Source of the DNA: Myxococcales bacterium
GTDB lineage: Bacteria; Myxococcota; Myxococcia; Myxococcales; Myxococcaceae
DNA: 64,000 nucleotides
Reading direction: 5' to 3'
NCBI GenBank assembly: GCA_016191815.1
Contig: JACPVI010000026.1
Span: 1 to 64,000, forward strand
Made by a program: the position numbers and the translations under genes. Shown piece after piece: positions 1 through 64,000 of the stretch. The notes beneath the pieces are model-generated. The model saw nothing but the letters and a program-made list of their open reading frames with translations. It was not told where the DNA came from and did not search any database. How positions within the stretch are numbered: the stretch's first letter is position 1; each line of letters begins with the position of its first letter.

Positions 1-1
1 A

Positions 2-160
2 ATCCGCCTGCGGTGTCGCAGCCACAACCAGTACGCCGCCGAGCTGATGTACGGCCGCGACTTCATGGAGGAGGCCCGAAGGCGGGGGCGGGCCACCTCG
101 CCGGCCGGGTTTTCGGGCGACAACTCGCCCCGGGGCGAGTTCCAGCCGCGGTTGCTCTGA
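2..160 (+). CDS. HNH endonuclease, C-terminal end only
   Basis: The reading frame is open from the window edge and ends in TGA after 52 visible codons. It contains RLRCRSHNQYAAELMYG followed by a basic helix. That matches the end of HNH nuclease domains, where Cys-Arg-x-His-Asn supplies the last metal and catalytic positions, and is followed by the usual Ala-Ala-Glu helix. The tail of about 30 residues after the domain is Gly/Pro/Arg-rich. The N-terminal part lies outside the window, so intactness and target cannot be judged. Many such genes are stand-alone, and some sit in mobile elements. No neighbour in the window explains its role. Confidence 0.6.
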   Translation: MRLRCRSHNQYAAELMYGRDFMEEARRRGRATSPAGFSGDNSPRGEFQPRLL

Positions 161-429
161 CGGCTTGCGCGTGGTGCTAGGCTGTCGACCAACCTACGTC
201 ACCGATAGTAAGGAGTGACGACAGCTTCGTGTTCTTGAAGACGGCGGGTGTGCAAGAAGCAGCAGTCCCGCGCGCCGAAATCACAGACATCGACCACCCC
301 GGCACCGTCGCCGCCACCATCGGGCATTCTCGGAGGAGTAGGCCTGCTCAGCAGCCGTCTTCTTGAACTTCTGGGGCAGAAGTACGGTTCTCCCGGTCAG
401 CAGACCGCAGACTCGGCAACTTGGAGCCT
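161..429. other. non-coding stretch between the HNH end and the PIN remnant
   Basis: No convincing gene on either strand. The only small open frame (from 248) is Pro/Ser-rich with no recognisable domain. A 7-base inverted repeat, GCTGTCG at 181-187 and CGACAGC at 219-225, lies just after the HNH stop. It has a 31-base spacer and no following T-run, so I do not call it a terminator. The stretch probably belongs to the same decayed region as the PIN remnant. Confidence 0.4.
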
Positions 430-714
430 TCAGACGACTCTCATTTCCCTTCGCCGTCCACAGCAGGGCGGTGTCGTGGCCACACCGAAGCCGTAAACGC
501 GGGCGATTTCCGCGACCCGTTCGTCGCGGGTGCAGATCACCAACCCGCCGCCGACCTCGGACTCCCAGGCCATGGCGGTGGCAAGGTGAATTGCGTCCAG
601 GGTGCGCACCGGCTCGACCAGGAAAGGCTCGCCCGCGCGTTGAAGAATGGCGTCACCGAGCTCCACGAGGTGACATCGCCCCAGCAGCGAGCGAACCCTG
701 TGCCGCATTCGCAA
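430..714 (-). pseudogene. PIN-domain (VapC-type) toxin, C-terminal half only
   Basis: The frame holds EPVRTLDAIHLATA, then LVICTRDERVAEIARVYGFGV. These are the central Asp helix and the last strand-helix of VapC-type PIN ribonucleases. An intact protein would have roughly 130 residues and begin with a strand carrying the first catalytic Asp. That half is absent: an in-frame TGA lies directly before the TTG at 714, and the next 57 bases run into the lipoprotein gene. No antitoxin is adjacent. It is most likely a 5'-truncated, inactive remnant. A TTG start giving a 94-residue product cannot be excluded. Confidence 0.6.
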
Positions 715-770
715 TCACCTCGCCTCGCAATCTAGCTTCATGTAGCTACCACGCCAATGCGTGCAGCCGG

Positions 771-1349
771 CTAGTCGCCAAGCTCGATCTTCTCCTCCAC
801 CTCCTCCTCGCTGAGGAGCGGATCGGGCAACGTGTCCAGCGCGGGCCTGAGCAGATAGAGCGCCGAGGGAACGTAGGGTCCGACCTCGGCGCCCAGCTCC
901 GCCACGTACTGCGCGGTGACTTCCTTGAGGCCAGGGTCCTCGGCGGGAAAGGACCCGGCGGCGTCGGCGGCCCAAATCTCCGCCCCGCCCTCGCACCGGA
1001 GCAGCCGGGCCTCGAGCCTCGCCTGGACTCCGCCCTCTTTTCGCTCCAGCTCGGGTTCGAGCCAGAGCACTCCCTCCACGCCCTCCTGGCAGTGGGCGCG
1101 CAGCTCGAGCGGCGCCGAGGCAGTGCCGTGGGCCTTCACCAGGAAGTTCCGCTTCTGGTTCACGTACCTCCGGGCGACCAGCGCGAACAGCTCGCTCACC
1201 TTCTCGGTGCCCTCCGGTCCCGCCCGGGCCAAGCAGAGGAGCCGCTTGGTGCGGGTGCGCTCGGTCGCCCCGTACCCCGGCATCACCCGGTGCATCTTCA
1301 CCACCGAGCACCCCACCGCGAGCAGCAGCAGCGGCGCCAGGCGCTTCAC
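771..1349 (-). CDS. lipoprotein resembling the MXAN_6521/LA_1396 family
   Basis: A 192-residue protein whose N-terminus is a lipoprotein signal, with lipobox LAVGC at about residues 10-14, so it is probably anchored to a membrane facing the periplasm. The body, with ARRYVNQKRNF near residue 60 and the C-terminal block DTLPDPLLSEEEVEEKIELG, matches my memory of a family named after Myxococcus xanthus and Leptospira members. No function is known to me. It starts with GTG at 1349, and that GTGA overlaps the stop of the upstream nhaA by 4 bases, so the two are probably translated from one mRNA. Confidence 0.6.
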   Translation of the reverse strand: MKRLAPLLLLAVGCSVVKMHRVMPGYGATERTRTKRLLCLARAGPEGTEKVSELFALVARRYVNQKRNFLVKAHGTASAPLELRAHCQEGVEGVLWLEPELERKEGGVQARLEARLLRCEGGAEIWAADAAGSFPAEDPGLKEVTAQYVAELGAEVGPYVPSALYLLRPALDTLPDPLLSEEEVEEKIELGD

Positions 1350-2683
1350 TGGAGGGCTCCTTCCACCCCGAGCGCCGGAGAGGGCCGGCGGGTGGCTCGG
1401 AGGAGGAGGTAGCCGGCGACTCCGGAGGCGAGCGAGCCGAGCAGGATTCCCAGCTTGGCCTCGTCGAGCAAATCGGGCTGCCCGGGAAACGCCAGCGAGG
1501 CGATGAAGAGCGCCACGGTGAAGCCGATGCCCCCCACCACCGCCACGCCGTAGAGCTGCAACTTGGGGGCGTTGCCCGGAATCGGCGCCAGGCCCAGCTT
1601 CACCGCCACGTAGGTGAAGAGGAAGATTCCCACCTGCTTGCCGAGGAACAGCCCCAGCGCCGCGCCGAGGGGGACGGCGTGGAGCAGGTACTCGAGCCTC
1701 ACTCCCGAGAGGTCCACTCCGGAGTTGGCCAGCGCGAACACCGGCATCACTCCGAAGGCCACGTAAGGGTGGAGGACATGGACGAAGCGGGTGAGGGGGG
1801 CCTCCATCTCCTCGAGCTGCTCCTCGATATGGAGGATTTCCGCCGATTCCAGCTCCTCGTCGTGCGGCTTGGCGGCGAGCTGCCCGGCGTAGTCGCGGAG
1901 CTCCCCCAAGACCTCCCGCATGTCGCGCTTGGGTCGGGCGGGGATGGCCAGCCCGAGCAGCACTCCCGCGATGGTCGGATGGATGCCGGCGCTGTGCAGC
2001 GAATACCAGAGCGCCACTCCGGCCAGCGCCCAGACCACGCCGTTGCGCACGTAGAGGCGGTTGCAGGCCACCAGCACTCCCACCAGCCCGGCCGAGGCGA
2101 AAAGCCAGCCGGTGTCCAGCCCGTGCCCGTAGAAGATCGCGATGACCAGGATGCCGCCCATGTCATCGAAGATGGCGAGCGCGGTGAGGAAGACGATCAG
2201 CGCGTGGTGGATGCGCCCCTTGAGCAGGGTGAGCACCCCGATGGCGAAGGCGATGTCGGTGGCCATGGGGATGCCCCAGCCAGGAGCGCCCGCCGTCCCG
2301 CGGTTCAAGGCGAAGTAGATGCCCGCCGGCACCACCATGCCTCCGAGAGCGGCGATGGCCGGGAGGGTGGCTCGCCCGAAGGTGCGCAGCTCTCCCATCA
2401 CCAGCTCGCGCTTGATCTCCATCCCCACCAGGAAGAAGAAGACGGCCATCAGCCCATCGTTGACGAGGAGCTGGAGCGAGAAGGCGCTCGAGTGGCTGTT
2501 CAGGCCGAGAGTGAATTGCCAGGCCAACAGCTCGCGGTAGACCTCTCCGGAGGGAGAGTTGGCCCAGACCAGCGCGGCGACCGCGGCCAGAAGGAGGAGC
2601 ATGGCGCTCGCGGCCTCGAGCTTGAAGAAGACGACGATCGGCCGGGTGACTGCTTTGAACAGGGCGATCGGCGGCGCCGGCAT
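1346..2683 (-). CDS. nhaA: Na+/H+ antiporter NhaA
   Basis: Inner-membrane antiporter that exports Na+ (or Li+) in exchange for protons, for pH and sodium homeostasis. The 445-residue product has about 12 hydrophobic segments. Family signatures are GMEIKRELVMGEL, PMATDIAFAIGVL and AIFDDMGGILVIAIF; the Asp pair in the last is the ion-binding site. I chose the ATG at 2683 because the sequence then begins with a short amphipathic stretch and the first membrane helix, as in known NhaA. An upstream GTG at 2785 would add 34 unlikely residues. A cytoplasmic insert of about 50 charged residues lies in the second half, as in many high-GC homologues. Divergent from the ligase gene at 2800. Confidence 0.93.
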   Translation of the reverse strand: MPAPPIALFKAVTRPIVVFFKLEAASAMLLLLAAVAALVWANSPSGEVYRELLAWQFTLGLNSHSSAFSLQLLVNDGLMAVFFFLVGMEIKRELVMGELRTFGRATLPAIAALGGMVVPAGIYFALNRGTAGAPGWGIPMATDIAFAIGVLTLLKGRIHHALIVFLTALAIFDDMGGILVIAIFYGHGLDTGWLFASAGLVGVLVACNRLYVRNGVVWALAGVALWYSLHSAGIHPTIAGVLLGLAIPARPKRDMREVLGELRDYAGQLAAKPHDEELESAEILHIEEQLEEMEAPLTRFVHVLHPYVAFGVMPVFALANSGVDLSGVRLEYLLHAVPLGAALGLFLGKQVGIFLFTYVAVKLGLAPIPGNAPKLQLYGVAVVGGIGFTVALFIASLAFPGQPDLLDEAKLGILLGSLASGVAGYLLLRATRRPSPALGVEGALQ

Positions 2684-2799
2684 ATTCGCGAGAGCGTAGT
2701 CCCGCGAGGGCGCCCGCTTGAGCGAAATCGGCCACGGGTTCTCGGCGACTCTCCGGTTTCTATTGGGCCCGGACGGGCTCCGCACTAGCGTCGCTCGCC

Positions 2800-3930
2800 A
2801 TGCCGCTGCTCTTCACCCCTTCTCCGGCGATGACCATTGGTGCCGAGATCGAGTTGCAGTTGCTCGATCGCGACAGCCTCGACCTCAGCCCAGCGGCGCC
2901 GAAGATCCTCGAGCGCCTGGGGGGTGAGCGGCCGAACATCAAGCCGGAGATCTTCCAGGCGATGCTGGAGATCAACAGCGGCATCTGCCGCAACGTCGCC
3001 CAGATCCGCTCCGATCTCGAGAGTGCGCTGGCCGCCGTCCGCGCGGTGTGCGAGCCCCTGAAGATCGAGCTGGCCTCGGCGGGCTCGCACCCGTTCGCTC
3101 GCCATCGGGAACGGCTCCTCTTTCCAGCCGATCGAGGCCAGTACGTCATCGATCGCAACCGCTGGGTGGGGAGAAGGCTGCAGATCTTCGGCCTTCACGT
3201 GCACGTGGGAATGCGCGACGGCGAGCACGCCTTCGCGATGATCAACGCGATGCTTCCCTACCTTGCGCACCTGCTGGCGCTCTCCGCGAGCTCGCCGTTC
3301 TGGCAGGGCTCGGACACGGGGTTGGCGTCGTCTCGCATCACCATCTTCGAGGCGCTGCCGACCGCCGGTACCCCCTGCACCTTCGAGAGTTGGCAGAGTT
3401 TCGCGAGGACCTACGAGGCGATGGTGGCCTCGGGCGCGGTCACGACCATCAAGGACATCTGGTGGGACATCCGGCCGCACCCCAGCTACGGGACGGTGGA
3501 GGTGAGGGTGTGCGACGGCCTGCCGATGCTCCGCGAGGCCGTCGCCCTCGTGGCGCTGGTCCAGACGTTGTTCGACTGGTTCGACGCCGAGCATCGCGCC
3601 GGCCGGAGGTTCTCGCCGCCGGCCTACTGGATTCTGAGGGAGAACAAGTGGCGGGCCTCCCGGTGGGGCCTCGACGCGAAGATCGTCCTCTCGGAAGACG
3701 GGCGCACCTCGCTGCTGCGCGAGGAGATTGCTGCGCTGCTCGAGTTGCTCGCGCCCCGGGCCGCCTCGCTCGGGTGCGGAGAGGAGCTCGCGTACCTCGG
3801 GGAGATGCTCCGGGGAGGCGTGAGCTACGAGCGACAACGGAAGATCTTCGCGCAGCGCGAGTCCTTCGTGGACGTCGCCCAGGCCCTGGTCGAGGAGCTC
3901 CGGGGGCAGGCGGCTCCCGCGGTGGCCTGA
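2800..3930 (+). CDS. YbdK-type carboxylate-amine ligase (GCS2 family)
   Basis: A 376-residue cytosolic enzyme of the glutamate-cysteine ligase type 2 family, which joins an amine to a carboxylate with ATP. Visible signatures are IGAEIELQLLD at residues 13-23 (metal/ATP-binding Glu residues), EIFQAMLEINSGIC, GLHVHVGM, and DIWWDIRPHPSYGTVEVRV. Length and motif order fit the family over its whole extent. YbdK members have weak glutamate-cysteine ligase activity in vitro and their true substrates are mostly unknown, so I do not assign glutathione synthesis. The ATG at 2800 is well placed. Divergent from nhaA across 116 bases, which probably holds both promoters. Confidence 0.85.
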   Translation: MPLLFTPSPAMTIGAEIELQLLDRDSLDLSPAAPKILERLGGERPNIKPEIFQAMLEINSGICRNVAQIRSDLESALAAVRAVCEPLKIELASAGSHPFARHRERLLFPADRGQYVIDRNRWVGRRLQIFGLHVHVGMRDGEHAFAMINAMLPYLAHLLALSASSPFWQGSDTGLASSRITIFEALPTAGTPCTFESWQSFARTYEAMVASGAVTTIKDIWWDIRPHPSYGTVEVRVCDGLPMLREAVALVALVQTLFDWFDAEHRAGRRFSPPAYWILRENKWRASRWGLDAKIVLSEDGRTSLLREEIAALLELLAPRAASLGCGEELAYLGEMLRGGVSYERQRKIFAQRESFVDVAQALVEELRGQAAPAVA

Positions 3931-4001
3931 CCTCGCAGGGCCGCCGGCTGGTCGCCCCCTCCGGTGGGCGGCGAGAGCCCCTGAGCGGAGCGCCAGGAAG
4001 T

Positions 4002-6575
4002 TCAGGCCGCGTCCTGCTGCCCGTTGGCGGCGGCGTCAGGGCTTCCCCGGCCGGTCCTCCGGTCGTGCAAGAGCTGGAGCACCGAGCCGAGCAGGGTGAA
4101 GGAGACCAACAGCGTGGTGATGAGCCCGATGCAGGCGACCAGCCCCATCGACTTGAGGCCATTGTGGCTCGCCCAGAGCAGCGCCCCGAACCCCGCTACC
4201 GTGGTGAGGGTGGAGGCCGCCACCGCCGAGCCCACCGACCGCAGCGCCACCACCGGAGAAGCCCCCTCGTTGAAGCGGTGCACCAGGTACACCCCGTGGC
4301 TCACTCCGTAGCCGAGCACGATGGGCAGGACCACGATGTTCATGAAGTTCAGCCTGAGGTCGAACAGCGACATCACCCCGAGCAGCATCCCCACTCCCAG
4401 CCCGAGCGGCAGTAGCGACGCCAGGGTCGGGTAGACCGAACGGAAGTCCAAGAGCAGCACCAGGAGGATCCACACCGCGGTGAGCGCTACCGTCACCTTC
4501 CCGTCGAAGAGCACGATGCGCGCCAGCTTGGCGTAGAGGATGGGCAGCCCCGCCGAGTGAAAGGTGTTCCCCGCCTTGGTGACGATGGTCTCGGTCTGGT
4601 CCGAGAAGCGCAGCATGTTCTTGCCGTGCCAGAGATCCACCGCCGGGTAGATGAAGGTCAAATAGCCGTGGTTCTCTGGCCGGGTGGTGGGGAGGTTGCG
4701 GAACATCTTCGCGTAGACCTCCGGCACCCCGTGGACATCGAACGGCTTGGCGTCCAGCATCCCCAGGAATCGCTCCGCCTTGTCCTGCAGCTCCGGCGGC
4801 AAGGACTTCACGTCGATGTCCGCCAGCTCCTTCTTCCACTCCTCGAGCACCGCCAGGTTGGCGCCCGCCGTCTGTGCCGGAGGCACGAAGGAGTAGACCG
4901 ACACCACCTGATCCACCGAGGAGAAACGCTCCGGATCGAGAGGGGTCAGCTCGTCGAAGACCTCTTTCGCCTCCTCCAAGGTCCTCGTGTACACCGCGAT
5001 CGGGTCGGCGGAGATGTCGAACCTCCGGGCGATCTCGTCGTTCAGGATGACCGAGTACTGGTCCTCGGGCATCAGCGCGCGCGTGTTGTAGTCGAAGCGC
5101 ACCCCGGACTTCAGCCGCTCGAGCAGGGTGAGCTTCCTGCTGGACTCCTCCACCTCGCCGAAGGGGATGGCGAAGGCGCACAGCACCAGGACCAGAGCGC
5201 CGAAGACGGCGATCACCAGCTTGGGGTTGGGCATCCGCCGCTCCCGCCCGCTCTCGTCGTTTCGCCGCGGCGGGGCGGAGGTGCCGATCAGCTTGGCGGG
5301 AAGGTCCGGGCGCGCCCTGCCCAACAGCGCGAGGATGGCAGGCGGCCAGGAGAAGAGGGTGAGGCCGATGAGGAAAGTGCCGAAGCCCGCCAAGAGGCCG
5401 AACTGCGAGAAGCCCCGGAACTCGGAAACCAAGAGTGCGAAGAAGGAGCCCGAGGTGGCCACCGCAGAGATGAACGCCGCCGAGCCCGCGTTGGAGATGG
5501 CCGCGACGATCGCTTCGTCGTAGGGCTTGCCCTGGCCCAGCTCGAGCCTGGTCCGGTAGGTGAAGTGGAAGCCGAAGTCGACCCCCAGGCCCATCATGAT
5601 CCCCGCCAGCATGCTGGTGATCATGTTGAGCTGGCCCACGGTGACGTAGGTGAAGCCCATGGTGAGCAGCGTCCCCAGCACCATCCCGCTGGCGATGATC
5701 AGGATCGGCGAGGGCTTGCGGAAGAAGGCGATGGTGATCGCCAGGATGCCCAGGAAGGACACCAGGGTGGTCGGCCGGAGCGAGCGGATCACCGCGTCCG
5801 AGTCGTCCACCATCAGCTTGTAGGAGCCGGTGAAGCCGAAGGCGATCCGCCCGGAGGGGGGCGGGGTGGGGTCGTAGCTCTCCTCCAGCGTCGCTCCGTG
5901 GGGGTTGTGGGCCGAATAGCCCTCGAGGGTGGCCCTCAGGTCCTCGACGAAGCGGCGGGTCCGGTCCAGCTCCGGCGCGTTCCAGCGCGGCTTGATGAGC
6001 AGGAGCAACAGCTTCTTGTCCTCGGAGATGTTGTAGTCGTCGCGGATACTCTTCTTGCCGATCCGGCTGTACTTCTCGAGCAGGTCGTTCAGCTCGAGCT
6101 TGACCGGCTCCGTCTTGCGGATCTCGATGAAGAAGGGGTTGTTCCGCCGGAGCTGGTCCTTGAGGTAGGCCATGATCCGGCGCTTCCCCTCCAGCAGGTC
6201 CTCGGTCTTGATGAAGAGGACCATGTTGTTCTGGATGAACTCGACCGGAATCTTGTAGGTGATGAAGTTCACGTCCTCGCGGGCCACCAGCTTCTGGTTC
6301 AGGTCCTCGGCGACCTTCTTCATCCGCTGCTCGTCGTCCGAGCGCAAAGCCAGGATGAGGTAGCCGGTGCCACCGACCATGTCCACGATGCGCTTCACGT
6401 CCTTCACCTCGCGCAGGTCCTGCGAGATGAGGTCGAGCTGGTTGGAGTTGATGGTCAGCTTCGAGGAGGCAAAGCCCGACCCGATCCCCAGCGCCACCAG
6501 CACCAGGAGCATGAGCGCCGGGCGGCGGACCACCAGCCGGGCGTAGGCACCGGCGGCCTTGGCGGGCAGCGACAT
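4002..6575 (-). CDS. RND/MMPL-family inner-membrane exporter
   Basis: An 857-residue protein built as two repeats of one membrane helix, a large periplasmic loop, and five clustered helices (sterol-sensing-like domain). The first helix is at about residues 22-42; helix clusters lie near 265-420 and 680-840. The half-size subunit is typical of the MMPL/HpnN branch, which moves lipids or hydrophobic compounds, rather than drug pumps of about 1,000 residues. There is no adjacent membrane-fusion protein or outer-membrane channel. I start at the ATG at 6575 (MSLPAKAAG); the upstream frame adds only seven residues. Hopanoid or other lipid export is a reasonable guess from the family, but no hopanoid gene is nearby. 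Confidence 0.82.
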   Translation of the reverse strand: MSLPAKAAGAYARLVVRRPALMLLVLVALGIGSGFASSKLTINSNQLDLISQDLREVKDVKRIVDMVGGTGYLILALRSDDEQRMKKVAEDLNQKLVAREDVNFITYKIPVEFIQNNMVLFIKTEDLLEGKRRIMAYLKDQLRRNNPFFIEIRKTEPVKLELNDLLEKYSRIGKKSIRDDYNISEDKKLLLLLIKPRWNAPELDRTRRFVEDLRATLEGYSAHNPHGATLEESYDPTPPPSGRIAFGFTGSYKLMVDDSDAVIRSLRPTTLVSFLGILAITIAFFRKPSPILIIASGMVLGTLLTMGFTYVTVGQLNMITSMLAGIMMGLGVDFGFHFTYRTRLELGQGKPYDEAIVAAISNAGSAAFISAVATSGSFFALLVSEFRGFSQFGLLAGFGTFLIGLTLFSWPPAILALLGRARPDLPAKLIGTSAPPRRNDESGRERRMPNPKLVIAVFGALVLVLCAFAIPFGEVEESSRKLTLLERLKSGVRFDYNTRALMPEDQYSVILNDEIARRFDISADPIAVYTRTLEEAKEVFDELTPLDPERFSSVDQVVSVYSFVPPAQTAGANLAVLEEWKKELADIDVKSLPPELQDKAERFLGMLDAKPFDVHGVPEVYAKMFRNLPTTRPENHGYLTFIYPAVDLWHGKNMLRFSDQTETIVTKAGNTFHSAGLPILYAKLARIVLFDGKVTVALTAVWILLVLLLDFRSVYPTLASLLPLGLGVGMLLGVMSLFDLRLNFMNIVVLPIVLGYGVSHGVYLVHRFNEGASPVVALRSVGSAVAASTLTTVAGFGALLWASHNGLKSMGLVACIGLITTLLVSFTLLGSVLQLLHDRRTGRGSPDAAANGQQDAA

Positions 6576-6778
6576 CGCCGCGCACCCTACCGTCAAAAGC
6601 CGCCCCTCTCACCACTCTTCCGTCGCGGCCCAGGCCCGGACGGCCAGGGCCCGAACGGCGAGGTTGCAGCCAGCGTCCCGGCAGAGTAGGTCGGGAGGGT
6701 GCCTCCCTCTCTCGCGGCCGTGCTCACGAGCCCTAGGGTGCCCCTCGAGACTGCGATCGCCTGGCGTCAGCCGAGAAG

Positions 6779-7594
6779 ATGACCCCCGTCCTGTGCGCCT
6801 TGGCGGCGGCCGCGCTCGCCACTCACCCTGGCTCGATTCGCCTCGCCTCCCCTGGGCTCAGGGGAGTGAACGTCGCCACTGACTTGCTCGGCTTCTACGG
6901 CGAACACCTGGCGCAGAGGTTGCGCGAGCAGGGGGTGGGCGTCGTCACCGCGCGCGACATCGAGACCTTGCTCGGCCTCGAGCGGCAGCGGCAGCTCCTC
7001 GGCTGCGCGGACGAGAGCGAAGCCTGCATGGCCGAGTTGGCCAGCGCCTTGGGAGTGGACGGCTCGCTGGTGGGAGACCTCGCCCGGCTGGGAGACACCT
7101 TCCAACTGAACCTCAAGGTGGTGTCCTCCCGGGACGCGCAGGTGCGTGCCAGCTACTCGGGGCAGGCCGCGTCCGAAAAAGAGGTGCTCGCCCGCCTTGA
7201 CGAGGCCGCCCGAAGGCTCTCGGAGGCGCTCTCCGGCAAGCATCCGGCGATCGAGCTCGCCGCCTCGGCGCTGTCGACTCCGCTCCGCCGGCAGGCGTGG
7301 ATTCCGGCCGCTGCCGGAGCCGCTCTCGCCGGAGCGGGCGCGCTCTTCGTCCTCCAGTCAGAGGGCATCCATCGCCAGCTCGCCGACCCGAATGGACCGG
7401 AGGTCAACGACCCGGAAGGAGTTGCTCGCGCGGGGTGGACGTACCAGGGCTTGGGCAGGGTGGGCCTGGGCCTGGGGACGGCGGGGCTGGCGGCGGCGGG
7501 AGCGATGTACTTCCTCGGCGGCGCGCCGGTGCAGCCGCGAGTGGCGGTGGGCCCCGATGCGGTCGGCCTGGCCCTTTCGGTGGAGCTTCCGTGA
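6779..7594 (+). CDS. exported protein with TolB-like N-terminal domain and membrane helices
   Basis: A 271-residue protein with a short hydrophobic N-terminus (signal-like). A domain of about 130 residues follows with the pattern FYGEHLAQRLREQGVGVVTARDIETLLG, a di-Cys pair (C80 and C86 region), then SLVGDLARLGDTFQLNLKVV. This is the alternating fold seen in myxobacterial proteins with a TolB-N/PegA-like module that score a named component. Residues around 175-190 and 225-250 are hydrophobic. No catalytic motif is visible and the function is unknown. The stop overlaps the GTG of the next gene (GTGA), so the propeller lipoprotein is probably its partner. Confidence 0.6.
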   Translation: MTPVLCALAAAALATHPGSIRLASPGLRGVNVATDLLGFYGEHLAQRLREQGVGVVTARDIETLLGLERQRQLLGCADESEACMAELASALGVDGSLVGDLARLGDTFQLNLKVVSSRDAQVRASYSGQAASEKEVLARLDEAARRLSEALSGKHPAIELAASALSTPLRRQAWIPAAAGAALAGAGALFVLQSEGIHRQLADPNGPEVNDPEGVARAGWTYQGLGRVGLGLGTAGLAAAGAMYFLGGAPVQPRVAVGPDAVGLALSVELP

Positions 7595-9492
7595 GGGCGG
7601 GCCTGCTGCAGAACGCGCTCGCGCTGGCGGCGGCACCGACCTTCTTCGGCGTGCTCGTCGGCGCTTGCAGGAACTTCGACGAGGACCTGGCGGTTTGCCG
7701 CAGCGCGGGCCGATGCGGGGCGCCTCCCGACGGGGCGGTGGTGTCCGACAGCGGCTCCGACTCCGGGAGTGGCGGCCAGAACGACGGAGGCACCGACGGC
7801 GGAACAGACGGCGGCGCAGCCGACGGAGGCATCGTCGCCCCATCGGGCCTGTGCTCCTCGGCGGGGATCTGCTGGGAGAACCCCCTTCCGCAAGGCAACC
7901 CGTTGCTCGCGGTGTGGAGCGACTCGCCCAGCGACACCTGGGTCGCCGGCCTGGGCGGCACCCTGATGCACTGGGACGGCGGCGGCTGGGCCGACCACCG
8001 GGTCAGCGGCGGCGTGGGACTCCGCGGACTCTGGGGGGATGGGGCGGGAAGAGTCTGGCTGGTGGGAGAGCAGGGCCTCCTCCGCCGATGGAACGGGAGT
8101 GGATGGGAAGACCTCCCCGCCCCCAACCGCACCTTCCATGACATCCGAGCGAATGGGCCCGCCGAGCTGTGGGTGGCAGGCGACGAGTACGTTCACTGGG
8201 GCGACGGCACCTCCTGGAACGAAGCGCGATTCGACGCCGGCTACTTCCTGAAGGTCTGGCCCGCCGACGCCGGGGCCTACCTCGCAGACGATGTCGGCCG
8301 GATGTTCCACTTCGACAGCTCAGCGAGGCAATTCACCTCCATTGCCCACGACGGCGGCGCCATCTGGGACATCTGGGGCGACGGCGAGAGGCTGTGGGTG
8401 GCCGGCGACTCGCGGCTCGTCGGCGAGTGGACCGGGGTGAGCTGGGCCTGGGAACGATGGACCAGCGGCACCGAGGCCTACCGGGCGATCTGGGGCGACG
8501 GCAGCGGAAATCTCTGGCTGGCGGGGGAAGGGGGAAACCTCCTTCGCTTGGACGGCGGCGGAGGACCTTCTTGGCCTCCGGAGCCTCCCTATCCACCCAC
8601 GCTGCTCGATCTCGAGGGCTCCGACCAGGACAACCTCTGGGCGGTGGGCACGGCGGGAACGGTGCTCCAGCGCTCGGACGGTGGGTGGGCGCGGCACGGC
8701 TCGGGGCCTTGGTCGGATCTGAACGCAGTGGCGTGCGGGAGCGGACGTGTCCTCGGGTTCGGACCTCGCCAGTGGATCTTCGAGCGGAGCTCCGGCGGGT
8801 GGGTCAGAAGCGATTTGCCCGTGGTCCCGTGCTCCTCGTGCGGGGACTTCTATGACGCGCTCGGGCTGCCCGATGGGGGTTTCGTCGCGGTCGGCGGGCA
8901 GATTCAGGCGGTCTACGCCGGCGGTCAGTGGTACGCGAGTCCGATCGCCCCCGGCCTATTCGGCGTCTGGGCCTCGAAGGACGGAGAGCTGTGGGGCGCC
9001 GGCTCCGGCGGGCTCTATTCCTACTCCGAAGTGGGGAACTGGGAGCTGGCCCTCCAGACCCCCAACCTGTCGCTGAACGACGTTTTCGGCAACGACCAGG
9101 GGGAGATGTGGGCCGTCGGCACCGGTGGAATCATCCGGCACCGGATCGACGGAGGATGGATAGGCGAAGACACCGGGACCACGGCGCTCTACGCAGTCTG
9201 GGGTGTTGGCTCCGAGGCCTGGGCTGTGGGAGAGCCAGCCACCGTGCTCCGCCGCGGCGCGAGTGGGTGGAGCCAGGTCCCCGCCCAATTCGATCCCGGG
9301 GCGAGGTTCACCGGCGTGTGGGGCTCTGGCCCTCAGGACGTATGGGTCATCGGCACCGGGCTCGCCTACCACTTCAACGGCAACCAGTGGTCAAAGGTCG
9401 ACGTCGGCACCCCCAACGATCTCCGCGGGGTGTGCGGCGACGGGAAGAACGTCTGGATGGTGGGCGAGCTGGGGACGGTGCTCAGGCGCTGA
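7591..9492 (+). CDS. secreted lipoprotein with WD/kelch-like beta-propeller repeats
   Basis: A 633-residue protein starting at GTG 7591 inside the stop of the preceding gene. The signal peptide ends in a lipobox (LVGAC near residue 23). A Ser/Gly/Asp linker with repeated GGTDGG follows, and the rest is about 12 repeats. The repeat core is W-G-x-G-x-x-x-x-W-x-V-G-x-x-G-x-x-x-x-x-x-G-x-x-W, for example LWAVGTAGTVLQRSDGGW. This is the beta-propeller pattern common in Myxococcota surface lipoproteins. Likely surface- or periplasm-exposed and binding a ligand or scaffold; no enzymatic residues are recognised. A longer frame starting at 7297 is rejected because it overlaps the upstream gene and lacks the signal. 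Confidence 0.72.
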   Translation: MRAGLLQNALALAAAPTFFGVLVGACRNFDEDLAVCRSAGRCGAPPDGAVVSDSGSDSGSGGQNDGGTDGGTDGGAADGGIVAPSGLCSSAGICWENPLPQGNPLLAVWSDSPSDTWVAGLGGTLMHWDGGGWADHRVSGGVGLRGLWGDGAGRVWLVGEQGLLRRWNGSGWEDLPAPNRTFHDIRANGPAELWVAGDEYVHWGDGTSWNEARFDAGYFLKVWPADAGAYLADDVGRMFHFDSSARQFTSIAHDGGAIWDIWGDGERLWVAGDSRLVGEWTGVSWAWERWTSGTEAYRAIWGDGSGNLWLAGEGGNLLRLDGGGGPSWPPEPPYPPTLLDLEGSDQDNLWAVGTAGTVLQRSDGGWARHGSGPWSDLNAVACGSGRVLGFGPRQWIFERSSGGWVRSDLPVVPCSSCGDFYDALGLPDGGFVAVGGQIQAVYAGGQWYASPIAPGLFGVWASKDGELWGAGSGGLYSYSEVGNWELALQTPNLSLNDVFGNDQGEMWAVGTGGIIRHRIDGGWIGEDTGTTALYAVWGVGSEAWAVGEPATVLRRGASGWSQVPAQFDPGARFTGVWGSGPQDVWVIGTGLAYHFNGNQWSKVDVGTPNDLRGVCGDGKNVWMVGELGTVLRR

Positions 9493-10044
9493 TCAACGCT
9501 TCTTCTTCTCGTATGTCCCCATCAGCTCCGCCTTGGCGAGCACGTGCCCTTCCATCGCCTTCTCGAGCTGCGCCTTGGTGGGCTTTCGGAGGTCCGCGAG
9601 CGCCGCGTCCAGGGCGTAGAGCTTGAAGTAGTAGCGGTGCCGGCCGATCGGCGGGCAGGGGCCTCCGTAGCCGGTGCGCTTCCAGTCGTTGAGCCCGTCG
9701 CGGGCGCCGTCCGGCAGCGCCTTGGACGCCTCGGGCAGCCCCTTCGCTCCCGCCGGCAAGTCGTAGAGGACCCAGTGCACCCAGGTCATCTTCGGCGCCT
9801 TGGGGTCCGGTGCGTCCGGGTCATCCACGATGAGCGCGAACGAGCGCGTCTTCTCGGGCGCTCCCGACCACTGGAGCGCGGGGGAAACGTCTTTCCCTTC
9901 GCAGGTGTACTGCGGGGGAATCTCCCCGCCCTGGGTGAAGGCGGGCGAGGTCAGCGAGAGCGCCATGGACTTGTCTCCTCTCTGCTCCGCCGCTTGGGCG
10001 GAGAGCGCCAGGAGGACTGCCACCGCCAGAGTGCGAGTCGTCAT
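9493..10044 (-). CDS. YbhB/YbcL family (Raf-kinase-inhibitor-like) exported protein
   Basis: A 183-residue protein of the phosphatidylethanolamine-binding fold. Key signatures are FTQGGEIPPQYTCEGKDVSPAL, read in two parts, then IVDDPDAPDP and WVHWVLYDLP, the ligand-pocket Asp-Pro and His motifs of the family, and GGPCPPIGRHRYYFKLYALD. Starting at ATG 10044 gives a cleavable signal peptide of about 18 residues, so a periplasmic location is likely. Bacterial members have no settled function. Convergent with the propeller gene: the two stop codons abut with no spacer. Confidence 0.85.
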   Translation of the reverse strand: MTTRTLAVAVLLALSAQAAEQRGDKSMALSLTSPAFTQGGEIPPQYTCEGKDVSPALQWSGAPEKTRSFALIVDDPDAPDPKAPKMTWVHWVLYDLPAGAKGLPEASKALPDGARDGLNDWKRTGYGGPCPPIGRHRYYFKLYALDAALADLRKPTKAQLEKAMEGHVLAKAELMGTYEKKKR

Positions 10045-10117
10045 CGGCCCCTCCTGGCCGCGCGCATTCTCCACACAGGCGTGCCGCCCGCAAGGCCGCC
10101 CGTCGGGCATCGAACAG

Positions 10118-10690
10118 CTACTTGAGCGGGACCGACTCCAGCTCCTTCGCCTTCGCCCGGGTGAGCTTCAGAAGCTCCTGCCATCCCCCCTCCTTCATGA
10201 TCGGTCCCACCTGGTCTTCCCGGATGCCCTTGAGCATCGAGTCGCCCAGGACCGAGACGTCGATCACCTTCCACCCGGACTTGTCCTTGAGGAGGCGGTA
10301 CTTGAGCTTCAGCTCCTGCTTCTTCACCGGGTGGTCGATGAGGATGGTGGAGGCCAGCTCCGCCCGGTTCCCGCTCACCGACGGCTCCTCGTAGAGCACC
10401 GTGTCGAGGTGCTCGAAGTTCTTCCGGATCTTCGGGAAGGCCATCTTGGCGAACAGGGTGTGGAACAGCTCGAGGAACTCCTTGCGCTGAGCCTCGGTGC
10501 CCTTGGCCCACTCCTCGGCCAAGAGCTCCTTTCCCTGCTCCTCACCGGCAAAGTGCTTGAGCGCCGCCCTGTCTTTCCCGTAGCGGACCGAGTTGATGAC
10601 CGCCTTCAAGGGCTTGCTGACCTCGTCTTTCGCCGAGGCGGCGAACGAGGGGCCGGCGAGGGAGAGGACAAGGGCGAAGAGGACTCTCAT
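10118..10690 (-). CDS. MlaC/Ttg2D-like phospholipid-binding periplasmic protein
   Basis: A 190-residue protein with a signal peptide (residues 1-17, ending GPSFAA). The all-helix-then-sheet layout is that of MlaC: a long helical stretch with FLELFHTLFAKMAF at about residues 73-86, then VLYEEPSV, KQELKLKYRLLKDKSGWKV, and a final helix. MlaC carries phospholipids between outer and inner membranes. No MlaD, E, F or B gene is next to it, so the partners must be elsewhere or this is a diverged stand-alone copy. ATG 10688-10690 is the only start giving a signal peptide. Confidence 0.7.
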   Translation of the reverse strand: MRVLFALVLSLAGPSFAASAKDEVSKPLKAVINSVRYGKDRAALKHFAGEEQGKELLAEEWAKGTEAQRKEFLELFHTLFAKMAFPKIRKNFEHLDTVLYEEPSVSGNRAELASTILIDHPVKKQELKLKYRLLKDKSGWKVIDVSVLGDSMLKGIREDQVGPIMKEGGWQELLKLTRAKAKELESVPLK

Positions 10691-10868
10691 CTGAGCTCCA
10701 GGGGGTTCGGCCAATCTGGCGCGCAGACTCGAGAGCGCGACAGGGAATTCACCGCCCCGCCCGTTACCACATCGGATGGACTTCGAGCACCCTCCGCTGT
10801 AGCTTCGCCCGCCCTGATCCGACCGACCCCTCGTCCCCCGAGCGGGCCGACTGCCGAAAGAGACGCCC

Positions 10869-12050
10869 ATGCCCCGCGACTTTTTGTTCACCTCCGAGTC
10901 CGTCACCGAGGGACACCCGGACAAGATCGCCGACCAGATTTCCGACGGCGTGCTGGACGCCATCATCGAGAAGGACACCCAGGCCCGGGTGGCGGTGGAG
11001 ACCCTGGTGAAGACCGGCCTGGCCATCGTGGCCGGCGAGGTCACCACCAGCTGCTACGTGGAGATCCCCAAGATCGTCCGCAGCACCATCTGCCGCATCG
11101 GCTACACCGACAGCTCGATGGGCTACGACGGCAACACCTGCGGCGTGCTGGTGGCCATCGAGGGGCAGTCGCAGGACATCCGCCGGGGAGTGGACGCCGG
11201 TGCGAAGAAGGAGCAGGGCGCGGGCGACCAGGGAATGATGTTCGGCTACGCCTGCGATGAAACCCCGGAGCTGATGCCCGCCCCCATCACCTACGCCCAC
11301 GCGCTCACCCGCAAGCTGGCCGAGGTGAGGCGGAAGGCGCATGCCTGGCTCCGCCCCGACGGAAAGAGCCAGGTCACCGTGGAGTACAAGGCGGGGCGCC
11401 CCACCCGCATCGACGCGGTGGTGGTCTCCACCCAGCACGCCGCCGACGTCTCCAACAAGCGCCTCCACGAGGCGGTGATGGAGGACGTGGTGATGAAGGC
11501 TTTGCCCCGGCGCCTCGTCGACCGGAAGACCAAGTTCTTCATCAACCCCACCGGCCGCTTCGTCATCGGAGGGCCGATGGGCGACTCCGGCGTCACCGGG
11601 AGGAAGATCATCGTCGACACCTACGGCGGGATGGGCCGGCACGGCGGCGGCGCCTTCTCCGGGAAGGACCCCTCCAAGGTGGACCGCTCGGCGGCCTACA
11701 TGGGCCGCTACATCGCCAAGAACGTGGTCGCCGCCGGGCTGGCCAGCCGCTGCGAGGTCCAGGTCTCCTACGCCATCGGGGTGGCGGATCCGGTGAGCGT
11801 GATGGTGGAGACTTTCGGCTCCGCCACGGTGGACGAGGACCGGATCGCCCTCGCCATCCGCCAGACCTTCGGGCTCAAGCCCAGGGAGATCATCGCCCAC
11901 CTGGACCTGCTCCGGCCCATCTACCAGAAGACCGCCGCCTACGGGCACTTCGGGCGGGCGGAGAAGGAATTCACCTGGGAGCGCACCGACATGAAGGAAG
12001 CGCTCCGGGAGGCGGTGGGCGGCTCCGCCCGTTTACGAGCCCTGCCGTGA
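10869..12050 (+). CDS. metK: S-adenosylmethionine synthetase
   Basis: Makes S-adenosylmethionine from methionine and ATP in the cytosol. The 393-residue protein is full length with family signatures in order: [18 protein letters not shown] at the start (ATP/Mg site), [12 protein letters not shown] near residue 120, and [19 protein letters not shown] near residue 260 (phosphate-binding loop). ATG 10869 precedes the conserved [11 protein letters not shown]. It lies 46 bases before ahcY in the same direction, which makes a methyl-cycle operon. The 178 bases upstream hold no SAM riboswitch that I can recognise. Confidence 0.97.
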
Positions 12051-13418
<1,368 letters not shown>

Positions 13419-13443
13419 GCTGACCCGGGGCCCCCGCTCCTGA

Positions 13444-13800
13444 TCAGGCCGACGGGATGCCGCCGTCTCCTCGGGCCAGGCGGGCGAGCTGCCCCTCCAG
13501 GTAGGCGCGCTGGGCCTCGCTGGAGTGCAAGAGCCGCACGCCGGCGCCCGCCACCGGCTCGTGCGAGACCCGCACCACCTCCGCCCTCATCTCTAGCGGC
13601 ACCTCGCAGGTCGGCAGCCGTAGGTGAAGCGCCAGCCGCGTCCCCACTGCGAACGGGTCCGCCAGCCGGATGAACAGCCCGTCCGCCGAGGCGTCGCGGG
13701 TGCGGGCGTGGAAATAGACTGGGCGCTTGCCCGTGACGGACAGCTCGGCGCTGATTCTGGGTGAGCGACGAAGCTCGACTGGGCTCATGCCGTGCGGCAT
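13444..13800 (-). CDS. PilZ-domain protein
   Basis: A 118-residue single-domain protein. The cyclic-di-GMP-binding signature is present: an Arg-rich N-terminus RRSPRISAELSV (R-x-x-x-R type) and later D-A-S-A-D-G in TRDASADGLFIRLADPF, followed by the beta-barrel strands of PilZ. Stand-alone PilZ proteins act as c-di-GMP effectors on motility, polysaccharide export or transcription; the target is unknown here. Starts are possible at ATG 13800 or ATG 13788 (MSPVELRR); both keep the motif. Convergent with ahcY and tandem with the next exported protein. Confidence 0.82.
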   Translation of the reverse strand: MPHGMSPVELRRSPRISAELSVTGKRPVYFHARTRDASADGLFIRLADPFAVGTRLALHLRLPTCEVPLEMRAEVVRVSHEPVAGAGVRLLHSSEAQRAYLEGQLARLARGDGGIPSA

Positions 13801-13841
13801 AGCGCGCGCGATCTCGGGAGTCCAGCGGGCAAGCCGCGCTC

Positions 13842-14417
13842 TCAGCTCCGGCTGGGGCGGACGGAGGGCTTGCTGGCGACGATCTTCGTCGCCTTCCCCC
13901 TCTTCGCCTTGGCCCGCGCCAGCGCCTTCGCCTTCTTTCCCTTGAGGGCCTTGGCCTTGGCGAGCTTCTGCTCCTTGTCCTTCTCCTTGGCCTGGGCCTT
14001 GAGCGCCTTCTCCGGGTACTCGATGGCGCGGTGAATCTTGGTGGCGGCCGCCACCAGGTCGATCGCCGATACCCTCCCGTTGCCGTTCGCCGGAATCGTG
14101 CTGCGAATCATCGTGGCGCCGTCGCGCGAATGGATGGTCACCTCCACCTCCGGCCCGCTGGCGCCGCGCAAGAGCCGCCCGGTCACCACCGCCACCAGGC
14201 GCTCGTGCGCTGCCTTGGCGAAGTCCGGCCGGGTACCGGTCATGACTTTCGTCCCGGGGACGCAGGTCAGCGAGACACAGAGCGCCTCCGCAAGCTGCCC
14301 GGGGAACTCCACTGCCGGGCCCGGCGGAGACACCACCGCGATCCGCTCTCCCGCCGCGTATGCCGATGTCGCGCCCAGGAGCAGCCCTAGCGCCATTTTG
14401 ACCAGGTTCCGTCGCAT
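13842..14417 (-). CDS. exported protein with Lys/Ala-rich C-terminal tail
   Basis: A 191-residue protein with a clear signal peptide (about residues 1-22, GATSAYA before the cut). The globular part of about 110 residues contains one nearby Cys pair (ALCVSLTC). The last 55 residues are almost only Lys, Ala, Glu and Arg with repeated AKAK/KALK, resembling a histone-H1-like or wall-binding basic tail. I do not recognise the globular domain. The tail suggests binding to nucleic acid, polyphosphate or acidic cell-wall polymer in the periplasm. ATG 14417 is chosen because it alone gives the signal peptide; the open frame extends upstream without coding character. Confidence 0.65.
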   Translation of the reverse strand: MRRNLVKMALGLLLGATSAYAAGERIAVVSPPGPAVEFPGQLAEALCVSLTCVPGTKVMTGTRPDFAKAAHERLVAVVTGRLLRGASGPEVEVTIHSRDGATMIRSTIPANGNGRVSAIDLVAAATKIHRAIEYPEKALKAQAKEKDKEQKLAKAKALKGKKAKALARAKAKRGKATKIVASKPSVRPSRS

Positions 14418-14630
14418 GCCCGGATTATCTGCACGCGGCCTGCCGCGGTTCTTCCCGGGCAACTGGCGGTTTTGACTAGCGGTTTTCATGGCGAACGGGC
14501 AAGGGTGTCGGATCTGGCGACATCCGGTGTGGACAGTTCCCCCCGCAACCGCCGTCCCGGCCGTGTGCAGCGGCTTGGCACGGCCCTCGCTATTGCCCGG
14601 AGGCGATCGGCGGCGTAAGGGGCGGGCGGA

Positions 14631-15497
14631 ATGAGCCTCCTCGAAGCGGTGGTGCTCGGGCTGGTACAGGGCCTCACCGAGTTTCTGCCGATCAGCTCCA
14701 CCGCCCATCTGCGCCTCGCCCCCGAGCTGTTCGGCTGGGCGGATCCCGGCGCGGCGTACTCGGCAGTGATCCAGCTCGGGACGGTGGCGGCGGTGGTGAT
14801 CTACTTCTGGCGGGATCTGATCAAGCTGACCCGGGCTTTCTTTTCCGGGCTGTGGCGGCGCGAGCCTTTCGATACCCTGGAGGCGCGGCTCGCCTGGTTC
14901 GTGCTTTTGGGGACGATTCCGATCGGCGCCTTTGGGCTCGCGTTCAAGGACGCCATCGAGACTTCGCTCAGGTCCCTGTACGTGGTCTCGGCCGCGCTGA
15001 TCGCCCTGGCGGTGGTGCTGTTTCTCGCCGAGCGGTTCGCCTCCCACCGCCGGACGGTGTCGGAGATGACGCTGCGCGACGGATTGATCATCGGGGCGTG
15101 GCAAGCCCTGGCGCTCATCCCCGGCTCCTCGCGCTCGGGCACCACCCTCACCGGAGGACTCGCCCTGGGCTTCAAGCGGGAGGACGCCGCCCGCTACTCC
15201 TTCCTCCTCTCCATTCCGGCCACCGCGCTGGCGGGCCTGTTCGAGCTCAAGCACCTCCTCCAGGCGAGCGAGCGACCCTCGGTGCTGGCGATGGGGGTAG
15301 GGGCGGCGGTCGCCTTCGGCTCGGGGATGGCGGCGATCGCCGGGCTATTGCGCTTCCTCCGCACCCGCACCACCCTGGTGTTCGTCGCCTACCGGATTGC
15401 CCTGGGGGCGGCGCTGCTGCTCCTGCTTCAATCGGGGGCGTTGAGTCCTTCGTCGGGCGCCGCGGAGCCTGCGACGGCCGCCCGGAGCGCGGGATAG
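14631..15497 (+). CDS. uppP: undecaprenyl-diphosphatase
   Basis: Removes a phosphate from undecaprenyl pyrophosphate, recycling the lipid carrier for peptidoglycan and polysaccharide synthesis; also gives bacitracin tolerance. The 288-residue inner-membrane protein has about eight helices and both signature loops: LTEFLPISSTAHL at residues 16-28 and PGSSRSGTTLTGG near residue 165. ATG 14631 begins right before the first helix. The Nudix gene starts two bases after its stop and manC follows, so carrier recycling and GDP-mannose supply may share a transcript. Confidence 0.95.
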   Translation: MSLLEAVVLGLVQGLTEFLPISSTAHLRLAPELFGWADPGAAYSAVIQLGTVAAVVIYFWRDLIKLTRAFFSGLWRREPFDTLEARLAWFVLLGTIPIGAFGLAFKDAIETSLRSLYVVSAALIALAVVLFLAERFASHRRTVSEMTLRDGLIIGAWQALALIPGSSRSGTTLTGGLALGFKREDAARYSFLLSIPATALAGLFELKHLLQASERPSVLAMGVGAAVAFGSGMAAIAGLLRFLRTRTTLVFVAYRIALGAALLLLLQSGALSPSSGAAEPATAARSAG

Positions 15498-15499
15498 CG

Positions 15500-16078
15500 A
15501 TGGAGCCTGTATTCGAAGAGCTTCGCCGGCGGCTTTCCGAGCGGCCAGGACAGTCGCTGAACCTGCCCGGGCTCGAGCTTCGCGACTCGGCGGTGCTGGT
15601 GCCGCTATTTCTCCGCGGGGGAGAGCTGCACGTGCTCTTCACCAAGCGGCCGAAGACGCTGCGCAGCCACGCGGGGCAGATTTCCTTTCCCGGGGGCGCG
15701 CGGGAGTCGATGGACCTGACGCCACTGCACACCGCGCTCCGTGAGGCGCGGGAGGAGCTGGGCATCCCCCAACAGAGGGTGGAGGTGCTGGGGCTGCTCG
15801 ATGAGATTCCGACCATCACCCAGTTCCGCATCACTCCGTTCGTGGGAGTCATCCCCGCGGACCTTCGGTATCAGCCGAGCGAGGAGGTGGAGCAGGTGAT
15901 CGAGGCCAGGGTGTCGGAGCTGGCGAACCCCGCCATCCAGCGGGTGGAGAAGCGGGTGGTATGGGAGCAGGAGCGGGAGATCTACTTCTACGACTTCGGC
16001 CCTCACCTCATCTGGGGAGCGACCGCCCGCATCCTCAGGGGCCTGCTGGCCATCCTCGCGGAGCTTGTGCCTCGCTAG
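15500..16078 (+). CDS. Nudix hydrolase, CoA-pyrophosphatase type
   Basis: A 192-residue protein. The stretch LFTKRPKTLRSHAGQISFPG is the UPF0035 signature that precedes the Nudix box in CoA pyrophosphatases (NudL/YeaB/PCD1). The box follows as G-G-A-R-E...-REAREELGI with the metal-binding Glu residues intact. Family members cleave CoA and its derivatives to 4'-phosphopantetheine and 3',5'-ADP. ATG 15500 lies two bases after the uppP stop; longer upstream frames run over uppP and are rejected. Confidence 0.88.
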   Translation: MEPVFEELRRRLSERPGQSLNLPGLELRDSAVLVPLFLRGGELHVLFTKRPKTLRSHAGQISFPGGARESMDLTPLHTALREAREELGIPQQRVEVLGLLDEIPTITQFRITPFVGVIPADLRYQPSEEVEQVIEARVSELANPAIQRVEKRVVWEQEREIYFYDFGPHLIWGATARILRGLLAILAELVPR

Positions 16079-16112
16079 GCACGTCCCGTTCACCGGCGCC
16101 GAAAGGCCGCGT

Positions 16113-17210
16113 ATGGTGCGCTCGATGGTGCGTCGCGCCTCCACGGGAAAGCTGTTTCTGGTGATCATCGCCGGCGGCTCGGGCACTCGCTTCTGGCCGC
16201 TCTCGCGGAGGCGCCGGCCCAAGCAACTCTTGCCCTTGGTGACCGGCTCGCCGCTCATCGCCGACACCGCCGCTCGGCTGGCCGCGCTGGCTCCCCCTTC
16301 CAACACCTTCGTGGTGTGCGGGAAGGCCCACGCGGCCCAGGTGCGGAGGATGCTTCCCAGGCTTCCGAAGCGAAACGTGCTGGTCGAACCGGTGGCGCGG
16401 AACACCGCTCCGGCGATCGCCTTGGCCACGGCCCACGTGGCCTCGCGCGAGCCGAACGGAGTGGTGGCCGTCCTGCCGTCGGATCAGCACGTGGCCGATG
16501 CGGCGTCGTTCGCTCGCGCGCTCCGGTCCGCCGCTCGCGCTGCCGAAGAGGGCTACATCGTCACCTTGGGCATCAAGCCGACCCGGCCGGAGACGGGCTA
16601 CGGCTACATCCGGCTGGGAGGCCCGGTGGCGGAGGGCGCGCGCGAGGCGAGCGCCTTCGTGGAGAAGCCCGACGCCAAGACCGCCCAGCGCTACCTGAGC
16701 TCGGGCGAGTACCTGTGGAACGCGGGCATCTTCGTCTTCCGCGCCGAGGTGATGCTGCGCGCCTTCCGCGAGCACATGCCCGAGCTGTTCGAGGGGCTGG
16801 AACGGATCCGCTCGGCGCTGACGGGCCGCCGCTACCGGTTGGTGCTGGCGAGGGAGTTTCCCCGCATGCCGTCCGTCTCCATCGACTACGGGGTGGCGGA
16901 GAAGGCGCGGAACGTGGCAGTGGTCCCGGGCGACTTTGGCTGGTCGGACATCGGCTCCTTCGCGGCCATCTCCGAGGTGCGGCCGGCCGACTCGCGCGGA
17001 AACGTGGTGGCGGGGGAGGGCGCCATCGTGCTCGACAGCGACGGCTGCGTGGTGATGGGCGGGCGCCGGCCGCTGGCGGTGGTGGGAATGTCGGGGGCGG
17101 TGGTGGTGGACGCCGGAGACGCGGTGCTGGTGTTGCCCAAGGACCGCTGCCAGGACGTGCGGAAGGTGGTCGAGGCCCTGAAGGAGCGAAAGCTCGAGGA
17201 CTACCTCTGA
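16113..17210 (+). CDS. manC: mannose-1-phosphate guanylyltransferase (GDP-mannose pyrophosphorylase)
   Basis: Makes GDP-mannose from GTP and mannose-1-phosphate for surface glycans. The 365-residue protein is the short, monofunctional form without a phosphomannose-isomerase domain. The nucleotide-binding signature IIAGGSGTRFWPLSR is near the N-terminus, followed by LPSDQHV, GYGYIRLG, AFVEKP and PGDFGWSDIGSF, all in family order. ATG 16113 has an AAAGG upstream; a second ATG at 16125 is also possible. Its substrate is made by the phosphomannomutase at 20926, separated from it by two CotH genes. Confidence 0.93.
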   Translation: MVRSMVRRASTGKLFLVIIAGGSGTRFWPLSRRRRPKQLLPLVTGSPLIADTAARLAALAPPSNTFVVCGKAHAAQVRRMLPRLPKRNVLVEPVARNTAPAIALATAHVASREPNGVVAVLPSDQHVADAASFARALRSAARAAEEGYIVTLGIKPTRPETGYGYIRLGGPVAEGAREASAFVEKPDAKTAQRYLSSGEYLWNAGIFVFRAEVMLRAFREHMPELFEGLERIRSALTGRRYRLVLAREFPRMPSVSIDYGVAEKARNVAVVPGDFGWSDIGSFAAISEVRPADSRGNVVAGEGAIVLDSDGCVVMGGRRPLAVVGMSGAVVVDAGDAVLVLPKDRCQDVRKVVEALKERKLEDYL

Positions 17211-17264
17211 CCCGGCGTTGCGCTCGCACTGCGCCCCCTGGCTGATGCGGTAGCTCGGCCCCCC

Positions 17265-18956
17265 TCAGCGGATTTCCCAGACGGATGGATCCGCCGCCGA
17301 GCGCGCGTAATGCCTCCCGGGGGGCAGCTTCCCCAGGTAGAGCGCGTCGATCATCCCGGCCACGCTCACTCCATTGAACAGGCCCACCTCGCCGTCCTCG
17401 CTGAAGGCCACCGAGAGCTGGCTCGCGGTGAAGCGCACGCTCTCGCCGGGCTTCATCGTCCGTGACGGGAGATTCCGAACCAGCCCCTTCCTCAGGTTGG
17501 TGGTCACGCCCTTGCCGTCCAGCGCCACCGGCGCGGAGCCGTAGTTCTTCAGCTCCACCCACCCCTGCGCGGCGTCGACCTCGGACAGAGCCAAGGAGGG
17601 CTTCATCTTCTTCAGCTTCTCCAGCTCGCCACGCACGAACGGCACCCTCAGCGACACGAAGTCCTTCATCCACTGCCGCCCGGCGGCGAACTTGGCCTGA
17701 TCGATGTACGGGTCCTCCCTCATGTAGGAGGTGATGAGCGAGTAGGTGGCGTCGATGCGCGCGTGCATCTCCGCCGGGGTGAACAGCTCGTCCAGCGCCT
17801 TCTCGGTGGTGCGGATGAGCCGCTGCCTTAGAGCCGGGTTGAGGGCCACCCGGGTGTTAAGGTTGGAGAAGACCGGAAGGTAGCCCGCATAGAGGTCCTT
17901 CCGGCGGTTGTACATGGTCTCCAGCCAGCCGTCGGTGAGGCTGAAGATGACCAGCGGGTGCCTGGTGGGCGGCCTCGCGGTCAACCCGTAGCTCGGCCAC
18001 CAGCGGGCGTCCACGTTGTTCAAGTCCCACGGGACGTAGGACCACCGGCCGGTGACGCGGTCGTGGATGAAGTAGCTCTCCGAATCCTCGATGTAGTCGT
18101 TGGAGATGAGCGCATCCATCGCCATCGAGCGGATCAGGCTCTCCAGCTCCAGCCGCGCCTCCCAAATGGCCTCGAGCTGCGGCTCCGGCGTGTGGTTGAT
18201 GGCCCGGAGCACCTCGTGGAGCGCGGCGTCGCCCTCGGTCTCGTTGGTCTTCTTCTTCCAGTTGCCCTGGTAGGGCACCTTCCAGGTCTTCATCTCGCAG
18301 TCCTTCCACCCGCACCGGTAGATGGAGGCGTCCTGATCCGCGAAGTGGTGCGCCTCGAGGAAGCGGCGATCGACCTTCTCCAGGTCGAGGAACACTCCCT
18401 CGAACTTTCCGTTGATCACCACCCGGACGTAGCGGGCGCGAGGCGCCTCCACCTCCATCGCCTCCAGGAGGTCGTAGGCGATCTTCTCCGCCATCATCGT
18501 GCAGTCCTGGTACTCGGCGATCAGCGCCACCCGACGGCGCCCCTGGAAGCGGAGGTCATGGAAGTCGAGGTTCCAGCTCCTCTTGGGGAAGAAGCGCGCC
18601 GAGGCTCCGCGCAGCTCCACCATCACCGGCATCGTCGCCCCCTGGAACCTGAAGGTGGCCGGCTGCTCCGGCGCGTACGGATCCTGCGCGAACAGGTCCA
18701 TCGTCACCTGGGGAATCTCCAGCTCGTAGAGCGGGACGTCCGCCTGCAGCGCCGGCATCCGGAAGGGGGGCGGCGGAGCGGCCTGGCTGCTAAAGCCCAC
18801 CCCGAGCGCGGACACGGGAGCGGCGCGGTCGATGGCGGGGGTGTTGCGCGGCGCCTCCACCACCTCCGAGGATTGGGGGTTTCCGGGAATGAATTCTTCT
18901 CCCGGGCCACAGGCGCACGCCAAGGCCAGACAACAGAAGACGAGGGCTCGGTTCAT
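17265..18956 (-). CDS. CotH-kinase-family lipoprotein A
   Basis: A 563-residue protein with a lipoprotein signal (lipobox LACAC at about residues 12-16). The CotH domain follows, an atypical protein kinase first known from Bacillus spore coats. Visible landmarks are FPKRSWNLDFHD (Lys/Arg of the ATP loop), VVINGKFEGVFLDLEKVDR, and the hallmark WSYVPWDLNNVD carrying the catalytic/metal Asp. The C-terminal 120 residues look like a lamin-tail-like beta domain (AQGWVELKNYG). It probably phosphorylates secreted or surface proteins; spore coat is possible in a sporulating myxobacterium. ATG 18956 is chosen by the signal peptide. Divergent from a paralogue at 19153. Confidence 0.85.
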   Translation of the reverse strand: MNRALVFCCLALACACGPGEEFIPGNPQSSEVVEAPRNTPAIDRAAPVSALGVGFSSQAAPPPPFRMPALQADVPLYELEIPQVTMDLFAQDPYAPEQPATFRFQGATMPVMVELRGASARFFPKRSWNLDFHDLRFQGRRRVALIAEYQDCTMMAEKIAYDLLEAMEVEAPRARYVRVVINGKFEGVFLDLEKVDRRFLEAHHFADQDASIYRCGWKDCEMKTWKVPYQGNWKKKTNETEGDAALHEVLRAINHTPEPQLEAIWEARLELESLIRSMAMDALISNDYIEDSESYFIHDRVTGRWSYVPWDLNNVDARWWPSYGLTARPPTRHPLVIFSLTDGWLETMYNRRKDLYAGYLPVFSNLNTRVALNPALRQRLIRTTEKALDELFTPAEMHARIDATYSLITSYMREDPYIDQAKFAAGRQWMKDFVSLRVPFVRGELEKLKKMKPSLALSEVDAAQGWVELKNYGSAPVALDGKGVTTNLRKGLVRNLPSRTMKPGESVRFTASQLSVAFSEDGEVGLFNGVSVAGMIDALYLGKLPPGRHYARSAADPSVWEIR

Positions 18957-19152
18957 GGTGGTGGGCCACAGCAAGCAGGGTGCCGAAGCCAGTGCCCTCC
19001 CGCCGGCCCACCGAGCGTCCCTTGCGTGACTGCCGCTCTCTCCGACGGATGCGAATTGGGAAGACCTTGCGTCCCGAGGGGAAGCGCCCTTCACACTGAG
19101 CGCACCTGGCGCCGGCTGGATGAGAGGCCCAGCGATTGCTGTGCCCTCGGGC

Positions 19153-20865
19153 ATGAGACGAATCTCGGTCGCTCTGGTGTCGCTGTGCCTGTCCTGCGGG
19201 AGGTTGCCTTTGCCGCAGGAGGGCGAACCCCCGGGGATTGAGCCCGTGGACCCCGGCGGCTCGACTGGACAGCCGCCGCTCACCCTCGAGCGGGTGCCTC
19301 CGGCGTTGCCGGCGCCCGGGGTGGAGTCGCGGCCGGCCCAGCGCGCCGACTGGCCCCCGCTGCAGGAGTCATTGCCCAGCTATGCGTTGAACATCTCCCA
19401 GGCGAACCTGGATCTGTTGGAGATCAACATCAAGAGGCGTGACTTCGAGGTGCCGGCGCAGTTCCTCTTCGGCGGGCGGACTTGGAACGTGAGCGTCCGC
19501 TACCGCGGCCGCCACACCCGCTATCTGCCCAAGAAGTCATGGCAAGTGAATTTCCCTGACGGGGACCTCTTCTTCGGCAAGCGCTCGCTCGAGCTGCTCG
19601 CCGAGTGGAAAGACGGGGGAATCCTCACCGAGAAGCTCTGGTACGACCTCTACGCGGCCTCGGGCGTCCGGGCGCCTTCGGTGCGATACGTCAACCTCGA
19701 GCTGAACGGGAAGTTCTACGGGGTCTTCACCGAGATCCAGGCGGTGAAGAAGGAGTTCCTCCGCACCCACGGCTTCCACCACGACGGCGACATCTACCGA
19801 TGCGGGATGTACGACTGCGAGCTGCGCGAGCTGCCGCAGCAGCGCTGGATGCAGCCGTGGGCGAAGCGCACCAACGAGCGGGCACCCTGGGACGGGCTCT
19901 GGGCCTTCCTGGCCGAGGTCAACCGCTCGCCCCAGGGCGACTTCCGCGCGCGACTGGAACGGGTGCTCGAGGTGGAGGCCTACCTCCGCTTCATGGCGGT
20001 GGACGAGTTCATCGCGATGTACGCCACCGGCGACTCGCGGAGCTTCCTGGTCTACGACCCGGGCACCGGAAAGTGGGCCTACGTGCCGTGGGACCTGAAC
20101 AACGCCGTCTCGCTCTACAACCGGACCAACAGCATCAACCAGGGCACCAAGCATGACCGGCCGCTCAAGGATTTCACTCCTTGGGACCCGCGCGTCTATT
20201 CGCTGGCCATCGGCCGGAGAATCGATGACCCGGAGATGACTCCCACCTGGAGCGTCCTCGCCACCCGGGTGCTGGAGGACGAGGGGTTGCGCTCGCGCTA
20301 CGTCGCCATCCTCCGCGAGCTGCTCGACACCCGCTTCAGAGTGGAGGAAATGGGGCCACGGATCGATCGGATGCGCTCGCTCATCAAGGACGACCTTTTG
20401 CGCGACCCGTGGATCGACCAGGCCTTCGCCGAGCGGAGCCCCGACTTCCTCAAGCGCTACGTCACCGCCAGGAGAGATTGGATGCTCGCCCACTTGGGAG
20501 AGATCGAGCGCCACAACGACTCCCGGCTGCTGATCGACCGGGTCGGCCTCGATGCCTCCGGCGCCCCGTTCGTGCAGCTGTACAACCCGACCTCCGCGCC
20601 GCAGAGCCTGGCCGGCCTCTACCTCAGCTTCGATCTCCGCCACCCGAAGCAGTCCGCCGCACCGGCGCTCTCGGTGCCGCCGGGCGACTTCGTCGCGGTG
20701 CGGCCTCCGCTCTCCTTCATGGCGGACCGACCCGAGGTGGGGCTGTTCGACGCGTCGGGGACTTCGCCGCTCGACTTGCTCTACCCGGGGCCGCTCTCCG
20801 CGGGGCAGGCGTACGGCCGGAGCCCGCGCGGAGCGGAGAGCTTCATGCCCTACGGCGGGCCGTAG
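19153..20865 (+). CDS. CotH-kinase-family lipoprotein B
   Basis: A 570-residue paralogue of the divergent neighbour. It has a lipoprotein signal (VALVSLCLSC) and a Pro-rich linker. The CotH domain carries YLPKKSWQVNFPDGDLFFG, ELNGKFYGVFTEIQAVKK, and WAYVPWDLNNAVSLY with the conserved Asp. Both paralogues share a Cys pair in the pattern IYRCGxxDCE in the middle of the domain, probably a disulfide. The C-terminus again has a lamin-tail-like beta domain (FVQLYNPTSAPQSLAGLY). ATG 19153 is preferred over 19120 because it starts the signal peptide. The 196 bases between the paralogues probably hold two promoters. Confidence 0.85.
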   Translation: MRRISVALVSLCLSCGRLPLPQEGEPPGIEPVDPGGSTGQPPLTLERVPPALPAPGVESRPAQRADWPPLQESLPSYALNISQANLDLLEINIKRRDFEVPAQFLFGGRTWNVSVRYRGRHTRYLPKKSWQVNFPDGDLFFGKRSLELLAEWKDGGILTEKLWYDLYAASGVRAPSVRYVNLELNGKFYGVFTEIQAVKKEFLRTHGFHHDGDIYRCGMYDCELRELPQQRWMQPWAKRTNERAPWDGLWAFLAEVNRSPQGDFRARLERVLEVEAYLRFMAVDEFIAMYATGDSRSFLVYDPGTGKWAYVPWDLNNAVSLYNRTNSINQGTKHDRPLKDFTPWDPRVYSLAIGRRIDDPEMTPTWSVLATRVLEDEGLRSRYVAILRELLDTRFRVEEMGPRIDRMRSLIKDDLLRDPWIDQAFAERSPDFLKRYVTARRDWMLAHLGEIERHNDSRLLIDRVGLDASGAPFVQLYNPTSAPQSLAGLYLSFDLRHPKQSAAPALSVPPGDFVAVRPPLSFMADRPEVGLFDASGTSPLDLLYPGPLSAGQAYGRSPRGAESFMPYGGP

Positions 20866-20925
20866 CTGCCGCTCGAAACGGGCGGCCGTGCTAAGCCGTG
20901 CCTCCCCACGGGCAAGGAGGCAGCG

Positions 20926-22284
20926 ATGAACCCGCACATCTACCGCGAGTACGACATCCGCGGGCTGGTGGACAAGGACCTCACGGTCGAGGTGGTAGAG
21001 AAGCTGGGCCTCGGTCTCGGCACCACCGCGAGGCGCCACGGAGGGCGGACGGTGGTGGTCGGCCGCGACTGCCGCGAGAGCTCCACCCGCTTCCGCGAGG
21101 CGCTCTGCAAGGGCATCACCTCCACCGGCATCCACGTGGTGGACATCGGGGTGGTGCCGACCCCGCTCACCTACTTCGCCGCCAACACCCTCCCGGTGGA
21201 CGGGCTGGCGATGATCACCGGCAGCCACAACCCTCCCGAGTACAACGGCTTCAAGCTGGGGCTGGGCAAGGCGACCTTCCACGGCGCGGAGATCCAGGAG
21301 CTGCGCCGGCTCATCGAGTCCGGGCGCTTCGAGCGCGGCGCGGGCCGCATCACCCAGCACGACATCGTCACCCCCTACTGCCACTTCGTCCGCCAGACGG
21401 TGAGGGTGGGCCGCAAGGGGATGCGGATCGTCATCGATGCCGGCAACGGCACTGGCGGAGAGGTGGCGGTGCCGCTGTTCCGCTCGATGGGCTTCGAGGT
21501 GGTGCCGCTCTACTGCGAGATGGACGCGCGCTTCCCGCACCACCACCCGGATCCGACGGTGCTCAAGAACCTGGAGGACCTGATCGCCGCGGTGAAGCGC
21601 GAGAGGGCCGAGGTGGGCATCGCCTACGACGGAGACGCGGACCGGATCGGCGTCATCGACGACGAGGGAAAAGTGCTCTGGGGAGACCAGCTGATGATTC
21701 TCTTCTCCCGCCACGTGCTCAGGGAGTCGCCGGGCGCGGCCATCGTGGGCGAGGTGAAGTGCAGCTACACGCTCTACGACGACATCCGGGCCAAGGGCGG
21801 CAAGGCGGTGATGTGGAAGGCGGGCCACTCGCTCATCAAGGCCAAGATGAAGGAGGAGAACGCCGAGCTGGCCGGCGAGATGAGCGGCCACATCTTCTTC
21901 AAGAACCGCTACTACGGCTTCGACGACGCCATCTACTCCTCGGCGCGGCTGCTGGAAATCCTCACCCACGAGAAGGGCCGGCTCTCGCAGCTCATGGCCG
22001 ATGTGCCCAAGACCTTCGCCTCTCCGGAGCTGCGGGTGGACACGGTGGAGGAGAAGAAGTTCGAGATCGTCCGCCGGGCCACCGAGGCTTTGAGGGCGGC
22101 GGGCCACTCCATCGTGGAGGTGGACGGGGTGCGGGTGACCTTCCCCGACGGCTGGGGCCTCATCCGCGCCTCCAACACCCAGCCCATCCTGGTGCTCCGG
22201 TTCGAAGCCGCCTCGAAGGAGCGGTTGGGAGAGATCCAGCGCCTCATCGAGGCCACGCTGGAGAAGGTGAAGCGCGAAGTTTAG
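20926..22284 (+). CDS. manB: phosphomannomutase/phosphoglucomutase
   Basis: Interconverts mannose-6-phosphate and mannose-1-phosphate (often glucose phosphates too). The 452-residue cytosolic enzyme has all four family loops: active Ser in AMITGSHNPPEYNG, metal loop AYDGDADRIGVID, sugar loop GEMSGHIFFKNRYYG, and phosphate loop RASNTQPILVLRFEA. ATG 20926 follows a GGAGG-like site by seven bases and begins with the usual IYREYDIRG. With the pyrophosphorylase at 16113 it completes mannose-6-phosphate to GDP-mannose. The order in the window suggests CotH gene B was inserted into, or recruited by, this locus. Confidence 0.94.
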   Translation: MNPHIYREYDIRGLVDKDLTVEVVEKLGLGLGTTARRHGGRTVVVGRDCRESSTRFREALCKGITSTGIHVVDIGVVPTPLTYFAANTLPVDGLAMITGSHNPPEYNGFKLGLGKATFHGAEIQELRRLIESGRFERGAGRITQHDIVTPYCHFVRQTVRVGRKGMRIVIDAGNGTGGEVAVPLFRSMGFEVVPLYCEMDARFPHHHPDPTVLKNLEDLIAAVKRERAEVGIAYDGDADRIGVIDDEGKVLWGDQLMILFSRHVLRESPGAAIVGEVKCSYTLYDDIRAKGGKAVMWKAGHSLIKAKMKEENAELAGEMSGHIFFKNRYYGFDDAIYSSARLLEILTHEKGRLSQLMADVPKTFASPELRVDTVEEKKFEIVRRATEALRAAGHSIVEVDGVRVTFPDGWGLIRASNTQPILVLRFEAASKERLGEIQRLIEATLEKVKREV

Positions 22285-22376
22285 CCTGCTGCCGGGTCAA
22301 CGCCTCCACCCCCGGCAGGCGTGGGACTGGCCTGGCACGCTGAGCCAAGCGACGCGGCTTGGACTAGCATTGGCTC

Positions 22377-22964
22377 ATGCCGGAGATTCAAGAGCAGCCG
22401 CGCGAAGCGCCACGGTATAGCTGGCGCGATTTCGTTTCCCTCGAGGAAGACGACCCCCGCGAGCTCATCGACGGACGATTGGTGGAGATCGATGTGCCAA
22501 CCAAGCTGCACGAGTGGATTGTCGCGAGGCTGTGCACCTACCTGACGACCTGGGCGATGCAGGAGCGCGCGGGCGTCGTCCTTCCCTCGGGGTACAAGGT
22601 CAAGGTGAGCGAGCAGCGGGGAGTGATGCCGGACCTGCAGTTTTTCCGGCGCGGGCGCTGGATTCCGGACGATGCGCTCGAAGAGGGCGCCCCCGACCTG
22701 GCAGTGGAGGTCATCTCCCCGAGCAGCGGCCGGTACGATCACGTCGAGAAGCTGAACTGGTATGCGGCGATCGGCACCTCGGAGTACTGGATCGTGGACG
22801 GCGAGCGTCGAACGCTGGAGCAGCTCGTGCTCGACCCAGGAAAGGGCTACCGCGTGGCCGCCGCGCTCGGCGGAGACGCGGTCTTCGAGCCGGCGACCTT
22901 CCCGAAGCTGCGCATTCCGCTCGCCGAGCTTTGGCAGCTCCCCGACTGGTTCTCGGAAGCCTGA
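22377..22964 (+). CDS. Uma2-family putative nuclease (DUF820)
   Basis: A 195-residue protein of the PD-(D/E)XK-like Uma2 family, known mostly from cyanobacteria and Myxococcota, with unproven function. Signatures are EDDPRELIDGRLVEIDVPT (first Glu/Asp pair), MPDLQFFR, PDLAVEVISPSS (the E-x-x-S of the nuclease core), DHVEKLNWYAAIGTSEYWIVD. The nuclease residues appear intact. It is monocistronic and ATG 22377 is unambiguous. Such genes are often present in many scattered copies and may be mobile. Confidence 0.82.
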   Translation: MPEIQEQPREAPRYSWRDFVSLEEDDPRELIDGRLVEIDVPTKLHEWIVARLCTYLTTWAMQERAGVVLPSGYKVKVSEQRGVMPDLQFFRRGRWIPDDALEEGAPDLAVEVISPSSGRYDHVEKLNWYAAIGTSEYWIVDGERRTLEQLVLDPGKGYRVAAALGGDAVFEPATFPKLRIPLAELWQLPDWFSEA

Positions 22965-22965
22965 G

Positions 22966-23337
22966 TTAGCCTCCATCCCTCCCCACGCAGGAGCCTTGCT
23001 CGCATCGGTAGCCGCCGGCGCACTCCCCGTCGAGGGCGCAGCACCAGGGGCAGAGCGGGGAGGCGCCGCTGCAGACGAACGGGTGGCAGCTCGGCGCGCC
23101 CGCCGACCCCGCCGGCAGATTGGCGCAGCCGCCTTCCCTGCCCTTCACGTTGCAGGCGGCGCACGCCGACTCGCACCGCTCCGCGCAGCACACTCCATCC
23201 TCGCAGAGCGAAGAGAGACACTCGCCGGCCTGCGCGCAGCCGCGGCCGTTCGAGAGCTTCGCCACGCAGCCGCCATCGATTCCAAGGACCCTTCGCTCCC
23301 GCGCCCTCCCAGCGAGCTCCCTGCGTGGACGGCGCAC
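22966..23337 (-). pseudogene. Cys-rich secreted-protein fragment without a signal peptide
   Basis: The frame encodes about 100 residues with 17 or so cysteines in the pattern C-A-x-A-x-x-C...LCEDGVCC...CESACAACNVKG...C. This is the disulfide-rich module found in Myxococcota extracellular proteins. It has no signal peptide: the first possible start is GTG 23337, an in-frame TAG lies seven codons upstream, and the start would yield an Arg-rich cytosolic head. Such a protein should not be stable in the cytosol. I read it as a 5'-truncated remnant whose head was lost where the ROK-kinase gene now stands. It ends two bases from the Uma2 stop. Confidence 0.5.
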
Positions 23338-23392
23338 GCCAGCGGCGGCCCACTACGCGTTTCCCCGCCACCTCGGCTACCGTGCGGCCGCC

Positions 23393-24349
23393 GTGACTGC
23401 CTCGCCCGCTTCGACCCTGGGAATCGACCTCGGAGGAACCTACGCCAGAGCCGCGGTGGTGGATGCCGCTGGCGCCATCCTCTCCTCGGCCAAGTCCGCA
23501 CTCGAGGACCGCTCTCCGCCTTCGGTGGTGGAGTCCGTCTCCCTCGCTGTCGACGAGGCGCTCGCCGGGGCACCGGGGGTGGAGGTGGGCGGCTGCGGCG
23601 TCGGCGCCGCCGCCCAGCTTCGCGGACGGACTGGCCACGTGCTGGTGGCGCCCAACCTCGGCTGGCGAGAGGTGCCGCTCGGCGCGCTGCTCTCCGGGCG
23701 CCTGCAAAGGAGCGTGGTGGTGGTGAACGACCTCTCCGCGGCCGCCTGGGGCGAGCTCAAGGCCGGCGCCGCGCGCGGCGAGCGCGATGTCTTCGTCGTC
23801 TTCGTCGGCTCGGGAGTGGGCAGCGCCATCATCGCCAACGGGCAACTGGTGCACGGCGCCACCGGAGTGGCCGGGGAGCTCGGGCACACCAAGGTCGTCC
23901 CTGGAGGAAGGCGCTGCGGATGCGGCGAACAGGGCTGCCTGGAGGCGTACGCCGGCGGCCGGAACCTCATCCTCCAGATGAACGAGGCGGTGGCCGAGCA
24001 CCGCGGCGGCCGATTGCTCGAGCTGGCTGGCGGCGATCCTTCGCGGCTCTCCCCCGCGGTGCTGGAGCAGGCCGCGAAGGAAGGAAACCCGGCGGCGAAG
24101 GAAATCTACGAGCGCGCCGCGGGGTACCTGGGCCTCGCCTCGGCGAACATGGTGACGGTGCTCAACCCCGCCCTGCTCCTGCTCGGCGGGGGCGTCTTGG
24201 CCCACGCTCCGGGACTCTTCCGGAGCGTGGAAGAGGCGGTGGCGCAGCTGTCTTCCTGGGTGAGCCGGCAGGAGTTGAAGGTGCTCCCGGCGGCGCTGGG
24301 AGACGAGGCCGGCATCATCGGCGCGGCGCTTTTGGCCCGGGAGGGCTGA
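23393..24349 (+). CDS. ROK-family sugar kinase (glucokinase-like)
   Basis: A 318-residue cytosolic kinase, probably phosphorylating glucose or a related hexose with ATP. The N-terminal phosphate loop GIDLGGTYARAAVVD is followed by DLSAAAWGE, GVGSAIIANG, the ROK signature GVAGELGHTKV, and the zinc-binding CGCGEQGCLEAYAG. No helix-turn-helix precedes the kinase, so it is an enzyme rather than a ROK repressor. I start at GTG 23393; the longer open frame from 23120 overlaps the Cys-rich fragment and lacks coding sense. Confidence 0.88.
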   Translation: MTASPASTLGIDLGGTYARAAVVDAAGAILSSAKSALEDRSPPSVVESVSLAVDEALAGAPGVEVGGCGVGAAAQLRGRTGHVLVAPNLGWREVPLGALLSGRLQRSVVVVNDLSAAAWGELKAGAARGERDVFVVFVGSGVGSAIIANGQLVHGATGVAGELGHTKVVPGGRRCGCGEQGCLEAYAGGRNLILQMNEAVAEHRGGRLLELAGGDPSRLSPAVLEQAAKEGNPAAKEIYERAAGYLGLASANMVTVLNPALLLLGGGVLAHAPGLFRSVEEAVAQLSSWVSRQELKVLPAALGDEAGIIGAALLAREG

Positions 24350-24499
24350 TCAGGTCCAGCGCTGCCCGCGCGCCCAAGCCCGAAGCTCGTCCCGGAACGC
24401 GGGGTGGGCGATGTTGGCCAGCTCGGTGACCCGCTCGCGCACGCTCTTGCCGTGGAGCGAGGCCACCCCGTACTCGGTCACCACATGGTGCACCCTGCT
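24350..24499 (-). pseudogene. acetyl-CoA hydrolase/transferase, last ~49 codons only
   Basis: Read on the minus strand, this encodes HHVVTEYGVASLHGKSVRER and then IAHPAFRDELRAWARG before the stop. The Val-Val-Thr-Glu-Tyr-Gly-Val-Ala stretch with Leu-x-Gly-Lys-Ser is the C-terminal signature of acetyl-CoA hydrolase / 4-hydroxybutyrate CoA-transferase enzymes of about 430 or more residues. Homology stops at about 24500, where sequence leading into the radical-SAM gene begins. The rest of the enzyme is absent, so this is a scar left when the region to its right was replaced. Confidence 0.7.
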
Positions 24500-24553
24500 C
24501 GGAGGTTGGCCGCTTGCACACCGGCCCTGCTGTGGAGAGAATCGGCGAATCCC

Positions 24554-25729
24554 ATGGCTCCGCTGCCGGAATACCTGCGTCTCGGGAAAGGCGACACCCT
24601 GCCTCACTTGGCGGCTCCGGAAGTGGTCGGCTGGGAAACCACACTCCGCTGCAACATGCGCTGCCGCCACTGCGGCTCCACCGCGGGCGATGCGCGCAAC
24701 ATCGAGCTGAGCACCGCCGAGTGCCTGAGCCTCTGCCGGCAGATCGTGGACGTGGGGATTCCCCGGGTCTGCCTCACCGGCGGCGAGACGCTGCTCCGCC
24801 CCGACTGGCGGCTCATCCTCGAGAACCTCTTGGTGGGCGGGGTGGAGGTGGGGCTGCTCACCAATGGCTGGCTCTTCACCGAGAAGATGCTCAAGGAGCT
24901 GGCCGCCTATTCGGAGGACCGCTTCTACATCTCCATCAGCCTCGACGGGGTGGACGAGGTGCACGACGGCATCCGCTGCCTCCCCGGCTCCTTTGAGCGC
25001 GCCTTCCAGGGTGGGTTGGCGCTCAAGGAGATCGGCATCCCGGTGGCGGTCATCACCACCATGCAGAGCGCCAACCTGGACTGCCTGCCGGATTTGAGGG
25101 CGCGGCTGTTCGAGGAGCTCCAGCCCTATTGCTGGCAATTGCAAGTGGCAAACTCCTTCGGCCGGGCGGTGGAGAACGACGACTGCCGGGTGAACCAGGT
25201 GGAGTACGCCCGGGCGGCGGTCTTCGCCTGCGAGTCCCGTCGGCTCTCCAAGGGGACCAAGACCAAGGTGTACGTGGGCGACTGCCTGGGCTACCTGGGC
25301 AGCCTCGAGGGAGGCCTCCGCGACGAGCCGTGGCCAGGGTGCCAGGCCGGGCTAGAGCTGATCGGCATCCAGAGCAACGGCAACATCAAGGGCTGTCTCT
25401 CCATCATCGACGACCGTTTCGTGGAGGGGAACGCGCTGGACGAAGGCATCAGGAAGGTGTGGGATCGAGCGGGCGGCTTCGCCTTCAACCGGCGGTTCAA
25501 GGTTTCCAAACTGCGCGGGGTCTGCGCGGGGTGTCCGGTGGGCGAGCGCTGCCGGGCCGGCTGCACCGCCTCGGCGGTGTCGGTGAACGGTGCGCCCCAC
25601 GAGGCGCCTTTTTGTCTTCGGGCGGTGGAGGAGGGGAAGCTGGCCTCCGCCGCCAAACCCGCCGCCGCGCGCGGCCGAGCAGCGAAGCGAAAGAGGAGGC
25701 AGTATGCCGAAAGTAGAGCGAGTCGGTAG
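24554..25729 (+). CDS. radical SAM/SPASM peptide-modifying enzyme
   Basis: A 391-residue enzyme. The radical-SAM cluster motif is C33-x3-C37-x2-C40 (LRCNMRCRHC), followed by CLTGGETLLRP, a typical SAM-binding GGE motif. The C-terminal SPASM domain is complete: C263, then G-x4-C281, then C324-x2-C327-x5-C333-x3-C337, and C354, enough for two auxiliary iron-sulfur clusters. SPASM enzymes usually modify ribosomally made peptides or proteins by radical chemistry. No RRE-like leader-binding domain is evident. ATG 24554 starts it; the longer frame crosses the hydrolase scar. Its last 26 bases overlap the repeat protein, the obvious candidate substrate. A basic tail (KRKRRQ) encodes part of the overlap. 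Confidence 0.85.
   Translation: MAPLPEYLRLGKGDTLPHLAAPEVVGWETTLRCNMRCRHCGSTAGDARNIELSTAECLSLCRQIVDVGIPRVCLTGGETLLRPDWRLILENLLVGGVEVGLLTNGWLFTEKMLKELAAYSEDRFYISISLDGVDEVHDGIRCLPGSFERAFQGGLALKEIGIPVAVITTMQSANLDCLPDLRARLFEELQPYCWQLQVANSFGRAVENDDCRVNQVEYARAAVFACESRRLSKGTKTKVYVGDCLGYLGSLEGGLRDEPWPGCQAGLELIGIQSNGNIKGCLSIIDDRFVEGNALDEGIRKVWDRAGGFAFNRRFKVSKLRGVCAGCPVGERCRAGCTASAVSVNGAPHEAPFCLRAVEEGKLASAAKPAAARGRAAKRKRRQYAESRASR
25693..25699 (+). promoter_or_regulatory. strong ribosome-binding site of the repeat protein
   Basis: A GAGGAGG run ends four bases before the ATG at 25704, inside the end of the radical-SAM gene. It fixes the start of the repeat protein and indicates high, independent translation, as expected if the product is a substrate needed in excess of the enzyme. 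Confidence 0.7.
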
Positions 25730-26381
25730 CAAGGGGACCGCGGGCGGCGCTGGGGGAGTGGCAGCGCTCAGCGCCACGGAGCGGAACGCGATTCTGTCGA
25801 TGATCAAGTCGGAGCTGAAGCTCCAGGGAGGGGCAGACGAGTTCTCCACCGCCAAGGGCCGGAAGCTGGGCGGCCGCGCGGTGGCGCTGTACGTGGCGCC
25901 GGCCCCTGGGCGGGGCGGGGGGAGAGTGGTTCCGGAGTACATCGCCCCCAGGCCCGAGCCGGGCCCGATCCGGCCGGTGTACATCGCTCCGGCGCCGAGG
26001 CCGGGGCCGGGCGGCGGCATCGTGGCCCGCTACATCGCGCCGGGGCCGGGCATCGTGCCCAAGTACATGGTGGTGCCTCCCTGGGGCGGCATCGACGCCC
26101 ACCTGGCGCTGATCAACCGCGTCACCCGCGACGGGAAGGTGACCACCAAGGAGGCCACCCTCATCCGCAAGCTGTTCAACCGGGACATCATGGAGGCCGC
26201 GAAGGAGGGCCGGGACATCCGGCCGCAGGTGGCGCGCTACCTCCACAGGGTGCTGGACAACGTGAAGATGGACAAGGGCGCCCAGCACCTCATCTTCGGC
26301 AAGGGCGGGCCGGGCTGCACCCCGAAGCCGAGCCCCGGGCCGATCGTCCCGATGTACATGGTGGTCCGCCCCGACTTCTGA
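25704..26381 (+). CDS. Tyr-Pro repeat protein, candidate substrate of the radical-SAM enzyme
   Basis: A 225-residue protein with no signal peptide and no family I recognise. Residues 1-60 are Gly-rich with one helix (SATERNAILSMIKSELKL). Residues 61-126 carry five motifs of the form x-x-Tyr-(Val/Ile/Met)-(Ala/Val)-(Pro/Val)-x-Pro at Y63, Y79, Y93, Y110 and Y121, split by Gly/Pro spacers. Residues 130-200 form a helical domain with an EF-hand-like loop (TRDGKVTTKE) lacking two of the usual acids. A sixth motif, YMVVRP, sits at the C-terminus (Y218). Overlap with the SPASM enzyme suggests the tyrosines or neighbours are modified. Alternatively it could be a structural protein with an unrelated role. 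Confidence 0.6.
   Translation: MPKVERVGSKGTAGGAGGVAALSATERNAILSMIKSELKLQGGADEFSTAKGRKLGGRAVALYVAPAPGRGGGRVVPEYIAPRPEPGPIRPVYIAPAPRPGPGGGIVARYIAPGPGIVPKYMVVPPWGGIDAHLALINRVTRDGKVTTKEATLIRKLFNRDIMEAAKEGRDIRPQVARYLHRVLDNVKMDKGAQHLIFGKGGPGCTPKPSPGPIVPMYMVVRPDF
25884..26081 (+). repeat. five tandem YxAPxP-type motifs in the repeat protein
   Basis: Degenerate protein-level repeats at residues 61-126: LYVAPAP, EYIAPRP, VYIAPAP, RYIAPGP and KYMVVPP, spaced 11-17 residues. Tyr is always TAC, but Pro, Ala and Val codons differ between copies. The repetition is therefore held at protein level and is not a recent DNA duplication. Confidence 0.75.
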
Positions 26382-26386
26382 GCCGG

Positions 26387-26770
26387 GTGCGAAAGCAGGG
26401 GCGGCGGGCGCCCGTGCGTCCGCCGCTCGGAATGGCGGCGGTGCTGCTCCACTCGCCTCACCCGGAGCGGCTCGCGGCCTTTTACCGTGAGCGGCTGGGG
26501 GTTCCTCTGGAGCCGATGGCGCTCCCGGACTTCCCGCCGCACTACGCCTGCGAGGTGGGGCAGGTGTACTTCGCGGTGATGCCGGGGGAGGGCGGCCTCG
26601 GCTCCTCGCCCGCCTGCGTGGCCTTCCATGTGGAGGACGTGGCCTCCCGCGCTTTGGCGCTCGAGGAGGCCGGGGTGCCCTGCGACTTCCCCCCGAGGCG
26701 GACTTCGCTCGGCTTCATCGCGCGGTTTAGAGACCCCGACGGCAACCTGGTCGAGCTGTACCAGCCCTGA
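26387..26770 (+). CDS. VOC-family (glyoxalase-fold) protein
   Basis: Up to 127 residues starting at GTG 26387, or 112 from ATG 26432 (MAAVLLHSPHPERLAAFY). The second start is more natural, because the first strand and helix of the fold begin there. It shows two beta-alpha-beta-beta-beta modules: HSPHPERLAAFYRERLGVP, then VAFHVEDVASRA and FRDPDGNLVELYQP, the last being the classic end with the metal-binding Glu. VOC proteins are metal-dependent lyases, dioxygenases or resistance proteins. It begins six bases after the repeat protein, so it may belong to the same transcript and could act on the same product; this is inference. Confidence 0.75.
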   Translation: MRKQGRRAPVRPPLGMAAVLLHSPHPERLAAFYRERLGVPLEPMALPDFPPHYACEVGQVYFAVMPGEGGLGSSPACVAFHVEDVASRALALEEAGVPCDFPPRRTSLGFIARFRDPDGNLVELYQP

Positions 26771-26778
26771 ACGCTGGG

Positions 26779-27108
26779 TTGCTGAGCGCCCCGCGTGAGC
26801 GCCGTTCGACGTTGCAACGGCGGGGCCACCGCGTGACGATTCCAGCCACGGCCCTGGCCCAGGCCATTCGCAGCCCGGCGAAGCAAGTGCGACTGTCGCG
26901 GCTCGCCCGTCAACCCAGCACGGACCTGATCGCGCTCGACGGCCACGACGCCACGCGGGTTGGGGTGCTGCTGGCATCGCGGGGAACGGCCGACATCGTC
27001 GATGCGCACGTCGTCGTGTGTGCGCGCCGGGCGCGACAGGCCATCGTAACGAGCGACTCCGATGACCTTCGCCGGCTGGACGCGTCCCTGCGGTTGGTGG
27101 CCGTCTGA
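26779..27108 (+). pseudogene. PIN-domain toxin lacking its N-terminus
   Basis: The product matches an actinobacterial-style PIN nuclease from its second helix on: RVTIPATALAQAIR, QVRLSRLARQ, then GTADIVDAHVVVCARR and IVTSDSDDLRRL (the last two catalytic Asp regions). The opening strand with the first catalytic Asp and about 25-30 residues are missing. The frame begins at a TTG only eight bases after the VOC stop, with no antitoxin upstream. Probably a dead remnant. Confidence 0.6.
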
Positions 27109-27475
27109 CGATGAGTGCGAGGAGTTCGGCGCGGCGCTCAAGGCCGCGGCCGAAGCCATTGCCAAGGACACCGGCGGGGCGGTGACGGCGCTGTCGGACT
27201 CCTACGTGGGGGAGCCGCACCTCGCCGACACCGAGGGGCCGTTGGTGACCACGCTGCTGGACATCTATCAGAGGCGGCGGGGGGGCGAGCCGGCGCCCCT
27301 CTCCATCCGCGGAGGCACCTACGCCCGGCTCTTTCCCGGAGCGGTGGACTTCGGGCCCTCCTTCCCCGGCGAGCCGTACGCCGGGCACGCGCCGGACGAG
27401 TCCATTTCCCTCTCGTCCTTGCGCGAGGCGGTGCTGATGCTGGGCGAGGCCACCTACCGGCTGGCGGTCAGGTGA
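27107..27475 (+). pseudogene. M20-family dipeptidase (Sapep/PepV-like), C-terminal remnant
   Basis: About 122 codons encode the end of an M20 metallopeptidase: SIRGGTYARLFPGAVDFGP, then FPGEPYAGHAPDESISL. In full-length enzymes (about 450-500 residues) this stretch holds the last metal-binding His and closes the catalytic domain. No start codon or upstream part exists; homology begins at the stop of the PIN remnant. This is the right-hand scar of the region containing the radical-SAM cassette. Confidence 0.72.
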
Positions 27476-27521
27476 ATGGCAGGCCCCGCCGAAAGTGAAT
27501 CGCGGGGGCGCGCGGGAGCGG

Positions 27522-28937
27522 CTACGGGTGGCTCACTCGCTCGGAGCGTGGCCCGAGAAGGACAATCCTTCCGCGCTCGGCGACGGGGACCAGCTCGCCC
27601 ACCTGATACTCCTCGAGCTCGGCCGGATACCGGGTGTCTCCCTTCGGCGCGCAGAAGCGCCGCTCGCCGGCCTCCTTCCACCACAGCTCGCGCGTGGCCC
27701 AGCTGCGGTGGCTGACTCCCCACAGGTGCCGCGCCTCGCCGCGCTCGCGGAGGACCAGCTCGGCGTGCAACACCGCCGGCCACACCGTCCAGTAGTCGCC
27801 CGCCAGGTGGGTGCAGTCGGCGGCCAAGAGCTCCTCGGTGAGGCTGCCGAAGTTGTCGGCCAAGTCCTCTCCGAGTTTGTTCGGGCGGGGAGGGCCGTAG
27901 CGGATGACGATTGCCGCCACCATCGCCGCGCCCGCGACGGAGATCAGGGTGCGCCGACGATGGTCGAACACCGCGGGCAGCGCGCTCATCGCTGCCAGCA
28001 GCAGGCACGTCTGGAGGACGAAGATCGACGGCTGCAAGTACCGGCTCGAGAACCCGTTCTCGTGTACCCAGCGCAGCGCGCCGCAGGTGAGCGCGTAGAG
28101 CAGCGCAGCGCCCAGCGCGGCCAGGGCAGCTCGAAGCTCTTGAGCTGACCTGCGCCTGAGCGCGGCCACCGCCAACAGCAGAGCCGCCAGGCCGGCGGCA
28201 CCGAGGAAGGACCAGTAGGCAGTCCCGAAGTCCTTCCAGGCATTGCGCGCGAGGCCCGCAAACGCGGTGGGCCATTCGGCGGGAGAAATGGGATTCAACA
28301 TGGTCGCGCGGAACGGAGCCAGCCGGAGGGCCAAGTACCCCGCCAGGCTGGAGAGCCCGATGGCGCCGAGTGGCCACAGCGTGCCGCGCCGGAGTCCGAA
28401 CGCCCAGGCGCGTGCCAGCGCCAGCGGGCCCAGGATGAGCGCCGCTCCCGCGTTCACCCAGCTCGAAGCGAGCAAAAGCACCAAGCCGGCGCCGAGTCGC
28501 GGCGCGCTCGGCCGATCCGCGTCGCCAATCGCCAAGAGCCCGGCGGCGCCGAGGGCGAGCGAAGGACTGAAAGGATTGTGGACGATGGCCATCAGCGTGT
28601 CGCCCGGGATGAGCATCACCATCGCCGTGGCGCCCAAGCTGCCCGCCAAGGGCCAGCGCGCGTCGGCCCAGAGGTAGCGCGCGAGGAGGATGTGCGCCGC
28701 GAAGAAGGCGAAGCAGAGCAGTCCGTACTGCACGAGGAGGTTGGCCAGCACTCCCTGGAAGGGAAGGGCGAGGAGCGGGGCGAGCATCCCGAACCGGTCC
28801 TGGTCCCAGTAGAAGGGAGTCCAGCGGATGAGGCTCACCAAGACCGGCACCAGGCTGTCCGCGTTGTGGTGCCGGTGGAAGGCGCTCAGGTCCAGGCACA
28901 GGGCGGCCGCCGCGCACGCCGCGAGCGCCCAGGGCAA
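27522..28937 (-). CDS. GT-C-like polytopic membrane protein (paralogue of 35258 gene)
   Basis: A 471-residue inner-membrane protein with about 10 hydrophobic segments and a soluble C-terminal tail of about 120 residues. The first periplasmic loop holds N25-x-D27...PVL and FYWDQDRFGML; the acidic residue(s) there take the place of the catalytic Asp in GT-C glycosyltransferases. The tail has GDYWTVW. Both motifs recur in the gene at 35258, so the two are paralogues. Lipid-linked sugar transfer is the likely role; substrate unknown. The start is uncertain: TTG 28937 is used, and a CTG 10 codons upstream gives a better match to the paralogue. Confidence 0.6.
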   Translation of the reverse strand: MPWALAACAAAALCLDLSAFHRHHNADSLVPVLVSLIRWTPFYWDQDRFGMLAPLLALPFQGVLANLLVQYGLLCFAFFAAHILLARYLWADARWPLAGSLGATAMVMLIPGDTLMAIVHNPFSPSLALGAAGLLAIGDADRPSAPRLGAGLVLLLASSWVNAGAALILGPLALARAWAFGLRRGTLWPLGAIGLSSLAGYLALRLAPFRATMLNPISPAEWPTAFAGLARNAWKDFGTAYWSFLGAAGLAALLLAVAALRRRSAQELRAALAALGAALLYALTCGALRWVHENGFSSRYLQPSIFVLQTCLLLAAMSALPAVFDHRRRTLISVAGAAMVAAIVIRYGPPRPNKLGEDLADNFGSLTEELLAADCTHLAGDYWTVWPAVLHAELVLRERGEARHLWGVSHRSWATRELWWKEAGERRFCAPKGDTRYPAELEEYQVGELVPVAERGRIVLLGPRSERVSHP

Positions 28938-29135
28938 GGAAACGCGTTGTTCGAGCGTCGATCGCAGGGCGCAGCACTATAGCCGCGCGTCACCAGATGA
29001 CGCCGATTCGGAGGCAGACCCCGACGTTTCGCGTTGTCGCCGTCTATCAGGCCGTCCACAGCGCCCGAAAGCCCGGTTGAGCTCCAAGCCTCCCGTTCGC
29101 CGTGAGAGCGGCGCTGTCGCCCGCATGAGAAAATA

Positions 29136-29148
29136 GCTAGATTATAGC
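29136..29148 (+). promoter_or_regulatory. AT-rich promoter/operator of the toxin-antitoxin pair
   Basis: A short AT-rich island in very GC-rich DNA contains GCTA-GATTA-TAGC, an inverted repeat, inside a direct repeat of ATAGC. It ends four bases before the toxin ATG. Toxin-antitoxin operons are normally self-repressed through such repeats, so this is a plausible binding site and -10 region. Not proven. Confidence 0.4.
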
Positions 29149-29152
29149 CAGA

Positions 29153-29446
29153 ATGAAGTTCGAGATCCTTCTGGCACCGGAGGCGGTCGAGGACCTCCGG
29201 TCCCTGAGGGCAAATCTGCGAGCGGAGGTGCGGGAGGCGATGGAAGACCACCTGAGATACGAGCCAAGGAAGGAGAGCAAGAGTCGGATCAAACGACTTC
29301 GGGGAGTCTCCCGGCCACAGTACCGGCTCCGCGCGGGCGAGGTCCGAGTCTTCTATGAGGTCGGAGGCGACGTGGTCGAGGTGCTCGCGATAGTCGCGAA
29401 ATCGGAGGCGGCGACATGGCTCGCGCGGTACGGAAACCGGGAATGA
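29153..29446 (+). CDS. RelE/ParE-family toxin
   Basis: A 97-residue protein with the RelE/ParE fold. The N-terminus (FEILLAPEAVEDLRSL) gives the first strand and long helix; the core has RIKRLRGVSRPQYRLRAGEVRVFYEV (read in parts), with the basic residues typical of this fold, and a final strand. RelE toxins cut mRNA on the ribosome and ParE toxins poison gyrase; the sequence does not decide. The toxin gene comes first and its stop overlaps the antitoxin ATG (ATGA), the reverse of the usual order but known in several families. Confidence 0.85.
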   Translation: MKFEILLAPEAVEDLRSLRANLRAEVREAMEDHLRYEPRKESKSRIKRLRGVSRPQYRLRAGEVRVFYEVGGDVVEVLAIVAKSEAATWLARYGNRE

Positions 29447-29685
29447 GGAAGGTCCCCCTGTCGGAGGTGAAGGACGACCTGTCCCGATATCTCCGCGAGG
29501 CCGAGCGCCACGAGGTGGTCATCACCCGCCACGGCAAGCCGGCCGGAGTCCTCATCGGTTTCGCGTCCGAGGACGACTGGTTCGACTACCGGCTGGAGAG
29601 CGACCCGCGCTTCCTCGAACGCGTCGCCAAGGCTCGGGCGAGCCTACGGGCCGGGCGCGGCGTACGCCTGGAGGACGTCCAGTAG
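29443..29685 (+). CDS. Phd/YefM-type antitoxin
   Basis: An 80-residue protein. The N-terminal DNA-binding part shows VPLSEVKDDLSRYLREAER, then VVITRHGKPAGVLIGF, the standard Phd/YefM signature. The acidic, aromatic C-terminal half (DDWFDYRLESDPRFLERV) would wrap the toxin. I prefer ATG 29443, which overlaps the toxin stop; an ATG at 29416 would lengthen it by nine residues. It should neutralise the toxin and repress the promoter just upstream of it. Confidence 0.85.
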   Translation: MRKVPLSEVKDDLSRYLREAERHEVVITRHGKPAGVLIGFASEDDWFDYRLESDPRFLERVAKARASLRAGRGVRLEDVQ

Positions 29686-29711
29686 TCAGCAACCTGGTCG
29701 ACTCTCGAACC

Positions 29712-30926
29712 TCACTCGATCACCTGGAAGGCCAGGCCGGTCTCCACATCGGCGCAGTGCTTCCCGCGCACGGCGAGCGGGTAGTTGCCCGGGGGCAGCG
29801 GAGGCACGTGCCCGCTGCACTCACCGCTCGCCGCCGAGCAAGAGAGGTTCAATAGCGCCCGCTCTCCCACCATCACGTCCAGTGTCGAGCTCAACTGCGC
29901 GCCGCGCAGTGCGAGCACCGCGCTGCCGTCTCCCCGGCCGGAAGGCGGCGAGGCCGATTCCACCGCTGGCGGCGGCAGGCCCGGGTCGCAGACGTAGAGC
30001 GGGTACTCCTCCCAGCTCTGGCCCCCGCGGGTGTCCCGCACCACCGCGTACAGCACACCCTCGCGGCCCTCCGGCACCGGGTCGCCCCGCTTGCCGGCAG
30101 AGGTGTACAGCTCCTTGGTGTCCGAGCGCAGGGCCACCCTCGCCTCGCTGAACCTCCCCGCCGTCGAATACCAGGCGGCGATCAGCCGCTCCGTCTTCGG
30201 CTCCGGGCCGTCGGGGTTCGCCTGCTCGTACTCCTCGAAGGCGCTGTCGGGCGCGAGCAGCTCCAGCTCGACCTCTTCCAACTCGCGCACCCTCAAGTGC
30301 GCTCCGTCCGGCAGGGACGCGCCGGCTACGGCGAGCCCTGCGAGCTCCGGGTTCTGGTTCGGCCGCGGATCCTCGCTCACCACGATTCTGAACAGGGCGA
30401 TGACCGAGCGGACCGCCTTGGAGCGGACTTTCTGGAAGAGCGCCTCCAGCTCTGCCGGGCCGGCGGAGAGCGAGACTTCCTCGGCCACCGCGATGGCCAA
30501 GACCTGCGCCACGGCGCCATGCCGGCGCCGCGCGTCTCCCACGGGCAGCTGGGCGAACAAGTCATCCGGTGCCCGATAGGAAGCCTGCCGGTTCAAGCCG
30601 ATGAAGCGCATCCCCTTGGGAAGCTCGGGGACTCCGGCGTCGGTCTTGAGGAGCGCGCTCGGCTCGGAGAGGGTGGCCATGTCCGAGCAGTAGCTCCGGC
30701 CCAGGTTGAGCGGATCCGGATCGCACGCCAGCCAGAGCACGGTGCTCCTTCCCGAGCGCGACGGATCCACCACCAGCGCCTCGAGCCGGGCTGACTGGCC
30801 AGGGCCGAGCGCCGCGGGCGAGGCGCGCACCCCGAGCACCCTCAGGTTCTCCACCACCGTCTCCGGCTTGAACTCCTCCGCGCAGGCGCAGAGCAGCAGC
30901 GCGGTGGCGCCGAGGGCGGCTCGCAT
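29712..30926 (-). CDS. lipoprotein partner of the TonB-dependent receptor
   Basis: A 404-residue protein with a lipoprotein signal (lipobox LLCAC near residue 14). The body has several Cys pairs and ends in an IPT/TIG-like beta domain (PPAVESASPPSGRGDGSAVL). I recognise no enzyme. Its ATG overlaps the receptor stop by one base (TGATG), so it is translationally coupled. Surface lipoproteins coupled to TonB receptors often capture the substrate, which is a fair guess here. Confidence 0.65.
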   Translation of the reverse strand: MRAALGATALLLCACAEEFKPETVVENLRVLGVRASPAALGPGQSARLEALVVDPSRSGRSTVLWLACDPDPLNLGRSYCSDMATLSEPSALLKTDAGVPELPKGMRFIGLNRQASYRAPDDLFAQLPVGDARRRHGAVAQVLAIAVAEEVSLSAGPAELEALFQKVRSKAVRSVIALFRIVVSEDPRPNQNPELAGLAVAGASLPDGAHLRVRELEEVELELLAPDSAFEEYEQANPDGPEPKTERLIAAWYSTAGRFSEARVALRSDTKELYTSAGKRGDPVPEGREGVLYAVVRDTRGGQSWEEYPLYVCDPGLPPPAVESASPPSGRGDGSAVLALRGAQLSSTLDVMVGERALLNLSCSAASGECSGHVPPLPPGNYPLAVRGKHCADVETGLAFQVIE

Positions 30927-33553
30927 CAGAACTCCCCCCGGATTCCCAAGGAAGGAAGGATCGGCAGCCCGTAGAGGAACTGCTCCTGGGTGAAGTCGAA
31001 GTTGTTCACCACTCCCTCCACGTTGCCGTGGTTGGTGACGTTCATCACGTCGGCGTACAGGGAGAGCATCCACCGCTCGTAGACGAACCGCTTGTCCAGC
31101 CTCACGTCGAGCTGGAAAAAGGACGGGAGCCGGCGGCTAAACAGCGGCCCCAGGAGCGGGAAGTAGTAGTTGCCGTTGGCGTCGTAGATGGCTCCCACGA
31201 AGGGCGTGGTGAGCGGGCCGCTGGCGTAGCGGATCCGCCCTCCCAGCACGAAGTCGTAGGGGAGCTTGTAGCTCGCCACCGCGATGAGGTTGTGCGGCTG
31301 GTCGAGCGGGTGGAGCCGGTACTCCGCCTCGCCCGGGTAGTCGCGCTCGGACCGCGAGAGGCTGTAGGAGAGCCAGCCGAAGAAGTTCCGGGTGAGCTGG
31401 TGGCGCACCAACACCTCCGCGCCATAGCTCCGCCCCACACCTGTGCTGGTGTACTGCAGGTCCACCGTGTCGATGTCCACCGGGGCATCCGGCGAGAGCG
31501 CCAGGGTGGTCCGCGACTGGTTGAAGAGGCTCTTGTAGTAGAGCTGCACGTCCACGCTGATGGCGTCGGTGAAGCGGTGCTCCAGCCCCACCGAGTAGTG
31601 GGCGGCTCCCTCCGGCAATAGCTCCGGGTTGCCGAACTTCGGCGAGAGCTGGCCCTGGCGATAGTCCGGCGGCTGGTGGAACAGGCCCACCCCCGCCTTC
31701 ACCGTGGTGGAGGGCCCAAGCTCGTAGAACGCCGCCGCCCGCGGATCCACCCAGGCGTCTTTCATCAGGGCGTCGTAGTCGAGCCGGACGCCTCCCACCA
31801 GCTTGAGACTTGCGACCGGCGAGTACACGGCCTCGGCGAAGGCCGCCGGCTCGAAGGTGTTGGTGCTCGCCTCCTCGCGCTCCAGCCGCCGGGAGAGGAA
31901 CGGATCCGGAATCTGGTTCAGCTTGAAGCGCCGAGGGCCCTGCGCCACGTACTGGAACGGGAGGAAGAAGAGGTCCAATCCCGCGGCGAGCTGCAGCTTC
32001 TCGGAGGGCTCCCAGCGGATCATCTCCCTCCCCATCACCGGCTCGAGGTGGGAGCGGAAGAAGAGGTCCGGTCCTCCCACGAAGTCGAAGCGGTCGTAGC
32101 CGACCACGTTGTGGGTGAGCAGCCGCAGGTGCGGAGAGAGCGCCCGCTCGTAGTTGATCGCCAGCCGGTTGTAGGCCATCAGCGAGGCGAAGCTGCCGCG
32201 GCCCTCCGGGTCGTAGGCGGGGTTGGGGAGGACGAAGGCGATCTGGTCGTTCGAGCCGAACAGCGTCACCCAGAAGCGCTCGTTGGGCCCGGTCCGCCGC
32301 TCCACCTTGAGCTGGTAGTCGTAGTAGCGCGGGGCCACGGTGAAGGCGAGCACGTTGGCCTGTGGCACGAAGGTCTTCACCACGAAGGGGAGGGTGGCGT
32401 CGATGTAGCTCCGGCGGGCGCCGGCCGCGAAGGACCAGCCCCCGCCGATCGGCCCCTCCACCATCGCCGAGCTGTCGATGAGGTTGGTGTCGAAGTACCC
32501 GTGGTAGCCCTGGGCCGAGGGCGCGCGGGTGGTGGCGTTTACCAGCCCGCCGATGTTCCTTCCGTATTCGGCGCTGAAGTTGCCCGGGTGGAAGGAGATT
32601 TCCTCCACCAGGGCGGAGTTGAAGGTGGCGTACAGGCCGCCGAAGTGGAACAAGAGCGGCACCAAGGCATCGTCCACGTACACCCGGGTGTCCCAGGGCT
32701 TTCCGCCCCTCACGATGAGCAGGCCCAAGGAGAAAGGCGCCCGCGCCACCCCGGGGAGGTTCTGCACCACCTTGAGCGCGTCGCCCTGGGTGCCGGGGAT
32801 GAGGCGGATTTCCTCCTGCTTCAACGAGACCTGCGCCACCTCCTTCCTCTCCCGTGGGGCGCGCACCACCGTCTCGTAGGCGCCGTACTGCCTGCGCCGG
32901 ACGAAGTAGGTCACCTCGGTGCGCAAGCCCTCGCGCACCTCCTCGGTCACCTGGTACCGCGCGTGCTCCGGCGAAGTGACTACCACCTTGTGGACTCCGG
33001 GAGGCATCCCGCGCAGCTCGAAGCGGCCGTCGGCCTTGGAGACCGCCTCCCAAGCCTTCTCCCCTTCGCCGACCACCACCGTGGCGTTGGCGATCGGCTC
33101 GCGGGTGCCGCGCTCGAGGAGCAGCCCGGAGAAGTTGACCGCGGCGGGTTCGGGCGGAGCCTCCACCAGCTTGGGGCGGAAGAAGAACTCGTAGGAGTAG
33201 AGGATCCGCACCGCCGCCGGCTGGCCGTCGACCTCCGCCGGGGAGAACTCGAATTGGCGGACCGCCTCCAGCGCTGCCTCATCGAGGGCGGGGCCGGCGC
33301 TCTGGCTGACGCGCGCCTCCATCACCTTGCCGTCCGGGCCGATGTCGATCTCCATCTCCACCCGGCCGCCGACGCCGGCGTCCAGCGCCTCCTCGGGGAA
33401 GCGCGCCTCGACCTGCTTGAGTAGCGCGGGGGCCTTGGTGAGGACGCCTTGCGGAGCGCCCGCATCCGGCGCCTCCCTCCCCTCTCCCTCCTGGAGAGGG
33501 TCAGGGTGAGGCGACGCCACCATCAGCGCGAGGACGATCGAGTGCAGAGCCAC
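30926..33553 (-). CDS. TonB-dependent outer-membrane receptor with N-terminal TonB domain
   Basis: An 875-residue protein starting at GTG 33553, which alone gives a short signal peptide. Order: residues 14-27 from a repeat element (HPDPLQEGEG), a TonB C-terminal domain at about 38-125 (GGRVEMEIDIGPDGKVMEA), a carboxypeptidase-regulatory-like beta domain at 138-215, a plug near 235-340 (EEIRLIPGTQGDALKVVQNL), then the beta-barrel ending in Phe (LGIRGEF). Outer-membrane uptake or signalling receptor, energised by TonB. An internal TonB-like domain is odd, since TonB normally resides in the inner membrane; it may act as a signalling or docking module. Substrate unknown. Confidence 0.82.
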   Translation of the reverse strand: MALHSIVLALMVASPHPDPLQEGEGREAPDAGAPQGVLTKAPALLKQVEARFPEEALDAGVGGRVEMEIDIGPDGKVMEARVSQSAGPALDEAALEAVRQFEFSPAEVDGQPAAVRILYSYEFFFRPKLVEAPPEPAAVNFSGLLLERGTREPIANATVVVGEGEKAWEAVSKADGRFELRGMPPGVHKVVVTSPEHARYQVTEEVREGLRTEVTYFVRRRQYGAYETVVRAPRERKEVAQVSLKQEEIRLIPGTQGDALKVVQNLPGVARAPFSLGLLIVRGGKPWDTRVYVDDALVPLLFHFGGLYATFNSALVEEISFHPGNFSAEYGRNIGGLVNATTRAPSAQGYHGYFDTNLIDSSAMVEGPIGGGWSFAAGARRSYIDATLPFVVKTFVPQANVLAFTVAPRYYDYQLKVERRTGPNERFWVTLFGSNDQIAFVLPNPAYDPEGRGSFASLMAYNRLAINYERALSPHLRLLTHNVVGYDRFDFVGGPDLFFRSHLEPVMGREMIRWEPSEKLQLAAGLDLFFLPFQYVAQGPRRFKLNQIPDPFLSRRLEREEASTNTFEPAAFAEAVYSPVASLKLVGGVRLDYDALMKDAWVDPRAAAFYELGPSTTVKAGVGLFHQPPDYRQGQLSPKFGNPELLPEGAAHYSVGLEHRFTDAISVDVQLYYKSLFNQSRTTLALSPDAPVDIDTVDLQYTSTGVGRSYGAEVLVRHQLTRNFFGWLSYSLSRSERDYPGEAEYRLHPLDQPHNLIAVASYKLPYDFVLGGRIRYASGPLTTPFVGAIYDANGNYYFPLLGPLFSRRLPSFFQLDVRLDKRFVYERWMLSLYADVMNVTNHGNVEGVVNNFDFTQEQFLYGLPILPSLGIRGEF
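33480..33511 (-). repeat. REP-like palindromic element, copy 1
   Basis: An 8-base stem, CCCTCTCC and GGAGAGGG, around a 5-base loop at 33480-33500, followed by TCAGGGTGAGG. The minus strand reads CCTCACCCTGACCCTCTCC, identical over 19 bases to copy 2 at 38464. It lies in frame in the receptor gene just after the signal peptide. Translations such as PHPDPLPEGEG are a known mark of such elements in many proteobacteria. Confidence 0.7.
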
Positions 33554-33781
33554 TTGGCGAGACGAAGGGCACCCGGCCGGTGCGGGAGCGAGAGACTGCG
33601 CGAGGCGGGGCGTTCGCGCAATGCCGCCGTGGCGGGTGCGTCGCCTGCTGAGGGTGCCGGTCTCCGCCAGGTGAGGACCTCTCGGCGCTCGCGCGGCCGG
33701 CCGTCCTCCTGGCGGGCTGCGCAGGGGTGGGGAATGGGTCAGCGAGGAGGCTGTTGTCCGCGCCGCCTCGAGGAGGAGCCC

Positions 33782-34015
33782 TTGTCGCCAGGTCCTCGCC
33801 CCACGCCGCTGGAGCTTCCGATCCGCAACGAGCGGGACGTGGAGTTCCACCGCAACCTGTACTGCCGCTTCTATGATCAGTGCTTGGATTTCTCGGTGAA
33901 GGAGTCCTGGGCGAGCTGGACTTGCCATCACTGCCCGCTGTTCGGCAGCCAGGAGGACGCTCCCAGGGCCCGCGAGTTCGCCGAGCGGCGCAACCGCGAG
34001 CAGCCGGGGCCGTGA
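33782..34015 (+). CDS. small Cys-motif protein (77 residues)
   Basis: Starts at TTG 33782 behind a GAGGAGGAG ribosome-binding site. The centre reads YCRFYDQCLDFSVKE and then WTCHHCPLFG: four cysteines as C-x5-C...C-x2-C with adjacent His, a likely zinc site or redox pair. Similar short CxFYxxCL proteins occur in deltaproteobacterial genomes, as far as I recall, without assigned function. The longer frame upstream has no coding character. Divergent from the receptor gene. Confidence 0.55.
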   Translation: MSPGPRPTPLELPIRNERDVEFHRNLYCRFYDQCLDFSVKESWASWTCHHCPLFGSQEDAPRAREFAERRNREQPGP

Positions 34016-34076
34016 CCCTCTAGCGCCGCATTCGAGCCTCGAACGGCGCGAGGCTCCGTGGTAACCGGGGAGCTCG

Positions 34077-35225
34077 ATGAACGAGCCAGCTCCCTCGGCG
34101 CTCCCCCGCTGGTCGAGTTTGATTGGCTGGCTCGTTCCAAGGCACCTGGGGATGGCGATGGGGTGCACCCTCATCGGCACCGCGGCGATCTGGCATGGGG
34201 GCATCCGCGGTCCGGGGGCCACTCCCAACCGCTTCTCTGCCTACCCATTCCTGGACATGTGGATTCGCTGGGACGCGGGCTGGTACTACTCCATCGCCGC
34301 CGAGGGGTACTACTTCGACCCCCAGGGACAGAGCTCGGTCGCGTTCTTTCCGCTCTACCCGCTGCTGATGAGGGGGCTCAAGGCCGTCGGCGTCGATCCA
34401 CTCATCGGTGGGATGGCGTCCACCCTAGCCTGCGGGCTTGCGGCGGCCATCCTGTTCGCCGCCTGGTCGTCGAAGTGGGCAGCGCCGGGAGCCGTTCAGC
34501 GTGCGAGCTGGCTCATCTGGCTCTGGCCATTCTCCTTTTTCCTTTTCGGAGCGGTCTACTCCGACGCCCTCTTCTTGGCGCTGGTGCTGGGCGCCTTCCT
34601 TTCGCTGGAGCACCGTAGGCCCTGGGCGGCGGCGGTGCTGGGCGGCTTGGCTACCGCCTGTCGGCCTGTCGCTCCCGCGGTGGTGGTTGGGCTCCTCCTC
34701 CGCCAGCTGGAGCTGCGCCGCGCCGAGGGGCGAAGGTTTCGTGCCCAAGACTTGGTTCCGCTCTTCTCCGCGGCGGGAGCACTCGCCTACCTCCTCTACC
34801 TACGAGTGGCCTTTGACGATCCACTTGCCTTTCTCCGAACGCAGGTCGGCTGGGGCCAATTGGGAGGGCCCTCCTCCCTCGCCAAGCTGGCGTTGTTCAA
34901 GAGCGGGTGGTCCTTCGACTCGCTGCTCTTGCCTGTGCTCCACGCCGCGCTTGCCTTGGCTGCCTTGGCGCTGGTGCTTCCCATCCAGCGCAAGCTCGGA
35001 ACGGCCTATGCGGCGTACGTTGCCATCGCCGTCGGGATGCCTCTGCTCTCCAGCCGAGACTTCATCGGGTTGGGCCGGTATGCCTTGGCCGCCTTCCCCA
35101 GCTTCCTGGTCGCATCGATGCTGCTCGACCCGCGACCCACCCTGAGACGAATCTGGTTTGTGGCCAGCGGCGCCCTGCTTGCGCTCATGACGATCAAGTT
35201 CGCGGTAGGGCGCTACGTTTCCTGA
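34077..35225 (+). CDS. PIG-V-like GT-C mannosyltransferase
   Basis: A 382-residue inner-membrane protein with about 9-10 helices. The first extracytoplasmic loop has FLDMWIRWDAGWYYSIAAEG, then SVAFFPLYPLLMRG. These are the Arg-Trp-Asp and FFPLYP motifs of PIG-V and its bacterial relatives, where the Asp is catalytic and the donor is polyprenyl-phosphate mannose. It probably mannosylates a lipid or surface glycan. GDP-mannose enzymes are encoded about 15 kb away, but no polyprenyl-phosphate-mannose synthase is in the window. First of three GT-C-type genes in a row. Confidence 0.8.
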   Translation: MNEPAPSALPRWSSLIGWLVPRHLGMAMGCTLIGTAAIWHGGIRGPGATPNRFSAYPFLDMWIRWDAGWYYSIAAEGYYFDPQGQSSVAFFPLYPLLMRGLKAVGVDPLIGGMASTLACGLAAAILFAAWSSKWAAPGAVQRASWLIWLWPFSFFLFGAVYSDALFLALVLGAFLSLEHRRPWAAAVLGGLATACRPVAPAVVVGLLLRQLELRRAEGRRFRAQDLVPLFSAAGALAYLLYLRVAFDDPLAFLRTQVGWGQLGGPSSLAKLALFKSGWSFDSLLLPVLHAALALAALALVLPIQRKLGTAYAAYVAIAVGMPLLSSRDFIGLGRYALAAFPSFLVASMLLDPRPTLRRIWFVASGALLALMTIKFAVGRYVS

Positions 35226-35257
35226 CGAGAAGAACGGCCCCGGTCCACAATGAGCCC

Positions 35258-36811
35258 ATGCGCCTTGCGCTGGGCCAAAGGAGACTCCAGCAACTCGGTG
35301 GTGCGCTTTGGCTCTCGGCGTGGACAGCCGCCGTCGTTTGTGCTGTTCCGCAGCTCGGTCCGGCGAGCACCCTCCTGAGTGAGTTCAACTCGGACGCCGC
35401 GATTCCAGTGCTGATGGCGCGCGATCCGTGGCGCGGGCCCTTCAGTCTCTACTACTGGGGCCAAGACCGCTTCGGAGCCTGGCCCTACCTCGCGATGGGG
35501 GCGTGGACAAAGCTCACCGGTTGGAGCTGGACACCGGAGCGACTGTCGGCCGTGCAAGCCGTCTTCGCGCTCGCGGGCGCGCTGGCTTTCGCCCTGCTCC
35601 GGTCGCGACGCGCGGCGTGGATCGCCAGCACCGCGTGTATCGCATCGATGTTGCTTCACCCCGCCGTCCGCGCGCACCTGTTCAGCTCGAGCCAACCGTA
35701 CGCCTGGCAGTGGCCGCTCCTGATTCTGGCGTGGGCCTTCATCCGGTGCGTCTTGGCTCCTGGTTCCAGGGCGATGGCATTGGGCGCGGCCTTGAGCTGC
35801 TCCGCGCTCGCAGTCTGGATGTCTCCCCTGAGCGCGCTCTACCTCCTGCTCATCACCGGTGGGGAGCTCTTGCGGCGCATGGTCCTCTCAGGCAATCGCC
35901 TTCGGGCGCTTCGGCGCGCACGTTGGGGGCGCGCGTTGGCGCTCATCGCATCGGCGGTTCTCCTGGAGCTCGCACTGCGCTGGATCCACCATCGGTCCAC
36001 TCTCGCCGAGTCCGGAGTCGTCTACCGCACGCTGATTCGCGGGGACCGCGGCCACCTGGTGGAGAACGCTCGCGCCCTGTTCGCGGTCTGGGTAGATGGG
36101 GCGTGGTGGCCGCTGGCCGCGTTGGCCCTTCTGGCTCCGTTGGGGTGGCTTCTCGCAGCCCGCCGGCGGCGCTCGCCCGCGGCGGCACTCGAGAGCTGGG
36201 GACTGGCCTCTACCGCCTTGGCAACGGCGCTGGTCGGATTCCTGCTCTGTGTGGTGCTGAGCCACGTCCGGCTGAACGGCTACGCGGAACGATACCTCTG
36301 CACCACGCACCTCCTCTTCGACATCAGCGGCGCCCTCACTCTCCACGCGCTGGCACTGCAAGCGGTCCCCTCGCGCCGGTGGCGCTGGGCGGCGACGGCA
36401 AGCCTGGTGGCGGTGTTCGCGGGCTGGATCGCCGCCAGGCTCCCATCGGCGGAACGAAATCCCCGCTATGACAGGATGCGCGCGCTGGCGCAGGCGGTGA
36501 CCGCAAGAGGCTCGCCGCGCATCGTGCTGGGCGACTACTGGAGCATCTACGTTCTGGCGGCACAGGCTTCCCCGGGAACCCTCCTTCCGCTGAGCGCCGA
36601 AGTGGAGCGGGATACCCGCACTCCCTTTCATCGCCACGCAATCCCCCAGGCGAGGGAGGTGTTGGTGAGCCATGGCCAGACTCAGTTCCTCTCCACCGAT
36701 GGCGCCCCGGTGCAGCAGTTCGAACAGTATGGGCGCAGGTTTCACCTCGAGATGGCGCGCGCCTGGCAAGTCGAGGAGGTGACGGTTTCGGTCTATCGCG
36801 TCGAACCCTGA
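35258..36811 (+). CDS. GT-C-like polytopic membrane protein (paralogue of 27522 gene)
   Basis: A 517-residue inner-membrane protein with roughly 10 helices. The first loop has FNSDAAIPVLM (residues 43-53) and YYWGQDRFGAW (65-75), and the tail has GDYWSIYV. The same signatures occur in the minus-strand gene at 27522, with little other similarity visible by eye. N-x-D corresponds to the catalytic acid position of GT-C enzymes. ATG 35258 is chosen as the first start after the preceding gene; it gives a short cytosolic head like the paralogue. Donor and acceptor unknown. Confidence 0.62.
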   Translation: MRLALGQRRLQQLGGALWLSAWTAAVVCAVPQLGPASTLLSEFNSDAAIPVLMARDPWRGPFSLYYWGQDRFGAWPYLAMGAWTKLTGWSWTPERLSAVQAVFALAGALAFALLRSRRAAWIASTACIASMLLHPAVRAHLFSSSQPYAWQWPLLILAWAFIRCVLAPGSRAMALGAALSCSALAVWMSPLSALYLLLITGGELLRRMVLSGNRLRALRRARWGRALALIASAVLLELALRWIHHRSTLAESGVVYRTLIRGDRGHLVENARALFAVWVDGAWWPLAALALLAPLGWLLAARRRRSPAAALESWGLASTALATALVGFLLCVVLSHVRLNGYAERYLCTTHLLFDISGALTLHALALQAVPSRRWRWAATASLVAVFAGWIAARLPSAERNPRYDRMRALAQAVTARGSPRIVLGDYWSIYVLAAQASPGTLLPLSAEVERDTRTPFHRHAIPQAREVLVSHGQTQFLSTDGAPVQQFEQYGRRFHLEMARAWQVEEVTVSVYRVEP

Positions 36812-36897
36812 AGGCCACCCGGTTGGCACGACGTCCCGCTCCGGCCGGCATTGCCCGGCCCAGCGCCTCTCCAGGCCACGCTAGAGTGGCGGGCCCG

Positions 36898-38475
36898 ATG
36901 GGCGCGAAGCCATTCGTCCGCACCGAAGCGCCGGCGTGGCTCACCCCGCATCGAGCGGCCATGGGCATCGCCGCTGTCGCCGCGCTGGGAGGGCTCCTCC
37001 GCGCCTGGCCCTTCCTCGCCCTCGGCCAAGTCTGGCGCGTGCCCGTCGACTACGACGACGGCGTCTACTTCGCTGCCTCTGCGCTCCTCTCCCAAGGCGT
37101 CCTCCCCTACCGCGATTTCACCTTCGTCCACCCTCCGGGACTCCTCCTCTTCCTCCTGCCCATCGCTGGCCTCGCCGGACAGGTGGACCCCGCCGCCGCC
37201 TTCTCCGCCGCGCGCTGGGCCGCCATCGCCGTCGGCGCCTTCAATGTCTTCCTCGCCGGAAGGCTCGGCCTCCGGGCCGCCGGGCCAATCGCCGGCCTCG
37301 CCGCCGCCGCCTTCTACGCCGCCTACCCGGAGGCCATCATCCAGGAGCGCGGCCCCTACCTCGAGCCGATCCTCAACCTCTGCTGCCTCGCCCTCGCCTC
37401 GGCCTGGCTCTCCACGCGCGCCAGCCGCTCCCTGCGCTTCGTCGCCATGGCCGGAGCACTCCTCGGCTTCGCCGTCGCAGTGAAAGTATGGGCCGGAGTG
37501 TGGGCGCTGGCCTGCCTCGCCTCCCTTCCCCGGCCACGGCGCTTGGCCAGCTTCGCCGTCATCGCCTCGTCGTCTTTGGCGGTGGCCTCCGCATGCGTGC
37601 TGCCCTTCCTCCTCGCCGCGCCCGGAGCCTTCTTCGAGCAGGCAGTGCTGTTCCACTCCTGGCGCCCTCCCGACGGCATCCCCGACCGGCTCGCCCGCCT
37701 CCCGGAGATGGGACGGCTCCACCTGGTGGTGACCGGCCTCGCCCTCTTCGGCCTCGCCTCACGACTTCTCTTCCACTACCGCCACGGGCAGGAGCCCGAA
37801 GCGGGGCGACACCTCCGCTTCTTCGGCACCGCTTACCTCCTCATCGCCGCCGCCTTTCTCGGCGCCCGGACCTACTGGTTCGAATACAACTCGCACCTCG
37901 CCGCTGCGGAGACCGCCCTCGCCGGCCTCGGAGCCGCCGAGCTGTGGCGCCTCCTCTCCCCGCTGCCAAGGCCGGGACCCGCGCTCGCCGGGCTCCTTCT
38001 CCTCGCAAGCCCCATCCACTCGCTAAGGCACTGCCTCCGGCAGGCGAAAAACAGAGACGACAACATCTACGCCCTCGGCGAGGCGGTGCGGCGCCTGGTG
38101 CCCAAGGGCGAATGCTTCATCCCCTTCGAGCCGGTCTGGGGCCTCACCGGCGGGCGCCTGCCCACGGTCCGCCCGCCCGCGCCCGCGGTGGTGGACAGCT
38201 ATGCGGCGATGCTGATCGCCGCCATGAGAGGAGGGGAAAGCTTTCCCCACGCCACGGATGCCCTTCACTCCGCCCCGGCTCAAGAGCGCGCAAAGGAGCT
38301 CCTCTCCGGCTGCCGCTTCCTCGCCCTCGGCGGCCGCGGCCACTGGCAACTCACCGAGGAGAGCAAGGCCTGGCTCTCCTCGGCCTACGAGAGGCTTCAT
38401 CCTCCGCCCGGAGAGGACTCCGTGGATATCTGGATGGCCCGGGCCATTCGTCGAGCGGATCCACCCTCACCCTGA
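36898..38475 (+). CDS. GT-39-like GT-C glycosyltransferase
   Basis: A 525-residue inner-membrane protein. The first loop has PVDYDDGVYFAASALL, then LPYRDFTFVHPPGLLLFL, the D-x-D-G and Tyr-Arg-Asp/His-Pro-Pro signatures of family-39 relatives such as ArnT-like and dolichyl-mannosyltransferase-like enzymes. About 10-11 helices are followed by a soluble tail of about 120 residues. ATG 36898 gives the usual short N-terminus. The stop codon is supplied by a palindromic repeat (copy 2), so the original C-terminus may have been altered (final PPSP). Confidence 0.78.
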   Translation: MGAKPFVRTEAPAWLTPHRAAMGIAAVAALGGLLRAWPFLALGQVWRVPVDYDDGVYFAASALLSQGVLPYRDFTFVHPPGLLLFLLPIAGLAGQVDPAAAFSAARWAAIAVGAFNVFLAGRLGLRAAGPIAGLAAAAFYAAYPEAIIQERGPYLEPILNLCCLALASAWLSTRASRSLRFVAMAGALLGFAVAVKVWAGVWALACLASLPRPRRLASFAVIASSSLAVASACVLPFLLAAPGAFFEQAVLFHSWRPPDGIPDRLARLPEMGRLHLVVTGLALFGLASRLLFHYRHGQEPEAGRHLRFFGTAYLLIAAAFLGARTYWFEYNSHLAAAETALAGLGAAELWRLLSPLPRPGPALAGLLLLASPIHSLRHCLRQAKNRDDNIYALGEAVRRLVPKGECFIPFEPVWGLTGGRLPTVRPPAPAVVDSYAAMLIAAMRGGESFPHATDALHSAPAQERAKELLSGCRFLALGGRGHWQLTEESKAWLSSAYERLHPPPGEDSVDIWMARAIRRADPPSP

Positions 38476-38497
38476 CCCTCTCCCGCCGGGGGGTGAG
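38464..38497 (+). repeat. REP-like palindromic element, copy 2
   Basis: Reads CCTCACCCTGACCCTCTCC and continues CGCCGGGGGGTGAG. The first 19 bases are identical to the minus strand of copy 1 near 33500. It provides the last codons and the TGA of the glycosyltransferase gene at 36898. Confidence 0.7.
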
Positions 38498-38586
38498 CGG
38501 CGGTTTGTCATCGCCCGCCCGCTGCGCTATGCAGCCTCGAACGCGGTCAGCCGGCCGGACGCTCCCGACCGCGAGGGGTTTACGAC

Positions 38587-39945
38587 ATGAAGAGCATTCG
38601 CTGGCTCGCTTCGGGCTTCGTGCTCGGGCTGCTTCTCTCCCTGTCGCCGTCCTGCGGCACCACCAACAAGCCCTGCACCAGCTCGAGCTGTGCCAACGGC
38701 TGCTGCGACCAGGCCGGGACCTGTCAGCTCGGCACCAACAACCAGGCCTGCGGCGGCGGAGGCCGCGCCTGCGTGGCCTGCCTGAATAACCAAGTCTGCC
38801 AACTCGGCTTCTGCACCAGCACCGGCACCGGTGGCGGCGCCGGAGGAGGAGGCGGAGGCGGAGGCGGAGGCGGCGGCGGCGGCCAGGACGCAGGAAGCTG
38901 CGGCCCCTCCAACTGCTCCAACGGCTGCTGCGACGTAGGCGGCCAGTGCGTCTCGCCGGCCAACACCAGCGCGGCCTGCGGCTCGTCCGGTGCAGCCTGC
39001 CAGGTGTGCACCGGCGCGCAGACGTGCTCCGGCGGGCTCTGCCGCGATTCGAGCTGCAACGGCTGCATCCAGAACGGCAGCTGCCAGGCCGGCAACACCA
39101 CCACCGCCTGCGGCACCGGGGGCATCACCTGCGCGGTGTGCCAAGGCGGCCAGACTTGCACCGGCGGCGTCTGCACCGGAGGCACGTGCAACTCTTCGAA
39201 CTGCTCCGGCTGCTGCCAGGGCACCAGCTGTGTCCCGCTCACCCAGCAGGGCAACTCGGCCTGCGGCTTCGGCGGGGCGGCCTGCGTCGCCTGCACCGGA
39301 GGCCAGACTTGCTCCAGCGGAGTGTGCCAGGGCGGCGGCTGCGGGCCGGGGAGCTGCACCGGCTGCTGCGCCAGCGGCACCTGCGTTCCCACCTCGCTGC
39401 AGAACAACTCCGCCTGCGGCAGCGGCGGAGCGGCCTGTACTGCTTGCACCGGCGCGCAGACCTGTACCTCCGGCCAGTGCGTCGGAGGCCCGGGCTGCAC
39501 CCCGCTCACCATCACCAGCGCAGCCCAGCTCGCCGGTTACATCCCCGTGGATGGGCAAGGAAACCCGGTGGACGTCACCATCGGGGAGAAGAGGTCCTCC
39601 ACCACCACGCCGTTCAATTCTTTTGACCTCCAGGTCTGGCACGGGGGCGGGGCGGTCACCTTCCCCGCGTCGAGGACCTTCGGCACCACCACCACTTTCT
39701 TTAGCTGTGACGTGTGCGTGTTGTATGCGACCAACTGCACGTCCCCCGGCAACTGTGCGACCGAATACCTCGCCCGCGGCGGCACGGCCAACGTCACCCG
39801 CGCCGACCGGACGGTGGACGCCGGCCGCATCACCGGAACCGTCTCCAACATCCGCTTCGAGCAGTGGGACCTTTCCAACGACACGCCGGTCGACGGAGGG
39901 AGCTGCCTCAACCTCTCCTTCGAGAACGTCGACATCCCTTGGTAG
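38587..39945 (+). CDS. Cys-rich repeat lipoprotein
   Basis: A 452-residue protein: lipoprotein signal with a Cys at about residue 23 (LSLSPSC), five Cys-rich modules at residues 30-76, 105-152, 157-196, 201-247 and 252-298, a poly-Gly linker after the first (residues 82-99), and a C-terminal beta-rich domain (304-452) with two further Cys pairs. Each module follows C-x3-C-x2-(C)C-x3-x-C-x8-ACG-x2-G-x2-C-x2-C-x3-Q-x-C-x2-G-x-C. Probably disulfide-stabilised and surface-exposed; adhesion or matrix role is a guess. Its signal and first module resemble those of the lipoprotein at 42594. Confidence 0.7.
   Translation: MKSIRWLASGFVLGLLLSLSPSCGTTNKPCTSSSCANGCCDQAGTCQLGTNNQACGGGGRACVACLNNQVCQLGFCTSTGTGGGAGGGGGGGGGGGGGGQDAGSCGPSNCSNGCCDVGGQCVSPANTSAACGSSGAACQVCTGAQTCSGGLCRDSSCNGCIQNGSCQAGNTTTACGTGGITCAVCQGGQTCTGGVCTGGTCNSSNCSGCCQGTSCVPLTQQGNSACGFGGAACVACTGGQTCSSGVCQGGGCGPGSCTGCCASGTCVPTSLQNNSACGSGGAACTACTGAQTCTSGQCVGGPGCTPLTITSAAQLAGYIPVDGQGNPVDVTIGEKRSSTTTPFNSFDLQVWHGGGAVTFPASRTFGTTTTFFSCDVCVLYATNCTSPGNCATEYLARGGTANVTRADRTVDAGRITGTVSNIRFEQWDLSNDTPVDGGSCLNLSFENVDIPW
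38674..39480 (+). repeat. five Cys-rich modules of 40-48 residues
   Basis: Protein-level repeats in the lipoprotein at 38587. The third module lacks the first Cys pair. A run of GGC/GGA codons between modules one and two (38829-38883) is a simple-sequence tract that could vary in length by slippage. Confidence 0.7.
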
Positions 39946-39956
39946 AGGGGGCGGGC

Positions 39957-41471
39957 CTACCCGGGAGCCTCCAGCACCGCGTGGTTGGAGATGGCGCGGG
40001 GCAGCCCCTCGCGCCACAGCTCTGCTCTGTAGAAGCCGGGCCGATCCGCCACTCCGTCGTGCTCGTGGACGCCGTCGGTTTCCACTGGCGCCCGCATCAC
40101 CTCCTCTCCCGAGCGGAACAGCCTCAGCTCCACCGGTCCATCGAGCCGCGACAGCTCGACGCTAAGGAGTGCCCTCCGCGCCTCGAGTGAGGAGCCAATT
40201 CCCGCCCGCCGGCCGTGCGCGACGAGCGAGAGGTCCACCAGCGGCCCTCCGGTCGCCACCACCGCCCCCCGCCTCAGCCCATCGAGAATTCCTTCCGCCG
40301 AGTCGTCGCGGGCGTGCACCGCGGTGAAGGGGACCGGTCCCGGGACGGGCGTCTCCTGGCCCGGCCCATGCCAGTCGCGCGCCGCCACCGCGGTGATTCG
40401 CCGGCCCTTTCCCCATAGCTCGTTCCAGCGCGCCCGCGCCGCCAGGTTGTCGGCTTCGGCGGAGTCCCATCGGCGGTACCACACCTCGAGGAGGTCCAGA
40501 TCCTCCGGCCGCAGGCCTGCCGGCATCCGGCAGCCGGTGCAGATCGGATCTCCACTCCGGAACGGGTGGGCCACGGAGATGAGCGCTCCCTTCTCCCTGA
40601 TGAGCGGCGCCAGCTCGGCGAGGCTCAGCACCTTCCCTCCGCGGTGCCAGGGGATCAGCTCGCGCGTCCCGTAGATGGGATGGTGGCCGTTGAAGGTGGT
40701 CAGCTCGCAGCCGGGGACGATGGTGAGCGGCAGGCCGCCCACCTCGAACAGCCCGGCGGTGGTGTTGTGGTCGGTGAGGCAGAGAAAATCCAGGCCCAGC
40801 TTGGCCGCCCGGGAAGCCAGCTCCCCCACCTCGTGGCGGCCGTCGCTGTGCACGCTGTGGGAGTGCATCTCTCCCAAGTACCAGCCGGGCCCGCGCGGTT
40901 TCCTGGTCACTGCTTGCGCGGGGCTCGCCGGGCGGAGCGCACGCAGCTCCTCTTCGCTGAGAGGGTCGCGCGACTCGACTTGCAGCTCGTAGCTCACCTC
41001 CGGGCCGAACACCCCGTGCACCTCCACCGCTACGCACCAGCGCCCTGCCCCGATGCGGCCCTTGAGGAAGCCCTTGGAGGCGAGCTGCTCGGAGACGAGG
41101 TGGGCGTCTTGTTCGGAGGCGGGGTTGCGGTCCCAGCGGCCGCGCCAGGCCCCTGACGGATCCACCAGAACCGCGTTGAGCAGGTTGTTCACCGCCCCGA
41201 AGAGGTGCGCCACCTCGGCGCCGTGCTCCTGCAAGTTTTTCTGCCGCTCTTCGGGGGTGGCCCGGGTGGAGGCGTGCAGGCGCAGCGCGGCCTCGATGAG
41301 CTGTTGATTTGTCTCCCGGTCGGTTGAGGTGCGAGGTCCGAAGTTGAAGCGGAAGGCCAGCGCGGCGACTCCCTCGGGGACCTCGAAGGGGTGGAGGAGG
41401 ACGCGCTTCGAGTCGGAGGCCCTGGCAGTGCCGCGATGGGAGAGCAGCGTCCGCCGGCCGCTGGTGGGCAT
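39957..41471 (-). CDS. PHP-domain metallohydrolase, CehA/McbA-like
   Basis: A 504-residue protein. The N-terminal 190 residues are a beta-rich domain typical of this subfamily. The PHP domain follows with GEMHSHSVHSDGRHEVGEL (first His-x-His pair), LCLTDHNTT (Asp-His), CELTTFNGHH, and ISVAHPF, the metal ligands of a trinuclear site. Family members cleave phosphoesters or related bonds; CehA itself hydrolyses carbaryl, but the native substrate is usually unknown. No signal peptide is obvious. ATG 41471 is chosen as the first start clear of the divergent PilZ gene. Confidence 0.78.
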   Translation of the reverse strand: MPTSGRRTLLSHRGTARASDSKRVLLHPFEVPEGVAALAFRFNFGPRTSTDRETNQQLIEAALRLHASTRATPEERQKNLQEHGAEVAHLFGAVNNLLNAVLVDPSGAWRGRWDRNPASEQDAHLVSEQLASKGFLKGRIGAGRWCVAVEVHGVFGPEVSYELQVESRDPLSEEELRALRPASPAQAVTRKPRGPGWYLGEMHSHSVHSDGRHEVGELASRAAKLGLDFLCLTDHNTTAGLFEVGGLPLTIVPGCELTTFNGHHPIYGTRELIPWHRGGKVLSLAELAPLIREKGALISVAHPFRSGDPICTGCRMPAGLRPEDLDLLEVWYRRWDSAEADNLAARARWNELWGKGRRITAVAARDWHGPGQETPVPGPVPFTAVHARDDSAEGILDGLRRGAVVATGGPLVDLSLVAHGRRAGIGSSLEARRALLSVELSRLDGPVELRLFRSGEEVMRAPVETDGVHEHDGVADRPGFYRAELWREGLPRAISNHAVLEAPG

Positions 41472-41508
41472 GGAAAGCGAATGTACCAGCGCGTAAACTT
41501 CTTGGCCC

Positions 41509-41826
41509 ATCGACACCGAACGAAAAGTCCCTCGGCTCAGGAAGTCGCTCACCTTCCTCCTCCCCGACGGTTGGAAGGGCGAGGTGGTGGACATGTCTGC
41601 CACTGGAATCCGCCTCCGCACGGTGGCGATGCTGGAGGCGAAGACCGAGTTCGACGGCGCCTTGGTCCTGGAGGACGGCAGCCGGATTCCCCTGCGCGCG
41701 GTGGTGGTGTGGATGACCCCGCCGGATCACCGCGGCTTCGTCCCCTCCGAGCTGGGGCTCGAGCTCAAGAACGTGCCGGAGGCGTACCTCGCCGCCCTGG
41801 CGCGGCTGTTCGCCGAGGTGGATTGA
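41509..41826 (+). CDS. PilZ-domain protein without a canonical start codon
   Basis: The frame after TAA 41494 reads ERKVPRLRKSLTFLLPDGWK, then GEVVDMSATGIRLRTVAM, a full PilZ-type sequence with the basic N-terminus and the D-x-S-x-x-G motif. No ATG, GTG or TTG occurs before the conserved start of the domain; the only near-start codon at the right place is ATC 41509. The first GTG (41584) would remove the basic motif and leave 80 residues. Either ATC or another weak start is used, or a mutation of ATG has inactivated the gene. It would otherwise bind cyclic di-GMP. Confidence 0.5.
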   Translation: MDTERKVPRLRKSLTFLLPDGWKGEVVDMSATGIRLRTVAMLEAKTEFDGALVLEDGSRIPLRAVVVWMTPPDHRGFVPSELGLELKNVPEAYLAALARLFAEVD

Positions 41827-41829
41827 ACC

Positions 41830-42597
41830 TCAGTGGACGGTGAAGCCGCCGTCCACCACCAGCACGTGGCCGTTCACGAAGGAGGCCGCGTCCGAGGCGA
41901 GGTAGAGCGCCGCTCCCGCAATCTCGGAGGGCATCGCGTGCCGGCCCAAGGGAGTTCGGGACACCACCAGGTTCCGCAACTCCTCGCTACCCACGATGGC
42001 CGCGGAAAAGCGCGTCTCCACCAACCCCGGCGCCACCGCGTTCACCCGGATTCCCGTCCCGCCCACCTCGTAGGCCAAAGTCTGTGTCATCGAGATGACC
42101 GCCGCCTTGGTCATCCCGTACACCCCCTGCATCGGCGCCGCCCGGATGCCCGCCACGCTCGCCAGGTTGACGATCGCCCCCGGCGCGCCGCGGCCCTGGA
42201 GGTGGCGGATCACCTCCCTCGCGCAGAGGAAGTAGCCCTTCAGGTTCACCTCGAAGGTCTTCTCCCAGGCCTGCTCCTCGACGTCCAATAGCGGGCCGAA
42301 ATGGGGGTTGGTGGCGGCGTTGTTCACCAGGACGTCCACCTTCCCGAAGCGCTCCACCGCCGCTCGGATGAGGGAGCGTACCTCCTCTTCGCGCCCGGTG
42401 TGGGCCGGCACCGCCAAGGCCTGCCCTCCGGCGGCCTCGATGGAGGCGGCCACGTCCGCGAGGGCTTCTGGCTTTCTGGCGGCGAGCACCAGGCGGGCTC
42501 CGGCTCCGGCGAAGGCGCGGGCGATGGACTCGCCGATGCCCCGGCTGGCGCCGGTCACCACCGCCACCCTGCCTTCCAGATTGATGAGCGCGCTCAC
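41830..42597 (-). CDS. short-chain dehydrogenase/reductase
   Basis: A 255-residue NAD(P)-dependent oxidoreductase of the classical SDR family. The cofactor loop TGASRGIGESIA is near the start, then NNAATNPHFG, and the catalytic VYGMTKAAV (Tyr-x-x-x-Lys) with the Ser in NLASVAG. The end is VNGHVLVVDGGFTVH, as in 3-oxoacyl-ACP reductase and gluconate dehydrogenase relatives; the substrate is not decidable. GTG 42597 overlaps the stop of the upstream Cys-rich lipoprotein by four bases (GTGA), an unexpected pair. Confidence 0.88.
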   Translation of the reverse strand: MSALINLEGRVAVVTGASRGIGESIARAFAGAGARLVLAARKPEALADVAASIEAAGGQALAVPAHTGREEEVRSLIRAAVERFGKVDVLVNNAATNPHFGPLLDVEEQAWEKTFEVNLKGYFLCAREVIRHLQGRGAPGAIVNLASVAGIRAAPMQGVYGMTKAAVISMTQTLAYEVGGTGIRVNAVAPGLVETRFSAAIVGSEELRNLVVSRTPLGRHAMPSEIAGAALYLASDAASFVNGHVLVVDGGFTVH

Positions 42598-44471
42598 GGG
42601 CAAGCGGCCTGGCAAGTCCTGAGCTCGCACCTGAGCGAGGCGCACTCGTAAGAGTCGCGGCAGGTCTGACCGTCGGTGAAGTATGGGCCGCACGTCCCCG
42701 GGATGCCCGCATCGGCGTTCCGCCCGGAGCAGGCGCCGCTGATGCAGAAGCCCTGCTGGGCGCACCTCTCGCCGCTGTGCCCCACCGAGGTGCAAAGCCC
42801 GCTCACGCATTCGTAGGGGAACTTGCACTGGCTGGAGCCGGTGGTGAGGCAGGAGGAGTTGGCTCCGCCCGGCTCGCCGCACACCGAGCCGCCGTCGGCC
42901 TGGACCGTCTTGCACTGGGTGGGGCTCTGGCAGGACTGGTAGTTGCGCGGATCGCACGGCTGCCCCTGGGCGATGAGCGGCGAGCAAAGCTTGGAGGTGG
43001 CGCAGTAGTGGTTGGCCGGGCAGTTGGTGGAGCTGCTGCAGGGGCTCCCTGACACCGCGGCCTGGCAGGTGCCGCTACCGCCCACTCCGGCGTTGCAGAA
43101 GGACTGGTCCGGGCAGTCGTAGTGCGAGGTGCAGGGGTCGTTGAGCGCCTTGAGCGCGCAGGTGCCCACGGTGCCCACGCCTCCGTCCGGATTCACCGCC
43201 GCGCCCTTGCAGTTGTAGTCGCCCCCGCGGCAGTAGCGGGTGTCGTCGGTGCAGGAAGCGCCCGCGTCCACCCCGGCGAAAGTCTGGCAGGTGCGGAGGA
43301 CGTCGTCGCAGGAGAGGCTGGTCTGGCAGTCGCTCCCGCTGGCGCAGCGCTGGCCCTCCGGGGCGAGCGGAGTGCAGAGGTTGCTTTGGCAGCGAAGCCC
43401 GCTCTGGCACTGATCAGAGCTGGTGCAGTTGCCGCCGCTGGCGCGCCTTGGCTGGCAGCTCCAGGGGCTTTGCGAATAATCGCAGAAGGCGGTGTCCACG
43501 CACTGGTAGGTGGAGCTGCACTGCTGCCCCACCGAGAGCCGGCTCCGGCAAGTGTCCGGGGTGGCGGCGTAGTCGCAGTAGCTGGTGCTGTTGCATTCCG
43601 GATAGCCGCTGCTCCGGCAGGGCTGGCCGTTGCCCGGGAGCGCCACGCAGAGCTTTTGGGTGGTGTCGCAGTAGGCCACCTTGCCGTCGCACTCGTAGCC
43701 CCAGCTCGTGCTGCAGCTCCCGCCCGGGCCCTGAGGGGCGCGGCAGGTGTCGGTGGCCTTGTCGCACCAGTAGCCGGTGTCGCAGAAGCCGTAGTTGCAC
43801 GGCTCGTTCAGCCCCCCGGAGGACTTGCAACTCTTCGAGCAGCCAGTGCCGCTGCAAGTGAGGGTGTCCTTGCAGTCGGACCGGCTGTAGCAGCCCTGGC
43901 CCTGGCCCGAGGCTCCCGCCATCACGCTGTTGCAGGCGTCGCCCGGGCCGGTGCCGGTGTTGCAGCTCGCCGACTGCATGCTGGCCACGCACGCGGAGCC
44001 GGCGTTGCCGTCGAAGCTCTGGTAGCCCTTGTTCACGCTGGGGCGGCTGCTGTCGCAGACGAAGCGAGTGAAGTAGGTGATGCAGTCGGCTTTCCCGGCG
44101 GGGTCCACCACTTTGCAGGTGACGAGCAGGCTGCAATAGGCGTCGGAGAACTGGCTGCAGAACTGATCGAAGGTGAGGGTGCCGACGCCCCCGCCCCCGC
44201 CTCCTCCGCCCGCCCCGCCGCCGGAGCCGCCGCCGGTGCCTCCGCCGGTGCAGAAGCCGCCCGAGCAAGTCTGGGTCGGCGCGCACACCGTGCAGCTGGT
44301 GCCGTTGGCTCCGCAGGCGTTGGCGAGGGCGCCCGCCTGGCAGGTGCCGGCAGAGTCGCAGCAGCCGGCGCAGGTGCCCGGGCCGCACTTTTGACCGCAG
44401 GAGCAGGACGGGACGAAGGAGATGAGGACCGCCGCGCAGGCGGCAGCGAGGAACCAGCGGATGGTTTTCAA
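42594..44471 (-). CDS. large Cys-rich lipoprotein with Dickkopf-like repeats
   Basis: A 625-residue protein with a lipoprotein signal ending in VPSCSCG. A first Cys module (CGPGTCAGCCDSAGTC and on to CSGGFC) and a Gly linker follow, very like the start of the 38587 protein. A middle domain (FDQFCSQFSDAYCSLLVTC) of about 100 residues precedes roughly 12 short modules of the form G-x-x-C-x(5-7)-C-x(3-8)-C-x(4-8)-C, for example EGQRCASGSDCQTSLSC. Such strings are common in Myxococcota surface lipoproteins of unknown role. Translationally coupled to the SDR gene. Confidence 0.72.
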   Translation of the reverse strand: MKTIRWFLAAACAAVLISFVPSCSCGQKCGPGTCAGCCDSAGTCQAGALANACGANGTSCTVCAPTQTCSGGFCTGGGTGGGSGGGAGGGGGGGGVGTLTFDQFCSQFSDAYCSLLVTCKVVDPAGKADCITYFTRFVCDSSRPSVNKGYQSFDGNAGSACVASMQSASCNTGTGPGDACNSVMAGASGQGQGCYSRSDCKDTLTCSGTGCSKSCKSSGGLNEPCNYGFCDTGYWCDKATDTCRAPQGPGGSCSTSWGYECDGKVAYCDTTQKLCVALPGNGQPCRSSGYPECNSTSYCDYAATPDTCRSRLSVGQQCSSTYQCVDTAFCDYSQSPWSCQPRRASGGNCTSSDQCQSGLRCQSNLCTPLAPEGQRCASGSDCQTSLSCDDVLRTCQTFAGVDAGASCTDDTRYCRGGDYNCKGAAVNPDGGVGTVGTCALKALNDPCTSHYDCPDQSFCNAGVGGSGTCQAAVSGSPCSSSTNCPANHYCATSKLCSPLIAQGQPCDPRNYQSCQSPTQCKTVQADGGSVCGEPGGANSSCLTTGSSQCKFPYECVSGLCTSVGHSGERCAQQGFCISGACSGRNADAGIPGTCGPYFTDGQTCRDSYECASLRCELRTCQAACP

Positions 44472-44562
44472 GGTGTCACCCCTCGGCGCGCTTCGGCCAA
44501 GTGGGCGCGCCAGAAAACGGGCGGCAACCTACCAGAGTGCGGAGCGGGGCGCCTGCCCGAGG

Positions 44563-44676
44563 TTAGCCCTTGCGCTTTCTGCGGCGCCGGCTCTCCAGCT
44601 CGTGGAGCCGCTTGCTGCCGGCGCAGCAAGCCGATGCTGGAGCGCCTTCAGTCCCCCGCACCAGGGGGACGCCCAT
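44563..44676 (-). CDS. possible 37-residue basic protein downstream of tonB
   Basis: ATG 44676 lies 28 bases past the tonB stop with a GGAGG site at 44684-44688, seven bases upstream. The product has a Cys pair (SACCAGSKRLHELESRRR) and ends in RKRKG. Of the 17 codons in the basic tail, 16 end in G or C, as in real genes here. Against it: codons 3-9 fall in a perfect palindrome (44651-44670), whose translations (PLVRGT) are known from repeat elements in other bacteria. Function unknown; it would be the last gene of exbB-exbD-tonB. Confidence 0.35.
   Translation of the reverse strand: MGVPLVRGTEGAPASACCAGSKRLHELESRRRRKRKG
44651..44670 (-). repeat. perfect palindrome, 7-base stem
   Basis: GTCCCCC and GGGGGAC separated by six bases, just after the start codon of the candidate 37-residue gene. 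No T-run follows, so it is not a standard terminator. It may be a small mobile palindrome, or an RNA hairpin limiting translation or protecting the 3' end of the tonB mRNA. Confidence 0.5.
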
Positions 44677-44703
44677 GGTGCCGCCTCCGGCGGAATGTCC
44701 GGC

Positions 44704-45465
44704 TCAGTCGAGCGTGAAGGTGTAGGTGTACTTCATCTCGGTGGAGACCGCCTCGCCGCCCTTGTAGGCGGGACGCCACTTGAAGCGCTTCATCGCCTCG
44801 CGCGCCGCTTCGTTGAGGCCGTAGCCCGGGCCGCTCAGCACCTTCACGCTCAACACCTTGCCCTCGGGGTCGATCACCAAGGAGAGCACCACCGAGCCCT
44901 CGATGCCCGCCCTCCGCGCCTCCTCCGGGTAGGGCACCTTCACCTCGTGCGTCACCCTCGGCTCGGAATCCACCTGGTAGATGGGGGTGTACTTCGGCGC
45001 CGAGTAGGGCTTCACCTCGGTGGGGTCGGCTGCCTTCTCCGCCGTCTTCCCGTAGAGGGTGTTTCCCACCGGGGCGGCGAAGCTGCCCGCCGAGGTGGTG
45101 GAGGACATCGTCACTCCCACCACCAGCGGCACCGGCTTGGGCGGCTCCGGAGGCGGCGCCTCGTTGGGCGGCGGAGGCGTCTCCTCCTTGGGCGGCTCCG
45201 GAGGCTTGGGCGGCTGCGCCACCTGGATGGGGGGCGGCTTCTTCGCCGGCTCCGGCTTGGGCTCCTCCTTGGGGGGAGGCGGCGGCTTGGGCGGCTCCAC
45301 CTCCACCATCACCAACTCCACGGGCTTCTGGGCCTTCCCCCCCTCGCTTCGCCGCACGCCCAGGGCGGCGAGCGCTCCCCCGTGGACTGCCATCGACACC
45401 CCGAGCGTCGCCAAGAGCCACAGGGCGCTCTTGTCTCGGCGGAGGTCTGTCACTGCCTCGCTCAT
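44704..45465 (-). CDS. tonB: TonB energy-transducing protein
   Basis: A 253-residue protein: one N-terminal membrane helix (residues 15-36), a long periplasmic Pro/Lys/Glu spacer (PPKPPPPPKEEPKPEP and similar to residue 115), and the C-terminal TonB domain (VPYPEEARRAGIEGSVVLSL, then FKWRPAYKGG). It carries proton-motive energy from ExbB-ExbD to outer-membrane receptors. Its ATG overlaps the exbD stop by one base. The receptor at 30926 is a possible client. Confidence 0.9.
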   Translation of the reverse strand: MSEAVTDLRRDKSALWLLATLGVSMAVHGGALAALGVRRSEGGKAQKPVELVMVEVEPPKPPPPPKEEPKPEPAKKPPPIQVAQPPKPPEPPKEETPPPPNEAPPPEPPKPVPLVVGVTMSSTTSAGSFAAPVGNTLYGKTAEKAADPTEVKPYSAPKYTPIYQVDSEPRVTHEVKVPYPEEARRAGIEGSVVLSLVIDPEGKVLSVKVLSGPGYGLNEAAREAMKRFKWRPAYKGGEAVSTEMKYTYTFTLD

Positions 45466-45890
45466 CAGGGTGGCGCCGCCGGCGCGCCGTCCTTCTGGAT
45501 GTTCAGGGCGAACTTGGCGATGCCCTGTCCCTTCACCACGTCGATGAGGTGCATCACCCGGCCGTAGTTGATCGACTGATCGGCGCTGATGATGGCGCGG
45601 GTCTCCGGGTCCTTCACAATCTGCTCCGACACCTTGGCCCGAAGCTGCTCCTCGTCCACCTGGGCGCCGTCGAAGAAGAGCTGTCCGTCCTTGTCCATCA
45701 CCACGTTGATGAGGCCCTGCACCGTCTCGCCGCCGTGGGCCGCGCGGGGCAGGTCCACCTCCACCGTCTCGCGGACGATGAAGTTGGCGGTCACCATGAA
45801 GATGATGAGGAGCACCAAGACGATGTCCACCAGCGGGGTGACGTTGATGCCGGTGATTTCCTCGTCGCCCTCCTGGGCGCCGCCGGCCAT
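45465..45890 (-). CDS. exbD: ExbD/TolR-family biopolymer transport protein
   Basis: A 141-residue protein with one membrane helix that begins with the signature INVTPLVDIVLVLLIIFMVT, where the Asp is the essential proton-carrying residue. A periplasmic domain of about 100 residues follows. ATG 45890 overlaps the exbB stop (TGATG), and its own stop overlaps tonB, so the three are translated in a coupled way. ExbD rather than TolR is chosen because a tonB gene follows. Confidence 0.9.
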   Translation of the reverse strand: MAGGAQEGDEEITGINVTPLVDIVLVLLIIFMVTANFIVRETVEVDLPRAAHGGETVQGLINVVMDKDGQLFFDGAQVDEEQLRAKVSEQIVKDPETRAIISADQSINYGRVMHLIDVVKGQGIAKFALNIQKDGAPAAPP

Positions 45891-46603
45891 CAGCGCACCT
45901 CCCGGATGGCCTCGCGCACCTCGCGGAGCTGGGAGCCCTGCGCCCGCAAGTGCCCGGTGAGCGCGTGTCCCAAGGCCTGGGTCCTCCCGGTGACGGTCTT
46001 CACCGAGCGGGTGAAGACGTTGTAGGCCACCACCGCCGGGATGGCGACCGCCAGCCCCACCGCGGTGGCCACCAGCGCTTCGGAAATGCCCGCCATCACC
46101 GTCTGTTGGACGGCTGCGCCCTTGACGGACACCTTTCCCAGGTCGTGGAACGCCTTGATGATGCCGAGCACCGTGCCGAACAGCCCCACGAAGGGGGCGT
46201 TGCTGCCCACGGTGCCGAGGAAGGAGAGGAAGCGCTCGTAGCGCGGGCGCTCGCGGGCCACCGCGGCGGCGATCACCTCCTCCACCGTGTCGGCCCCTTT
46301 CCCGGCGGCGGCGATCGCCTCGCGGAGGACGGCCGCCTCCATCCCCTTGCGGTCGGCCACCGCCACCCGCACCGCCTCGAGGTCTCCCTGGGCCAGCTTC
46401 ACCGCCAGCTCCTCCGAGCTCGGCAGCCGGTTGGAGGAGAAGTAGATGGCGCGCTCGAGCATCACCGCCACCGAGAGCACCGAGAGCGCCACCAAAAGCC
46501 ACAGCACCCACTCCGCGCTGGAGAGCGTCACGCCGAGGAGCTTGTTGGTGAGCCAGCCCTGCGACTCGTTCGTCGCCTGGGCCCAAAGGAGCGGGAAGGT
46601 CAT
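45890..46603 (-). CDS. exbB: ExbB/TolQ/MotA-family proton channel
   Basis: A 237-residue inner-membrane protein with three helices. The first is near residues 28-50 (EWVLWLLVALSVLSVAVMLE); the other two hold the conserved region FVGLFGTVLGIIKAFHDLG and SEALVATAVGLAVAIPAVVAYN. With ExbD it forms the proton channel that powers TonB. First gene of the minus-strand operon exbB-exbD-tonB. ATG 46603 faces away from the large operon that begins at 46758. Confidence 0.9.
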   Translation of the reverse strand: MTFPLLWAQATNESQGWLTNKLLGVTLSSAEWVLWLLVALSVLSVAVMLERAIYFSSNRLPSSEELAVKLAQGDLEAVRVAVADRKGMEAAVLREAIAAAGKGADTVEEVIAAAVARERPRYERFLSFLGTVGSNAPFVGLFGTVLGIIKAFHDLGKVSVKGAAVQQTVMAGISEALVATAVGLAVAIPAVVAYNVFTRSVKTVTGRTQALGHALTGHLRAQGSQLREVREAIREVR

Positions 46604-46690
46604 GGGGAAGGTAGGTCCGGAGCGCGTGGTGTCGGCCGGTGGCGATCAATTCGTTCCCGCCACCCCGATGTCAAACGATTAGGAGTCAGT

Positions 46691-46771
46691 ATGCATGCCC
46701 GAGCTTTGGCCGCCCATCTTGTGAAAGCCCGTCGGCTGCCCGACACTCGGAGGGCCGATGGCCGCCGGTGA
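46691..46771 (+). CDS. possible 26-residue leader peptide before the MoxR operon
   Basis: ATG 46691 with AGGAG six bases upstream opens a 26-codon frame (Arg/Ala-rich, MHARALAAHLVKARR...) that ends 14 bases inside the next gene. Such a short, overlapping frame with a good ribosome site may serve as a translational coupler or leader for the operon. It may also be chance, since the frame is short. Confidence 0.3.
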   Translation: MHARALAAHLVKARRLPDTRRADGRR

Positions 46772-48251
46772 CACGCTCAGACGGGAGCTGTTGGTCCGGC
46801 GGATCCGCCGGGTGCAGCGCCGGCTGAACAGCGAAGTCTGGCTGTCCCAGCTTTGGGCGCCGCTGTGGTGCGGCTGCCTGGCGGCGGCCCTCTGGCGATT
46901 CTTCGTGGGACATGGGGCACCCGTCGCGGCGGGGGTGTCCTTGCTCGCCGCGGGGGCGGTGTGGGTGGTCCGCGCGCGGCCGCGGCTGATCCGCTTCGAG
47001 CAGGCGGCGGTGCTGGCCGACCGCGGCGCTCAGGCGGGAGGGTTGCTCCTCTCCCGGCTGGAGGTGCCGGTGGGGGAATGGGAGCTGTCGCTCAACGAGC
47101 GGATGCGCACCTTGAAGCCGCCGGAGGTAAAGCGGCTCCGGAGCGCCTCGGCCGTCTTCTCGGCGTTGCTCTTCCTCATCGTGGCGATGGCCGTGCCCCT
47201 GCCGCAGAGGCCGCCTTCGCGGGTGAACGCCGCCGCCGCGAGCAAGCTCGCCCAGGTGGAGGCCAAGGCATTGGCGCTCGCTCTGGAGGAGCCTTTGGGG
47301 GAGTCTCTGGAAGAAGAGCTCTCGCGCCTGCGCGAAGAACTGGCCGACGGTCGCTTCGACGCCGCCGACTGGGAAGCCGCCGATGGAGTGGAGTCGGCGC
47401 TGGAGCAGAAGGCGGCGGAGGCAGCCTCCGAGCTGTCCCGCGCCTCCGAGGCGGCCAGGGCGCTGGAGGAAGCGCTCTCCTCCGCGCAGGGGAAGGACTC
47501 CGCCTCGCGCGAGCGGGAAGAGCTGGAGAGCTCGCTCATGGCGCTCGCCGACGGGAAGGCCTCCGGGGAGCCGCGAGGCGGTACCTCACAGGAGGGCCAG
47601 CCCGGGCGCGAGGGGCAGCAGGGGCAGCAGGGGCAGGGCCCGCAGGCACGCACCTCGCAAGGCCAGGATGGGCAGTCGGGCGGCGTAAAGGGCGGCGCGG
47701 GGAACCACTCGAGGGCGCAGGTGTCGGAGCTGCGCAGGGCCCTGGAGGAGCGGCAGCAAAAGCTCGCCAGTGCGTACGGGCAGGCGCGCGGACAGGGCTC
47801 GCCGCGTCAGGCAGGCCGCGGCGGCCAGCAGCGCGGAGGTGGACGGAGCGGACAGTGCCCGGGCGGCGCGGGTGCCTCGAGCGGACAGTGCCAGGGCGGC
47901 GCGCAGGGCGACGGCTCTTCGGGGCAGGGCCAGAGTAGCGCGCACGCCAGCCGGGGAGCGCAACAGGGTGGGCCGTCGCGCGGCGGCGGAGCGGGGGAGC
48001 TGGTGTTCGGAGAGTGGGCGGAGATGAACCCGGATCGCCTCAAGTTCGAGCCACTCCCCCAAGGCCAGGGCGGCGAGGGGCAGGAGCTGTGGGGACTGAG
48101 GGCGGCGGATCCAGTGGCGCGCGCGGGGCCCTCCGGCGGCGGAGTGGGTGGAGCGGCGGGCGGAGAGCAGGCGCCGGGCCACAAGGAAGGGCCGCTGTTG
48201 CCGAGGAATCGCGAGCTGACCAAGCGCTACTTCGATTCGCCAGGGCGCTAG
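46758..48251 (+). CDS. membrane protein with coiled coil and Gly/Gln-rich tail (DUF4175-like)
   Basis: A 497-residue protein heading the operon. Two membrane helices (about 32-75) and a third (about 133-152) resemble the head of the DUF4175 type of MoxR-linked proteins. A long charged helix follows at 165-245 (EELSRLREELADG, SELSRASEAARALEEALSSA). Residues 255-420 are Gly/Gln/Ser-rich and probably disordered (GQQGQQGQGPQ, SGQCQGGAQGDGSSGQGQ). The last 60 residues regain normal composition (FGEWAEMNPDRLKFEPL). It may anchor a large envelope complex; no enzymatic motif. ATG 46758 has GGAGG upstream. Confidence 0.6.
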   Translation: MAAGDTLRRELLVRRIRRVQRRLNSEVWLSQLWAPLWCGCLAAALWRFFVGHGAPVAAGVSLLAAGAVWVVRARPRLIRFEQAAVLADRGAQAGGLLLSRLEVPVGEWELSLNERMRTLKPPEVKRLRSASAVFSALLFLIVAMAVPLPQRPPSRVNAAAASKLAQVEAKALALALEEPLGESLEEELSRLREELADGRFDAADWEAADGVESALEQKAAEAASELSRASEAARALEEALSSAQGKDSASREREELESSLMALADGKASGEPRGGTSQEGQPGREGQQGQQGQGPQARTSQGQDGQSGGVKGGAGNHSRAQVSELRRALEERQQKLASAYGQARGQGSPRQAGRGGQQRGGGRSGQCPGGAGASSGQCQGGAQGDGSSGQGQSSAHASRGAQQGGPSRGGGAGELVFGEWAEMNPDRLKFEPLPQGQGGEGQELWGLRAADPVARAGPSGGGVGGAAGGEQAPGHKEGPLLPRNRELTKRYFDSPGR

Positions 48252-48275
48252 AGAAGAAGCTTCAAGGAGCCGCCG

Positions 48276-49259
48276 ATGCTTCAGCCCAACGACGTGCTCG
48301 CCGCGGGCGAGCCCATCTCGATGTTGAAGGCGGGGCTGAACAAGGTGCTCTTGGACCAGACCACGGTGGTGGACCGGGTGGTGGACGCGGTGATCGCCCG
48401 CGGGCACGTGTTGCTCGAGGGGCTGCCCGGATTGGGCAAGACCGAGCTGTGCAAGGGCCTGGCGCGGCTGTTGGGCCTTCCCTTCCGGCGCATCCAGTTC
48501 ACCCCGGACTTGCTCCCCGGGGACATCACCGGCACCTACGTCATCGAGGGAGAGCGGAGGGACTTCGTTTTCCGCCCCGGCCCCATCTTCGCCAGCGTGG
48601 TGCTGGCGGACGAAATCAACCGTTCCTCTCCGAAGACGCAGGCGGCGCTGCTCGAGGCGATGCAGGAGCGCTCGGTGACGGTGCTCGGCAACACCCATCG
48701 GCTCCCCGAGCCGTTCTTCGTCCTGGCCACCCAAAACCCCATCGAGCTGGAGGGCACCTACCCGTTGCCCGAGGCGCAGCTCGACCGCTTCCTCTTCCGG
48801 GTGCAGGTGCCTCCGGTCTCGGCGGCCACCCTGGCCAGGCTGCTCTTGGAGCGGGTGCGCGGAGCGGCGCCGGAGCTGGAGCCGGTCTTGGACGCCTCCG
48901 GGCTGGCCCGGCTGTTCGCCCTCTCGGATGAGGTGCACCTGCCGCAGCCGGTGGCGGACTTCATCGGGCGGATGGTGGAGGCGACCGACCCCGCCCGGCC
49001 CTCGGCGCCGGAAGGGGTGCGGCGCTTCGTTCGCTACGGGGCCTCTCCCCGCGCGGCGCTGGCGATGGCCTCCAGCGCGCGCGCTCTGGCCCTCTCCCGC
49101 GGAAAGCCCAACGTGGGCTTCGACGAGGTGCTGGAGGTGGCGCCCTCGGTGTTGAACCACCGGCTGGTGCTCTCCTACGAGGCGGCGCTGGAGAAGGCGG
49201 GGCCGCAGCAGGTGGTGGCGGAGCTCTTGAAGGCGGTGCCCGAGGTGGTGCGTGCCTGA
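48276..49259 (+). CDS. MoxR-family AAA+ ATPase
   Basis: A 327-residue cytosolic AAA+ protein. Walker A is GLPGLGKTEL at about residues 49-58, Walker B VVLADEINRSSPKTQAALLE, sensor 1 ATQNPIELEGTYPLPEAQ, the classic MoxR signature. MoxR ATPases act as chaperones for proteins with von Willebrand A domains, assembling complexes or inserting metals. Three such partners (DUF58 and two VWA proteins) are encoded downstream in the same operon. Spacing to the previous gene is 24 bases. Confidence 0.93.
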   Translation: MLQPNDVLAAGEPISMLKAGLNKVLLDQTTVVDRVVDAVIARGHVLLEGLPGLGKTELCKGLARLLGLPFRRIQFTPDLLPGDITGTYVIEGERRDFVFRPGPIFASVVLADEINRSSPKTQAALLEAMQERSVTVLGNTHRLPEPFFVLATQNPIELEGTYPLPEAQLDRFLFRVQVPPVSAATLARLLLERVRGAAPELEPVLDASGLARLFALSDEVHLPQPVADFIGRMVEATDPARPSAPEGVRRFVRYGASPRAALAMASSARALALSRGKPNVGFDEVLEVAPSVLNHRLVLSYEAALEKAGPQQVVAELLKAVPEVVRA

Positions 49260-49308
49260 GGCTCGAGCACCAGGGCAGCGAGGCCGTCGTTCTCGGGGAG
49301 GTGATGCG

Positions 49309-51009
49309 ATGAGAGGGCTTCTTGCCGCCGGGCTTCTGCTTTGGGCGTTGCCCTCCCTGGCCTCGAGCCTCTCCTACGGCTTTCCCACCCGAGAGCGGCT
49401 CCCGGTCGCCGGCGGCGAGGTGGAGGTCCACACCGAGCGGACCAGCGGCGGGCCCGCCTACGGGTACTTCCCCTTGCGGGTGTATCTCTCCAACCGGGGA
49501 GGCGCTCCGCAGAAGGTGCAGCTATCGTTCCGCCCCAGCGGCTCGTCCGCGGGCCGCCCGGTGGGCCGCGCCGTCGAGCTGGCTCCCAAGGAGCGGAGGA
49601 CGGTGGTGCTGCCGGTGCCCATCGCCAACTCCTACGGACAGCTGGTCGCCACCGGCGCCGGAATCACCGAGGGCGGGCGGAGCTCGGTGTACTTCGGCAC
49701 CATCAGCCGGCCGCAGCGGGCGGTGCTCTGCTTGGGCAGTCCCAGCGAGCTGGAGCATCTGGCGGGCATTCCTCCCACGTACAGCAGCTTCGGCGTAGGG
49801 GTGCTGGCGTTCGAGCCGGCCGAGGCGCCAGAGGAGCTGTCCTCCTACGTGGGCTTCGACGCGGTGGTGCTGGCGACTGCGGAGCCGGAGTCCCTGAGAG
49901 AGGCGCAGTGGCGGGCGCTCGAGGCCTATGCCGTCACCGGAGGGACGCTGGTGATCGGCCGGCCCACCCGGGCGGTGGGGGCCCACCTGCCGCTGCTCGG
50001 CTCCGACGCCCGCGGGCCGCATCCGTACGGCTTCGGCCAGGTGGAGCTGTGCCCCGAGGACGAGTGCCAGGAGAAAATCGCCTCGGCTCCCTACCTCCGA
50101 GAGGAAGCGCCGGTGATGCCGCAAGGAGCTCGCTCGGGCTGGAGCCGGCGCTCCTACGCCTACCCTCCGCCCACCGAGTCCGCCTCCGAGGCGACGCTCT
50201 TGCCGCAAGTCACCGCCCCGCTCGGCCGCTTCCTCCTCATCATCGTGGCCTTCACCGCCGCCATCGGCCCGGGGAGCGTCCTGGTGGCGCGAGCGCGGGG
50301 GCCGGCGGCGCTCCTCTTCACCATCCCGGTCACCGCCGCGCTCACCTGCGGAACCATCGTCGCCTACTCGCTCATCGGCGAGGGCTTCACTGCCCACGCC
50401 GCCACCAGGGGCTACACCCTGCTCGACTCGAAGCGGCGCCGCGCGGTCACGGTGGGCCTTTCGGCCTACTACGCCAACCTCGCCCCTCGGGAGGCGCGCT
50501 ACTCCTCCAGTACTGCGCTCCTCCCCGACAACTCGCGGCGGGACGAAGTCCGCTCGCCGGCCATCGACTGGTCCGGCGGGGCGCGGCTGTCGGCGGATTT
50601 CATCCCCTCGCGAACCTATCGCGAGTGGGGAGTGCTCTCGGTGGAGCCCACCCGGGCGCGGCTGGTGGTGCGCCGGGAAGGGGACGGCCTTTCGGTACAG
50701 AACGCGCTCGGGAGCCATCTTCGGGCGGCCCATTTCCTCCTCGACGGCAAGCAGTGGAAGGTGGCCGACCTCGCCGGCGGCGCTCAGAAGCGCGCCGAGC
50801 CGAAGCTCCTCGCCGAGCCCATTCCCGGCATCGGCATCGCCGAGTACTCGAGCCGCTTCCGCGCCAGCGTCCCGGAGGCCGCCAAAGCGGCGCTCGGAGA
50901 AGGAGAGTTCTTGGCTCACGTGGAGGGGCCGAGCCTCTTGCCGATGGGAGGGCTCTTGCTCCAGCACCACCAGTCGGAGCACCTGGTCCGGGGGGAGGTG
51001 GAGCGATGA
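49309..51009 (+). CDS. exported membrane protein of the MoxR-ABC operon
   Basis: A 566-residue protein with a signal peptide (ALPSLASSLS). A periplasmic beta-rich domain occupies about residues 20-300 (FPLRVYLSNRGGAPQKVQL; a GATase-like turn FDAVVLATAEPESL), then two to three membrane helices at 305-375 (FLLIIVAFTAAIGPGSVL), and a second soluble part. The general layout resembles proteins found beside DUF58/MoxR genes and GldG-like auxiliary proteins of ABC exporters, but I cannot name a family. ATG 49309 with GGGAGGTG upstream is chosen by the signal peptide; GTG 49252 would overlap moxR. Its stop overlaps the ABC ATPase ATG. Confidence 0.55.
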   Translation: MRGLLAAGLLLWALPSLASSLSYGFPTRERLPVAGGEVEVHTERTSGGPAYGYFPLRVYLSNRGGAPQKVQLSFRPSGSSAGRPVGRAVELAPKERRTVVLPVPIANSYGQLVATGAGITEGGRSSVYFGTISRPQRAVLCLGSPSELEHLAGIPPTYSSFGVGVLAFEPAEAPEELSSYVGFDAVVLATAEPESLREAQWRALEAYAVTGGTLVIGRPTRAVGAHLPLLGSDARGPHPYGFGQVELCPEDECQEKIASAPYLREEAPVMPQGARSGWSRRSYAYPPPTESASEATLLPQVTAPLGRFLLIIVAFTAAIGPGSVLVARARGPAALLFTIPVTAALTCGTIVAYSLIGEGFTAHAATRGYTLLDSKRRRAVTVGLSAYYANLAPREARYSSSTALLPDNSRRDEVRSPAIDWSGGARLSADFIPSRTYREWGVLSVEPTRARLVVRREGDGLSVQNALGSHLRAAHFLLDGKQWKVADLAGGAQKRAEPKLLAEPIPGIGIAEYSSRFRASVPEAAKAALGEGEFLAHVEGPSLLPMGGLLLQHHQSEHLVRGEVER

Positions 51010-51983
51010 GCCTGCTCGAGGTAAAGGGCCTCACCCGCCTGTTCGGCCGGCTGCGGGCGGTGGACGGGGTCAGCTTCACGCTCGAGGCCGGCGTCATCCT
51101 GGGCTTCATCGGGCCCAACGGCGCCGGGAAGAGCACCACCATGCGCATGCTCGCCACGCTGGATTTGCCCAGCTCCGGCGAGGTGCTGATCGATGGGCAC
51201 AGCGCCATCGAGGAGCCGGACCGCGCCCGCCCGCTCATCGGCTACATGCCCGACCGCTACGGCACCTACGAGGACATGACCGTCTTCGAGTTCCTCGACT
51301 TCTTCGCCCGCGCCTACCGCCTCAAGGGAAAGGAGCGCCGCGAGCGGGTGCAGTCGGTGATGGAGTTCGCCCGGCTCACCGAGCTGAAAGACAAGCTGAC
51401 CAGCGAGCTGTCCAAGGGGATGAAGCAGCGAGTCGCCCTGGGAAGGACGCTGCTGCATGATCCGCGGCTGCTCATTCTCGACGAGCCGGCCGACGGGCTG
51501 GACCCGCGCGCCCGCATCGAGCTGCGCGAGCTGTTGAAGGCGCTCGCGGAAGAGGGCAAGGCGGTGCTCATCTCGAGCCACATCCTCACCGAGCTGTCGG
51601 AGATCTGCGACGCCTGCGCGATCATCGAGCAGGGGAAGCTCTTGGCCCAGGGCCCGGTGTCGGAAATCCTCGCCCGGGCGCAAGGAGGAGGCGCCACCGA
51701 GCTGTGCCTCAGGCTGGCCGGCGCCGGCGAAGAGTCGCTCTCCTGGGCGGAGCGGCTGCTGCTCGAGCAGCCGGGAGTGTCGAAGGTAAGCGCGGATGGG
51801 GCGGGGCTCAGGGTGAGACTGGAGCCGGTCGGTGGGCAGGGCGCGCCGGGGTGGGTGGAGGAGGCGTCCGCCCGGCTGCTGCGGCAGCTCATCGACGCGG
51901 GCCTGCCGGTGTGCAGCTTCCAGGTGCGGGAGGCGGACCTGGAGGACGCCTTCATGTCCGTCACTCGGGGGAGGGTGCAATGA
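51006..51983 (+). CDS. ABC transporter ATP-binding protein
   Basis: A 325-residue ATPase: Walker A GPNGAGKST, signature ELSKGMKQRVALGRTLL, Walker B LLILDEPADGLDP, and H-loop ISSHIL are all intact. Residues 230-325 form an extra C-terminal domain of the NatA/GldA type. It should power the two permeases directly downstream. ATG 51006 overlaps the previous stop (ATGA) and its own stop overlaps the next ATG, giving strict coupling. Confidence 0.93.
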   Translation: MSLLEVKGLTRLFGRLRAVDGVSFTLEAGVILGFIGPNGAGKSTTMRMLATLDLPSSGEVLIDGHSAIEEPDRARPLIGYMPDRYGTYEDMTVFEFLDFFARAYRLKGKERRERVQSVMEFARLTELKDKLTSELSKGMKQRVALGRTLLHDPRLLILDEPADGLDPRARIELRELLKALAEEGKAVLISSHILTELSEICDACAIIEQGKLLAQGPVSEILARAQGGGATELCLRLAGAGEESLSWAERLLLEQPGVSKVSADGAGLRVRLEPVGGQGAPGWVEEASARLLRQLIDAGLPVCSFQVREADLEDAFMSVTRGRVQ

Positions 51984-53515
51984 CCGCCGGGCCCGCGCCG
52001 CTGGCGGTGGCGGAGGCCCCCTTGAGCCTCGCCCCCGCCCCGCCTCCTTCGCCCACGAGGACGGAGAGGTGGGCGGAGCGCACCGCCGATCGGCTGAACC
52101 CCATCGTGGTGAAGGAGATCCGCCAGGGCCTTCGCACCAAGGTTTTCTGGGTCTGCTTCGCGCTGATGCTCTTCGCCTGTCTGGTGCTCTCTTTGGTGGC
52201 CTTCGCCGCAGCGCGGGAGCGGGCCTTCGACTCGGGCGGGCGGGAGTTCTTCTACGCCTACTTCTTCTGCCTGGGAGTGGTGCAGTTCTTCGTCATCCCC
52301 TACAGCGCCTACCGCTCGCTGGCGCGGGAGCGGGAGGAAGAGACCTGGGTGCTCCTCACCCTCACCGGGCTCGGGCCCAGGCGCATCCTCCTCGGGAAGC
52401 TCGGCTCTTTCCTGGTGCAGGCGATGCTCTACGGCTCCGCCGCGGGGCCGTTTCTGGTCTTCAGCTACTACCTCAACGGCATCGACCTCCCGACTATCCT
52501 CTTGGTGCTGGCTCTGGGGGCGGCGTACACCGCCTTCCTCACCGCGCTGTCGGTGAGCGCGGCCACCTTGGCCGAGCAGCGCTTCCTCAGGGCGCTCACC
52601 CACTTCGGGGTGCTGGGGGTATTGATCGGCGGCACCGCCCTCGGGCTCTCGGTGGCCTACGCCATCACCGAGGACTCGAGCCTGCTGCGCGACGACGACT
52701 TCTTGCCGGCGATGGGCGGCTGCCTCTGGGCGATGCTCTCGTACGGGGCGCTCCTCTTCGAGGCGGCGGCGGCGAGGCTGTCGCTCCCCACCGAGAGCTA
52801 CGCCCGGGGGGTGAGGCTCGCCTTCCTCGTGCAGGCAGTCCTGAGCGCCGGCATCGGCGTCTACGCCTGGGTGCACGAGAATCTGGACGAAGAGGTCGCC
52901 CTGGTGGCGCAGCTTCTGGGGTGCATCCACTTGGGCGTGGTGGGCTTGCTCTTGGCCACCGATGTGGACGGAATGGTTGGGCGGCACCGGGTGGGGACGC
53001 GCATCTTCTCGCTCCTCCGGCCCGGCGCGCTCAGGGGCTACCGGCTGGTGATGGTGGTGCTCGGGCTCTCGAGCGCGCTCTGGGGGACGCTCTGCCTCGT
53101 CTCCCCCGGTTCGGTCGAGCCGGAGGAGCTGTCGGCGCTGATCGCCTGCGGGGCGTACGTGGCGCTCTACGTCTCCCTGCCCATCCTCGTCACTCGGCTG
53201 ATTCCCTTCCCGCCGTACCGGGCGCCGGCGGTGGCCAGGCTTTCCGCCCTGGCGCTGCTCTTCTTGGCCGGGGGTGCGCCGCCCTTGGCCGCGGCGATCA
53301 TCACCGGGGATCCCGCCGAGCCGGCCTTCAACGTCTTCAACCCCTTCGTGGGGGTGGTCAACTTCGCCGAGCGGCGGGCGGACAGCGGGTGGGAGCTGTT
53401 GCTCCTGTGCGCGGTGGCGGCGATCTCGGCGCTTGCCGCGGATCACGTCCTCGCGCGGAGGGACGCCCCAAAGTCCGCTCAGGCCGAGCGAGCTCCAAGC
53501 CCCGAGGGAGCTTGA
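51980..53515 (+). CDS. ABC transporter permease, first of a tandem pair
   Basis: A 511-residue inner-membrane protein with about 12 hydrophobic segments and a cytosolic head of 40 residues (Pro-rich). After it comes NPIVVKEIRQGLRTKVFW, the pre-helix signature of ABC-2-type permeases, then FFVIPYSAYRSLAREREEET and LTLTGLGPRRILLGKLGSF, the coupling-helix region that meets the ATPase. Length is about twice a usual ABC-2 permease. It is a paralogue of the next gene across its whole length. ATG 51980 overlaps the ATPase stop. Confidence 0.8.
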   Translation: MTAGPAPLAVAEAPLSLAPAPPPSPTRTERWAERTADRLNPIVVKEIRQGLRTKVFWVCFALMLFACLVLSLVAFAAARERAFDSGGREFFYAYFFCLGVVQFFVIPYSAYRSLAREREEETWVLLTLTGLGPRRILLGKLGSFLVQAMLYGSAAGPFLVFSYYLNGIDLPTILLVLALGAAYTAFLTALSVSAATLAEQRFLRALTHFGVLGVLIGGTALGLSVAYAITEDSSLLRDDDFLPAMGGCLWAMLSYGALLFEAAAARLSLPTESYARGVRLAFLVQAVLSAGIGVYAWVHENLDEEVALVAQLLGCIHLGVVGLLLATDVDGMVGRHRVGTRIFSLLRPGALRGYRLVMVVLGLSSALWGTLCLVSPGSVEPEELSALIACGAYVALYVSLPILVTRLIPFPPYRAPAVARLSALALLFLAGGAPPLAAAIITGDPAEPAFNVFNPFVGVVNFAERRADSGWELLLLCAVAAISALAADHVLARRDAPKSAQAERAPSPEGA

Positions 53516-53518
53516 GCC

Positions 53519-55018
53519 ATGCAGGCCGCCGGAGAGCTCTCCCTCGAGCCGGCCGGGCCCGCCCGCGCCCGCCCCAAAGGCCCGAAGCTGGGGAATCGGC
53601 TCTCGGACCTGGTCAGCCCGATCGTGGTCAAGGAAATCAGGCAAGGGCTGAGGACAAAGGTTTTCTGGATTTCCTTCGGACTGCTGCTCCTGGCCTGCCT
53701 GGTGATCGCCCTCTTCGCCTACGCGGACCAGCGCGCCGGCCGCGGGCGGACCGGGGACTTCTACTTCGCCCGCTTCACCTCCTGCCTCGCGCTGGTGCAG
53801 TTCTTCGTCGTTCCGTACGCCGCCTACCGATCGCTCCTTAAGGAGCGCGAGGGGGAGACCTGGGCGTTGCTCGCGCTCACCGGCCTCACCCCGCGGCGGA
53901 TTCTCTGGGGGAAGCTGGGGAGCTTTCTCCTCCAGGGCTTGCTCTACGGCTCGGCGGCGGCCCCCTTCGTGCTGTTCTGCTACTACCTCAACGGCATCGA
54001 CCTCGTCACCATCTTGGTGGTGCTCGGGCTGGGCTGGCCGTACGCGGCCTTCCTCACCGCTGCGGCGATCGGCGTGGGCACCCTGGGCGCCTCCCGGCCC
54101 GGCCGCGCGGTGGCTCACTTCGGGCTGCTCGGGTTTCTGCTCGGGGCGACCTTCATCGGGCAGGCCGTCTCCTCCCTCCTCGCCCGGGAGAGCGGGCTCA
54201 TCCGCGAGCGGCTCTTCTTGCCGGTGGCGGCGGGCATCCTCTGGGTGCTGCTCAGCTTCGGAGCGGTGGCCTTCGAGAACGCCGCGGCGAGGCTCTCCCC
54301 ACCGACGCTCTGCTACTCGCGCGGGCCCAGGCTGGCCTTCCTCTTCCAGCTCATCGGGAGCGTGGCGCTCGCCCACTGGGTGTGGCGCGAGGAGGGGAGG
54401 AAGGCCGAGCTGGCGGCCGGCTTCCACATCGCCTGCTGCGCGCTGGTGGCGATGGTGGGCCTGCACCTCGCCGCCGACCGGGACGGGCGCGGACTTCTGC
54501 GAAGGGCCCGCCCGAGTGGCTGGGCGCTCCTTCGGCCGGGGGCGCTGCGGGGCTTTCGGCTGGTGGTGCTGGCGCTGCTTTGCAGCTCCGCCCACTGGCT
54601 TCTTGCGCTCGCCCTCTCGAAGAACGTGAACGACGTCCCCACGGGCGTCCTCTTGGGGATGCTGGCGGCGCCCTGCTACCTCTTGCTCTACCTCTCGCTG
54701 GCGCTGGTGGTGGGGCGCATTCGCTTCCTCTCGAGCCTCACCGAGCCGGCCGCCTCCCGCCTGGCCTTCGTGGCGCTGATGGCGCTGGCCGCCGCTGGTC
54801 CGCCGCTCGCCGCGGTGCTCTGCCAAAGGCGACCCGATGAGGTGTCGTTCAACCACTTCAACCCGGTGCTGGGGTTGGTCAACTTCATGGGTCCGGGGCT
54901 CAACCTCTCCTTCGGCGGCGGCTCGGTGCCGATGCTGCTGGTACTGGGTCTAACGGCGCTCTCGGCGCTGGTGTTGGCCGACTGGGTGCTCCACCGGCGC
55001 GACCAGAGGACGGGGTGA
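53519..55018 (+). CDS. ABC transporter permease, second of a tandem pair
   Basis: A 499-residue paralogue of the preceding permease, sharing PIVVKEIRQGLRTKVFW, FFVVPYAAYRSLLKEREGET and LTPRRILWGKLGSFLLQGLL, with the same helix layout. The two likely form a heterodimer around the single ATPase gene. It starts three bases after the first permease stop. The conserved motif near the end (FNHFNPVLGLVNFMG) also appears in the first copy (FNVFNPFVGVVNFA). The substrate is unknown; the operon context hints at envelope protein complexes or a surface machine. Confidence 0.8.
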   Translation: MQAAGELSLEPAGPARARPKGPKLGNRLSDLVSPIVVKEIRQGLRTKVFWISFGLLLLACLVIALFAYADQRAGRGRTGDFYFARFTSCLALVQFFVVPYAAYRSLLKEREGETWALLALTGLTPRRILWGKLGSFLLQGLLYGSAAAPFVLFCYYLNGIDLVTILVVLGLGWPYAAFLTAAAIGVGTLGASRPGRAVAHFGLLGFLLGATFIGQAVSSLLARESGLIRERLFLPVAAGILWVLLSFGAVAFENAAARLSPPTLCYSRGPRLAFLFQLIGSVALAHWVWREEGRKAELAAGFHIACCALVAMVGLHLAADRDGRGLLRRARPSGWALLRPGALRGFRLVVLALLCSSAHWLLALALSKNVNDVPTGVLLGMLAAPCYLLLYLSLALVVGRIRFLSSLTEPAASRLAFVALMALAAAGPPLAAVLCQRRPDEVSFNHFNPVLGLVNFMGPGLNLSFGGGSVPMLLVLGLTALSALVLADWVLHRRDQRTG

Positions 55019-55884
55019 GGGAAGTCGACCAGGCCGCGGTGGAGCGGGCCTGTGCCGGCGTGGCGTTGGCGCTGCCCAACTCTCCGCATCGAGGACGGGT
55101 AGGCGAGGTGCGCGCCGCCTCGGTGGGTAGCTCGATGGAGATCCACGACTTCCGCTCCTACCAGCCCGGAGACGACGTCCGGCAGATGGACTGGAACGCG
55201 GTGGCGCGCACCGGCGAGCTGGTGCTCAGGGTGCGCCAGGACGAAGTCTCGCCCAGAGTGGAGGTGGTGCTCGACGGCTCCAAATCGATGGCGGTGTCGG
55301 AGGAAAAGGCGGCCCGGGCCAAGGAGGTGGCGCTGCTGCTCTGCCGTCTCGCCGCGCGGCAGGGGTTGGACCCGACCCTCCTTATCACCGCGCAGGCGCC
55401 GGTGAGGGCCATCGGCGCCTCTTGCCAGGCGGCGATTCTCCGCGCCGAGCTGGACGCGCGAGACTCGCTGGGAGACTCGCTCAGGCGGGCCCCGCCGCTT
55501 CGGCCCTGCGGCCTCCGGCTGGTGGTGAGCGACTTTCTCTTCGAGTCCCCGCTGGAGGCGCTCGCCGATCGCCTCTCCCGCGACGCCTCGGCGCTGGGCC
55601 TGGTGCAGCTCTTGGATGCGGAGGACCTGGACCCCTCCGGAGGAGTGGGGGCGAGGCTTTTGGACGCCGAGAGCGGCGAGGCGCTGGAGCGTGTGCTCAC
55701 CGCGGTGGTGCTGGAGAGCTACCGGCAGCGGTTCAGCGAGCACCAGCGGCTCCTTTGCGGTGCGGCCTTTCGCGTCCGGGCCGCGCTGGTGGTGGCCTCG
55801 GCGGAGGAGGGAATCGAGCGGCTCTCGCGCACCGCGCTCGCTCCGCTCTTCGAGGGCCAGGCCAAGGAGGCACGGGCCCGATGA
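55015..55884 (+). CDS. DUF58-domain protein
   Basis: A 289-residue cytosolic protein. The DUF58 signature is EIHDFRSYQPGDDVRQMDWN at about residues 43-62, directly followed by a VWA-like fold (VEVVLDGSKSMAV, with the Asp-x-Ser-x-Ser metal site). DUF58 proteins accompany MoxR ATPases and VWA proteins in conserved gene sets; they are thought to be part of the MoxR chaperone system. GTG 55015 overlaps the permease stop (GTGA) and its own stop overlaps the next ATG. Confidence 0.9.
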   Translation: MREVDQAAVERACAGVALALPNSPHRGRVGEVRAASVGSSMEIHDFRSYQPGDDVRQMDWNAVARTGELVLRVRQDEVSPRVEVVLDGSKSMAVSEEKAARAKEVALLLCRLAARQGLDPTLLITAQAPVRAIGASCQAAILRAELDARDSLGDSLRRAPPLRPCGLRLVVSDFLFESPLEALADRLSRDASALGLVQLLDAEDLDPSGGVGARLLDAESGEALERVLTAVVLESYRQRFSEHQRLLCGAAFRVRAALVVASAEEGIERLSRTALAPLFEGQAKEARAR

Positions 55885-57587
55885 GCTTCGGCTTCCCCCT
55901 GGGGCTCCTCTCGCTCCTTTCGCTGGCCCCGATTCTCGCGGCGTACTTTCTCCGCCGGCGGCAGAAGCCCCGGACGGTGAGCGCGGTCTTCCTCTGGAGG
56001 ACCAAGAGCCAGCGGGCTCAGGCCGGGCCCAGGCTCCAGCGCTTCAGCCGCGAGGCCTCCATCCTGCTCGAAGCCCTCGCGGTGGTGGCGGCGGCGCTCT
56101 TTCTCTCCGACCTGCGCTTCGGGCGGACCGTCGAGCAGCGTCATCTGGTATTGGTGGTGGACGGCTCGCTCTCGATGGCGGCGCGCCCGCCCACGGGAAA
56201 GCCGGTGGCCGAGCGGGTCCGCCTGGAGGCCGCGCGCCTGGTGGAGCGGGAGCGGGTGGGGCTGCTCACCGTGGTGGAGAGCGGAGTACACCCGCGCGTG
56301 CTCGCCGGGCCGCAAGTCGAAGCCACCCGCGCGCTCGCCGCGCTGGAGAAGTGGAGGCCCCAAGGCCCCGCGCACGACTTGGTGCCCGCGGCGCAGTTGG
56401 GAAAGGAGCTGGCCGGAGGGGAGGCGAAGGTGCACCTGCTCACCGACGGCCCGTTGCCGGCAGGGGCGGCGCTGCCTCCCGAGGTGGAGCTGACCGCGCT
56501 CGGCCAGCCGGCTGACAACCTGGCGCTGGTGTCTGCCCAGCGGCGCGACGAGGGAGAGCTGGCGGTGGTGACGGTGCGGGTGGCGAGCTACTGCGGCAGC
56601 TCCAGGGAAGTGGCGGTCCGCTTCGAGGGGCCCTCGCCGCGATTGGAGACAATCCGCCTGGAGCCCGGGGCCACCGCGGCGATTCGCCTTTCCTTTCCCG
56701 GCGCCGGGCCCATCTCGGTGGCGCTTCCCGACGACGCCCTCATCGAGGACGGGCGCGCGCGGCTGTTGCCCTCCCCGGTGCAGAAGGTACGGGTGCGTCT
56801 CCTCTCGGGGCTTTCGGCGGCGGAGGCGGCCGCGGTGCGCCGCTTCCTGGAGGTCGCTCCCGGGGTGCTCCCGGCCCAGCCGGACTCGGGGGCGGATCTC
56901 ACCTTGGGGCCTGAGGGCTCCGGCGCCACGGTGCAGCTTGGGGCGAAGGGAGCGCTCAAGAGTTTCGTCGGCCCCTTCTTCACCCAGAAGCACCATCCGT
57001 TGCTCGAGGACGTCGGCCTTTCAGGAGTGCTGTGGACTGCGGGCGACAACCCGAATGGGCGGCCCGTGGTCACCGCGGGCGACACCGTGCTCATCTCCGA
57101 GGAGGAAGGTGCGCTCAGGCTAAATCTGGAGCTCTCGCGCTCGAACGTGCAGAGGACGGCGGCCTGGCCGGTGCTGCTCGGCAACGCCGTCCGCCGCGCG
57201 AGGCTCTCCTCCCCGGGCTTCCAGAAGCGCCAGCTCACCCTCGGCGAGGAGGTGCCGGTGGTGACCGAGCCGGGAGGGAGCTACACCCTCGAGGGCCCCT
57301 CGGGAGCTCGGGCGGTGCTGGGTGCGGGCGCAGTGACGTTGCCGCCGCTCTCGCCGCCCGGCACCTACCGGCTCCTCCGCGACGGCGAGGAGGTGGACGC
57401 GCTGGAGGTTCTAGCCATCGACCCGCGCGAGTCCGACCTCCGTGACCGCGGCGCGGCGCGGCTGCCGGCCAAGGCCGCAGCGGGAATCGGCCTTGCGGCG
57501 CTGGCGGACCGGCGGGCGGTATGGCCGCTGGTGCTCTTGCTGGTGCTGCTCTTGGCGGACTTCTCTCTCACGGCGAGGGAGCGGTGA
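55881..57587 (+). CDS. membrane VWA/BatA-like protein
   Basis: A 568-residue protein. Residues 1-75 hold two helices of the BatA type (FGFPLGLLSLLSLAPILAAY). A VWA domain follows with the metal site LVVDGSLSM (about residues 91-99), then a periplasmic beta-rich part with a GATase-like region, and a last helix near 540-562 (VWPLVLLLVLLLADFSLT). Aerotolerance-type (Bat) VWA proteins work with MoxR ATPases. ATG 55881 overlaps the DUF58 stop, and its stop is overlapped by the next GTG. Confidence 0.8.
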   Translation: MSFGFPLGLLSLLSLAPILAAYFLRRRQKPRTVSAVFLWRTKSQRAQAGPRLQRFSREASILLEALAVVAAALFLSDLRFGRTVEQRHLVLVVDGSLSMAARPPTGKPVAERVRLEAARLVERERVGLLTVVESGVHPRVLAGPQVEATRALAALEKWRPQGPAHDLVPAAQLGKELAGGEAKVHLLTDGPLPAGAALPPEVELTALGQPADNLALVSAQRRDEGELAVVTVRVASYCGSSREVAVRFEGPSPRLETIRLEPGATAAIRLSFPGAGPISVALPDDALIEDGRARLLPSPVQKVRVRLLSGLSAAEAAAVRRFLEVAPGVLPAQPDSGADLTLGPEGSGATVQLGAKGALKSFVGPFFTQKHHPLLEDVGLSGVLWTAGDNPNGRPVVTAGDTVLISEEEGALRLNLELSRSNVQRTAAWPVLLGNAVRRARLSSPGFQKRQLTLGEEVPVVTEPGGSYTLEGPSGARAVLGAGAVTLPPLSPPGTYRLLRDGEEVDALEVLAIDPRESDLRDRGAARLPAKAAAGIGLAALADRRAVWPLVLLLVLLLADFSLTARER

Positions 57588-60379
57588 GGCTACTCGTCCC
57601 GCACGCCCTGCTCCTGCTCCTCCCGCTCCTCTGGGCGGTGTGGAGGACCGGCCGGCTGCCGGGGCCGCCGATGTGGCTCCGGCTCTGCCTGGTGCTCCTG
57701 GTGGTGCTGGCGCTTTCCCAGCCGGAGCTTTCCTTGCGAAGCGCGGGGAGCGACGTGGTGGTGGTGGTGGACCGCTCGAAGTCGATGCCCCCTGGCTCGG
57801 AGGCCCGGGCCGAGGAGCTGATCCGCCTCTTGGAATCGCAGCGGCGCCCGGGAGACCGGATCGGCGTGGTGGCCTTCGGGAGGGAGGCGAAGGTGGAGGC
57901 GGCGCTCTCCGAGCGTTCCAGTTTCGGAGGCTTCATGCGGGCGCTGGATGCGGAGGCCTCCGATGTCGCCTCGGCCCTGGACAGCGCGGGCGAGCTGCTC
58001 CTGCCGGAGAGGTCGGGCCGGGTGGTGCTCATCTCCGACGGCCGGGCGACCGGGGTCGATGCGCGCGCCGCGGCGAGAAGGCTCGCCGCCCGGGGCGTGG
58101 CGGTGGACCACCGCTGGCTCGGGCGCGAGGGCTCCGGCCTCGACGCCGCGGTGGTGTCTTTGGACGTGCCCGCGGCGGTGTCCTCGAAGGAGCCGTTCCA
58201 GTTCACCGCCACGGTCTTCTCCAGCCAGGCGGCGAAGGCGACGGTGTCCTTGACGCGGAACGGGAAGCCGCTGGTGAAGGGCCCCTACGAGCTTCGGGCC
58301 GGCGAAAACCTGCTCACCTTCCGCGACCTGGTGGAGGAGCCCGGGCTGGTGTCCTACCTGGCCAACGTGGAGGTGGAGGGAGACGGGGTGGTGGAGAACG
58401 ACGTCGGGAGGGCGGTGCTCAGGGTGGAGGGGCCTCCGAGGGTGCTTTTGGTGACCGAATCCCCCGGTGGCACCTTGGCCAAGACGCTGGCCGAGGCGGG
58501 GGTGAGCCTCGAGGTGCGGGCCCCGTTCGCGGTCTCGATGGACGCCTTGGACGGGGTGGGTGCGGTGGTGCTGGAGAACGTGGAGGCCGGCGGGCTTTCC
58601 GAGTCGGGCCTCAACGTGCTCTCCCAGTACGTGAAAGAGGCGGGGGGCGGGCTGGTGATGACCGGAGGCCGGAAGAGCTTCGGCGAGGGCGGCTTTCGCA
58701 AGTCGCCGGTGGAGGACTTGCTGCCGGTCTCCCTGGAGGTGCGAGAGGAGCAGCGCAAGGCGGCGGTGGCGCTCTCCATCATCATGGACTGCTCCTGCTC
58801 GATGGGGGCCACGGTGCCGGACGGCCGCACCAAGATGGAGTTGGCCGCCGAAGGCGTGGTGGGCGCGCTGGAGCTTCTGAACGAGAACGACGAGGCCTCG
58901 GTGGCGATGGTGGACACCGAGCCGCACGAGATTTTCGGGCTCAAGCCGGTCTCCTCCGGGCTGCCCTTGGACAAGGTGGCGCGCGGATTCTCCGGAGGCG
59001 GCGGCATCTTCGTCGGGGTGGGCCTTCGCACCGCGAGGGACGAGGTGTTGAAGAGCACCAAGGCGACCCGGCACGTGCTGCTCTTCTCCGACGCCGCCGA
59101 CTCGGAGGAGCCCGACGACTACCTCCGCACCCTCGCCAAGCTCAAGGAGGAGGACGTCACCGTCTCGGTGATTGGACTGGGGAGGCGGAGCGACCCCGAC
59201 GCGCGCCTCTTGGAGGAGATCGCCCACCAGGGCGGAGGTCGCATCTACTTCGCCGAGGACGCGATGTCGCTGCCGCGCATCTTCAGCCAGGAGACCATCG
59301 CGGTGGCGCGGGCCACCTTCGTGGACACTCCGGCGGCGGTGCGAGTGGGGCCGGACCTGGGGCTTTTGGGGCGGCTCTCGCCGGGTGGGCTCTCCTCGGT
59401 GGGCGGCTACAACCTCACCTACCTGAGGCCTCGGGCGAGCGTCGGGCTTCGCTTGGGCGACGACAACGAGGCGCCCCTGCTTTCGCTCTGGCCGCGCGGC
59501 GCGGGAAAGGTGGTGGCCTACACCGGAGAGGTGGACGGCCAATTCACCGGCGCGATGCGGGGGTGGGGCGGGTACCGCTCGCTCCTCGAGCAGATGGTGC
59601 GGTGGACGATGCCGCCCAAATTCGACCGCGCCGACCTGGTGCCGCGGGTGAGAAGGTCGGGGAACGACCTCCACGTCACGGTGGATTTCGATCCGCGCAC
59701 CGCTCCACCCGAGGGCGCGGCCACGCTGCTCATCCTCTCCGGGGACGCGCGGGCGGCGCCCATCGAGCTGCCGATGCGCTGGGAGGACGAGGACCGGCTG
59801 GGCGCGCACTTCTCCTTGCCGGGAAGCGGCACCTACCATCCGGTGGCGAAGCTCGGGGGCCAGGTGGTGAGGGCGCCTCCGGTGACGTTGCCCTACGCGC
59901 CGGAGTTCGAGCCGGGGAGCGCCGCGGAAGGGAAACTGCTTCTGGGAGAGCTGTCCAAGCTGAGCGGCGGGGTGGAGCGGCTGTCGATGGCCGGCGTCTT
60001 CGCCGAGACGGCGGAGTCGACCGCGGCGGTTCCGCTCTCGCCCTTCCTGGTGGTGCTCTCCTTGGCCGCGCTGGTGGCCGAGGTGGTGGTGCGCCGGGTG
60101 TTCGCCGGCCGGAAGCGCCGGGCGCCCAGGTCGAGCTCGCGAGATTCTTCCTTGGAGCGAGCGGGACCGCCGGGGGGATTGCCAGCGGCAGGTCCGCTCG
60201 CGCCGAGCCGAGTCGAGGCGCATCTTTCGACCAGCGCGGGGCTGCCGCAAAGGGCGGTGCGGGCCGAGCCGCCCCCGGCCGACCCGGGTGCGCAGCCGCC
60301 GACCGCGGAGCCGAAGAAGGACGTGCGCAGCGCGCTGGAGCTGGCCGCGGAGCGGGCCCGGCGCCGGCTCCGGCGGTGA
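57584..60379 (+). CDS. large membrane protein with two VWA domains
   Basis: A 931-residue protein starting at GTG 57584 in the previous stop. Two N-terminal helices (5-18, 33-47) flank a periplasm turn. VWA domain 1 has VVVVVDRSKSMPPG; a beta domain and a GATase-like part (VGAVVLENVEAGGLSESGL) follow; VWA domain 2 has IIMDCSCSMGATV. Both keep Asp-x-Ser-x-Ser. A last helix lies near 825-845, then a Pro-rich cytosolic tail of about 85 residues. The layout (helices, VWA, GATase-like, VWA) is known from bacterial VWA proteins of unknown function. It is the presumed client of the MoxR ATPase and ends the operon. Confidence 0.82.
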   Translation: MRLLVPHALLLLLPLLWAVWRTGRLPGPPMWLRLCLVLLVVLALSQPELSLRSAGSDVVVVVDRSKSMPPGSEARAEELIRLLESQRRPGDRIGVVAFGREAKVEAALSERSSFGGFMRALDAEASDVASALDSAGELLLPERSGRVVLISDGRATGVDARAAARRLAARGVAVDHRWLGREGSGLDAAVVSLDVPAAVSSKEPFQFTATVFSSQAAKATVSLTRNGKPLVKGPYELRAGENLLTFRDLVEEPGLVSYLANVEVEGDGVVENDVGRAVLRVEGPPRVLLVTESPGGTLAKTLAEAGVSLEVRAPFAVSMDALDGVGAVVLENVEAGGLSESGLNVLSQYVKEAGGGLVMTGGRKSFGEGGFRKSPVEDLLPVSLEVREEQRKAAVALSIIMDCSCSMGATVPDGRTKMELAAEGVVGALELLNENDEASVAMVDTEPHEIFGLKPVSSGLPLDKVARGFSGGGGIFVGVGLRTARDEVLKSTKATRHVLLFSDAADSEEPDDYLRTLAKLKEEDVTVSVIGLGRRSDPDARLLEEIAHQGGGRIYFAEDAMSLPRIFSQETIAVARATFVDTPAAVRVGPDLGLLGRLSPGGLSSVGGYNLTYLRPRASVGLRLGDDNEAPLLSLWPRGAGKVVAYTGEVDGQFTGAMRGWGGYRSLLEQMVRWTMPPKFDRADLVPRVRRSGNDLHVTVDFDPRTAPPEGAATLLILSGDARAAPIELPMRWEDEDRLGAHFSLPGSGTYHPVAKLGGQVVRAPPVTLPYAPEFEPGSAAEGKLLLGELSKLSGGVERLSMAGVFAETAESTAAVPLSPFLVVLSLAALVAEVVVRRVFAGRKRRAPRSSSRDSSLERAGPPGGLPAAGPLAPSRVEAHLSTSAGLPQRAVRAEPPPADPGAQPPTAEPKKDVRSALELAAERARRRLRR

Positions 60380-60404
60380 GCGCAGTTGGCGTCCCTCGGG
60401 AGTG

Positions 60405-60611
60405 ATGACTACCATCGGCGGAGTGAAGCGCGTCGAAACACGGATCGATGAAATAGAGGTGACTCTCGCCTGGGGTAATCCCGACGAGATCAAGGGCGCG
60501 CTCCGAAGCGAGAGCGAGCAGCGCTTCCGATCACTCCCTCCCGCGGAGAGACTGCTGATCGCCCTCTCCATGGTCCAGCCGGCCAGGCCGGGTGAGCAGC
60601 GTGAACGCTGA
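60405..60611 (+). CDS. small partner of the nucleotidyltransferase (candidate antitoxin)
   Basis: A 68-residue protein from ATG 60405, with a GTG just before it in frame. The centre is a strand (VETRIDEIEVTLAWG) and the end is a helix, FRSLPPAERLLIALSMVQ. Small proteins with a similar Arg-Phe-x-x-Leu-x-Pro-x-Glu-Arg helix often precede nucleotidyltransferase genes. The next gene starts 20 bases before its stop, so they are co-translated. Role as antitoxin is inferred from context only. Confidence 0.55.
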   Translation: MTTIGGVKRVETRIDEIEVTLAWGNPDEIKGALRSESEQRFRSLPPAERLLIALSMVQPARPGEQRER

Positions 60612-61170
60612 GTCACCAGCCCAGGTGCTCAGGCGACTGGTCGAGGTGCTCCAGCGCTTCGGGGTGGTCGAATACGCGGTGACCGGAGGTATCGCCTTCG
60701 GCGTGTGGGCGAGCCCTCGCGCCACGCGGGACGTCGATCTCTGCGGAGTGCTTCCCCGAGAATCGGTCGATCGATTGCTTGCTCAGCACGACGGGATTCG
60801 TGTCGGCCCCGGGGAGGTGCCGGACCTCGTTCGCTTTCGGGTCGGGGACTGGGACGTCGACCTGTTCGCGAGCAAGAGCGAGTACGACCGCGAAGTGCTC
60901 CGTCGGGCGGTCGAGGTGGAGGTGGAGGGAATCAGGGTGCGAGTCGTCCGAGCGGAGGACCTCCTCATCCACAAGCTGGTCAAGCTCGCGACGGACAAGC
61001 GCAGGCTGCTCCAGGACGCGGCGGACCTGAGGGCCCTTTTGAGCGCGAGGGGCGCAAAGCTCGATTTCGAGTACTTGGCCCGCTGGTTGGCTCCGGCCGA
61101 TCTCGAGCTGATTCGGAGCTTGCCGACGCTCGGCGATGAAGCGCTCACCCACGCGCTCTTGCAGCGTTGA
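60592..61170 (+). CDS. nucleotidyltransferase (AbiEii-like, candidate toxin)
   Basis: A 192-residue protein of the DNA-polymerase-beta-type nucleotidyltransferase fold. The active-site region is YAVTGGIAFGVWASPRATRD with VDL following: Gly-Gly loop, then the Arg-x-Thr-x-Asp-x-Asp motif; the third acid is in DWDVDLFA. A helical half follows (EDLLIHKLVKLATDK). Related proteins act as toxins that modify tRNA or as standalone transferases. Starts GTG 60592, or GTG 60601, both overlapping the small upstream gene. Ends two bases before the stop of the convergent HAD gene. Confidence 0.75.
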   Translation: MSSVNAESPAQVLRRLVEVLQRFGVVEYAVTGGIAFGVWASPRATRDVDLCGVLPRESVDRLLAQHDGIRVGPGEVPDLVRFRVGDWDVDLFASKSEYDREVLRRAVEVEVEGIRVRVVRAEDLLIHKLVKLATDKRRLLQDAADLRALLSARGAKLDFEYLARWLAPADLELIRSLPTLGDEALTHALLQR

Positions 61171-61172
61171 CG

Positions 61173-61997
61173 TCAGAAAACGCTCGGATAGACGGGCGTC
61201 CTCGGGCTGACCTGTTGTTCTCCGCCGAAGTGGCTGTCGAGCAGGACGCAGGGCACTTTTGGGAGCGCCGACTGGAGGTGGGCGATGTCGCGGCGGCCCT
61301 CGGTGAAGAACCAGCCGATGTGGAAGCCCTCGCCCATCCACTTGCCGAGCTGCTCGGCCTTGAAGGGCGCGGTGCGAACCGAGACGGAGGGCTTCATGGT
61401 GAGGTGCGCGGAATCCGCGTCGGGTAGCCCGAGCCGCTTTAGCTGCGCCACGGTCGGGCGCCGGAGCGAATCGATTCGGCCGGTGAGGTACACCACCTCG
61501 GCGCCGGCTGATTTGGCGGACCGCGCCAGCCGGATGGTCTCCTCCATCGGCAAGTCGTGCACCAGGTTCTTTCCCTTCCAGAACTCGCGGTCCCAGTACT
61601 GGGCGAAGGACGTGGCCGCGCTCTCGGGGAGGCGCATGGCCTTGGCGGTCTCCGCCCCGTCATGGCCGACCTTCTCCAGGGTCAGTCCGCGGAAGTGGGA
61701 GGTTCCGTCTTGGCGGTCGAAGGCTCGAGCCACTGCGAGCGTGCGCGCGCGGGTGTCGGCGAGGGTGTTGTCGAGGTCGAACACCACCCGAACTTTCTCG
61801 CCACGGGAGGTGCGCTCCTTGATGTCGGCCAGAGCGGAGCGGATGAATGCCTTCCCGTCCACTCGGCTGCGAGGCTTGGCGCCGACTGCGCGCGACACCC
61901 AGCCGGCCTCGGCGGCGGGCGCTTCAGTCTGGCGCGCGGGCGCATCGGACCGGGCGGCCCGCACCGCCGGCTCGGAGGAAACCTTCCGGACGCTCAT
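61173..61997 (-). CDS. HAD-superfamily phosphatase-like protein
   Basis: A 274-residue protein with all four HAD motifs: VVFDLDNTLADT (nucleophile Asp), VVYLTGR (Thr), a Lys in TAPFKAEQLGKW, and WFFTEGRRDIAHLQ (acidic residues). An Ala/Arg-rich head of about 50 residues precedes the core; the protein has no signal peptide that I can see. It resembles acid-phosphatase-like or LNS2-like HADs, with unknown substrate. ATG 61997. No clear functional link to the convergent transferase. Confidence 0.75.
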   Translation of the reverse strand: MSVRKVSSEPAVRAARSDAPARQTEAPAAEAGWVSRAVGAKPRSRVDGKAFIRSALADIKERTSRGEKVRVVFDLDNTLADTRARTLAVARAFDRQDGTSHFRGLTLEKVGHDGAETAKAMRLPESAATSFAQYWDREFWKGKNLVHDLPMEETIRLARSAKSAGAEVVYLTGRIDSLRRPTVAQLKRLGLPDADSAHLTMKPSVSVRTAPFKAEQLGKWMGEGFHIGWFFTEGRRDIAHLQSALPKVPCVLLDSHFGGEQQVSPRTPVYPSVF

Positions 61998-62118
61998 GCG
62001 CGCGAGAAGAGCCGGAAGCTCCTCGCGCTGTCAAACCGCGGCTCGCCCGGCCGCGGCTCCAGGGAAGGCCAGGCACCGTTGAAGGATGTGGCCACCGGCG
62101 CTCCATTGACTCCCGCGC

Positions 62119-64000
62119 CTAGTAGTCGCGGCTCCACACCAAGTCCGCGCCGCCGGCGTGCGCGTCGCCGTAGGTGGCCTCGAAGGCCCAGCGCGGGCTG
62201 ATCTGGTACTCCAGCTTGCCGGCGTGGGAGTTCTCTCCCTTGGACTTGTCGGCGTCGATCTGCGCGGTATAGCCCAGGTAGACCTTGTCCGAGACGTAGG
62301 TGCCCGCCTCCACCTTGGTGCCCTTGAAGCCCTCGGCGCCGGCCTCGATGGAGAAGACGTCCAACGGCAGCTTCTTGGCCAGGGCGCTCTTGAGCTGCGA
62401 GGCTGCCAGCGCTCCCACCACCGAGGCCGCCTGCTCCCCGGTCATCGCCGCGCCCGAGCCGCGCTTGAGGGCCCGCCGCCCGGTGGCGAGCAGGGTGTAG
62501 ATTTCCGACTCGGAGAGCGGTGGCTGCGAGCTGGGCTTGAGCGACACCTCCTTGCCGCGCCCGGTGATGGTGACGAACACGGTAACGCCCTCGCGCTCGT
62601 TCACGTGGGTGGCGGTGAGGTTGATGTAGGGCTGCTTGGCCGGGCCCTGGAAGCGCAGCTCGGCGTCGCGCTGGACCTCGAACTTGCGGCCGATCACCTC
62701 GGCGCGCCCGCGCAAGACGTGGACCTCGCCGTACATCGAAGTCTCTCCCTGGTAGGTGACGCGGAATCCCTCGGAGAGGCCCAGCTCCGCGGTCACGTCC
62801 GCTCCCTTCACCCAGAGGTTTCGCGGGGCGCGCAAGACAATCTGGTAGCGGCGCTCGGATTCGTCCTTGATGCCGGCTTTCTCCCCGGGAGCTTCCCGCC
62901 GCTTGCGCTGGTGGAGCGGCTGGCCGTTCTTCACCAGCACCACGTCATTGGGCCGGTCGAGGTCCTGCAGGTCCTTCCGCCTGAGCGCCGGCAGCTCGAC
63001 GTGCGCCTCCGGGATGGCCAGCTCGCGGATGTCCAAAAGCTTTGCGCCGGCCTCTCCCTCCAAGGTGGCGCGCAAGGTGGCGATGGCGAAGAGCTGGTCG
63101 TCGTAGACGATGGGCAGCTCGGAGGCCTCGGCGGAGGCGCTGAGCGCGTAGCCCTCCCGGCCGCGGGTGGCGGTGCCGGTCAGCTCGACCGAGCCCGCCC
63201 CCGCGCGCGCGGAGAAGTCCTCGAGCTGGATCCGCTCGTTGTTGGCGAGCAGCCGCAAGTGCACCTTGCGGTACTCGCCGTAGCCCAAAAGGCCGATCCG
63301 CCCGTCGGTCCACTCCACCACCCCTTCTACCGCCGGGGCCCAAAGCTCTCCCTGAAGGCGCGCGTCCGCGTCCAAGAGCCCCGAGAGCGCCCGCACCTTG
63401 GGGTGGATTCCGGCGAGGAAGTCGAGCTCGAAGCGCTTGGCCCGCAAGGTGGCGCGCACCGGCGCCTTGGTGATGTCGGGCCGCTTGCGCAGCGCGGAAT
63501 AGGAGGCGTCCAGCTCCAGCTCGCCGTCGAGCTCGAGCAGCTTTCCGTCCGGCGAGCGCAGCTCGGCGTCCAGCGCGTGCTTGCCGTTCCCATACCGGTA
63601 GAGGAGGTCGGCGCGCCCCAGCGCCACCTTTCCCAGCGCCGCCCGCTCGAGGCTGGCGCGGAGGTCCACCCTCGGCTCGTCGAGGGTGCCCTGCGCGGAG
63701 AGGACTGCCTTCGCCTGGCCGGCAAGCTCCGAGGTTCCCTCCTCGGCCGAGCGGAGTCCCAGCTCGGAGAGGGAGAGCGGCCCCGCCTCGCCGTCAACCG
63801 TGAAGGGAGCTTTGGCCAGGCCTTCGGGCTCGAGCAGTCGTTCGAAGGGCGCCATCAGCCGGGCCCGGAGGTTGGCGATCCTGTTCGGGCCGCGGCGGGC
63901 GGACAGCTCGGCTCGCACCTCGCTCCTTTTGGCGGTCAGCTCGAGCGAGACGTCGGCGGGCGGGACGCCGGCGGCCGTGGCTCCGGTGAGCTGCAGCTTC
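62119..64000 (-). CDS. TamB-like translocation/assembly module, C-terminal part
   Basis: The frame is open to the window end: about 626 residues are visible and the N-terminal part is missing. It is a long repetitive beta structure (regular RLEARG-like strands; VELTGTATRGREGYALSASA) that ends in the conserved TamB C-terminal domain, with GRAEVIGRKFEVQRDAELRF, SEIYTLLATGR, and the final barrel-like stretch YLGYTAQIDAD. TamB-family proteins span the periplasm as lipid-carrying bridges, working with TamA in outer-membrane biogenesis. A GTG at 63918 is internal, not the start. Confidence 0.85.
   Translation of the reverse strand, partial: KLQLTGATAAGVPPADVSLELTAKRSEVRAELSARRGPNRIANLRARLMAPFERLLEPEGLAKAPFTVDGEAGPLSLSELGLRSAEEGTSELAGQAKAVLSAQGTLDEPRVDLRASLERAALGKVALGRADLLYRYGNGKHALDAELRSPDGKLLELDGELELDASYSALRKRPDITKAPVRATLRAKRFELDFLAGIHPKVRALSGLLDADARLQGELWAPAVEGVVEWTDGRIGLLGYGEYRKVHLRLLANNERIQLEDFSARAGAGSVELTGTATRGREGYALSASAEASELPIVYDDQLFAIATLRATLEGEAGAKLLDIRELAIPEAHVELPALRRKDLQDLDRPNDVVLVKNGQPLHQRKRREAPGEKAGIKDESERRYQIVLRAPRNLWVKGADVTAELGLSEGFRVTYQGETSMYGEVHVLRGRAEVIGRKFEVQRDAELRFQGPAKQPYINLTATHVNEREGVTVFVTITGRGKEVSLKPSSQPPLSESEIYTLLATGRRALKRGSGAAMTGEQAASVVGALAASQLKSALAKKLPLDVFSIEAGAEGFKGTKVEAGTYVSDKVYLGYTAQIDADKSKGENSHAGKLEYQISPRWAFEATYGDAHAGGADLVWSRDY

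Follow-up and report, generated by a model that had tools for sequence, protein, structure and literature searches.

Two divergent genes encoding CotH-fold lipoproteins lie between manC and manB in the window, the whole 64,000-nucleotide stretch of DNA analysed here, and their host is a soil predator bacterium. The locus raises the question of whether the two products are kinases working outside the inner membrane, and whether the pair may be co-regulated with mannose-polymer synthesis. A sequence-only reading had proposed both. Its reading frames were right, Pfam domains confirm that manC and manB flank the pair, and the PWDLNN and IYRCGxxDCE motifs that it reported occur in both proteins. 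The genes are as follows.

16065..17210, plus strand: manC, mannose-1-phosphate guanylyltransferase (NTP_transferase and ManC_GMP_beta-helix domains; start codon uncertain)
17265..18956, minus strand: cotH1, 563 aa, exported CotH-fold lipoprotein with LTD-like tail, cotH1 clade
18957..19152: cotH1/cotH2 intergenic region, 196 bp separating the divergent start codons
19153..20865, plus strand: cotH2, 570 aa, exported CotH-fold lipoprotein with LTD-like tail, cotH2 clade
20926..22284, plus strand: manB, phosphomannomutase/phosphoglucomutase (PGM_PMM I-IV)

Both proteins belong to the CotH family and have the CotH kinase fold, in line with the earlier assignment. The Pfam CotH profile (PF08757; gathering score 23.8) matches cotH1 with 197.6 bits (E 5e-58) over positions 1-318 and cotH2 with 224 bits (E 4.3e-66) over positions 1-322, of 322, far beyond chance. 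The AF2 models (pLDDT 88.0 for cotH1 and 88.2 for cotH2) match the Bacillus CotH spore-coat kinase over the full-length domain, with an rmsd of 2.1 over about 346 residues: cotH2 to 5jda with a VIA Z of 40.1 (348 residues), and cotH1 to 5jd9, the sole PDB sequence match, with a VIA Z of 38.9 (345 residues). After CotH, the next-best fold reaches only Z 13-14. The label 'CotH kinase' is a fold assignment, with the activity a prediction, because the catalytic loop of the subfamily to which both proteins belong has been rebuilt. The positions concerned are listed here.

18024..18026, minus strand: D311 of PWDLNN in cotH1
18084..18086, minus strand: D291 of EDSES in cotH1, counterpart of cotH2 D294
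20023..20040, plus strand: rebuilt catalytic loop A291-T-G-D294-S-R296 of cotH2
20092..20094, plus strand: D314 of PWDLNN in cotH2, invariant, equivalent of CotH D251 (PKA D184)

We compared 51 rows of the PWDLNN subfamily with 30 rows of other CotHs, 28 of them distinct (L097/L134 and L100/L133 are the same genes twice). One locus broken into two frames (L082) was dropped from the 49 loci and one fragment (L027_10) from the comparison set, while L131, fetched as a comparison row, bears the subfamily's motif and was counted there instead. The two groups align by hhalign at E 7.5e-57 with no gaps across the loop, and cotH2 position 291 falls on CotH D228 (PKA D166) and position 296 on the equivalent of PKA N171. 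In this frame, the D228 column holds Asp in all 30 comparison CotHs and in none of the 51 subfamily rows; the N171-type Asn is present in 27/30 comparison CotHs, and in every alignment it is missing from all 51 subfamily rows. The D251 column, by contrast, is Asp in 51/51 subfamily rows and 28/30 comparison CotHs, and the adenine-stacking Trp is kept throughout the subfamily (51/51). The subfamily has thus lost the N171-type Asn, its D228-type Asp is lost or displaced, and D251 and the stacking Trp are retained. Both D228Q and D251A inactivate B. subtilis CotH (PMC7821199). An intact kinase active site, as previously assumed, is not supported: the D228/N pattern is missing across the subfamily. 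The 'conserved catalytic stretch' holds for PWD and fails for the catalytic loop that precedes it. Absence of key aspartates from close homologues, which the same reading had set against itself, cuts both ways, with D251 kept and D228 lost or displaced.

In place of the canonical residues, the subfamily carries an Asp displaced three residues from the D228 site (D294, 49/51 rows; His in L076 and Gly in L083), together with S295 (46/51), S297 (47/51), N316 and N317 (each 51/51), the last two within an invariant WDLNN (51/51). One explanation is that these are ordinary exported CotH-type Ser/Thr protein kinases in which the Asp slid along the loop, so that D294 is a working D228. The shared fold with its full-length match to 5jda, the invariant D251 and stacking Trp, and the near-constant D294 are all compatible with it, and at the cheapest gap setting tried MAFFT places D294 on the D228 column in 49/51 rows, so the Asp may be indel-shifted rather than lost. 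However, D228 has no Asp counterpart by hhalign, by the canonical HMM or at five of the six MAFFT settings (the subfamily HMM positions the canonical Asp residues only loosely), and no alignment restores the metal-binding Asn. In addition, the Arg found at 5jd9 chain position 87 in 28/30 comparison CotHs is A, T, V or S in 49/51 subfamily rows. We regard this explanation as unlikely.

Loss of two classical catalytic positions could instead mean a pseudokinase or binding protein, which keeps the fold as a surface scaffold or adhesin and carries out no chemistry. CotH proteins of Mucorales have been studied as virulence/invasin factors, and a third copy in the window genome (C81) lacks the whole 86-residue active-site stretch while its frame is still open. 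Against this, WDLNN in 51/51 rows and D294 in 49/51 amount to constraint, at the end of the cleft that bears the active site, beyond what a scaffold needs. Since the replacement residues are so strongly constrained, an enzyme is favoured over decay, and we judge the pseudokinase reading quite unlikely.

Export bears on the kinase question as well. The lipoprotein signal noticed earlier is well borne out among relatives, 41 of the 43 with a readable N-terminus passing the lipobox filter; of the window's own pair, cotH1 (..LACAC-GPG) fits the lipobox, and that of cotH2 (..LCLSC-GRL) is weak as judged by eye. No ATP pool is known in the Gram-negative periplasm or at the cell surface, where lipoproteins reside. 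This weighs against an ordinary kinase and makes surface phosphorylation by cotH1 and cotH2 doubtful. The canonical-type CotH of the window genome (C85) also appears exported, with a lipobox-like N-terminus by eye, so that being exported is in itself compatible with a kinase function.

The reading that we prefer, with a probability of roughly 0.45 for the explanation as a whole, is that cotH1 and cotH2 are CotH lipoproteins with an altered loop that are still enzymes acting beyond the inner membrane, with substrates in the envelope or matrix, and that cotH2 is tied to a mannose product. The nucleotide/metal pocket would be retained and organised by W313-D314-L315-N316-N317, with the displaced Asp294, Ser295/Ser297 and the Asn pair replacing the usual D-x4-N catalytic loop. 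If these residues do substitute for that loop, the enzyme would remain active with altered catalysis or an altered donor. The man genes would make the precursor of a mannose-containing envelope product that cotH2 serves. A bolder version makes the entire PWDLNN subfamily extracellular protein-kinase-like enzymes that dispense with the D-x4-N loop and use the relocated Asp/Ser loop and Asn pair for another chemistry, or to draw on a donor that is not cytosolic ATP, for example on mannose-containing envelope glycans or glycoproteins; we put this forward as speculative and unlikely.

The place of the two genes in the mannose locus differs. In a tree computed without L038 (a duplicate of L104), the PWDLNN subfamily is one clade (74 rows, SH-aLRT 99), within which cotH1 and cotH2 fall in separate clades of 37 rows (SH-aLRT 100) and 18 rows (SH-aLRT 99). 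They are anciently diverged members of a myxobacterial CotH lipoprotein subfamily, 34% identical over their full length. The genes adjoin and have the 196-bp divergent region in common, which could suggest that they arose within the man locus by recent tandem duplication and form a co-regulated pair, but both genes occur together in 0 of 62 other stretches examined. Their identity and the tree rule out recent duplication, and this explanation is very improbable.

Membership of the mannose locus is confined to cotH2, which lies 60 bp upstream of manB and whose position there is conserved. The conserved neighbourhood extends on both sides.

14631..15497, plus strand: uppP/bacA, in the conserved uppP-NUDIX-...-manC neighbourhood
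15491..16078, plus strand: NUDIX hydrolase, in the same neighbourhood
23417..24349, plus strand: ROK-family sugar kinase, closing the conserved man neighbourhood on the downstream side

cotH2 likewise lies downstream of manC in 7 further genomes (Pyxidicoccus, Archangium and kin). Of 17 distinct genes in the cotH2 clade, 8 lack the man link, which is therefore not obligatory. No manB start codon was found in relatives by pattern matching, and manB spacing there is that of the gene calls. Of the earlier proposal, the place in the GDP-mannose locus and, for cotH2, a conserved link to manC/manB are supported; a co-regulated pair as a conserved feature is rejected, the adjacency of the paralogues being confined to the window among the stretches examined. 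A scan for sigma-70-like promoters over 17150-20950 found 0 against 0.2 expected and is uninformative for this bacterial group. A literature search on GDP-mannose and Myxococcus returned nothing on this locus among the matches listed.

Comparison with known systems sets the subfamily apart. Bacillus CotH shares the PWD Asp (D251) and the adenine-stacking residue Trp245, but its D228 and N171-type Asn are not conserved in place in the subfamily, and cotH1 and cotH2 differ in being exported lipoproteins with an N-terminal linker and an LTD-like tail. Its Tyr142 corresponds to an invariant Arg216 in the subfamily (residue roles from PMC12189002). Canonical-type Myxococcota CotHs (L003, contig C85 of the window genome, for example) share the Pfam family and, in the C85 protein, a lipobox-like N-terminus, but have a DxxxxN or longer loop, mostly with PWDx[DN], and none of those aligned has PWDLNN. 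Fam20 secretory-pathway kinases, some of which act on sugars, are likewise extracytoplasmic protein-kinase-like enzymes, but they form another sequence family and their fold match (Z about 10) is far below that of CotH.

For the beta-domain tail, the beta-rich character stands and the domain identity comes from sub-threshold or weak matches: lamin tail domain (PF00932) E values of 0.002 for cotH1 and 0.0013 for cotH2, at 18.9 and 19.5 bits against a gathering score of 34.3, and, with Foldseek, the tail of lamin-B1 (E 0.51, prob 0.69). The tail is LTD-like only. Secreted cellulosome proteins also combine CotH with lamin-tail domains (Cthe_0239: LTD, LTD, Fn3, CotH; PMC6083626), although these are clostridial and cellulosomal, and the comparison is one of domain make-up. 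A further feature common to cotH1 and cotH2 is a pair of cysteines.

18297..18314, minus strand: Cys215...Cys220 pair of cotH1
19801..19818, plus strand: Cys217...Cys222 pair of cotH2, probable disulfide

Among the 51 subfamily rows, 11 of the 12 departures from the pair lack both Cys, and a disulfide between Cys217 and Cys222 of cotH2 is therefore probable.

Family models say 'CotH kinase', yet this subfamily, whose members come mostly from predatory, fruiting myxobacteria, has swapped catalytic residues kept by the known enzyme for others held nearly constant. No study of a myxobacterial CotH was found among the literature matches listed. The subfamily offers a clear test of whether a kinase fold can use other chemistry outside the Gram-negative cell, with two genetic handles in manipulable organisms such as Myxococcus xanthus: the man locus and the pbpC/alpha-2-macroglobulin locus. 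Many cotH1 relatives adjoin pbpC and alpha-2-macroglobulin genes; the pbpC-like proteins of the window genome are at best only 39% identical, and M. xanthus itself has a cotH1-clade gene (L051).

The two divergent lipoprotein genes between manC and manB are best read as encoding an exported CotH variant that probably has a metal and nucleotide pocket.

17265-18956, minus strand: cotH1, a frame of 563 aa.
19153-20865, plus strand: cotH2, a frame of 570 aa.

Both frames coincide exactly with the positions assigned to them in the sequence-only reading, and their starts are separated by 196 bp. The cotH1 stop codon lies 54 bp from the end of manC, and that of cotH2 60 bp from the start of manB, on the same strand as cotH2. 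Each frame spans the whole Pfam CotH model (PF08757; 5e-58 for cotH1, 4.3e-66 for cotH2), the two share 34% identity, and the sole match of both in a PDB sequence search was Bacillus CotH (5jd9/5jda). CotH was also the best match of their AlphaFold2 models to solved structures, both for cotH2 (mean pLDDT 88.2 with 50 related sequences; Z 40.1, 348 aligned, rmsd 2.1) and for cotH1 (88.0 with 38 related sequences; Z 38.9, 345 aligned, rmsd 2.1), with CtkA as the second-best fold for both at Z 13-14. The C-terminal 110 residues are beta-rich; their Pfam lamin-tail-domain scores fell under the cut-off, and Foldseek returned a weak match to the lamin-B1 tail. CotH and a lamin tail domain within one secreted protein have been described in cellulosomes (PMC6083626). 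Literature searches on CotH and myxobacteria gave no study of these proteins among the matches listed.

A profile of proteins of this type, run against 84,980 named genomes, yielded 49 loci, almost all from Myxococcota and most sharing the motifs YRCGxx[DN]CE, [ED]D[SA]xS[YF] and PWDLNN. Outside Myxococcota there were a single Chloroflexi MAG and L057, a record titled Comamonas sp. KCTC 72670, whose gene groups inside the Myxococcus branch of the tree and which is probably a mislabelled or mixed assembly. An 80-row tree recovered the subfamily as a single group of 74 rows (SH-aLRT 99), containing a cotH2 clade with 18 rows and 17 distinct genes (SH-aLRT 99) and a cotH1 clade with 37 rows (SH-aLRT 100).

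In B. subtilis CotH, D228Q and D251A are both reported to be inactive (PMC7821199), and a review maps residues of CotH onto PKA D166, N171 and D184 and assigns the adenine sandwich to Tyr142 and Trp245 (PMC12189002). The positions of D228 and D251 in 5jd9 were assigned in the present analysis, from their 23-residue spacing and their order. The alignment covered 51 rows of the subfamily and, for comparison, 30 rows made up of 5jd9 and 29 Myxococcota frames (28 distinct genes). The hhalign alignment (E 7.5e-57) is gapless across the catalytic loop, where its confidence is below that of the flanking regions. In this frame, the D228 column holds Asp in 30/30 comparison rows and 0/51 subfamily rows (Y 19, F 8, L 6, G 6, V 5, T 3, A 2, I 2), and the N171-type column holds Asn in 27/30 and 0/51 (E 24, R 16, G 7, Q 3, S 1). 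The adenine-stacking Trp is kept in 27/30 and 51/51 rows; the Tyr142 position is Lys in 24/30 comparison rows and Arg in all 51 subfamily rows. Arg at 5jd9 chain position 87, present in 28/30 comparison rows, is A/T/V/S in 49/51 subfamily rows. Gained residues (cotH2 numbering) are N316 and N317 in every subfamily row and, almost fixed, D294 (49/51; missing in L076 and L083), S295 (46/51) and S297 (47/51).

The Asn loss was obtained under every alignment tried. In-place loss of the D228-type Asp was seen with hhalign, the canonical HMM and five of the six MAFFT settings; when gap opening was made cheapest, MAFFT placed D294 on the D228 column in 49/51 rows, and the subfamily HMM scattered the canonical Asp. 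For this reason the safe statement from these alignments is that this Asp is lost or displaced by ~3 residues, rather than absent. The sequence-only reading, which had proposed surface phosphorylation, held that absence of key Asp residues from close homologues would refute it; one such residue, D251, is kept in 51/51 subfamily rows (28/30 comparison rows), and the other, D228, is the one lost or displaced.

On the same best reading, the catalytic loop was rebuilt in the ancestor of the subfamily clade and afterwards kept constant, a constancy that favours an enzymatic role. No ATP pool is known outside the inner membrane, and this, together with the missing catalytic residues, speaks against plain protein phosphorylation.

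A lipobox filter was passed by 41 of the 43 relatives with a readable N-terminus, and in one of the two misses (L044) a lipobox is visible by eye. Both cysteines of the subfamily pair are present in 39 of the 51 rows, neither in 11 and one in a single row, with double losses at separate tree positions (Corallococcus, the L065/L131 pair and L076). Joint loss of this kind is what a disulfide would be expected to show, and it fits an oxidising compartment. The pair is swapped as a pair, mostly to YRAGWKDTE, in Corallococcus and one further branch (L059, L063, L065-L068, L070, L073, L075, L131).

Although old, the link between cotH2 and GDP-mannose supply is optional. In the family, the genes usually run uppP, NUDIX, a divergent MBOAT/GDSL pair, manC, a Ser/Thr kinase gene, optional cotH2, manB and ROK. 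cotH2 lies downstream of manC in seven other genomes (L035, L036, L037, L038, L039, L102, L103), with manB further downstream in six; the L037 stretch ends before that point. The 17 distinct cotH2-clade genes divide into eight at the man locus (window included), eight elsewhere (L105-L112) and one unassigned, on a short contig (L040). When manC was checked in 15 more genomes, one carried cotH2 there, on a contig equal in length to that of L036 and so probably from the same genome. In Myxococcaceae, the Ser/Thr protein kinase gene of this locus, flanked by manC and manB (L102:6666-8561, L035:7482-9593 and other man loci), encodes a PilZ domain in L102, a possible cyclic-di-GMP link. The pair divergent from manC in most relatives, an MBOAT acyltransferase and a double-GDSL protein (L035:600-4608 and equivalents), suggests acylation of a mannose-linked polymer. 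Neither this pair nor the kinase gene was found in the window, where cotH1 occupies the place of the kinase.

The pairing of cotH1 with cotH2 is local to the window's genome: adjacency of the paralogues, which the sequence-only reading proposed to follow in relatives, did not recur, with none of 62 other stretches carrying both as far as each reaches. That genome (6.77 Mb) has four CotH genes, namely this pair, a canonical type on contig C85 and a cotH1-like copy on contig C81 (L004 / L135:8979-10553). The C81 copy is missing 86 residues in frame, which takes out the entire catalytic loop and PWDLNN and leaves the remainder intact and the frame open; either the active site was deleted naturally or the assembly is at fault.

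In Myxococcus, Corallococcus, Pyxidicoccus and their kin, genes of the cotH1 clade adjoin those for an M61/PD40-like protein, pbpC and alpha-2-macroglobulin, families found in 22, 19 and 19 of 63 stretches, respectively. In many Myxococcus and Corallococcus genomes, pbpC and a bacterial alpha-2-macroglobulin stand beside the cotH1-clade gene (L050-L081, e.g. L051:5263-19802).

Follow-up and report, generated by a model that had tools for sequence, protein, structure and literature searches.

Which reaction is carried out by a radical-SAM/SPASM enzyme whose gene runs into that of a tyrosine-repeat protein, and is that protein its substrate? The question is raised by a locus in a 64,000-nucleotide stretch of DNA from a Myxococcales bacterium, the whole of which is referred to here as the window. 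A sequence-only reading of the locus had taken the repeat tyrosines or the residues next to them to be modification sites and had placed the pair in no class known to it. The locus comprises the following features.

24353-24544, reverse strand: truncated acetyl-CoA hydrolase/transferase remnant, its last ~45-60 codons (PF13336, E 3e-15), directly upstream of the enzyme gene
24554..25729, forward strand: radical-SAM/SPASM enzyme, splicease-like (kin to TIGR04103/TIGR03913), 391 aa, frame intact
25704..26381, forward strand: repeat protein and probable substrate, 225 aa, whose orthologues adjoin orthologous enzymes in three further genomes
26082..26315, forward strand: conserved C-terminal domain of the repeat protein (residues 127-204, ~78 residues), kept in all four orthologues, with four predicted helices
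26387..26770, forward strand: VOC/glyoxalase-superfamily gene, possible third member (PF00903, E 2.9e-9)

The overlapping gene pair

The enzyme carries the CxxxCxxC motif of radical-SAM proteins as C33, C37 and C40 and a complete SPASM pattern formed by C263, C281, C324, C327, C333, C337 and C354, and alignment with its relatives bears out both as they had been read from the gene. Forty-six residues are invariant in an alignment with 12-13 relatives, among them all Fe-S cysteines with the exception of C337, which is nearly invariant. Pfam recognises the radical-SAM domain with confidence (PF04055, E 1.9e-22) and the SPASM domain weakly. The repeat-protein gene starts at an ATG at 25704, inside the last 26 bp of the enzyme gene, and has an AGGAGG ribosome site immediately upstream, so that the overlap and separate ribosome site described earlier hold.

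The repeat protein contains six motifs of the form Y-[VIM]-[AV]-[PV]-x-P in which the tyrosines are located at positions 63, 79, 93, 110, 121 and 218, and of its seven tyrosines only Y179 lies outside them. The motif count of six that had been reported is far from what composition yields, as 100,000 residue shuffles of the protein gave no motif in 99,448 cases, one in 549 and two in 3, and never more. The residue following the tyrosine (+1) is always V, I or M, and Tyr-Gly is absent from the protein. The codons of the repeats differ, so the repeats do not stem from a recent duplication at the DNA level. The motif region is rich in Pro and Gly. The protein belongs to no Pfam family and has a single, chance-level NCBIfam match (E 0.26); neither a nif11 nor a nitrile-hydratase-like leader was detected in the Pfam and NCBIfam searches, nor was DUF1843 in the Pfam search.

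Structure prediction divides the protein in two. An AlphaFold2 model of the whole chain built with two sequences has a pLDDT of 38, low throughout, and gives the repeat part no predicted structure; the proline-rich motif part is probably disordered. The C-terminal domain modelled alone reaches a pLDDT of 81.6 and may possibly serve as a docking domain for the enzyme. Foldseek returned no match to it below E 4.6 and the best VIA-align hit (Z 4.5) is to an unrelated helical domain, so that no PDB match is confident and no fold name is given here. An EF-hand-like arrangement, suggested by helix-strand-helix pairs, found no profile support and was set aside.

The two genes form a linked pair. Among 195 Myxococcota genomes, true matches to the substrate profile are found in four (that of the window, G089, G138 and G193), and close relatives of the enzyme at a threshold of E <= 1e-123 (E 3e-162 to 4e-124) are confined to the same genomes; the two genes lie side by side in 4/4, which bears out the expectation that the substrate would be encoded next door and that the pair would stay together across a genome collection. 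The G089 orthologue has six KYMV-type motifs, that of G138 has three KYMV/RYMV motifs and three terminal IYILP repeats, and that of G193 has one MKYGGP together with a C-terminal YYIIAPRPP. Overall identity to G089 is 54-64%, and the six motifs are kept nonetheless. Two further matches to the substrate were discarded as products of chance or composition, one in G075 (E 1.9e-5, 33%, within a 1336-aa frame), which the substrate profile misses, and one in G179 (E 0.009), where the frame spans 78 aa and has an internal stop. A search of plasmids found no copy of the substrate. Judged by this linkage and conservation the repeat protein is very probably the substrate of the enzyme, and its conserved tyrosine motifs are likely to be the several modification sites in one protein that had been proposed.

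Relatives of the enzyme and their neighbours

When the enzyme was compared with the 18,950 models of NCBIfam, two families scored almost equally, TIGR04103 (nif11-class peptide radical SAM maturase 3) with 188.8 bits and TIGR03913 (GDL-motif peptide maturase) with 188.7 bits, followed by the next family at 146.8 bits. Both scores are far under the curated cut-offs, which are 725 bits for TIGR04103 and 591.75 bits for TIGR03913. On the strength of profiles and motif contexts the enzyme is assigned to the wider TIGR04103/TIGR03913 group found beside Tyr-motif proteins, and the claim that the pair fits no class has to be given up, since the enzyme is kin to this splicease-type group and relatives adjoin X-Tyr-Gly (XYG) repeat proteins.

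Relatives of the TIGR04103 kind at E <= 1e-50 occur in 52 of the 195 Myxococcota genomes, none of them over the family cut-off, and one of them is a second enzyme in the genome that the window comes from (G000:C11:1877-3088; TIGR04103, 606 bits). Upstream of this second enzyme a gene (L054:1033-1782) encodes a Pro-rich protein of 249 aa in which P-[LM]-Y-G-[IV] is repeated ten times and which is a strong candidate for a classical splicease substrate with several sites. The second system resembles that of the window in that an enzyme stands beside a Pro-rich repeat protein, but differs in its classical Tyr-Gly repeats, its position on another branch and a further small gene after the enzyme.

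Tyr-motif proteins recur in the neighbourhoods of about 35 relatives, with some loci lacking a clear candidate. The repeats include IAMRYGLRPP (four copies), IAMKYGLVRP (four), VAPKYGG (five) and the CDYGVPPP type (three), and further candidates are short peptides whose ends consist of several XYG units; one locus (L072) has the motifs KYMAPMP and RYAAPMP. Independent evidence of the link comes from a Nostoc plasmid, which encodes a TIGR04103 member that at 853 bits is over the cut-off and sits between a nif11 precursor ending in IALYGLPPELF and a 71-aa gene, in a plp-like arrangement. ORFs with at least three Tyr motifs make up 10/205 of the same-strand adjacent ORFs versus 4/1498 elsewhere, and two of those four are additional precursors belonging to the same cluster. 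The XYG proteins at these distant loci are presumed to be substrates. It had been held against the proposal in advance if homologues of the enzyme were linked to unrelated substrates; distant homologues do adjoin unrelated proteins, but these share the Tyr motif.

In these other systems the +1 residue is Gly and sometimes Ala or Met. Enzymes of the TIGR03913 type are accompanied by trios of DUF1843 paralogues (L052:2992-3752, L053:3162-3875), in which one aligned position after the tyrosine reads YG, YG and YM in Azospirillum and YA, YA and YG in Aureibacter; variation of +1 between Gly, Ala and Met after the same Tyr is thus natural in the group. The GDL/DUF1843 systems, whose profile gives the window enzyme a score equal to that of TIGR04103, likewise carry a Tyr motif in the peptides encoded next to the enzyme, where Tyr is followed by G, A or M. 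They differ in having three short DUF1843 peptides in place of one repeat protein, and a longer enzyme with a C-terminal extension.

At one locus (L019:4639-6195) a splicease-type enzyme is extended at its C-terminus by a fused, Cys-rich tail that carries CDYGELPP/LDYGVNPPPP repeats, which unites the enzyme and its probable substrate in one chain. Long C-terminal tails are also present in the relatives at L067-L069, L071 and L073. The neighbours of TIGR04103-type enzymes at L075-L078 are lipoprotein-like, with Tyr-Gly right after a lipobox-like Cys (MACYGAP, SACYGLP), apart from L075 which has PVYG instead.

A tree of 39 proteins, of which 37 are enzymes and two serve as outgroup rows, was built by maximum likelihood, and all three of its main branches include enzymes beside or fused to XYG proteins. 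The window enzyme and those of G089, G138 and G193 form a clade with a support of 100/100, which adjoins an enzyme with KYGG repeats through a weaker joining branch (81/35).

The flanks of the window motifs were compared with a context profile for which 11 other loci supplied the Tyr-Gly contexts, with equal weight per locus and with Tyr and +1 omitted. The six sites sum to 62.8 bits, whereas shuffled flanks average -23.9 and reach 17.8 at most, with 0/2000 as high. Against 1373 background Tyr contexts, a comparison for which the profile also included the G193 site, each site falls within the top 2.1% and three score above all; the non-motif Y179 is unremarkable.

25890..25907, forward strand: motif 1, Y63 VAPAP; background fraction with at least this score on the XYG profile, 0.021
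25938..25955, forward strand: motif 2, Y79 IAPRP; background fraction 0.0036
25980..25997, forward strand: motif 3, Y93 IAPAP, after GPIRPV (cf. splice tag PIRPLYGLPI); background 0/1373
26031..26048, forward strand: motif 4, Y110 IAPGP; background fraction 0.0087
26064..26081, forward strand: motif 5, Y121 MVVPP; background 0/1373
26355..26372, forward strand: motif 6, Y218 MVVRP, at the C-terminus of the repeat protein; background 0/1373

The splice tags of PlpXY are PIRPLYGLPI and AVAAGYGVVFP, with AVAAGYGVVFPG as an engineered GYG form (PMC10533398). The window sequences PIRPVYIAPAP and AVALYVAPAPG resemble these two tags, and together with the flank matches this gives the window sites the appearance of splicease sites whose +1 Gly has been replaced by Val, Ile or Met.

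Proposed tyramine excision and the alternatives

Known spliceases such as PlpX cut tyramine from X-Tyr-Gly targets. InterPro entry IPR026482 corresponds to TIGR04103. PlpX has been placed in this entry (PMC11002830). In both the Pleurocapsa PlpXY system and the window pair the enzyme is a radical-SAM/SPASM protein from one broad group and the substrate gene is adjacent, and their motif contexts (PIRP-X-Y, AVA-X-Y) are alike apart from +1; several sites per substrate are found among relatives. They differ in that the PlpXY target is X-Tyr-Gly, in contrast to Tyr-Met/Ile/Val in the window, that no PlpY partner, nif11/NHLP leader, protease or exporter is seen near the window pair, that the window substrate is a 225-aa protein with a C-terminal domain of its own, and that the window enzyme, far under the TIGR04103 cut-off, occupies a separate branch. 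It is therefore not a PlpX-type splicease in the strict sense, having the radical-SAM and SPASM cysteines but neither the family score nor Tyr-Gly, PlpY and leader.

Despite these differences, the sequence comparisons favour, on balance, a splicease-like enzyme that would excise tyramine from up to six sites, the Met, Ile or Val at +1 notwithstanding. According to the proposed mechanism one of the overlapping genes would encode the enzyme and the other a protein dedicated to it as substrate. For recognition the enzyme would rely on the folded domain at the C-terminus of this protein, on the P-[IV]-x-[AP]-X-Tyr-[MIV]-[VA]-x-x-P contexts in its proline-rich part, or on both. SAM would be reduced and a 5'-deoxyadenosyl radical would attack the motif Tyr or its neighbour, upon which a tyramine equivalent would be lost and the Tyr carbonyl joined to that of the residue preceding it, leaving alpha-keto-beta-amino residues at the sites. 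The product would be a single protein with up to six reactive ketoamides and, if all sites react, a total loss of about 810.4 Da. It can be argued that a bulky side chain at +1 is a question of fit and not of bond chemistry, as this residue contributes only its nitrogen to the ketoamide. Spliceotide products are reported to inhibit proteases (PMC11117315), so that one possible role is that of a multivalent protease inhibitor or trap.

A more specific proposal, advanced tentatively and with less assurance than the excision itself, is that this lineage shed the requirement for Gly along with PlpY and came to install six ketoamides, or another Tyr-derived group, under the guidance of the docking domain of the substrate. 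A diverged PlpY may be encoded elsewhere. Splicease systems with protein substrates are already known, at least by the title of Scott et al. 2022 in Chem (doi 10.1016/j.chempr.2022.09.017); to judge by this title the paper is a survey of peptides and proteins of this kind, and it may already list the non-Gly subgroup. As far as the sequences go, what is new here is the Met, Ile or Val at +1, the large substrate with a conserved C-terminal domain and the lack of a PlpY-like partner or RRE nearby.

The change at +1 could also mark a change of chemistry. Because this residue is bulky and never Gly in the window protein, the motif tyrosines might be modified by another radical reaction, such as a C-C or C-O cross-link to a neighbour, oxidation or epimerisation, which is considered unlikely although it deserves more weight than any other rival. 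SPASM enzymes perform many reactions, the window enzyme is on a well-supported branch of its own, and all six +1 residues are V, I or M. The mycofactocin maturase MftC, a radical-SAM/SPASM enzyme that likewise acts on a Tyr in a peptide, differs in having a single Val-Tyr site and in needing an RRE protein. Its reaction joins Tyr and Val (PMC8326336). With 109.1 bits versus an MftC level of 265 bits, and with no MftA or MftB recognised among its neighbours, the window enzyme does not belong to the mycofactocin family. Evidence against a different reaction comes from the KYGG of G193 within the same substrate family, from YA and YM standing in for YG in DUF1843 paralogues beside one enzyme that shows no obvious change of type, and from window flanks that match XYG contexts.

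That the repeat protein is no substrate at all is improbable. On this reading it would be Pro-rich for a structural or binding function and would do no more than share the operon, while the enzyme acts elsewhere. Only four pairs are known and the motif region is Pro/Gly-rich in composition, but the 26-bp overlap, the linkage in all four genomes, the conserved motifs and the occurrence of Tyr-motif proteins beside enzyme relatives on every main branch speak for a substrate. A decayed, non-functional remnant of an acquired cluster, as the truncated CoA-transferase remnant directly upstream might suggest, is more improbable still, given that both frames are open, the Fe-S cysteines and family-invariant residues are all kept, and six motifs are retained at only 54-64% identity to G089.

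If tyramine excision is the correct reading, it is not limited to Tyr-Gly and more sequences would become usable for splice-tag protein labelling, and the locus would be a natural case in which a single enzyme, without a partner, edits the backbone of a whole protein at several sites. With G, M, I or V at +1, the four pairs of orthologues form a natural series for probing specificity; should the chemistry differ, the same series would show how one group of enzymes switches reaction.

Surrounding genes

The gene order at the locus is enzyme, substrate, VOC. The closest counterpart of the VOC gene (52-60% identity) lies downstream of the G089 pair, where the flanks are otherwise different, and none was seen with the G138 or G193 pairs. 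At another locus (L063) a VOC-like gene is also present upstream of the substrate, which may be a coincidence. The genes around the pair encode two CotH proteins, phosphomannomutase, Uma2, a ROK kinase, a ParE/Phd-type toxin-antitoxin and a TonB-dependent receptor. In agreement with the sequence-only reading, no RiPP protease or exporter was recognised among the neighbouring genes tested and no PqqD/RRE gene on the contig of the window; two PqqD domains are encoded on other contigs of the genome. The four pairs share no small gene for a PlpY-like partner. The CoA-transferase remnant suggests a past rearrangement or insertion at the locus. Insertion into a CoA-transferase gene was considered as well; the remnant itself is real, but no counterpart of it appeared next to the ROK gene among 7 relatives, and an empty site could therefore not be demonstrated.

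Another radical-SAM/SPASM gene is found downstream of the pair in G138 and G193 (L014:2481-3557, L015:1583-2614). As a required partner it was discarded, since neither the window's genome nor G089 has a counterpart at E <= 1e-50. A relative occurs in one further genome only, and the gene is nearly absent from the rest of the phylum. In G156 an apparent B12-binding radical-SAM enzyme is fused to a relative of this second enzyme (L102:3100-5625, reverse strand), and the adjoining protein (L102, about 2476-3054, forward strand) has the repeats FAIVAPS, IGIVATPP, FGIVGPS and YAIVSFP, which makes this pair possibly another repeat-protein modification system.
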